The notes under the pieces: generated by a model
What the model was told of the DNA's origin: nothing
Database searches by the model: none
The model's input: only the letters and a program-made list of their open reading frames with translations
Translations under genes and position numbers: made by a program
Origin: a virus
Reading direction: 5' to 3' (one strand)
IMG/VR virus record: IMGVR_UViG_3300032116_001466
Coordinates: 1-21,895 of that record
Length of the DNA: 21,895 nt
In this document: positions 1 to 21,895 of the stretch, piece after piece
Position numbering within the stretch: position 1 is the first letter of the stretch
Layout: the number at the start of each line of letters is the position of its first letter

Positions 1-77
1 ATAGCATTTGCCCAGGCAAGAGAAATTACTGCAATAATAAGAATAAAAAAGAATCCGTAAAGAATGTAATGATTCAT
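1..77 (-). CDS. Partial small membrane or exported protein
   Basis: A minus-strand frame opens at an ATG (complement of 75-77) and runs off the left edge with no stop; 25 codons are visible. After a short polar start (MNHYILYG) the residues are strongly hydrophobic (FFFILIIAVISLAWANA). This fits a signal peptide or the first membrane segment of a small protein. The A-rich, SD-free leader (ACAAAAAAACTATG) matches the leaders of neighbouring genes. It lies 35 bases downstream of the 113-613 gene on the same strand, so it probably closes the same operon. The function is unknown because most of the gene is outside the window. Confidence 0.5.
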   Translation of the reverse strand, partial: MNHYILYGFFFILIIAVISLAWANA

Positions 78-112
78 AGTTTTTTTGTTTTGACCAAAAT
101 AATATAAAAAAC

Positions 113-613
113 TTATTTATTAATGCTTAACCATGTTTTCCTTTCTGTAAGAATACGATGATAGGCTTTCATGATTGCTATTTGAGCATTAATAAAAGAC
201 ATCTGTTCAGCAGGAATCTTTACAAAATCGTCACTTAATACAAATTTCTCAAGTTCTTGAATCTTTGAACCTATTTGAATCATTTCATGACCCAACTCAT
301 GTTTCCAAATGCGCAGTTGTTCTTCCATTGTTTTAAAGGTTTCGTTATAGTATTCTATTCCGATTCTGTTTTCATCCTCACAAGCAATATCAAAAGCGTC
401 AACAATTTGATTTTTCTCCATCTCTTTCGCTTTTTCAGCTGCTTTAAGCAAATCATTTCCAATGAAATATTGGTTAATACACATCCAATCAATCAACCAT
501 TCTACTGCGGTTAGCTTTATTATTGGTGTATTTGTTGCAGCCGATGTTATTTTATCAGCATTTGGATTGCTAAAGTCTACTTGTTGTGTGTGCTTCTTTT
601 CTATTGATTTCAT
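113..613 (-). CDS. Small phage protein with TAVEWL motif
   Basis: 166 residues. Residues ~35-78 carry the pattern TAVEWLIDWM...AKEMEKNQIVDAFD, which I recognise as a short helical module recurring in uncharacterised small proteins of Bacteroidota phages. Here it follows an ~34-residue polar N-terminal extension and precedes a helical C-terminal half (GIEYYNETFKTMEEQLRIWKHELGHEMIQIGSK). The same module is the core of the 820-1044 gene, so the two are probably paralogues. No catalytic residues are evident; HELGH superficially resembles a zinc-protease HExxH but does not match it. The gene lies 3 bases after the 617-823 gene and is the fifth member of a leftward operon starting at 1514. Function unknown. 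Confidence 0.75.
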   Translation of the reverse strand: MKSIEKKHTQQVDFSNPNADKITSAATNTPIIKLTAVEWLIDWMCINQYFIGNDLLKAAEKAKEMEKNQIVDAFDIACEDENRIGIEYYNETFKTMEEQLRIWKHELGHEMIQIGSKIQELEKFVLSDDFVKIPAEQMSFINAQIAIMKAYHRILTERKTWLSINK

Positions 614-616
614 AGT

Positions 617-823
617 TTATTTATTTTGTATTATAATGTATTTAGGGATTTTCCAATCGTCCATTAATTTTTCGTTTGTTTCATCATTAAAAGAAAATTT
701 AGATTCTGGTCTTATTTGCAAACACAAGATTATTCTTTCTTCTATGGTTAAAAGGCGTAGCGAATATCTATCGGTTATATCAAATACTACATTACTAATG
801 TTTTTATTTAAGTTTTCTTTCAT
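617..823 (-). CDS. Small hypothetical protein
   Basis: 68 residues with a mixed polar and hydrophobic composition and no signal peptide, membrane segment or recognisable motif. Its start codon shares four bases (ATGA) with the stop of the upstream 820-1044 gene, indicating translational coupling, and it ends 3 bases before the 113-613 gene. The tight spacing is the main evidence that it is real. It may act with its TAVEWL-motif neighbours early in infection, but that is inference. Confidence 0.65.
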   Translation of the reverse strand: MKENLNKNISNVVFDITDRYSLRLLTIEERIILCLQIRPESKFSFNDETNEKLMDDWKIPKYIIIQNK

Positions 824-1044
824 TTCTTTAATGTTTTAAGGTATTGCTCAACGATATCTTCATTATCTGTTTCAAGTCTCATTGGACTTTCAGCGGTTAC
901 TTTGTTCATCCATTCTAATAAGCCAATGAGTTGTTGTTTCTCCATTGCTTTGGCTATTTTAATAGTATTTGGAATTAGTCTTAAATCATATTCCATTTCT
1001 TTTAATTGAGTAATTAACCATTCTACTGCTGTAATATTTTGCAT
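820..1044 (-). CDS. Small phage protein with TAVEWL motif
   Basis: 74 residues, almost entirely the module TAVEWLITQL...IAKAMEKQQLIGLLEWMNK also found in the 113-613 protein. I recognise this as a widespread uncharacterised family of Bacteroidota phages and their hosts; it is probably a helical hairpin that binds something, not an enzyme. The start is the ATG of MQNITAVEW. The stop TGA overlaps the next start as ATGA. The gap of 21 bases to the 1066-1245 gene has no terminator. Function unknown. Confidence 0.75.
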   Translation of the reverse strand: MQNITAVEWLITQLKEMEYDLRLIPNTIKIAKAMEKQQLIGLLEWMNKVTAESPMRLETDNEDIVEQYLKTLKK

Positions 1045-1065
1045 AAGGTATCGTTTTTCACTACT

Positions 1066-1245
1066 TTAATCTAAAAATAACTTCAGAGTCCTTCCTCCGT
1101 CCTGGATTGAAATTTGAATGCTTTCAAAGTCTTTTAACTCTTTCAACAAAGTCAAAAGCCTACCAACAGGATAATCGTTAGTGGCGTGGTTGATTACCTC
1201 AACGCGGGTAATCTTTTCAGGAGTAACTTCTACTTTTTCTTTCAT
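1066..1245 (-). CDS. Small hypothetical protein (RVEVINHA type)
   Basis: 59 residues, starting at the ATG complementary to 1243-1245. The sequence opens KITRVEVINHATNDYPVG and closes with IQISIQDGGRTLKLFLD. I recognise this layout from a very common uncharacterised phage family of 50-70 residues (RVEVID...GR...V.LSLQDDGRTLKIFI), which looks like a small beta-strand protein. The start overlaps the stop of the 1242-1514 gene as ATGA, which fixes this start and shows the frame is translated. Function unknown. Confidence 0.75.
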   Translation of the reverse strand: MKEKVEVTPEKITRVEVINHATNDYPVGRLLTLLKELKDFESIQISIQDGGRTLKLFLD

Positions 1246-1514
1246 AGCTTATCTGTGTTTGTAGCAATTGGAAGTGGCAGGTCTTCATCGCAGTAAAGTT
1301 CTGCAGTAGCAAGACCATCATTTTGAGAAGGCTTTAGTTCTTGTTCGGTATCGTAGACTGTTTCTACATCAAGAATTGTATCGTACCATATGTTTTTACG
1401 AAACAATTCAATCATTTGCTTTTTAGCTTCTTCCAAAGAATCAGCTTTAAACTCATGATATTCTCTCATCCAAACTGTAACCTTGCGTTCAATGTGAAAT
1501 CTGTAATTCTTCAT
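1242..1514 (-). CDS. Small hypothetical phage protein, first gene of operon
   Basis: 90 residues. N-terminal strands (YRFHIERKVTVWMREYHEFKA) are followed by DSLEEAKKQMIELF, the beta-beta-alpha layout of a recurrent uncharacterised phage protein (variants end in acidic ...ETEEEL...). The start is preceded by AAACCTAAACT directly before ATG, a typical SD-free leader. It is the 5'-most gene of the leftward operon 1514-113; the 170 bases upstream hold only stem-loops and the first RNA element. Function unknown. Confidence 0.75.
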   Translation of the reverse strand: MKNYRFHIERKVTVWMREYHEFKADSLEEAKKQMIELFRKNIWYDTILDVETVYDTEQELKPSQNDGLATAELYCDEDLPLPIATNTDKL

Positions 1515-1638
1515 AGTTTAGGTTTATAAGGTGTTATATAATACTCAAAAGCGATTGTTTTGTCCCTTTTATGATACATAATTGGGACTTAGGTTTTATA
1601 TTTCACATATCAGTTTTAAGCTGACAGGAATCATATAA

Positions 1639-1680
1639 ATCAGTAGTATAATACTGATATGTTAACGACATGAATGTCGT
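1639..1680. repeat. Two consecutive inverted repeats upstream of RNA element
   Basis: ATCAGTA (1639-1645) and TACTGAT (1652-1658) form a perfect 7-bp stem with a 6-base loop. ACGACA (1665-1670) and TGTCGT (1675-1680) form a 6-bp stem with a TGAA tetraloop. A weaker palindrome (TCAGTTTTAAGCTGA) lies just left. They sit between the tRNA-like element at 1688-1763 and the gene starting at 1514, both read leftward. They could be RNA-processing signals, a weak terminator (there is no T-run) or operators. Nothing else is recognised in 1515-1687. Confidence 0.55.
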
Positions 1681-1687
1681 GCGCATG

Positions 1688-1763
1688 CAGTCAGAGCCGG
1701 AATCGAACCGGTTAAGCAACCATTTCTGGATTCGGGGTCCATCCCTCATTACGCCACCTGACT
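1688..1763 (-). tRNA. tRNA or tRNA-like RNA, lower half non-canonical
   Basis: Read on the minus strand, the element is 76 nt. The acceptor stem AGTCAGG (1763-1757) pairs with TCTGACT (1695-1689), six Watson-Crick pairs plus one G-U, with G at the discriminator position and no encoded CCA. A 17-nt T-arm abuts it: ACCGG-TTCGATT-CCGGC, with one A-C mismatch and a canonical TTCGA loop. Length and top half fit a tRNA. However, I cannot fold a 5-bp/7-nt anticodon arm or a normal D-arm in between. That stretch instead offers CCA-GAAA-TGG and GGTT-GCTT-AACC hairpins. No anticodon is assigned. It could be a degenerate tRNA or a tRNA mimic. Confidence 0.55.
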
Positions 1764-1962
1764 AAAAATAACACCCTAATTTATCCAACTTGCAGGTGTC
1801 ATGGCTGTCCCCATTTCTGGGTTAGGAATAGACTTTTTTAGATACTCTAACGGCAGTCAACCGTACCCTTTATCGCCCCACTCAGGGTGAACTGACCCAT
1901 ATGGTTATCACACCATTTCTCATCGTTCAGGATTAAACTATCCGTTGATTAGACGGACCGTG
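1764..1962 (-). ncRNA. Structured ORF-free RNA segment between tRNA-like elements
   Basis: No plausible gene lies here. On the minus strand there are several compact stems: TCCGT-CTAATCA-ACGGA (1957-1941, a 5-bp/7-nt arm like an anticodon arm), ATGGT-GTGATA-ACCAT near 1915-1900, ACGG-TTGACTG-CCGT near 1865-1851 (resembling a T-arm), and CCCA-GAAA-TGGG at about 1821-1810. The octamer CCATTTCT recurs at 1720, 1811 and 1913. The segment probably holds one or two more RNA units of about 90 nt in the same array as its neighbours. I cannot define their ends or anticodons. Confidence 0.4.
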
Positions 1963-2085
1963 TAGTCAGGAAGGGATTTGAACCCTTACCACTTTCAGAC
2001 GAGCTGGTTAGCTTAGGCTTCCCACAATCCGGATTGTGCTGCTCTGTGGAGTACTGTAACCTGCATTACTTTCTGCCACCTGACT
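1963..2085 (-). tRNA. Oversized tRNA or tRNA-like RNA
   Basis: The top half is excellent on the minus strand. A perfect 7-bp acceptor stem AGTCAGG (2085-2079)/CCTGACT (1970-1964) directly abuts a perfect T-arm AAGGG-TTCAAAT-CCCTT (1987-1971), with discriminator A. The total is 123 nt, against the usual 73-90. A possible anticodon stem GGTTA/TAACC (2061-2057 with 2010-2006) encloses 46 nt that include the perfect palindrome CACAATCC/GGATTGTG (2023-2038), followed by an 18-nt variable region. Either the anticodon loop carries an insertion of about 39 nt or this is a tRNA mimic. The first ten bases (AGTCAGGTGG) are identical to the 1688-1763 element. Confidence 0.6.
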
Positions 2086-2145
2086 TTACAAGTTTTACTT
2101 ATCTTTTATCTATCATTTTAATAATGGTTTTGGTTTTCTAAAAGA

Positions 2146-2181
2146 GTGCAGTGGGGCTTAAGTCCCCTGCGGCTACTGCAC
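2146..2181 (-). terminator. Strong hairpin ending small-gene operon
   Basis: GTGCAGT (2146-2152) pairs with ACTGCAC (2175-2181), and GGGG (2153-2156) with CCCC (2164-2167) inside it. On the minus strand it follows the 2204-2401 gene by 22 bases and is trailed by TCTTTT, a weak T-tract. It probably ends the small-gene operon before the RNA island, or marks a processing site. It could equally be a further unit of the RNA array. The rest of 2086-2203 is featureless A/T-rich sequence. Confidence 0.55.
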
Positions 2182-2203
2182 ATTTTTATCCGCTTTGTCA
2201 CAA

Positions 2204-2401
2204 TTAATCAAATTTTTGTGACAAATCAGTTTGAATCTTTTCATCAAACTTTGGGTCTTTCCAGAAGTATTTACACTCTCCGTCTTTATAGGGAGACTCT
2301 GCAAAGTAAGCTTGATAATGCTCATCTGGCTTTGAAGTATGTCTTTTACATCTGTTTTTTACAGGACAACCCTGTCCGCGACACATTGTGATATCTGGCA
2401 T
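2204..2401 (-). CDS. Small cysteine-rich protein, putative metal-binding
   Basis: 65 residues with a cysteine pattern C7-x4-C12-x5-C18 and C43, in the context PDITMCRGQGCPVKNRCKRHTSKP...QAYFAESPYKDGECKYFW. I recognise this as an uncharacterised family common in Bacteroidota phages (MC.G..CP.K..C.R..A.P...Q.YF...P.....C..F). Four cysteines in ~37 residues suggest a structural zinc site; that is inference. The start is the first Met, preceded by an A/T-rich SD-free leader. A structured spacer at 2427-2473 separates it from the upstream gene, and it is the last gene before the 2146-2181 hairpin. Confidence 0.75.
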   Translation of the reverse strand: MPDITMCRGQGCPVKNRCKRHTSKPDEHYQAYFAESPYKDGECKYFWKDPKFDEKIQTDLSQKFD

Positions 2402-2426
2402 AATTTACTGGTTTAATGAAAAAAGA

Positions 2427-2473
2427 ACGGCCTGGTCCTAAACCCCTAACCAGTCGCCATTGAAGGCAGCCGT
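2427..2473 (-). promoter_or_regulatory. Compact three-stem RNA fold between genes
   Basis: ACGGC (2427-2431) pairs with GCCGT (2469-2473), closing a loop that contains CTGGT (2432-2436)/ACCAG (2449-2453) and GCC/GGC around 2456-2467. Together they form a 47-nt three-way junction filling most of the 77-base gap between the 2479-2727 and 2204-2401 genes. There is no T-run, so it is not a classical terminator. An mRNA-processing or translation-control element is possible; the role is inferred. Confidence 0.45.
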
Positions 2474-2478
2474 CACTT

Positions 2479-2727
2479 TTAATCAATTATGTCGTCTAAA
2501 GTTAAATTATATTCATCAAACAATGTATTGATTTCTGTTTTTACAGTATCAATTAAATACTCTGATGTACACTTATTACCCCAAAGCTCCACTTTTGACT
2601 CAAGTTTCTTAACGAGATTGTTCTGAATCTCCCATAGAATAATAGCCATATGTGTTGCTTTCATAACACGATGATGAGCCTTTAAATCATCGGGGTTATC
2701 GAGATTAAAAGAAATAGTTGCTTTCAT
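2479..2727 (-). CDS. Small hypothetical phage protein (MKATISFNL type)
   Basis: 82 residues. The N-terminus KATISFNLDNPDDLKAHHRVMKATHMAIILWEIQ fits a very common uncharacterised phage family of about 80-110 residues (MKA.L.FNL.E..E.F......S....LWD). It is probably a beta strand followed by helices. The start ATG overlaps the stop of the 2724-2870 gene as ATGA, which fixes the start. The C-terminus is acidic (LFDEYNLTLDDIID). Function unknown. Confidence 0.75.
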   Translation of the reverse strand: MKATISFNLDNPDDLKAHHRVMKATHMAIILWEIQNNLVKKLESKVELWGNKCTSEYLIDTVKTEINTLFDEYNLTLDDIID

Positions 2728-2870
2728 CGGTATGTGATTATGATTTCAAAGAATGGTATAACAAGATAGATTGTGTGTTTATCGGCTACACAACCACAGG
2801 CAACGCCGTTCCAGTAAAACAGGACTTCAATAGTGTTGTCGAACAAGGAAAATAGTCTCATGGTTTTCAT
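2724..2870 (-). CDS. Very small hypothetical protein
   Basis: 48 residues, from an ATG complementary to 2868-2870 to a TGA overlapping the next start as ATGA. It has a mildly hydrophobic C-terminal third (IYLVIPFFEIIITY), possibly membrane-associated, and two close cysteines (ACGC). A second Met at codon 4 could also serve as start. Support comes from the coupling overlap and the 9-base spacing from the upstream gene, since it is too short for codon statistics. Function unknown. Confidence 0.5.
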   Translation of the reverse strand: MKTMRLFSLFDNTIEVLFYWNGVACGCVADKHTIYLVIPFFEIIITYR

Positions 2871-2879
2871 AAGTTTATT

Positions 2880-3092
2880 TTATATTTTTTTCTTACCAAA
2901 TGTATCCCAATCTTGTACTTCATCATTAGCAGATTGGATTAAGGTCATCTCATCATCTAACTTGTCAGAGTAATTGATTTCATCAAAAAAAGCATCAATC
3001 TCTTTTTGTAACTCTGAATCTGCATGACCTTCCAACGCAGTAATAATTTCACAAGCGGTATTTAACAATTTATTTAATTGTTCGGTTTTCAT
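2880..3092 (-). CDS. Small acidic helical protein
   Basis: 70 residues, acidic and predicted helical (TEQLNKLLNTACEIITALEGHADSELQKEIDAFFDEINYSDKL), with no membrane segment. The ATG overlaps the stop of the 3089-3283 gene as ATGA, making it the fifth gene in an unbroken chain of coupled genes starting at 3889. Acidic small phage proteins are often host-protein inhibitors or DNA mimics, but nothing specific shows that here. Confidence 0.65.
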   Translation of the reverse strand: MKTEQLNKLLNTACEIITALEGHADSELQKEIDAFFDEINYSDKLDDEMTLIQSANDEVQDWDTFGKKKI

Positions 3093-3283
3093 AAGTTTTG
3101 AATGGTTTCAGTAACAAAAAAGACACATAATAGAAGAAGAAAGGACAAAAGAAGAGGAGCTGCCAGCCAAAAGACAAACAGCTCCCTTACTTCTTTGTTC
3201 CTTTTTAATCTTCCTCTGCGGGTGTTGAGGTAACATTTACATGTTGTCCATCCCCAACGCGAGCATTTAGGATTACATCTCAT
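3089..3283 (-). CDS. Small cysteine-rich single-pass membrane protein
   Basis: 64 residues. The N-terminus has four cysteines (C3, C7, C15, C17) and is rich in Arg/Lys (NTRRGRLKRNKE). One strong hydrophobic segment follows at ~35-58 (LFVFWLAAPLLLSFLLLLCVFFV). This suggests a short cytoplasmic Cys cluster anchored to the membrane. Its start overlaps the stop of the 3280-3507 gene, and its stop overlaps the next start, both as ATGA. It sits beside another small membrane protein, so the pair may act together. Function unknown. Confidence 0.65.
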   Translation of the reverse strand: MRCNPKCSRWGWTTCKCYLNTRRGRLKRNKEVRELFVFWLAAPLLLSFLLLLCVFFVTETIQNL

Positions 3284-3507
3284 GCAAACCAGGTATACAT
3301 TTCAAAGTATGCTTTGTTCCGATTCCAGTACTCTATACAGGGAAGAACTGGAAGCCACCATGAAAAGAACAGCAGATAGACTATAAACCAATTTGTGTTG
3401 GTTATAACATCTAAATACGAGAACCACAATGCACCTGGGATGCTTAAGAGAAAGAAAAATCCCATCATGCACGAAAAGTAAACAAGTACTAAATTGATTG
3501 TTTTCAT
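3280..3507 (-). CDS. Small two-pass membrane protein
   Basis: 75 residues with two long hydrophobic stretches, about residues 5-30 and 40-57, rich in aromatics (FFFLLSIPGALWF; WFIVYLLFFSWWLPVLP). No signal-peptidase site is obvious. Both ends overlap the neighbouring genes as ATGA. It could be a holin-like or superinfection-related protein, since phage operons of this kind often carry such genes. Without a lysis cassette beside it that is only a possibility. Confidence 0.65.
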   Translation of the reverse strand: MKTINLVLVYFSCMMGFFFLLSIPGALWFSYLDVITNTNWFIVYLLFFSWWLPVLPCIEYWNRNKAYFEMYTWFA

Positions 3508-3665
3508 CGCTTTTTGTTTTTGTTTGATGATGAAGTTACATTATGAGATGCAAACTGCCAAAAGGCACGGTCTGCAATACGAGGTTTCAGGATACTTTTA
3601 ACCTCTTCTGACTGAGCATTTATGAAAGCCAGTCGCTGTGCAAATACTGATACAGATAAGCTCAT
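3504..3665 (-). CDS. Very small hypothetical protein
   Basis: 53 residues starting at the ATG complementary to 3663-3665. It begins MSLSVSVFAQRLAFINAQSEEVKS and has a polar, basic tail (SSSNKNKKR). The start overlaps the stop of the 3662-3889 gene and its stop overlaps the next start, both as ATGA; these two overlaps are the main evidence that it is translated. A longer competing frame at 3598-3849 lies out of phase with this chain and is taken as spurious. Function unknown. Confidence 0.6.
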   Translation of the reverse strand: MSLSVSVFAQRLAFINAQSEEVKSILKPRIADRAFWQFASHNVTSSSNKNKKR

Positions 3666-3889
3666 TTTGTTTGGGTTTCGATTTTTGATTTATTTTCTTC
3701 AATGGCAATAGCAATGGCAAACCATATTCTTTCAAATGTGGCTTCATTGTTAAGGGCTTCATCCAGTATTTCATATGCGGTTTCATTATCGCAATCATGT
3801 CTGGATTTAATATCATGGATATGCCACATAACATCTGTGTAATATCCATTGTTTCGCAATAGTTCTAGTGCTTTTTCGATTTCTTCCAT
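3662..3889 (-). CDS. Small hypothetical phage protein (NGYYTDVMWHIHD type)
   Basis: 75 residues. The sequence ALELLRNNGYYTDVMWHIHDIKSRHDCDNETAYEILDEALNNEATFERIWFAI matches a frequent uncharacterised family in Bacteroidota phages and their hosts (...GYYT..LWH..DV...Y.C....A...L..AL.NEAT...IW.AI). I chose the internal ATG at 3889 over the ATG at 4003. The family begins here, the leader ACCCAAATAAA-ATG is typical, and the 38 extra upstream codons look non-coding. It opens the chain of ATGA-coupled genes. The 155 bases upstream (3890-4044) hold no convincing gene, only a weak GGGC-AAAA-GCCC hairpin near 3925. Confidence 0.75.
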   Translation of the reverse strand: MEEIEKALELLRNNGYYTDVMWHIHDIKSRHDCDNETAYEILDEALNNEATFERIWFAIAIAIEENKSKIETQTK

Positions 3890-4044
3890 TTTATTTGGGT
3901 TATAGTTGATAATTATATAATCAGGGGCAAAAGCCCTCATTAAATTATAAAATGTAAAGCAAAAGGTCTCTTTTTTGTAAAGTATGGTTTTGTGGCTCAC
4001 CATAAACCCTCCAGCGCATGAAGTCCGCCAGATACCGTCCTCTG

Positions 4045-4203
4045 TTACTTTTTTGCTTCTAATTCACCAAGAAGAAGCGTAATGGTAGAAAACATAAGAA
4101 TTATCACACCCCACAGAGTTTCTTCTGTGTTTGCTGAGGTCATTATTACAACCAAAGCAAAAGACATGATAATAAAGGACATTGTGTTGTAGAACTTTCT
4201 CAT
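4045..4203 (-). CDS. Very small two-pass membrane protein
   Basis: 52 residues: MRK start, hydrophobic segment at ~8-22 (MSFIIMSFALVVIM), short polar loop (TSANTEETL), second hydrophobic segment at ~31-46 (GVIILMFSTITLLLG) and a charged tail (ELEAKK). The leader CTAAAACCAATGTT before the ATG resembles those of other minus-strand genes. Size and topology are holin-like, but no lysis gene is adjacent. It is the first gene downstream of the second RNA island. Confidence 0.6.
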   Translation of the reverse strand: MRKFYNTMSFIIMSFALVVIMTSANTEETLWGVIILMFSTITLLLGELEAKK

Positions 4204-4222
4204 AACATTGGTTTTAGTTTAG

Positions 4223-4320
4223 CAATTGGAGCAGGACTTGAACCCACCCAAGACACGCAGCGCGGGTCTCGTCACCTGACCTCCATACAGGTATAAGCCT
4301 GTATGTGGTCTAATCCAATT
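4223..4320 (-). tRNA. tRNA or tRNA-like RNA with hairpin-bearing D region
   Basis: 98 nt on the minus strand. A perfect 7-bp acceptor stem AATTGGA (4320-4314)/TCCAATT (4230-4224) abuts a T-arm GTGGG-TTCAAGT-CCTGC (4247-4231) with a canonical loop but two G-U pairs; the discriminator is G. The D region is odd. GACC (4310-4307)/GGTC (4281-4278) could be a D-stem, but it encloses an extra perfect 8-bp hairpin CATACAGG/CCTGTATG (4284-4305). Below it, CGAGAC/GTCTTG closes an 11-nt loop, not 7, so no anticodon can be assigned. It could be a decorated tRNA, a pseudo-tRNA or a tRNA mimic. Confidence 0.55.
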
Positions 4321-4325
4321 TATCC

Positions 4326-4382
4326 CTCTGCACTCAGTTGTAAAGACTGTATTCTGCTACAGTAAACTTACACTTACAACTG
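4326..4382 (-). ncRNA. Structured RNA copy 1: 9-bp stem with nested hairpin
   Basis: CAGTTGTAA (4335-4343) pairs perfectly with TTACAACTG (4374-4382), enclosing a second perfect hairpin ACTGTA (4346-4351)/TACAGT (4358-4363). The 17 bases at 4326-4342 are identical to 4692-4708, so this is one of two related RNA domains. On the minus strand it lies immediately 5' of the 4223-4320 tRNA-like element, as if a leader or tandem partner. No known RNA family is recognised. Confidence 0.45.
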
Positions 4383-4396
4383 CTCACCCTTGGGAG

Positions 4397-4475
4397 CTGA
4401 TTAACATATAACAAGAACTGTCCTATTACTAGGATTGGGTTCAAGTAACGATATCTCACTGTTCGTGTTAATCAG
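4397..4475 (-). ncRNA. Structured RNA closed by perfect 10-bp stem
   Basis: CTGATTAACA (4397-4406) and TGTTAATCAG (4466-4475) are perfect reverse complements. Inside are TCCTA-TTAC-TAGGA (4421-4434) and, on the minus strand, AGTGA-GATATCG-TTACT, a 5-bp/7-nt arm of anticodon-arm size but without U at the position before the triplet. The layout is cloverleaf-like (closing stem plus two or three arms, 79 nt) but has no TTCRA T-loop. No coding potential is seen. Family unknown. Confidence 0.45.
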
Positions 4476-4597
4476 GTGGTTTCACATCTTATAAAGGGTT
4501 ATTTACTATTGCTTTTCACACTAACAGTGCGCTTATTTAATATTTGCTTTACCTTTTTAAGAAGTCTTTATATCCACATGAGAATGGTGCATTAATA

Positions 4598-4671
4598 CTT
4601 TCTGATAACCCCCAGAAAGGTCAAAGACGGGATTACTGATAAAAGTCAATCTAGACCCTAAACTTCAGTAA
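4598..4671 (-). ncRNA. Two perfect 7-bp stem-loops in ORF-free island
   Basis: CTTTCTG (4598-4604)/CAGAAAG (4613-4619) has an 8-base loop, and TTACTGA (4633-4639)/TCAGTAA (4665-4671) has a 25-base loop. GATAAC near 4604-4609 can also pair with GTTATC at 4685-4690, giving an alternative long-range fold. They lie in the ORF-free island 4204-4821. The flanking 4476-4597 is A/T-rich with nothing recognisable. Confidence 0.35.
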
Positions 4672-4689
4672 CTAATAGTTTACAGTTAT

Positions 4690-4796
4690 CTCTCTGCACT
4701 CAGTTGTAGTAGGTGGTTCTACGTTAAATCCCCTATTTAACTCCAGATAAGGAGCCCACTATAACTGTTCACCTTTACGGGTTAGTGCATTGAGAG
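4690..4796 (-). ncRNA. Structured RNA copy 2: long-range stem with nested hairpins
   Basis: CTCTC+TGCACT (4690-4700) pairs with AGTGCA+GAGAG (4784-4796, two-base bulge). Inside, CAGTTGTAGT (4701-4710) pairs with ACTATAACTG around 4768 with one mismatch. Two further perfect hairpins are GTTAAAT-CCCCT-ATTTAAC (4723-4741) and CTCC-AGATAA-GGAG (4741-4754). The result is a ~107-nt multibranched RNA sharing its 17-nt core with copy 1 at 4326. A GGGG-ATTTTCA-CCCC hairpin (4800-4814) flanks it. Confidence 0.45.
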
Positions 4797-4821
4797 AAAG
4801 GGGATTTTCACCCCTTTAGTT

Positions 4822-4989
4822 CTATCTATTTGAACTAACTTGATAACCCTTTTCATTACTTTCAAAGACTTTTTGTTGTGCCTTTATTGAAAGATAATCT
4901 TCATAAGTTACCAAATCTTTCCAGTTTTGCTCATAATCTAACCTTTGAGCTTGTTCTGGATTTAAAACAATTACTTTTGACTTAGACAT
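4822..4989 (-). CDS. Small hypothetical protein
   Basis: 55 residues starting at the ATG complementary to 4987-4989. It is polar with one helical stretch (NPEQAQRLDYEQNWKDLVTYEDYLSIKAQQ) and has no membrane segment. The leader CTAAACCCAATTGTTTT-ATG matches the A/T-rich initiation regions of neighbours. It ends eight bases before the hairpin that borders the RNA island, so it may share a transcript with those RNAs. Function unknown. Confidence 0.6.
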   Translation of the reverse strand: MSKSKVIVLNPEQAQRLDYEQNWKDLVTYEDYLSIKAQQKVFESNEKGYQVSSNR

Positions 4990-5041
4990 AAAACAATTGG
5001 GTTTAGTTAAAGTTTGCAGTTAAGATTATATATAAAAAAGA

Positions 5042-5094
5042 AATGAGAACGAGGTGCTAAAACCGTATGTAAATAGCATTGACTCGCTCTCATT
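5042..5094 (-). promoter_or_regulatory. Long leader hairpin, possible attenuator
   Basis: AATGAGAACGAG (5042-5053) pairs with CTCGCTCTCATT (5083-5094) at 11 of 12 positions. The stem continues after a bulge with TGCTA (5055-5059)/TAGCA (5074-5078). It lies 52 bases upstream of the 4822-4989 start on the minus strand, in an ORF-free stretch (4990-5200) that also holds TGATGG/CCATCA (5111-5144). A leader structure or attenuator for the leftward operon is plausible; no T-run is present. No promoter motif could be recognised nearby. Confidence 0.45.
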
Positions 5095-5200
5095 CTTTGT
5101 CATATGTGGGTGATGGGGGCTCAGCCTATACACTCACACCATCATTGCATTGCTAACTCATTAATAATTCGCTCGCTCAATTGCATTTGATGTAAGTGAG

Positions 5201-5225
5201 AAAAAAAAGCCCGCGAATGCGGGCT
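5201..5225 (-). terminator. Rho-independent terminator
   Basis: AGCCCGC (5208-5214), loop GAAT, GCGGGCT (5219-5225): a perfect 7-bp G+C-rich stem. On the minus strand it is followed by an uninterrupted run of seven T after the stem. It lies seven bases after the stop of the 5232-5567 gene, so it ends that leftward transcript. The genes left of it therefore need their own promoter. Confidence 0.9.
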
Positions 5226-5231
5226 CTTAGT

Positions 5232-5567
5232 TCAGTACAACCGATAATTCAATACACCTTCAGGGACTGTGATTTTCCTACCAGCAATTTCATATTGCTC
5301 GGTTTTTCTCGCTTTAACGACCCACAACTCCCCGACTTCCATAGACTCATCGGCACCCCTACCCAAGCTTACTTTGAGGGTTTTGTTTCCGATAGTAACT
5401 TCGCGCAATCTACTGTCAGGGCGCTCACCCCGAACAGTTCTAATCTCTACTTCAGGAAGTATAAGTTCTTCCTTTTTGTAGTTAGATAAATTCTCATCGC
5501 GAGATGCCTCAACACGAGCAATAATCTTTAATGCTTTGTCAAGGTCTTTCTGAGCTAAATTTGCCAT
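5232..5567 (-). CDS. Hypothetical protein beside putative origin
   Basis: 111 residues. The N-terminal third is helical and charged (ANLAQKDLDKALKIIARVEASRDENLSNYKKEE). The remainder looks beta-rich (VEIRTVRGERPDS, VTIGNKTLKVSLGRG, GELWVVKARK, YEIAGRKITVPEGVLNY). No signal peptide, membrane segment or known motif is seen. The leader CTAAAACCAAATTATCAATT-ATG is typical of this window, and a perfect terminator follows. It is the first leftward gene from the origin-like region and forms a single-gene transcript. A role in replication control is possible from position alone. Confidence 0.75.
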   Translation of the reverse strand: MANLAQKDLDKALKIIARVEASRDENLSNYKKEELILPEVEIRTVRGERPDSRLREVTIGNKTLKVSLGRGADESMEVGELWVVKARKTEQYEIAGRKITVPEGVLNYRLY

Positions 5568-5689
5568 AATTGATAATTTGGTTTTAGTTGAACATTATTT
5601 AAACTCAGGCATCGGTAGGGTGGCTGGGGTGGGTAGCCTCCTCACATTCACCACAGAAAAAAATTTATTTTTTCTAAATCTGTTATAGT

Positions 5690-5728
5690 GTAATTACAAT
5701 GTAATTACTTGTACAATATCTTGTACAA
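5690..5728. repeat. Two tandem pairs of 8-bp palindromes
   Basis: GTAATTAC occurs at 5690-5697 and 5701-5708 (11-bp period). TTGTACAA occurs at 5709-5716 and 5721-5728 (12-bp period). Each unit is itself a perfect palindrome, and spacing of about one helical turn puts paired sites on the same DNA face. This suggests cooperative binding of dimeric regulators or an initiator. It lies just right of an A/T-rich tract. Confidence 0.7.
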
Positions 5729-5741
5729 CATCAACCCCCTA

Positions 5742-5816
5742 CCCCCAATCTTGGGGGAGCCTTCGGCATAGCCGAGGCTTTCCAGCAGTAAATCTGCTAT
5801 CCGCAGATGTGCTGGA
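5742..5816. repeat. Three consecutive strong hairpins
   Basis: Hairpin 1: CCCCCAA (5742-5748)/TTGGGGG (5751-5757). Hairpin 2: AGCCT-T-CGGC (5758-5767)/GCCGAGGCT (5771-5779), nine pairs and one bulge. Hairpin 3: TCCAGCA (5781-5787)/TGCTGGA (5810-5816), enclosing ATCTGC (5792-5797)/GCAGAT (5803-5808). They abut with almost no spacer, as in single-strand initiation or primosome-assembly sites. They could also act in RNA, as a leader or bidirectional terminator; no T-run is seen. Confidence 0.7.
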
Positions 5817-5876
5817 TAGAGAGATAAGAGTGCAACTAGTTGAAATACTTGATTGTCAGAGAGATAAGTGTTTTTG

Positions 5877-5941
5877 AAGTATATCCCCCATATACTTCAA
5901 GTATATCCCCGATATACTCTGAGTATATCCCCCATATACTT
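5877..5941. repeat. Three 21-bp palindromic iterons, 22-bp period
   Basis: Copies at 5877-5897, 5899-5919 and 5921-5941 follow the plan AAGTATAT-CCCC(C/G)-ATATACTT, each an inverted repeat with 7-8-bp arms around a 5-base C-rich centre. The 22-bp period equals about two helical turns, as in iterons bound by plasmid initiators. The likely ligand is the RepL-like protein encoded at 6150. Confidence 0.8.
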
Positions 5942-5996
5942 TCTCCAAAACAGGGTCAAAAAACCAATGCATATTTTAAATTGTAAATCCAAGCAT

Positions 5997-6016
5997 TGTG
6001 GATAAAATGTGGATAA
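5997..6016 (-). promoter_or_regulatory. Two perfect DnaA boxes
   Basis: TGTGGATAA occurs at 5997-6005 and again at 6008-6016; its complement TTATCCACA is the consensus DnaA box. The start-to-start spacing of 11 bp places both on one DNA face. They sit 56 bases right of the iterons and 134 upstream of the RepL-like start, implying recruitment of host DnaA. Confidence 0.8.
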
Positions 6017-6100
6017 CTTTTGGAATGATAATTCAATTAAGACTCCAGTGTAATTAATATCACTCGCTTAGTCTACAGGGTAAGTAATCCCAAGCATGAC

Positions 6101-6131
6101 TTGACTCATAAGTAGCTTTAATATACTTTTG
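6101..6131 (+). promoter_or_regulatory. Bacteroidota-type promoter for RepL-like gene
   Basis: TTG (6101-6103), 20 bases, then TACTTTTG (6124-6131), matching the Bacteroidota primary-sigma consensus (-33 TTTG, N19-21, -7 TAnnTTTG). It would start transcription near 6138, about 12 bases before the ATG at 6150. This is a short SD-free leader, usual in the phylum. Confidence 0.65.
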
Positions 6132-6149
6132 TGTCGTTAGTATATTTAA

Positions 6150-6692
6150 ATGAACCGAAAGAGAAGGATATTCTTTGAGACACAGGAAGTGGTTCAAAGA
6201 ACCAAAAGAGGGTATGTAGATTTGGAAATGGATTACTTCCAGTTCTATAGTGCAGCCTTCAGCCATGTGGCTTCTTTATCATCGTCCTGTTCCAAGGATT
6301 TTATCCTTTGGGTTATGGGTAAGGTAAATGAGGATAATAGTTTTATTTATTCTCAGCAGATGTTCAAGGAGTTTAATCAGGACTTGGCCAAGATTCAAAA
6401 GCCCAAGCAGTATGTTGAGAGTACTATGAAAATGGCGTTGAGAGAATTAAGCGACGCAGGCATCATCACCAGACTATCCAGGGGAGAATATCGGGTAAGC
6501 CCGAAGTTGTTCTGGACAGACGAGGTATCTGAAAGAGTCAAGTCAATCAAGGAGATTGAGATGGAGACACGAGAGTTGCCCGAAGGGGCAACTCCAAAGT
6601 TTAAGAAATATACCGATGAAGAATTGTCTAATGTGTCTAATTGGATAAATCCTCAAACCACAATTCAAAATACAGAGTATGGAAAAGAATGA
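6150..6692 (+). CDS. repL: RepL-like replication initiator, winged-helix protein
   Basis: 180 residues. The middle resembles plasmid replication proteins of the RepL family: a helical segment (YVESTMKMALRELSDAGIITRL, ~89-109), then a wing (RGEYRVSP, ~111-118) and the typical F-W after it (KLFW, 119-122). An acidic or charged tail follows. RepL-type proteins bind origin repeats to start replication. Here the gene sits directly right of palindromic iterons and two DnaA boxes, which strongly fits that role. From memory, crAss-like phages can carry a RepL homologue. The start is the first Met, 12 bases after a predicted transcription start. The N-terminal ~45 residues are not recognised. The family call rests on pattern, not on a search. 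Confidence 0.7.
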   Translation: MNRKRRIFFETQEVVQRTKRGYVDLEMDYFQFYSAAFSHVASLSSSCSKDFILWVMGKVNEDNSFIYSQQMFKEFNQDLAKIQKPKQYVESTMKMALRELSDAGIITRLSRGEYRVSPKLFWTDEVSERVKSIKEIEMETRELPEGATPKFKKYTDEELSNVSNWINPQTTIQNTEYGKE

Positions 6693-6789
6693 AGAGTACC
6701 CGCGACCCGATATGATAGGCATGATGCTTATACTTAGCGTCGTGATTTGTTATGCTATTTTAAAACTAATTGAAAACATCCTATGGTAA
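6679..6789 (+). CDS. Tiny single-pass membrane peptide
   Basis: 36 residues: polar start (MEKNEEYPRPD) and one hydrophobic stretch (MIGMMLILSVVICYAILKLI, ~12-31). It overlaps the end of the RepL-like gene by 14 bases, and its stop overlaps the next ATG (6783) by 7, so it is packed like a real gene. It is too short for certainty. Function unknown. Confidence 0.45.
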   Translation: MEKNEEYPRPDMIGMMLILSVVICYAILKLIENILW

Positions 6790-6995
6790 GTGTTATTAAA
6801 ATGAAAGTGTTGAGGAAACATAAAAGTTCCGGAGCAACACGATTTAAACTGAATCCCGAAGATGTAAAGAGTCTTGTGAGGGAAAGGGAAGTCAACTCTT
6901 TTCTTCAAATGATTCAGTACCCGCATATATCGTTTTTTATAGATTCGCAAGTGGGTGTAGGAAATGTCGCAATAGACTGTGTAACTTTGAAATAA
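6783..6995 (+). CDS. Small hypothetical protein
   Basis: 70 residues from the ATG at 6783; a second Met at codon 7 (MKVLRKHKSSG) is an equally good start and would avoid the overlap with the preceding gene. It is basic at the N-terminus, with no membrane segment and no motif recognised. It lies between the RepL-like gene and a ferritin-like gene in a tight rightward operon, with 9 bases to the next start. Function unknown. Confidence 0.6.
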   Translation: MVSVIKMKVLRKHKSSGATRFKLNPEDVKSLVREREVNSFLQMIQYPHISFFIDSQVGVGNVAIDCVTLK

Positions 6996-7004
6996 ATTTT
7001 ATAT

Positions 7005-7364
7005 ATGAAAGAGTTTCTTGCAAACATGTTCTTTTGTGCAAACCAGATTAAACTCTGGCATTTGCAGACAACAAGCTATGCTGCCCATCAGGCTTTGGGG
7101 GAGTTGTACGATTTTAGTACAGACTTTACAGATGGCTTTGCCGAGACCTATATGATGAGCGGACCAAAGCTTAAGGCTCCTGTAATTACCAAGAAGTTTG
7201 AAGATTTTGCAGACAGTCAGCAGGTGATTAAGTACATTGATATGGTCGACGGTTATGTAGGCGTTCTGAAAAAGGAACTGGTTGGCCGTACAGACTTGGT
7301 TAATATGCTTGACGAGTTTCGTGCAAAGCTGAACAAGACCAAGTATTTACTTACGCTATCCTAA
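7005..7364 (+). CDS. Dps/ferritin-like helical protein
   Basis: 119 residues, all-helical. The N-terminal pattern ANQIKLWHLQTTSYAAHQALGELYDFSTDFTDGFAE recalls the first helices of Dps/ferritin-like proteins (hxxHW...Y..H......Y......D...E), with H19, H28, D43 and E47 at plausible positions. I associate this layout with small uncharacterised phage proteins (DUF5856-like). Whether it binds iron is unknown, since the second half lacks clear ferroxidase residues. It ends 3 bases before the nuclease gene, suggesting coexpression. Confidence 0.5.
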   Translation: MKEFLANMFFCANQIKLWHLQTTSYAAHQALGELYDFSTDFTDGFAETYMMSGPKLKAPVITKKFEDFADSQQVIKYIDMVDGYVGVLKKELVGRTDLVNMLDEFRAKLNKTKYLLTLS

Positions 7365-7367
7365 TTT

Positions 7368-8201
7368 ATGCCAGTAACCTTTGATGAGGGAGCACATCGT
7401 TATACGTCCAATTCAGGAGAAGTATACGTATCAGTTACAACACTAATTAAGAAGTTCACACCTCCATTTGACTCAGACTACTGGTCTGCGTACAAAGCAC
7501 TCAAAGCCGTTCTCTCTAAAACAGGAGAATGGGATTCCTATAAAAAGAAGGCGGGTGGCTGGGAGAATGTTGTTGTTTATGCCCGTTCAATAGATAAAGA
7601 GTTTAAGTATCGTAAAGAAGTAATTGAGGAAAAGAAAAGGATTCTTTCCGAGTGGGAACAAACCAAAGAGATTGCCCTTGTAAAGGGTACGGAGTACCAC
7701 AAGATGAAAGAAAAGAGAGTAAAGGAGAATGTAGTCTACGGACCTGATATGAAAGAGATTTCTGTCCTGTCGGGCGTAGACCTCCTTTCCGCTCAGGATT
7801 TCAAAGCCGATGGGTTATATCCTGAATTGATTCTTTACAATGATGATTGGAGACTTGCCGGTCAGGCAGACTGGGTTATGAAAAACGGAAACACAGTTCA
7901 TATTAAGGATTATAAAACCAGTAAGGAGATTTCCGAGACAGCGTTCCAAGACCAGTGTCTTCTACCCCCTCTGTCGCATCTGCCTAATTGTAATTACTAC
8001 ACTTATTCTCTGCAGTTGTCTCTATATGCGCTGATGCTTGAAGAACATGGATTTACCATTGGGAATCTTGCAATAGAACATGTGAACAAGGAAACTTTTG
8101 ATACTATTCAAATGTATCCTGTTAAGTATATGCGTAAAGAGGCGAAAGATGTAATTAAACACCATTTGAAAAATGCTAAAGTTCTCAATAGAAAAGCATA
8201 A
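7368..8201 (+). CDS. PD-(D/E)XK family nuclease (Cas4/RecB-like exonuclease)
   Basis: 277 residues with the ordered motifs of this nuclease superfamily: G107-T-E-Y-H111, E153 (YPELILY), G-Q-A-D168-W-V, the catalytic D181-Y-K183 (VHIKDYKTSKE), and the trailing Q216-L-S-L-Y220 helix (YSLQLSLYALMLEEHG) typical of RecB/Cas4-like exonucleases. Such enzymes process DNA ends in recombination, replication or packaging. It overlaps the following gene by 29 bases and lies two genes upstream of TerL, so it may prepare DNA for replication or packaging. Two cysteines (C197, C208) are present, but the four-Cys Fe-S cluster of Cas4 is not. Confidence 0.85.
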   Translation: MPVTFDEGAHRYTSNSGEVYVSVTTLIKKFTPPFDSDYWSAYKALKAVLSKTGEWDSYKKKAGGWENVVVYARSIDKEFKYRKEVIEEKKRILSEWEQTKEIALVKGTEYHKMKEKRVKENVVYGPDMKEISVLSGVDLLSAQDFKADGLYPELILYNDDWRLAGQADWVMKNGNTVHIKDYKTSKEISETAFQDQCLLPPLSHLPNCNYYTYSLQLSLYALMLEEHGFTIGNLAIEHVNKETFDTIQMYPVKYMRKEAKDVIKHHLKNAKVLNRKA

Positions 8202-8829
8202 AGTAACAGTAGACCCGATATCCCTTACACTTGAACCGTTAAGGGATATTTGGTTATCTGACAAATCCAAGACTAAGGACGAAGCCGTTAAACTTCTGAC
8301 TTATATCCACATCTGTTCTCAGGTAGACCAGAACGCACCCTTTGCAAAGGTTGACCCCACAGAGGTGAGTACCCTTGCCCGTAGGGAAATCTACGGTTCT
8401 TATGAACATCAGTTTAAGGGAAAGTTCAATGAGGCATTTGTTGAGGAAACTATTTTAAAATATCAAATGGCTTACGATACACCCGAACAAGCATCGGTAA
8501 GGGCTTTTGATAAAAAGATTTATGAGATGAATCGGTTGATTGATAATACCCGTATTGAGATTGAGAAGGTGGCTGTTCGTGGAGGGGTGGATTATGTTTC
8601 CAATTTTCCCATTCTCAATAAGATGATGCAGGACATGACTAAGATTAATGCTGCCCGCGAAGCATTGAAAAATGCAATTATGAAGCAATCTGGTCAGAAC
8701 AATGTTCGTGGACAGAAGCAGGTCTCTTTCCTGGAGAAGCGTCGTGCTGAAATGAATAAGGCCAATAATCTTATAAAGGAACTTGAGACAAAAGAAAAGA
8801 TAGAAAGTGAAGACGAGGAAAACTTCTGA
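8173..8829 (+). CDS. Putative small terminase subunit
   Basis: 218 residues, mostly helical and charged, with a long C-terminal coiled-coil-like part (SFLEKRRAEMNKANNLIKELE, then a Glu/Asp-rich tail). The N-terminal ~100 residues (LRDIWLSDKSKTKDEAVKLLTYIHICSQVDQNAPF) look like a compact helical domain. No HTH is certain. Its place, directly upstream of and overlapping TerL by 23 bases, is where phages usually encode TerS, the DNA-recognition subunit of the packaging motor. The call is positional; a role as another packaging or assembly factor remains possible. Confidence 0.45.
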   Translation: MLKFSIEKHKVTVDPISLTLEPLRDIWLSDKSKTKDEAVKLLTYIHICSQVDQNAPFAKVDPTEVSTLARREIYGSYEHQFKGKFNEAFVEETILKYQMAYDTPEQASVRAFDKKIYEMNRLIDNTRIEIEKVAVRGGVDYVSNFPILNKMMQDMTKINAAREALKNAIMKQSGQNNVRGQKQVSFLEKRRAEMNKANNLIKELETKEKIESEDEENF

Positions 8830-10771
8830 TAGAAAACTCTCTCATGTAGAGATATACAATCAACCAGATTGTATCCTTCCAAAGTCTTTCTTTGAAGGCA
8901 GATTCGTACCCAATCTGAATCAGGAGTCGTTGGATTACATCCAGTGGTGGGAAGAGCAGGAACGCCGTTGTAAAGAAGGATGGTCTGATGGAGGTTACCA
9001 CATGAGTGGATTGAACTACTACCATCTGAACTTTAAAAAAATCAACATGATTGACATCAAGACAAATGCTGTCATTGTTGAACATCCTTATTTCTCATTT
9101 GAAGACCAACAATTATTTTCAGATATAGACCAAGCCCGCAAGAACAACAATGAAGGAATCATGTTGATTACAGGTCGGGGATTTGGTAAGTCCTTTAGCG
9201 TAGCTTCTGTTGTAGAGTATGAGTTTACATTCGCCGATGTAAGCGAATGTATTGTCAGTTCTTCAATAGAAAGATATGCTTCCCTACTCTGGGAAAAAGT
9301 TGAGATGGGGTTAAACTCCCAACCACAGGAGTTCCGGCGTTCCCTGCTAAAGGACACGAGTACGCTCAAGCAGTCAGGCTACACCATACGCGATGAGGGG
9401 ACGAATCAGTTTGTCAAAGTTGACAGCAACTCATTTATCCGAAAAGTTATCTATGATTCGGATGCCGGTAAGACGAGGGGTACGCGTCCGAACATACACA
9501 TCTTTGAGGAGGTGGGTTCATGGACGGGCGCAGCCTCGTTGATTGAATGTTTTAAAAAGACAGAACCTTCCTGGTGGCGCGGTTCCATTAAGATGACTTT
9601 CCCAATCTTTATTGGAACAGGTGGTGAGATGGACTCTGGCGGTTCTATAGATGCAAAGATGATTTTTAACAATCCTGTTGAATACGGTTTAAAAGCTTAT
9701 GAATATGAAGAGCGCAAAATTGGTAAGTTTTATCCAGCATATGCGAAATTTACTGGATACTATGAAAAGTCAGGGGCTTCTGATAAAGAAGGCGCAAAAG
9801 CCTTTCTCGATGCCAGAAGAGAAAAAAAGAAAGCGAACCCCGAACTCTACAGGCAAGAGTCCTCGGAGTTCCCGTACAACCCGGACGAAGCGTTCCAAGT
9901 CTCGGGGCACGGAGTCTTCCCAGTAGACATCCTTGAGAAACGCTACGCAGATATTGAAAGAAGTCCTGCCATCAAGAATATGGTGCAGCGTGGGAATCTT
10001 GAATGGGAGAGAGATGGTAGCAAAATCATAGGTGTGAGATGGGAAGTTAATCCTGAAGGTGCGTTTGAAATACTTGAACATCCCGCTTGGACAAAGTCCG
10101 GATGGAGTCATGGAAAGATAGCAAACCTGTATGTTTCAGGTTGTGACTCCTTTGATGCCGTTGCCGAGGATGACAGAAAGATAAGTGAGACAGAGCGAAA
10201 AGGCAAAAAGTCAAGAGGCTCTAACTTTATCTACAAACGATTCTTTAATGCAAGTGAAACATCAAGAGTCTTTGTTGCTAAAATTACACAGCGTACGGAT
10301 GATGCTACGGAGTTCTACTGGAATACTGTAAAACTCAATATGTATTATAATTCTAAGATACTGGTTGAGTATACCAAGACAGGTATTCTTCAGCATTATA
10401 TTACTAATGGATTTGAGTACATGTTGCATCGTCGGCCAAGACTGGATTCTACCGTAGTTAAGGAAAGTCTGACAACTAACAGGTATGGACTATCCATGCC
10501 AGTAGAAATCAAGAGACATGTTATTGCGAGATTAGTTGCTTATGTAAGAACAGACTCAGACCAGATATTCTTTACAAGTCTTATCAGGGACATGCTTGGA
10601 TTTACATTTGAAGGACGAGATAAAAATCAATATGATGAAACAATGGCGGCCGCAATTACGATTATAGCAGATGATGATATGTTTAAGATTGCAGCAAAGT
10701 CAGCACAAGCGAGTTCTTTTCATTTTCCTAAATTTGTACGAGATTCGCGAGGGAATCTTGTTTTTAATTAA
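8807..10771 (+). CDS. terL: Terminase large subunit (packaging ATPase/nuclease)
   Basis: 654 residues. ATPase domain: Walker A G123-R-G-F-G-K128-S, preceded by a hydrophobic strand (GIMLIT), and Walker B IHIFEE (E234/E235). C-terminal RNase H-like nuclease: first acid in YVSGCD447, and a last acidic motif near QYD610ETMAAAITIIADDD. TerL pumps DNA into the prohead through the portal and cuts it. The only upstream start in frame is GTG at 8807, inside the previous gene; the first ATG lies ~59 codons in and would cut into conserved sequence. The portal follows in the next gene. Confidence 0.93.
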   Translation: MKTRKTSDRKLSHVEIYNQPDCILPKSFFEGRFVPNLNQESLDYIQWWEEQERRCKEGWSDGGYHMSGLNYYHLNFKKINMIDIKTNAVIVEHPYFSFEDQQLFSDIDQARKNNNEGIMLITGRGFGKSFSVASVVEYEFTFADVSECIVSSSIERYASLLWEKVEMGLNSQPQEFRRSLLKDTSTLKQSGYTIRDEGTNQFVKVDSNSFIRKVIYDSDAGKTRGTRPNIHIFEEVGSWTGAASLIECFKKTEPSWWRGSIKMTFPIFIGTGGEMDSGGSIDAKMIFNNPVEYGLKAYEYEERKIGKFYPAYAKFTGYYEKSGASDKEGAKAFLDARREKKKANPELYRQESSEFPYNPDEAFQVSGHGVFPVDILEKRYADIERSPAIKNMVQRGNLEWERDGSKIIGVRWEVNPEGAFEILEHPAWTKSGWSHGKIANLYVSGCDSFDAVAEDDRKISETERKGKKSRGSNFIYKRFFNASETSRVFVAKITQRTDDATEFYWNTVKLNMYYNSKILVEYTKTGILQHYITNGFEYMLHRRPRLDSTVVKESLTTNRYGLSMPVEIKRHVIARLVAYVRTDSDQIFFTSLIRDMLGFTFEGRDKNQYDETMAAAITIIADDDMFKIAAKSAQASSFHFPKFVRDSRGNLVFN

Positions 10772-10787
10772 AAATCATTTACATTTG
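10758..10787 (+). promoter_or_regulatory. Bacteroidota-type promoter for portal operon
   Basis: TTG (10758-10760), 19 bases, then TACATTTG (10780-10787), a full match to TAnnTTTG. It overlaps the end of terL and would start RNA near 10794, 14 bases before the portal ATG. It may drive the capsid genes as a separate late transcript. Confidence 0.6.
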
Positions 10788-10807
10788 CCTAACTTCGAGA
10801 TATAATT

Positions 10808-13072
10808 ATGGTTTTTACTCAACCCATTGCGTCTGGAAAATCTTTCTCTTATGGTTTCAAACCTAAGCAGAATATTCCTGAATCGCAGAAAAATGCGGAG
10901 TGGGCTTCAGAAAATGTAGACTGGTGCATTTCTATGTCACCGCTATGGTGGCGTACGAAATCAGACGAATTCTATAATCTATACAATGGTGTAAGGTCAG
11001 AGGAGCAGTTTGAACATTTGACAAAAACTTATGGCATTGAATTTCCTGCGGGAAAGATTAAACACATTCCTCTTGTACGCCCGCTTATTAATCGCATTCT
11101 ATCCGAAGCGGAGGAAAGACAATTTGAATTCTCGGCTCATGCAGAAGATGCGGAGTCAACAGAATCAAAAATTCAAAGTGTTTCTTCTCAACTTCTAAAT
11201 GAAATTATACAGCTTGTCAAATCCGACCAGGATATTGATAAAGCAATGGAGAAACTTGAGCGTTACTATCGCGAAGAGTATAAGAGCGAAACTGAAATAG
11301 GCGTACAGCATTTTATCAACCAATACATGCTTAAGCATCGTTTGGATAGAAAGTTTGCAGAAAACTTTTTGGATAAGATGATTACCGGCAAAGAGTTCTA
11401 TCGTGTACATGTAAATAGAATCGGAGAAGACCCGCAATACGAAGTAATTAAAGGTGATGAACTTTTCTACGCCGACAATGCTGTAAAGTGGGTTAACGAA
11501 TGTGACTGGGCTGTTCGGGTTAAACTACTTACCCCTACTGAAATTATTGACACCTTTGGTGAAAGGATGACTCAAGAGGATATTAAGAAAGTAGAGAGCT
11601 GGCTGAACATGTACCATAAAGATGCTTTCTACAGGCTGAACAATCCTTCGGAAGCCGACCAGGTTATTAACGATGGTTCTAAGACTTTTGTAAACTCTGC
11701 AGTTAACCACAAACTGGCGGTTTATTATGTTGAGTGGAAGTCTATACGGAAAATCAACTACATTAAAAATGAAAATAAATATGCAGAAGACGCTCCGTTC
11801 ATTAAAATTCTCAGCAATGAGGCTATTCGTGAATTGCCAAACGCTCGTAAAAAGAATGTACAAGTAGGTTATATTCAAGACCTTTGGTCTGGTGTACGGA
11901 TTGCAGATGATATTTATGTAGACCTGGGCAAGGTTAAACACCCTGTAAGGTCTATGTCAGAGCCGAGTAAGGTTTATCTGTCATTTAACGGTCTTACTTA
12001 TAACAGTAAGATAAAGCCATATTCTCTGATTGGAGAAACTAAAGACCTTCAGGATTTATATGATGTATTGCATTTCCATAAGGAGAACCTTATTGCCCTG
12101 TCTGGAGTAAGAGGTTCATATATGGATTTGTCGCAACTGCCTGATTTTAAGACAGGTAACGCTGCGGATAACATCAAAATGTTTATGTACTACAAGAAAT
12201 TGGGTACAGCATTTATTGACAGGTCTAAAGAAGGTGCTGACCGTACCTTTAACCAGTTTCCTTCCTATGACGAAACGCTTGGAGCAGGTCTTCAGGCGAT
12301 TCTGATGATGATTCAACATATTGAGGATGTGGCCGGACGGGTTGTGGGTGTTAATCGCCAGCAACTTGGAGCCACTCAATATTTTGATGGAAAGGCCACT
12401 ATGCAGCAAGCCATCCAGAATTCATCTATGGTAACCGAGTATTTGTTCAATGAACACGATGAGTTTATTGAGCGTGCTCTTACAGACCTGGCAAATGCTG
12501 CACGAGTATCGTATAAGTATGGAGTTGTTGGTCATTATACTGATTCAAAACGCCAACAGCAGATATTCCGTTTAGATGACGCCAATTTCCCCTTTGCCGA
12601 CTGGGGAGTCCACATTACTAACAAGAGTGCAGACAAGCGTTCTGTTATGGAACTAAAAGCTATGTCTGCAGAGTTGATTAAGCAAGGTATGTTGCAGATT
12701 GAAGACGCTCTTCCTCTGTTTAAGAAGACAGGCCTTGCTGAGATTGTCCGCGATATTGAGGTATCTGTGGCCAAGCGTCGTGCTCAAATGGAAGAACAGC
12801 AAGCTCAAATGCAACAACTGCAGGCACAACTTGCAGAAGCAAAGGGTCAGGCTGAGATACAGAAGCTACAAGCTCAAACTCAGGAGATTGCAGCTAAGAT
12901 TGAACAGAATCGTCTCAATCTTGAGTTGGAGCAGATGGCTCTTAGTCAGAAGAAAGATGTTGATATGTCCAAACTTGATTTGGATAAGAAGAGAATTGAA
13001 TTGGAAGCAAAGCAGCTTGAGGTATATGCAAGGCAAAATGCTGTCAAGTCTGCAGAAATTAAGAATAAATAA
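10808..13072 (+). CDS. Portal protein
   Basis: 754 residues, the size of crAss-like portals, directly after TerL. Early residues (WASENVDWCISMSPLWWRTKSDEFYNLYNG...IKHIPLVRPLINRILSEAEERQFEF) resemble portal N-terminal domains in which a helical clip region is followed by a conserved RP..N.L. The middle (GVNRQQLGATQYFDGKATMQQAIQNSSMVTEYLFNEHD) looks like the portal stem/crown region. The C-terminal ~100 residues are a Gln/Ala/Glu-rich coiled coil. The portal forms the dodecameric ring at one capsid vertex through which DNA enters and leaves. The identity rests on length, order and these patterns. Confidence 0.85.
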   Translation: MVFTQPIASGKSFSYGFKPKQNIPESQKNAEWASENVDWCISMSPLWWRTKSDEFYNLYNGVRSEEQFEHLTKTYGIEFPAGKIKHIPLVRPLINRILSEAEERQFEFSAHAEDAESTESKIQSVSSQLLNEIIQLVKSDQDIDKAMEKLERYYREEYKSETEIGVQHFINQYMLKHRLDRKFAENFLDKMITGKEFYRVHVNRIGEDPQYEVIKGDELFYADNAVKWVNECDWAVRVKLLTPTEIIDTFGERMTQEDIKKVESWLNMYHKDAFYRLNNPSEADQVINDGSKTFVNSAVNHKLAVYYVEWKSIRKINYIKNENKYAEDAPFIKILSNEAIRELPNARKKNVQVGYIQDLWSGVRIADDIYVDLGKVKHPVRSMSEPSKVYLSFNGLTYNSKIKPYSLIGETKDLQDLYDVLHFHKENLIALSGVRGSYMDLSQLPDFKTGNAADNIKMFMYYKKLGTAFIDRSKEGADRTFNQFPSYDETLGAGLQAILMMIQHIEDVAGRVVGVNRQQLGATQYFDGKATMQQAIQNSSMVTEYLFNEHDEFIERALTDLANAARVSYKYGVVGHYTDSKRQQQIFRLDDANFPFADWGVHITNKSADKRSVMELKAMSAELIKQGMLQIEDALPLFKKTGLAEIVRDIEVSVAKRRAQMEEQQAQMQQLQAQLAEAKGQAEIQKLQAQTQEIAAKIEQNRLNLELEQMALSQKKDVDMSKLDLDKKRIELEAKQLEVYARQNAVKSAEIKNK

Positions 13073-13084
13073 AGTGTCAAAGAC

Positions 13085-14164
13085 ATGGAAATAGTTCAAT
13101 CAGACGACTTAGCTCAAGGAGCAGATGTGTTGTCATCGATTCCGACGATTACATCGGAAGAAGAATTAAAGAATCTACTTGGTGACCAAAAAGCTGAAGC
13201 AAAACCAGCCCCAGTTCAACAAGAAGAAAAGAAACCTGCAAATCCCAATGCTATCGGAGAGGCTGTTGATTCAGAAGCTGACGATAAGCAAGAAGACGAG
13301 GCCAATCAAGAAGAGGCTCCGGTCGAATATCCGACTTTACTCCATTACTTGGATGAGAAGTTTGAATTTGGCTTGAATCTTGAAGGTGTAAATGAGCTGA
13401 CAAAGGAACAAGAGGCAGAAGCACTTGAAGGAATCATTGAAAGAATGACCGAAGGTGTAAATGCCAAACTTTCCGAGTATCAGCAATTTGAAGCCTACTT
13501 ACAGGACCCTGAAATACAGGAAGTTCTGCGGGCCAAGCAGGAGGGTAAGTCCCTGAAAGACCTTTACAATGGGTTTGCGTCATCTCCGGAAGGAATGGAT
13601 GACAATGACCTGGCAGTATCGGACTTTAAGAAGCGTTTCCCCAAATCACCTGAGCAAGCTATTCAGGCGATGGTGGATTCGCTGAAACAGAACGGACAGT
13701 TTGAACCTTTTGTCAAATCGCTTCGTGAGCAGTTAGCTGAAGAGCAAAGTCTTGAACAGCAACAGAAAGCTGAAGCAGCGAAAAGAGAAGAGGAACAACA
13801 GGCCGCTCGTTATCAGGAGGAAGTTCAGCGTTATCAGAACTATCTTTCAGGTATTAACCAAGTGTATGGTGTACCGCTAAATCGGGAGATGAAAGAAGCC
13901 GTCTTCCAAATCACGACTGTCAGAGACAAAGACGGGATGACTGCACTGGACTATGCGTTACAAAGTGACGAAGGTACAGTACTTGCAGCACTCGGAGTTG
14001 CTTTTATGAAAGACATGATTCAAAACAGTGCTTCAATTCAAAAGAACCGTGCAAGAAGCCGGGTTATGGACAAAATCTTTGACAATCCTGAAAAGCTACA
14101 AAGTAGCGGAGGAAGGGTTACTGCTGATGACCCCTATGACCCAAGCGTTCTGAATCGTTTCTAA
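13085..14164 (+). CDS. Putative capsid scaffolding/assembly protein
   Basis: 359 residues, 12 bases after the portal and just before the major capsid gene, where scaffolds are usually encoded. The N-terminal ~90 residues are acidic, low in complexity and probably disordered (Q/E/A/P-rich). A helical middle follows (LSEYQQFEAYLQDPEIQEVLRAKQEG), then a long Gln/Glu coiled coil (~220-255). The C-terminus is basic near RARSRVMDKIF and ends DPYDPSVLNRF, suiting capsid-protein contact. Composition and position fit an internal scaffold; no protease motif was recognised. Confidence 0.65.
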   Translation: MEIVQSDDLAQGADVLSSIPTITSEEELKNLLGDQKAEAKPAPVQQEEKKPANPNAIGEAVDSEADDKQEDEANQEEAPVEYPTLLHYLDEKFEFGLNLEGVNELTKEQEAEALEGIIERMTEGVNAKLSEYQQFEAYLQDPEIQEVLRAKQEGKSLKDLYNGFASSPEGMDDNDLAVSDFKKRFPKSPEQAIQAMVDSLKQNGQFEPFVKSLREQLAEEQSLEQQQKAEAAKREEEQQAARYQEEVQRYQNYLSGINQVYGVPLNREMKEAVFQITTVRDKDGMTALDYALQSDEGTVLAALGVAFMKDMIQNSASIQKNRARSRVMDKIFDNPEKLQSSGGRVTADDPYDPSVLNRF

Positions 14165-14166
14165 AC

Positions 14167-14179
14167 TTTAATTTTAAAA
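14167..14179 (+). promoter_or_regulatory. A/T-rich leader motif before capsid gene
   Basis: TTTAATTTTAAAA, 12 bases before the capsid ATG. The identical 13-mer lies two bases before the 17193 start, and a similar TTAATTTTTAATTAA lies before 15670. No SD sequence is present at any of these starts. The motif may enhance translation of abundant virion proteins, as A/T-rich unstructured leaders do in Bacteroidota. Confidence 0.5.
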
Positions 14180-14191
14180 CTCTTAAATAAA

Positions 14192-15655
14192 ATGAGAATC
14201 GTATCGAGAATTGCTAACAATTTGCTGCATAGCCGTAACACCGCCACCATGCGTGAGCTGGAGAAGCTTTTTGCAGTAGCTCCTAATCTGGCGGCAAAGA
14301 CTATCCGTCTTTTCCCTCAGCATTCTATTTCCTTCCTTACCGAAGGTCTTGGTGAAATTTATGACATCAAAGCTCAATCTGACAGCTTTGTTGGCGTAAA
14401 CGACAAACAGTACAAGTGGAAGATTCGTGGACATCAGGTTCCTCGCATTAAGTTTGCAACCCGCTCAACAGGTGGTGCTATCACCAGCGGCTCTACTCTT
14501 GGTGCAAACGGTCTTGAATTTATCGTAGCTTTCAACAGTGCTTACTACAATCCTTATGACATCATCAAACTCGAAGACAACAGCTTGCTTTTTGTAACTG
14601 CCGGTCCTGTGTTTATTGGTGAAGGTGTGTGGGAATACACTGTTCGTGTCAACACGAATGTTATGACCGAAGGTGTTTCATCTGCTCTTTGCGTTGCCGG
14701 TCGTGACTCTGGTCCTGCTGGTAAAGCATTCCCTGAGCTTTCTGACCGTGGATATCTGTCCACCACTCAGGCTCATGAGGAGCATGTAAACTACCTGACC
14801 AAAGTGCGTTACGACTGGACTTGGTCTGCTGACGCTGCTGCTACTAAGTATCTTATTGAAGATATCGTTCCTCACAATGGTAAAGCCGTTAAGGTTAACT
14901 ATGTGACTGACGAACTCTTCCGTGCTGCTATGGAGCAGTTTCACCTGAATAAGGAAATGGAACTTATCTATGGTCGTACTACAATGGATGCTAACGGTCG
15001 CTGCTTCCTGCAAGACCCTAAGACTGGCCAAGATATCGTAAAAGGCGACGGTCTTATCGCTCAAATTGCTGACAGCCAAAAGCAAACCTACAGCAAACTG
15101 ACTATCGGTCTGCTTGAGGATGCAATGTCTGACCTGTCACTCCGCTCACCTAAACCTACTGGCAACACTTGGTTGATGACCACTGGCCGCGAAGGTTATA
15201 AGGAATTTGGCCGCCTCATGCGTGCTGAGCACAAGGCAGGTTGGCAGCTTCAGCCGAATTCTTATGTTCAGACTAAGAACGGAAAGATTCAACTGGGTGC
15301 TGAGTACAACGCCTACACCTTCCAGGGTAACACAATCGTTGTAAACGTGAACGGAGTATTTGACCATCCTGCTAACCCTTCAGAGAAAGACTCTAACGGT
15401 AAGCCACTTGAGTCAAGCAAGTTCCTGTTTATCGACATGTCTACTTATGACGGTGTAAAAAATATTCAGATGATTGCTAAAGACGGACGCTCCTTCATCA
15501 CTGGACTCGTAGCGGGTATCGGTGGCGAAGACGGAAAGACTTCCGGTGCTGCAAGCTCTACTCTGGATGGTTCTTCTAAAACTATCATTGGAACAATGGG
15601 TGTGGTTCTCCACAATCCTTATTCCTCAATGATGCTTGAGAAGAAAGTGTCTTAA
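14192..15655 (+). CDS. Major capsid protein (HK97-fold expected)
   Basis: 487 residues, the usual size of crAss-like major capsid proteins, placed after the portal and scaffold-like genes. The N-terminus is short and helical (MRIVSRIANNLLHSRNTATMRELEKLFAV), followed by mainly beta sequence with many Gly/Ser/Thr and aromatic residues. No signal peptide is seen. Codon use is rich in GCT, GGT and CGT, as expected for a highly expressed gene. A region around 265-300 (KLTIGLLEDAMSDLSLRSPKPTGNTWLMTTGREGYKEF) resembles the spine-helix and P-domain strands of HK97-fold proteins; this is pattern reading, not a fold prediction. It builds the icosahedral shell. Confidence 0.8.
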   Translation: MRIVSRIANNLLHSRNTATMRELEKLFAVAPNLAAKTIRLFPQHSISFLTEGLGEIYDIKAQSDSFVGVNDKQYKWKIRGHQVPRIKFATRSTGGAITSGSTLGANGLEFIVAFNSAYYNPYDIIKLEDNSLLFVTAGPVFIGEGVWEYTVRVNTNVMTEGVSSALCVAGRDSGPAGKAFPELSDRGYLSTTQAHEEHVNYLTKVRYDWTWSADAAATKYLIEDIVPHNGKAVKVNYVTDELFRAAMEQFHLNKEMELIYGRTTMDANGRCFLQDPKTGQDIVKGDGLIAQIADSQKQTYSKLTIGLLEDAMSDLSLRSPKPTGNTWLMTTGREGYKEFGRLMRAEHKAGWQLQPNSYVQTKNGKIQLGAEYNAYTFQGNTIVVNVNGVFDHPANPSEKDSNGKPLESSKFLFIDMSTYDGVKNIQMIAKDGRSFITGLVAGIGGEDGKTSGAASSTLDGSSKTIIGTMGVVLHNPYSSMMLEKKVS

Positions 15656-15669
15656 TTTTTAATTAACCT

Positions 15670-16488
15670 ATGCAAAGCATAACAATCATGAAAACCGAAG
15701 AAGAAGTTCTGTCAATGACGGAAGAAAACGGAACAATTACATTTTGTGCATTTCGTCCTCGTACTCAACAAGCTGTTACTTGTCGACCATTGCAAGACAA
15801 GTCCGGTAAACTGTACACTGGACAAGGCACTTATGGATACTATGAACTTTTAACTGAAGATGATAAGCGTAAACTGCCTTTTATATTTGACTACGAAACT
15901 TCAGTAGTAGTTGAAGAAGGAAAGGTGCTTAATCTTAGTGACCCTTATGATGCAGCGTTGTGGAAGTGGTTGAAGAAACACCCATACATTGCATTAGATA
16001 AGTCACTCGGAGGTACTAGTCGTGACAAAGTTTTCTATGTTGCAAATGAGCGCAAAGAAGCCAAAGAGCGTATTGACAAATCAGCGAAAATTGACGAGGC
16101 ACGACCTGCCGTACGCAAGCTTTCGCAACAAGACCAGGTACGCGTGGCAAAAGCTCTTGGACTAGAAGCTGCAGCAGGATTTTCTCCTGAGCAGGTTTTG
16201 GATTGGCTGCTTAACAAAGCAACCACATCTCCTGAAACCGTGCTGGCTACAATTGACCCTGCCAATAAGGCTAAGACCAACGCAAAAGTCTTTGTTAAAG
16301 ACATTGTAAAATGGAGTGTAATTGAACGCGGTCGTGATGGAGTATTTTACTTCGGTGGTCAGGATGGCATTAATTTAGGCCATACTGAAGACATGGTTGT
16401 TGACTATCTCATTAGCCCTGAAAACGCTGAGCGTGTGAAGGCTATGAGAGCAATGCTGGCTGAAAAGACTAAAACTAAAGTTGACTGA
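15670..16488 (+). CDS. Putative virion protein downstream of capsid gene
   Basis: 272 residues. N-terminal strands (EENGTITFCAFRPRTQQAVTCRPLQDK) are followed by PYDAALWKWLKKHPYIALDK, a charged helical stretch (NERKEAKERIDKSAKIDEARPAVRKL) and a globular C-terminal part (FSPEQVLDWLLNKATTSPETV...KWSVIERGRDGVFYFGG). An alternative start at codon 7 (ATG at 15688) is possible. It lies 14 bases after the capsid gene, and its stop overlaps the next ATG (TGATG). Position suggests a capsid-associated or head-completion protein. No family is recognised with certainty. Confidence 0.6.
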   Translation: MQSITIMKTEEEVLSMTEENGTITFCAFRPRTQQAVTCRPLQDKSGKLYTGQGTYGYYELLTEDDKRKLPFIFDYETSVVVEEGKVLNLSDPYDAALWKWLKKHPYIALDKSLGGTSRDKVFYVANERKEAKERIDKSAKIDEARPAVRKLSQQDQVRVAKALGLEAAAGFSPEQVLDWLLNKATTSPETVLATIDPANKAKTNAKVFVKDIVKWSVIERGRDGVFYFGGQDGINLGHTEDMVVDYLISPENAERVKAMRAMLAEKTKTKVD

Positions 16489-17162
16489 TGAACGCACTGG
16501 ATGCATATCGCGATGTATTGAAAGAACTGGATAAGTTTGAGTCTCCGACTTTCTCTTTGAAAGACTTTAATTATTTCTATAACAAAGCGATATCCCAGTA
16601 TGTTGATAACAACTATCGACAGTTGGATTTGGTGGTGAAGGATACTGAGGATTTAGCCTCATTTACTTCACCATCTTATCTTACTACGGTATCTTCTGTT
16701 GGAGTAATAACATTGCCTTCTGATTTTAGGCATCTACTCTCTCTGAAGATTTCAGTTAGGTTTAAAACAAATGTTGGCAAATATAAAAGTGGAGTGACTT
16801 ACGATTTTTGGCCAGAGCGAATGAAGTCTGGTCAAAAAGGTTTCCGTTATCGCAGTGCGTATGGAAAACCAAATTATCGTCGGTACTACTATGAGGTAAA
16901 CAATGGTACAATTAAAATACTATTTGATTCCTCTAAGGTTGAGTTTGTAGGAAGTAACAATGCTGTTATCGATTACATTACACAACCTTCGGAAGTAACG
17001 ATTACAAATTTGACTACCTATACTAATCCATTGCAATTTAATACGGGAGTTACTCGTAATAATATCTACTATGAAATTGTCAATATATGTCGAGCCATCT
17101 TTTTAGAAAATATTGAATCCGCAAGGACTCCAATAGCTATGCAAGAAGCTGCTTCGCAATAA
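16488..17162 (+). CDS. Putative head-tail connector/ring protein
   Basis: 224 residues. A helical start (ALDAYRDVLKELDKFESPTFSLKDFNYFYNKAISQYVDNNYRQLD) leads to a beta-rich middle (VGVITLPSDFRHLLSLKISVRF...YDFWPERM) and ends with a helix (YYEIVNICRAIFLENIESAR). This helix-beta-helix plan is typical of the small adaptor and ring proteins between portal and tail in podovirus-like phages, including crAss-like ones. The gene at 18146 has a similar plan, and both sit in the head-completion region. Specific identity is not certain. Confidence 0.55.
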   Translation: MNALDAYRDVLKELDKFESPTFSLKDFNYFYNKAISQYVDNNYRQLDLVVKDTEDLASFTSPSYLTTVSSVGVITLPSDFRHLLSLKISVRFKTNVGKYKSGVTYDFWPERMKSGQKGFRYRSAYGKPNYRRYYYEVNNGTIKILFDSSKVEFVGSNNAVIDYITQPSEVTITNLTTYTNPLQFNTGVTRNNIYYEIVNICRAIFLENIESARTPIAMQEAASQ

Positions 17163-17177
17163 ATCATTGTTTAACCT

Positions 17178-17190
17178 TTTAATTTTAAAA
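17178..17190 (+). promoter_or_regulatory. A/T-rich leader motif, second copy
   Basis: TTTAATTTTAAAA, identical to 14167-14179, ending two bases before the ATG at 17193. Like the capsid gene, this start has no SD motif. The shared leader suggests the 316-residue product is also made in quantity. Confidence 0.5.
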
Positions 17191-17192
17191 AA

Positions 17193-18143
17193 ATGTTTAA
17201 TATTCCTGTAAAAGAGATTATCGTAAATGACGATTCTCAAGTTCGTGCTCTTGAAGATGACGGAACCGCGTATGCTGACAACGATATTGTTGGTAGTACA
17301 AATACCGGTGGTCTTATTCTTGAAGGCTTTATCAACGAAGTAATTTGGTGTACTTCTACCGCAGCTGCGGCTAACACTGCTCGTGGTGGCAGAGCTTCAT
17401 ATTTCAACGGAGCTAGTGGTGCTGCAAGACTTATTAGAACCGCAGCATCTTCTGGAACTGCAGAAACCGCAGCTTTTACAATTACTGCTGCAGCTGGTGC
17501 AAAGCGTGGTGACACATATCGTGTTGTAACTGACTCTCTTGACTTGACTCCTACCGAGTATCAGAACCGTCCTACTGAAAAGCGTTACCAACTTTCTGTT
17601 GATTGCGCAAACGCAACTGCAATTGCAACTGAACTTGCTGCTCGCATTAATGCTGACAAATCTGCTCAAGTAACTGCTTTTGTAGGTGAGACTGCAGATG
17701 CTGGTAAGATTGTTCTTGTAGCAAAAAGAGTTGGTGTAACTGTTTCATTGCATGTTGGTGAATACAATGTGTGGGACCAGACAACATACACTGTAAGCTT
17801 GACTCGTGTTGCAAACGCAACTGCCGTTGATGTTGTTACTGCTGCTAACCAAACAACTGCTGCGGCTGCTCTTCCTGTTGGAACTTATGATGCTCTCAAG
17901 AACATCAACTGGGCTAAGAACTTCCACATTGACCAAAATGTCAACTGGATGCCTCTTCCTGGAGCAAGCTACAACACTTACTACTTTGAAGTAGTTAGTC
18001 CGCTTGCTGGTGCAACCACAGGTACTGACTCTGTTCCTAACCAAGTAAATAACAACCAAATCTATGGCGTTCGTCTCTATGTAAAGAGCGGACTTACCCT
18101 GGATACTGCCCTCAACCTGGTTGATGGTGACTTGGCTGCTTAA
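17193..18143 (+). CDS. Abundant virion structural protein, role unassigned
   Basis: 316 residues, rich in Ala, Thr, Val, Gly and Asn and probably mostly beta. The N-terminal part (FNIPVKEIIVNDDSQVRALEDDGTAYADND) and Ala/Thr-rich repetitive segments (TSTAAAANTARGG; TAASSGTAETAAFTITAAAGA) point to a surface or tube-like structural protein. A central part (EKRYQLSVDCANATAIATELAARINAD) has a strand-helix pattern seen in tail-tube and decoration proteins. Heavy use of GCT and ACT codons and the leader shared with the capsid gene suggest high expression. It could be a capsid-decoration, head-fibre or tail component. Confidence 0.6.
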   Translation: MFNIPVKEIIVNDDSQVRALEDDGTAYADNDIVGSTNTGGLILEGFINEVIWCTSTAAAANTARGGRASYFNGASGAARLIRTAASSGTAETAAFTITAAAGAKRGDTYRVVTDSLDLTPTEYQNRPTEKRYQLSVDCANATAIATELAARINADKSAQVTAFVGETADAGKIVLVAKRVGVTVSLHVGEYNVWDQTTYTVSLTRVANATAVDVVTAANQTTAAAALPVGTYDALKNINWAKNFHIDQNVNWMPLPGASYNTYYFEVVSPLAGATTGTDSVPNQVNNNQIYGVRLYVKSGLTLDTALNLVDGDLAA

Positions 18144-18145
18144 TT

Positions 18146-18778
18146 ATGACTGAGTTTGAGATTGTGTCTTCTGTGATGGAATTGGTGACCTCCAGTGAGG
18201 GGGTCACCAATACCTCACTTTCTCCTGAGCAAGTTGCTGATGAGATTGATACGCTTCGCATTCGCATGGCTGCTGAGCTGGACGGCAGGTCTTTATTCCG
18301 TCGTCCATATCAAGGATTTACTCAAACAATTAAAAGTCTAAGTGTTCTAAAAGATTCCAACCGAGTTTCTTACTTGGATATTCCAAGGTTGGCAATACAA
18401 TTAAATGGGGAACCTGCTTGTCTCTACATTGGAGGCAAGGACGATAAGTCTCCCTATAGACTTGTTACAGGGAACTTGGAAAATTATGTTCATGACCATT
18501 TCATTGGTAAAATGCCAATAGCTCATTATCAGGAAGGTAGGATTACATTCAGAAATGTAGCTCCTCAGCAAATTAAACTGATTGCTGTTTTTGAAGACCC
18601 TTCTGATTTAGAAACTTATGGAGATTATGACCCTGAGACAAGTGAGTATCCTATGCCTGCTTCAATGATAGATTCTTTGATTGGTAAAACAGCAGAGTCT
18701 TATTTGAGAGCAATGTATCGCATTCGTCCACAGCCTAATACTCAAACCGACTTACCAAATGCGGGACCTAAATCTTGA
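18146..18778 (+). CDS. Putative head-tail adaptor/tail stem protein
   Basis: 210 residues, starting 2 bases after the previous stop. Helices (SPEQVADEIDTLRIRMAAELDG) come first, then beta sequence (IKSLSVLKDSNRVSYLDIPRLAIQLNGEPACLYIGG), and a late helix (ASMIDSLIGKTAESYLRAMYRIRP) with a Pro/Asn-rich tail. The order of elements resembles the 16488-17162 product, as in serial connector proteins stacked under the portal. It overlaps the next gene by 20 bases. Family not certain. Confidence 0.55.
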   Translation: MTEFEIVSSVMELVTSSEGVTNTSLSPEQVADEIDTLRIRMAAELDGRSLFRRPYQGFTQTIKSLSVLKDSNRVSYLDIPRLAIQLNGEPACLYIGGKDDKSPYRLVTGNLENYVHDHFIGKMPIAHYQEGRITFRNVAPQQIKLIAVFEDPSDLETYGDYDPETSEYPMPASMIDSLIGKTAESYLRAMYRIRPQPNTQTDLPNAGPKS

Positions 18779-19088
18779 TACTTTTTCAAGAGAGGTAAGA
18801 GATAAACTCAGAGACAAAGGAATAGAGCTTCCTCGCCATGTGGTAAATCACATGGTCAAAAGTTTTTTTAAACATGCTGAAAAGACCGCTTCTTTAGGAG
18901 AGGGTCGCTTTATGCTATGGGGAAGAAATCTAACTACTATCTATAATATTATAGATAAAGAAAAACTTTGTAACGAGTTAGCGATTGGAGAAAATGTACT
19001 AACTGCTGACCATCTTATTAGAATAAATAAGATGCAGCGTAATGCAAAACGCTTTTATAAAAGAATGGCTTTAACATTACCTGAATGA
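18759..19088 (+). CDS. Putative HU/IHF-like DNA-binding protein 1
   Basis: 109 residues. The first ~55 (FSREVRDKLRDKGIELPRHVVNHMVKSFFKHAEKTASLGEGRFMLWG) match the HU/IHF plan: a helix, a turn with a small residue before a second helix of pattern hxxhhxxhhxxh, then G-E-G-R-h-x-h-x-G leading to the first strand. HU-family proteins bend DNA and compact it. The arm with the conserved Pro is not evident and the C-terminal half looks helical, so the domain may be divergent. From memory, crAss-like phages carry IHF-like genes near the structural block. The next gene has a similar pattern. Confidence 0.4.
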   Translation: MRDLNLDTFSREVRDKLRDKGIELPRHVVNHMVKSFFKHAEKTASLGEGRFMLWGRNLTTIYNIIDKEKLCNELAIGENVLTADHLIRINKMQRNAKRFYKRMALTLPE

Positions 19089-19540
19089 AAAAGAGACAGC
19101 ATGTTCTCCCTTGCGGAAGAGTTATCTACTATAAAGAAACCACTCCAAAAGATATTGGCACAGGTAAAGCAATGGTTGCTCTTTTAAATGAGAACCGCAA
19201 AGAATTAGATAAATTATATTCTTACTATAACGCAGGTAGGAATAAAGTTAAATGGTCAGGACTTGTATATGGCAAGTTTTGTGAAGTTTTAACTGACCAT
19301 CTCATTGATTGTATGATGAATGGTGACAGAGTTGAAACACTTGATGGTCACAAATGGATGATTGCCGGCAATAAAAAGCTAAACACTCGTCATGCAAACT
19401 GGCACAGCGATGGAATTAGTTATGGTGTTGTAATTACGGGAATAAAAGGTAACTTTGGAGTAAGACTCTCAACAAAGAAACGAAAAGAACTACAGTCGAG
19501 AATTATGTCAGGTCAAAACTATCATATTGGCCATGAGTAA
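19085..19540 (+). CDS. Putative HU/IHF-like DNA-binding protein 2
   Basis: 151 residues, ATGA-coupled to the preceding gene. The segment LVYGKFCEVLTDHLIDCMMNGDRVETLDGHKWMIAG repeats the HU-like helix-then-GxRVxL-strand plan of its neighbour, with an extra ~55-residue N-terminal part (HVLPCGRVIYYKETTPKDIGTGKAMVALL). The C-terminal part is basic (STKKRKELQSRI), suiting DNA binding. A heterodimer with the upstream product, like IHF alpha and beta, is a natural reading but inferred. The start of the large downstream frame overlaps its end by 8 bases. Confidence 0.4.
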   Translation: MKKRQHVLPCGRVIYYKETTPKDIGTGKAMVALLNENRKELDKLYSYYNAGRNKVKWSGLVYGKFCEVLTDHLIDCMMNGDRVETLDGHKWMIAGNKKLNTRHANWHSDGISYGVVITGIKGNFGVRLSTKKRKELQSRIMSGQNYHIGHE

Positions 19541-21895
19541 GCTTATCAAGCGTAAGGATGGCTCTTATTCTCCACGCGGTCTGTGGGATAATATCCGTGC
19601 AAATATTGGTAGCGGAAAGGAGCCAACTAAAGAAATGTTGGCGCAAGAGAAGAAAATCAAGCGCAAAATGGAAGATGGTGGTTCAATTCCTGAACGCTAT
19701 CGTAATATGGGATTCTCTCGTGTTGGTCAAAAGAAAGACTCTACAAACGAAGGTAAGAAGTGGATGGTACTGGCTAAGAAAGGAGACCAGTATAAAGTTG
19801 TTCACGGTGGCTATAAAGGAATGCAAGACTTTAAGCAACACGGTAGTGAACAACGCAAAGAAAACTTTTGGAATAGAATGGGAGGTAGAGATTCTGCCAA
19901 AGCAACTGACCCATTCTCTCCGCTTTACTGGCATAAGAGATTGGGTACTTGGCAAAAAGGTGGAAAAATCTCTCACGAGAATGATAAAGAAATGGTTGAT
20001 GGAATTGCCGATATTCTGAAGAGAGTAAAAGATATTAATAATAGAGGAACCATTGCTAAAGAAATGGTTAATGATTTTAAGAAAGAAAATGTTAATTATA
20101 ATCTTAATGATTTTCTTTCTAAATCAAATCTTCCAAAAGGTCAAGATGGATTAAAGACACCTGATACCAAATCTTGGTATCAATCTTTAATTGAAAATCT
20201 AAATCCATTTACTTGGTTTGATGATGAGGAAACTCCAGTTCCTCCTGCTACAAAATCAGTAACACCTGCCAAAAAAAACAATCCCATTACAAATGAATTA
20301 TTGCTTCGGCAATCTGTAATGGAATCTCATCATCGCAAAGATGTTGCAACTGGAAAAAAAGTTTCTCCAAAAGGGGCCAGAGGCCTTACTCAAATAATGC
20401 CTAATACTTTGGCAGAGTTTCTGAAAAAAAATAAAGGACCTATAGATTTAAATAAGCCGGAGGATGCTGTAAGAGTTCAGAAGTGGATGATGCAAGAATA
20501 TTTGCCTCAACGACCATATCTAAACAAACCAGGACAATCTCCAGAAGTTGAAGCAGCAAAACTTACGGCTGCGTATAATTGGGGTCAGGAAAATGTAAGA
20601 AAGTTTTTAAACAAAAGAAAAGCAGAAGGTTTGGATATTTACGAATCTCTTGATTGGATTGAAAAACTTCCAAAAGAACCTCGGAATTATGTTAAGGGAA
20701 TTGTGCTAAATCAGTTACCTGAGTTTCAAAAACAACTTCAAAGAGATACTGTCAATAGTCCTTACAATAAATTATTTGGTTATCAAAAAGGAGGAGTATT
20801 GAATAAACTCAATCCTAAAAACTGGGGAGTTGCTGATTATACGGGTAAAGGCAATTTTAATACTGCATATCGTAGTGCAAAAAAAGCAGGTGAAAAAGAA
20901 TTTATTTGGAATGATAAAAGATACACTACCAAATATGCAGGAACACCTAGACAAGAAGTCGGTGCTTATGGTGTAGATGGTAGACCTGTAAATAGTAAAG
21001 ATATTGATAATCCCGCTCAGGTTAATTTATATCCAGTTTTTGGAAAATATTTACCAGGTCATATTTCTGCTTCAATCGGAAATAACGAAACATCAGTTGA
21101 CTATCGTCCAAAGGGAAATTGGCCATTTGGCATAGGTAAAGTAGAAAATAAAGGAGAAAAATCTTTTAATGTATACGGGCAAGATAATTTGACCTTTACT
21201 GATAAAGTTGCCAATATGCCTACAGGTAATTTTATGGTAGAGGATGAATTCACTCCATCAGATTGGAATTTATTTATAAATAATTGTGCAGACAATGTAT
21301 GTGATGCTCTTGGTATTCCTAGAAGAAAAGGATTAGAAACACCAACGAATGCTCTAAGTAAAATTAGAGAGAAATATCCTACATTAGAAACTACAGGAAG
21401 AAATCAATATGATTATGAAAACTTAGTAAGCAATATTGATAATAGAGGAAGTTCTATGTATCTTGGTAAAGGACTTTCTCATCAAGAGTTTGTTAAAGCA
21501 AAAACTCAAAACACATTAAAGAATATAAATAAACTTCTTAGTGTTTATTATAGTCCTGATACCAAAGATGTTTATAAAAAAGAAATTGGTCTACTGGTTC
21601 AACGAGCTTTGGAAAACTCTGGTTATTCTTTACCCAAATCTAATAAATCCGATGGTCAATTAGATGGTATAATTGGTAAAGAAACCAAACAAGCATTAGA
21701 AAATTGGAAGAGTAAAAATAAAATGCAAAACGGCGGTTTACTAAAGGGTCAAGCTGGATTAAAGACCTCAGAATCAACTGGAAAAAAGAAAAGTAATTTT
21801 ATTCGAGATTGGTGGTATAATACAGATGATGTACAAAATACATATCAAATGGCAAATGACTTAGACCCATTTGTCAAAAATTGGTTACAGCATCC
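19533..21895 (+). CDS. Multidomain virion peptidoglycan hydrolase, partial
   Basis: An open frame of 787 codons from ATG 19533 to the window edge, with no stop. Residues ~255-355 form a lytic transglycosylase domain: catalytic E264 (QSVMESHH), G284-L-T-Q-I-M-P-N-T, and A347-Y-N-W-G. Residues ~500-605 look like a permuted papain-like domain, H510 (PGHISASIG) preceding C585 (FINNCADNVCDALGIP). Residues ~680-725 form a peptidoglycan-binding domain (DGIIGKETKQALENWK, D711 onward). Gly-Gly motifs with a Gln/Asp-containing lead (EDGG 47, QKGG 141, QKGG 418, QNGG 732) and two KGQxGLKT motifs (202 and 738) mark domain borders. It probably opens the cell wall during DNA entry. The 3' end is outside the window. 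Confidence 0.85.
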   Translation, partial: MSKLIKRKDGSYSPRGLWDNIRANIGSGKEPTKEMLAQEKKIKRKMEDGGSIPERYRNMGFSRVGQKKDSTNEGKKWMVLAKKGDQYKVVHGGYKGMQDFKQHGSEQRKENFWNRMGGRDSAKATDPFSPLYWHKRLGTWQKGGKISHENDKEMVDGIADILKRVKDINNRGTIAKEMVNDFKKENVNYNLNDFLSKSNLPKGQDGLKTPDTKSWYQSLIENLNPFTWFDDEETPVPPATKSVTPAKKNNPITNELLLRQSVMESHHRKDVATGKKVSPKGARGLTQIMPNTLAEFLKKNKGPIDLNKPEDAVRVQKWMMQEYLPQRPYLNKPGQSPEVEAAKLTAAYNWGQENVRKFLNKRKAEGLDIYESLDWIEKLPKEPRNYVKGIVLNQLPEFQKQLQRDTVNSPYNKLFGYQKGGVLNKLNPKNWGVADYTGKGNFNTAYRSAKKAGEKEFIWNDKRYTTKYAGTPRQEVGAYGVDGRPVNSKDIDNPAQVNLYPVFGKYLPGHISASIGNNETSVDYRPKGNWPFGIGKVENKGEKSFNVYGQDNLTFTDKVANMPTGNFMVEDEFTPSDWNLFINNCADNVCDALGIPRRKGLETPTNALSKIREKYPTLETTGRNQYDYENLVSNIDNRGSSMYLGKGLSHQEFVKAKTQNTLKNINKLLSVYYSPDTKDVYKKEIGLLVQRALENSGYSLPKSNKSDGQLDGIIGKETKQALENWKSKNKMQNGGLLKGQAGLKTSESTGKKKSNFIRDWWYNTDDVQNTYQMANDLDPFVKNWLQH

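Follow-up and report, generated by a model that had tools for sequence, protein, structure and literature searches.

Iteron plasmids of the Rep_3 type (R6K, RK2, P1 oriR, F) carry tandem repeats about two helical turns apart beside the gene for a winged-helix initiator, often together with DnaA boxes. The classical iterons of these plasmids are directional and are bound by Rep monomers. Monomer activity of Rep is also covered in a review, where plasmid pSK639, with five 22-bp repeats, is an example of the type (PMC5703833). Plasmids of the pSN2 family, whose initiator is RepL (PF05732), are classed in reviews as rolling-circle replicons (PMC5703833). According to one paper, iterons are absent from a RepL plasmid (PMC11389370). 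In phage P1 the lytic origin oriL is an AT-rich stretch inside the repL coding sequence, for which no iterons are mentioned (PMC9948254). DNA replication of the crAss-like phages has been described as unknown (PMC10136315). According to the papers that cite Schmidtke 2025 (PMC12977533, PMC11652158), the prototypic crAssphage (Carjivirus) is a linear phage-plasmid with repL. In the reference crAssphage, repL is present in two copies (PMC7551546). It is an actively pursued question whether crAss-like phages can exist as plasmids. The literature searched contained no account of iterons at RepL genes of Crassvirales, nor of a general connection between RepL and iterons; Schmidtke 2025 might describe such an origin.

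The locus described here consists of three palindromic repeats before a repL-like gene on a crAss-like phage. As in the Rep_3 plasmids, tandem repeats spaced by about two helical turns accompany the gene of a winged-helix initiator, but here the units are palindromic, their centre may point either way and the initiator is RepL, not Rep_3. Given the palindromic units, their covarying arms and their flippable centre, it is filed as a variant of the iteron origin and not with the Rep_3 type, whose repeats are directional. With the RepL plasmids (the pSN2 family and relatives in Priestia, Sodalis, Arsenophonus, Escherichia and Campylobacter) it shares a homologous initiator and a 21-22 bp array shortly before repL, while the sequence of the repeats differs and the carrier is a crAss-like phage with a relative of 100.7 kb. 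The lytic replicon of phage P1 (repL/oriL) is similar in gene name and in being a phage replication gene, whereas oriL lies within repL and the present array lies upstream of it. The prototypic crAssphage likewise belongs to Crassvirales and has a PF05732-type repL, but no 22-bp array was found beside the repL of crAssphage ZA. We propose, with a probability of roughly 0.78, that the three palindromes are the binding sites (iterons) of the RepL-like protein and that the intergenic region containing them acts as a replication origin, as in RepL plasmids.

The array and its phage fragment

The window, i.e. the whole stretch of DNA analysed, is a linear IMG/VR record of 21,895 bases without end repeats. 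Its MCP matches Crass_capsid (PF23898, E 1.7e-48), its terminase and portal have PHROG matches (E about 1e-62), and the CrAss_Ring_2 and crAss001_48 families are also present. This capsid protein and set of structural genes identify the window as part of a crAss-like (Crassvirales) phage genome, so that the repeats had rightly been placed inside a phage genome in the preliminary description. The MCP (14192-15655) is at most 28% identical to its best matches in the GenBank phage set, and the lineage possibly represents a new branch of Crassvirales at family level. A search of the phage collection with the region and with the RepL-like protein gave no match.

Genes left of about 5570 run leftward and those right of 6150 rightward, and the GC skew of the window changes sign around 5750, with an inflection at the array. 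The features of this intergenic region and its flanks are listed in Table 1.

Table 1. Features in and around the divergent intergenic region of the window.
Feature	Position	Strand	Remarks
First leftward gene, 111 aa, without family match	5232..5567	-	Start 310 bp from array
Divergent intergenic region, proposed origin site	5568..6149	.	Leftward genes before, rightward genes after
Hairpin block	5736..5815	+	CCCCCTACCCCC / CCAATCTTGG stem, GCCTTCGGC stem-loop, CCAGCA...TGCTGG stem
Palindromic unit 1	5877..5897	+	AAGTATATCCCCCATATACTT = AAGTATAT CCCCC ATATACTT; read directly; kept in L004, L005, L006
Palindromic unit 2	5899..5919	+	AAGTATATCCCCGATATACTC = AAGTATAT CCCCG ATATACTC; read directly
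Palindromic unit 3	5921..5941	+	GAGTATATCCCCCATATACTT = GAGTATAT CCCCC ATATACTT; read directly
Two exact DnaA boxes TTATCCACA, 11 bp apart	5997..6016	-	Between array and repL
Predicted Bacteroidota-type promoter (TTG, 20 bp, TACTTTTG)	6101..6131	+	About 19 bp before repL ATG; sequence match only
repL-like initiator gene, 180 aa	6150..6692	+	Winged-helix core about residues 46-116

The start-to-start spacings of the three 21-bp units are exactly 22 and 22 bp, giving an array of 65 bp. With a three-unit identity of 0.88 it is the best tandem array in the window, where other periods from 14 to 39 reach at most 0.65, and in 100 whole-window shuffles, over all periods from 14 to 39, the identity did not exceed 0.69. 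At offsets 3-9 from the centre, all seven arm pairs of every unit pair as complements (21/21; z 10.8 relative to shuffles); chance is no explanation for an identity and a complementarity of this order. The unit centres are C-rich and asymmetric, and folded as ssDNA the three hairpins reach a z of -10.6. Within the window the exact unit is present in three copies, all inside 5877-5941, and an Rfam search returned sub-threshold matches only, none of them over the array. Direct reading therefore bears out the earlier description of 21-bp units, three in number, that recur every 22 bp and are inverted repeats around a C-rich centre. The array had also been placed just upstream of the initiator gene, which it does precede, but with a gap of 208 bp.

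The window's RepL-like protein scores below the Pfam cut-off against PF05732 (E 0.005, 16.7 bits, cut-off 20.3), while its homolog in the relative L006, 66% identical to it, scores above (23.5 bits). A profile of four relatives compared with a profile of nine RepL proteins aligned over 105 columns with a probability of 97.4% (E 1.5e-11). By these sequence comparisons the protein is assigned to RepL (PF05732), and its earlier designation as RepL-like, weak by Pfam alone, was right. The AlphaFold model (mean pLDDT 59.6) is confident only for residues of about 40-120, which show the order of helices and strands of a winged helix. A structure search with this low-confidence model gave weak generic winged-helix matches (best E 0.02), and a sequence search against solved structures with the protein gave nothing useful. 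The promoter predicted for repL, which we take to be of the Bacteroidota type by its general consensus, lies 160 bp from the array and is one of four such matches on the plus strand of the window, with none on the minus strand.

The DnaA boxes between array and repL are the only exact matches in the window, and at least two boxes occurred in 1 of 100 shuffles. They are not kept in the relatives: L006 has none, and L004 has a single box that contains a mismatch. The idea that such boxes generally belong to RepL loci was not supported.

Further along the repL gene cluster the window encodes a DUF5856/starvation-inducible regulator-like protein (7005-7364, PHROG 858), followed by a PD-(D/E)XK exonuclease (7368-8201). 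No partition or repressor gene was identified in the 21,895-base fragment, and as a sign of a phage-plasmid lifestyle for this phage the RepL origin is suggestive only.

Related phages and the symmetry of the units

Scanning of viral contigs with the RepL-like protein yielded four relatives, namely L004 (a 100.7-kb record in which the final 50 bases are found again near the beginning), L005, L006 (86.6 kb) and L007, the last being identical to the window over the shared stretch. Each has three units with a 22-bp period in the same intergenic region, and in L005 the array is intact with other open frames separating it from repL. Units 2 and 3 of L004 and L005 have a reversed centre (GGGG on the plus strand) and arms ACTATA/TATAGT instead of AGTATA/TATACT. 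In both long relatives (L004 and L006) the units are confined to this one array, and the gene strand switch coincides with the array in these two as in the window. GC skew had been suggested as a check on the origin; the inflection in the window lies at the array, but the cumulative minimum lies 4.6 kb (L004) and 2.6 kb (L006) to its left. The skew is thus supportive but not precise.

To the left of the array, at a distance of 60-140 bp, lies a GC-rich hairpin block (CAACCCCCTACCCCCAATCTTGGGGG, a GCCTTCGGC-type stem-loop and a third stem) that also occurs in L006 (9676-9755), L004 (9504-9575) and L005 (5955-6030), its first 36 nt being near-invariant across the four relatives. Its folding is significant in the window (z -5.7) and in L006 (z -4.7), but falls short of significance in L004 and L005. 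A role of the block in priming or termination is possible.

In ZA, the one complete prototype-type crAssphage examined, where RepL scores 31.6 bits and so passes the cut-off, no array was detected by direct or dyad scan. Nine named or crass-like genomes searched with PF05732 contained no RepL, which is therefore not a general crAss-like trait. Taken together, these genomes confine the finding to one crass lineage and to RepL replicons at large.

A link to RepL independent of this lineage came from a scan of 2.9 million viral contigs with one 17-bp unit sequence (GTATATCCCCNATATAC). Besides L007 it matched 17 contigs, and tandem copies surround the match only in L008. This contig encodes a bona fide RepL (PF05732, E 4e-9) 85 bp after the array; the protein is only 24% identical to that of the window, and the phage is unrelated to the window's. 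The matches in the other 16 contigs are single, lack flanking tandem copies and are probably due to chance, and a search with the poorly designed pattern TATMYCCCNNTATA, which found no match, is uninformative. In all nine loci with RepL of the L008 type (L041-L049), three units follow each other at 22 bp, within 0.15-2.1 kb of repL; their core is TATACTG[GT]GGATATA or close to it and can face either way. In L043-L049 other genes, up to about 2 kb, lie between an intact array and repL. By eye, the translations of those at L044 1501 and L046 2093 resemble seryl-tRNA synthetase and a nucleotide/RNA kinase.

Covariation was assessed in 20 distinct units from 12 phage loci. Offsets 4-7 are nearly fixed as TATA/TATA, whereas offsets 8 and 9 are complementary in 15/20 and 18/20 units, respectively, through swaps of G-C for C-G and of A-T for T-A (p 0.0005 each by shuffling). 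The inner bases are non-complementary and flip between units (patterns CCC, CGG and GGG). On this sequence evidence the covarying arms are read as a trace of selection for two-fold symmetry of the site, either in double-stranded DNA or in a hairpin. The direction of the centre changes even between close relatives, unit 1 being reversed in L041, L042 and L046 with respect to L043-L045, L047 and L049, and also between the units of a single locus, the short metagenomic contig L084. In L041-L049, where unit 1 flips, the RepL proteins are more than 90% identical to the L008 query, and units 2 and 3 keep their direction. An asymmetric centre that can point either way suggests binding of the site by a RepL dimer.

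In the proposed origin, repL would be transcribed from its own predicted promoter and a RepL dimer would bind each palindrome, as the symmetry and covariation of the arms and the flippable centre suggest. With the units two helical turns apart, the 22-bp spacing would set three dimers on one face of the DNA. The AT-rich stretch between array and repL may then open, with DnaA at its two boxes helping, and primase, helicase and polymerase would load. An array of 65 bp and an initiator of 180 aa are small enough for direct cloning and testing.

Since crass phages inject RNA polymerase (PMC10136315) and the units form hairpins, these could instead serve as hairpin promoters for the giant virion RNA polymerase, as in phage N4. 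Such a role is weakened by the two long relatives, in which the units are found in this array and not before other early genes, and by the same layout beside repL in plasmids and in L008-type phages; we regard it as highly improbable.

RepL loci of plasmids, genomes and phages

RepL loci were gathered from plasmids, genomes and phages, and the 450 bp before each repL were scanned for the best three-unit array against shuffles. In the main scan, with one base of slack and spacings of 16-30 bp, a significant array was found before repL in 24/29 loci, every one with a mean spacing of 21-22 bp, compared with 4/87 control windows (spacings 21, 23.5, 27 and 29.5); without the three crass loci in which the idea arose the count is 21/26. 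In an independent version of the scan, with near-copies removed and exact spacing required, the best period was 22 bp in 21/28 loci, and the array was strong at 22 bp in 19 loci and at 21 bp in two more. Among 84 control windows from the same loci, two had a best period of 22 bp and one was strong, at 23 bp. Some of the loci are related to one another, and the counts are therefore not fully independent. The locus thus shows two marks of an iteron-type origin, namely tandem repeats spaced at about 20-22 bp next to the gene of an initiator, and conservation of these repeats in relatives together with a link to the initiator family. Conservation of the repeats, a check proposed in the preliminary description, holds in all three relatives that are not near-copies as well as in these 24 RepL loci, so that its reading of the layout as that of an iteron plasmid origin gains comparative support.

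Significant loci occur in Bacteroidota (Chryseobacterium), Bacillota (Priestia, Streptococcus, Ectobacillus, Ureibacillus and others), Pseudomonadota, Campylobacterota and Cyanobacteriota, and unit sequences are wholly different between groups. Dyad symmetry within the unit is significant overall (combined p 6e-10, in a set that includes the crass loci) and, array by array, in about half of the cases; about half of the plasmid arrays have no significant dyad on their own. The staphylococcal loci are database records, a Staphylococcus RepL sequence having served as a probe only; plasmid pWKT1 has a 22-bp array (z 5.3), pSAM1 was negative in the array scan and Tunicatimonas was weak and under the threshold (z 3.4). 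Also under the threshold in the main scan were the RepL loci L073, L083, L094 and L103. L073 is a 74.9-kb viral contig that encodes a distant RepL (27% identity); before this gene, at about 5870-5960, the eye picks out two palindromic units that are nearly identical and some 44-46 bp from each other, and the three-unit scan of this contig was below significance. RepL itself was found in 2/395 Bacteroidota genomes.

Repeated palindromes between divergent genes are a typical arrangement of operators, and the matches of the RepL-like protein to AbiEi-like and DpnI_C-like winged helices show how general this fold is. RepL or another repressor might accordingly bind the palindromes to control the divergent promoters, making the region a transcription switch and not an origin. 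The distances of the array from the predicted repL promoter and from the start of the leftward gene (Table 1) weaken this account, as does its persistence in L005 and L043-L049, where repL has been displaced. The same layout on small plasmids that encode little beyond repL and mob also counts against a switch, which we consider quite unlikely.

Rolling-circle replication, in which the units would be ssDNA hairpins of a double-strand origin nicked by RepL, agrees with the published class of the pSN2 family (PMC5703833), with the strong hairpin potential of the units and with the conserved GC-rich hairpin block upstream. However, neither of two nine-sequence RepL alignments has a column with at least 60% His, so that the histidine pair of the HUH motif, which in rolling-circle initiators goes with a catalytic tyrosine, is absent; conserved tyrosines are present, which makes a non-HUH nuclease possible. 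RepL proteins are moreover small (about 150-180 aa) and contain a winged helix. At least three units with a fixed 22-bp spacing make up the layout expected of an initiator-binding array and not of a single nick site. Rolling-circle nicking at the units is an unlikely alternative to the iteron-type origin.

For the family at large, RepL initiators, although usually filed as rolling-circle, seem on these comparisons to be generally tied to 22-bp iteron arrays, often palindromic. A wider and tentative proposal, to which we give somewhat less than even odds, is that RepL proteins are widespread small winged-helix initiators that bind as dimers to palindromic 21-22 bp iterons with a centre in either direction, so that RepL replicons would be iteron-type and not rolling-circle, and that some Crassvirales use such an origin to replicate, or to persist as plasmids. 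If true, RepL would leave the rolling-circle group, with a pattern spanning Bacteroidota, Bacillota, Pseudomonadota, Campylobacterota and Cyanobacteriota. The array would then provide a sequence handle on the origins of numerous small plasmids, staphylococcal ermC plasmids among them, and could mark possible phage-plasmids within Crassvirales.

CCCC was found before RepL arrays in 15/26 loci against 79/406 control windows, and strong folding in 9/26 against 5/52; a CCCC/hairpin block upstream of the arrays as a shared RepL feature is a lead only. In the staphylococcal RepL plasmids L108 and L109, a GGGGG/CCCCC hairpin block that recalls the crass block lies before the repeats.
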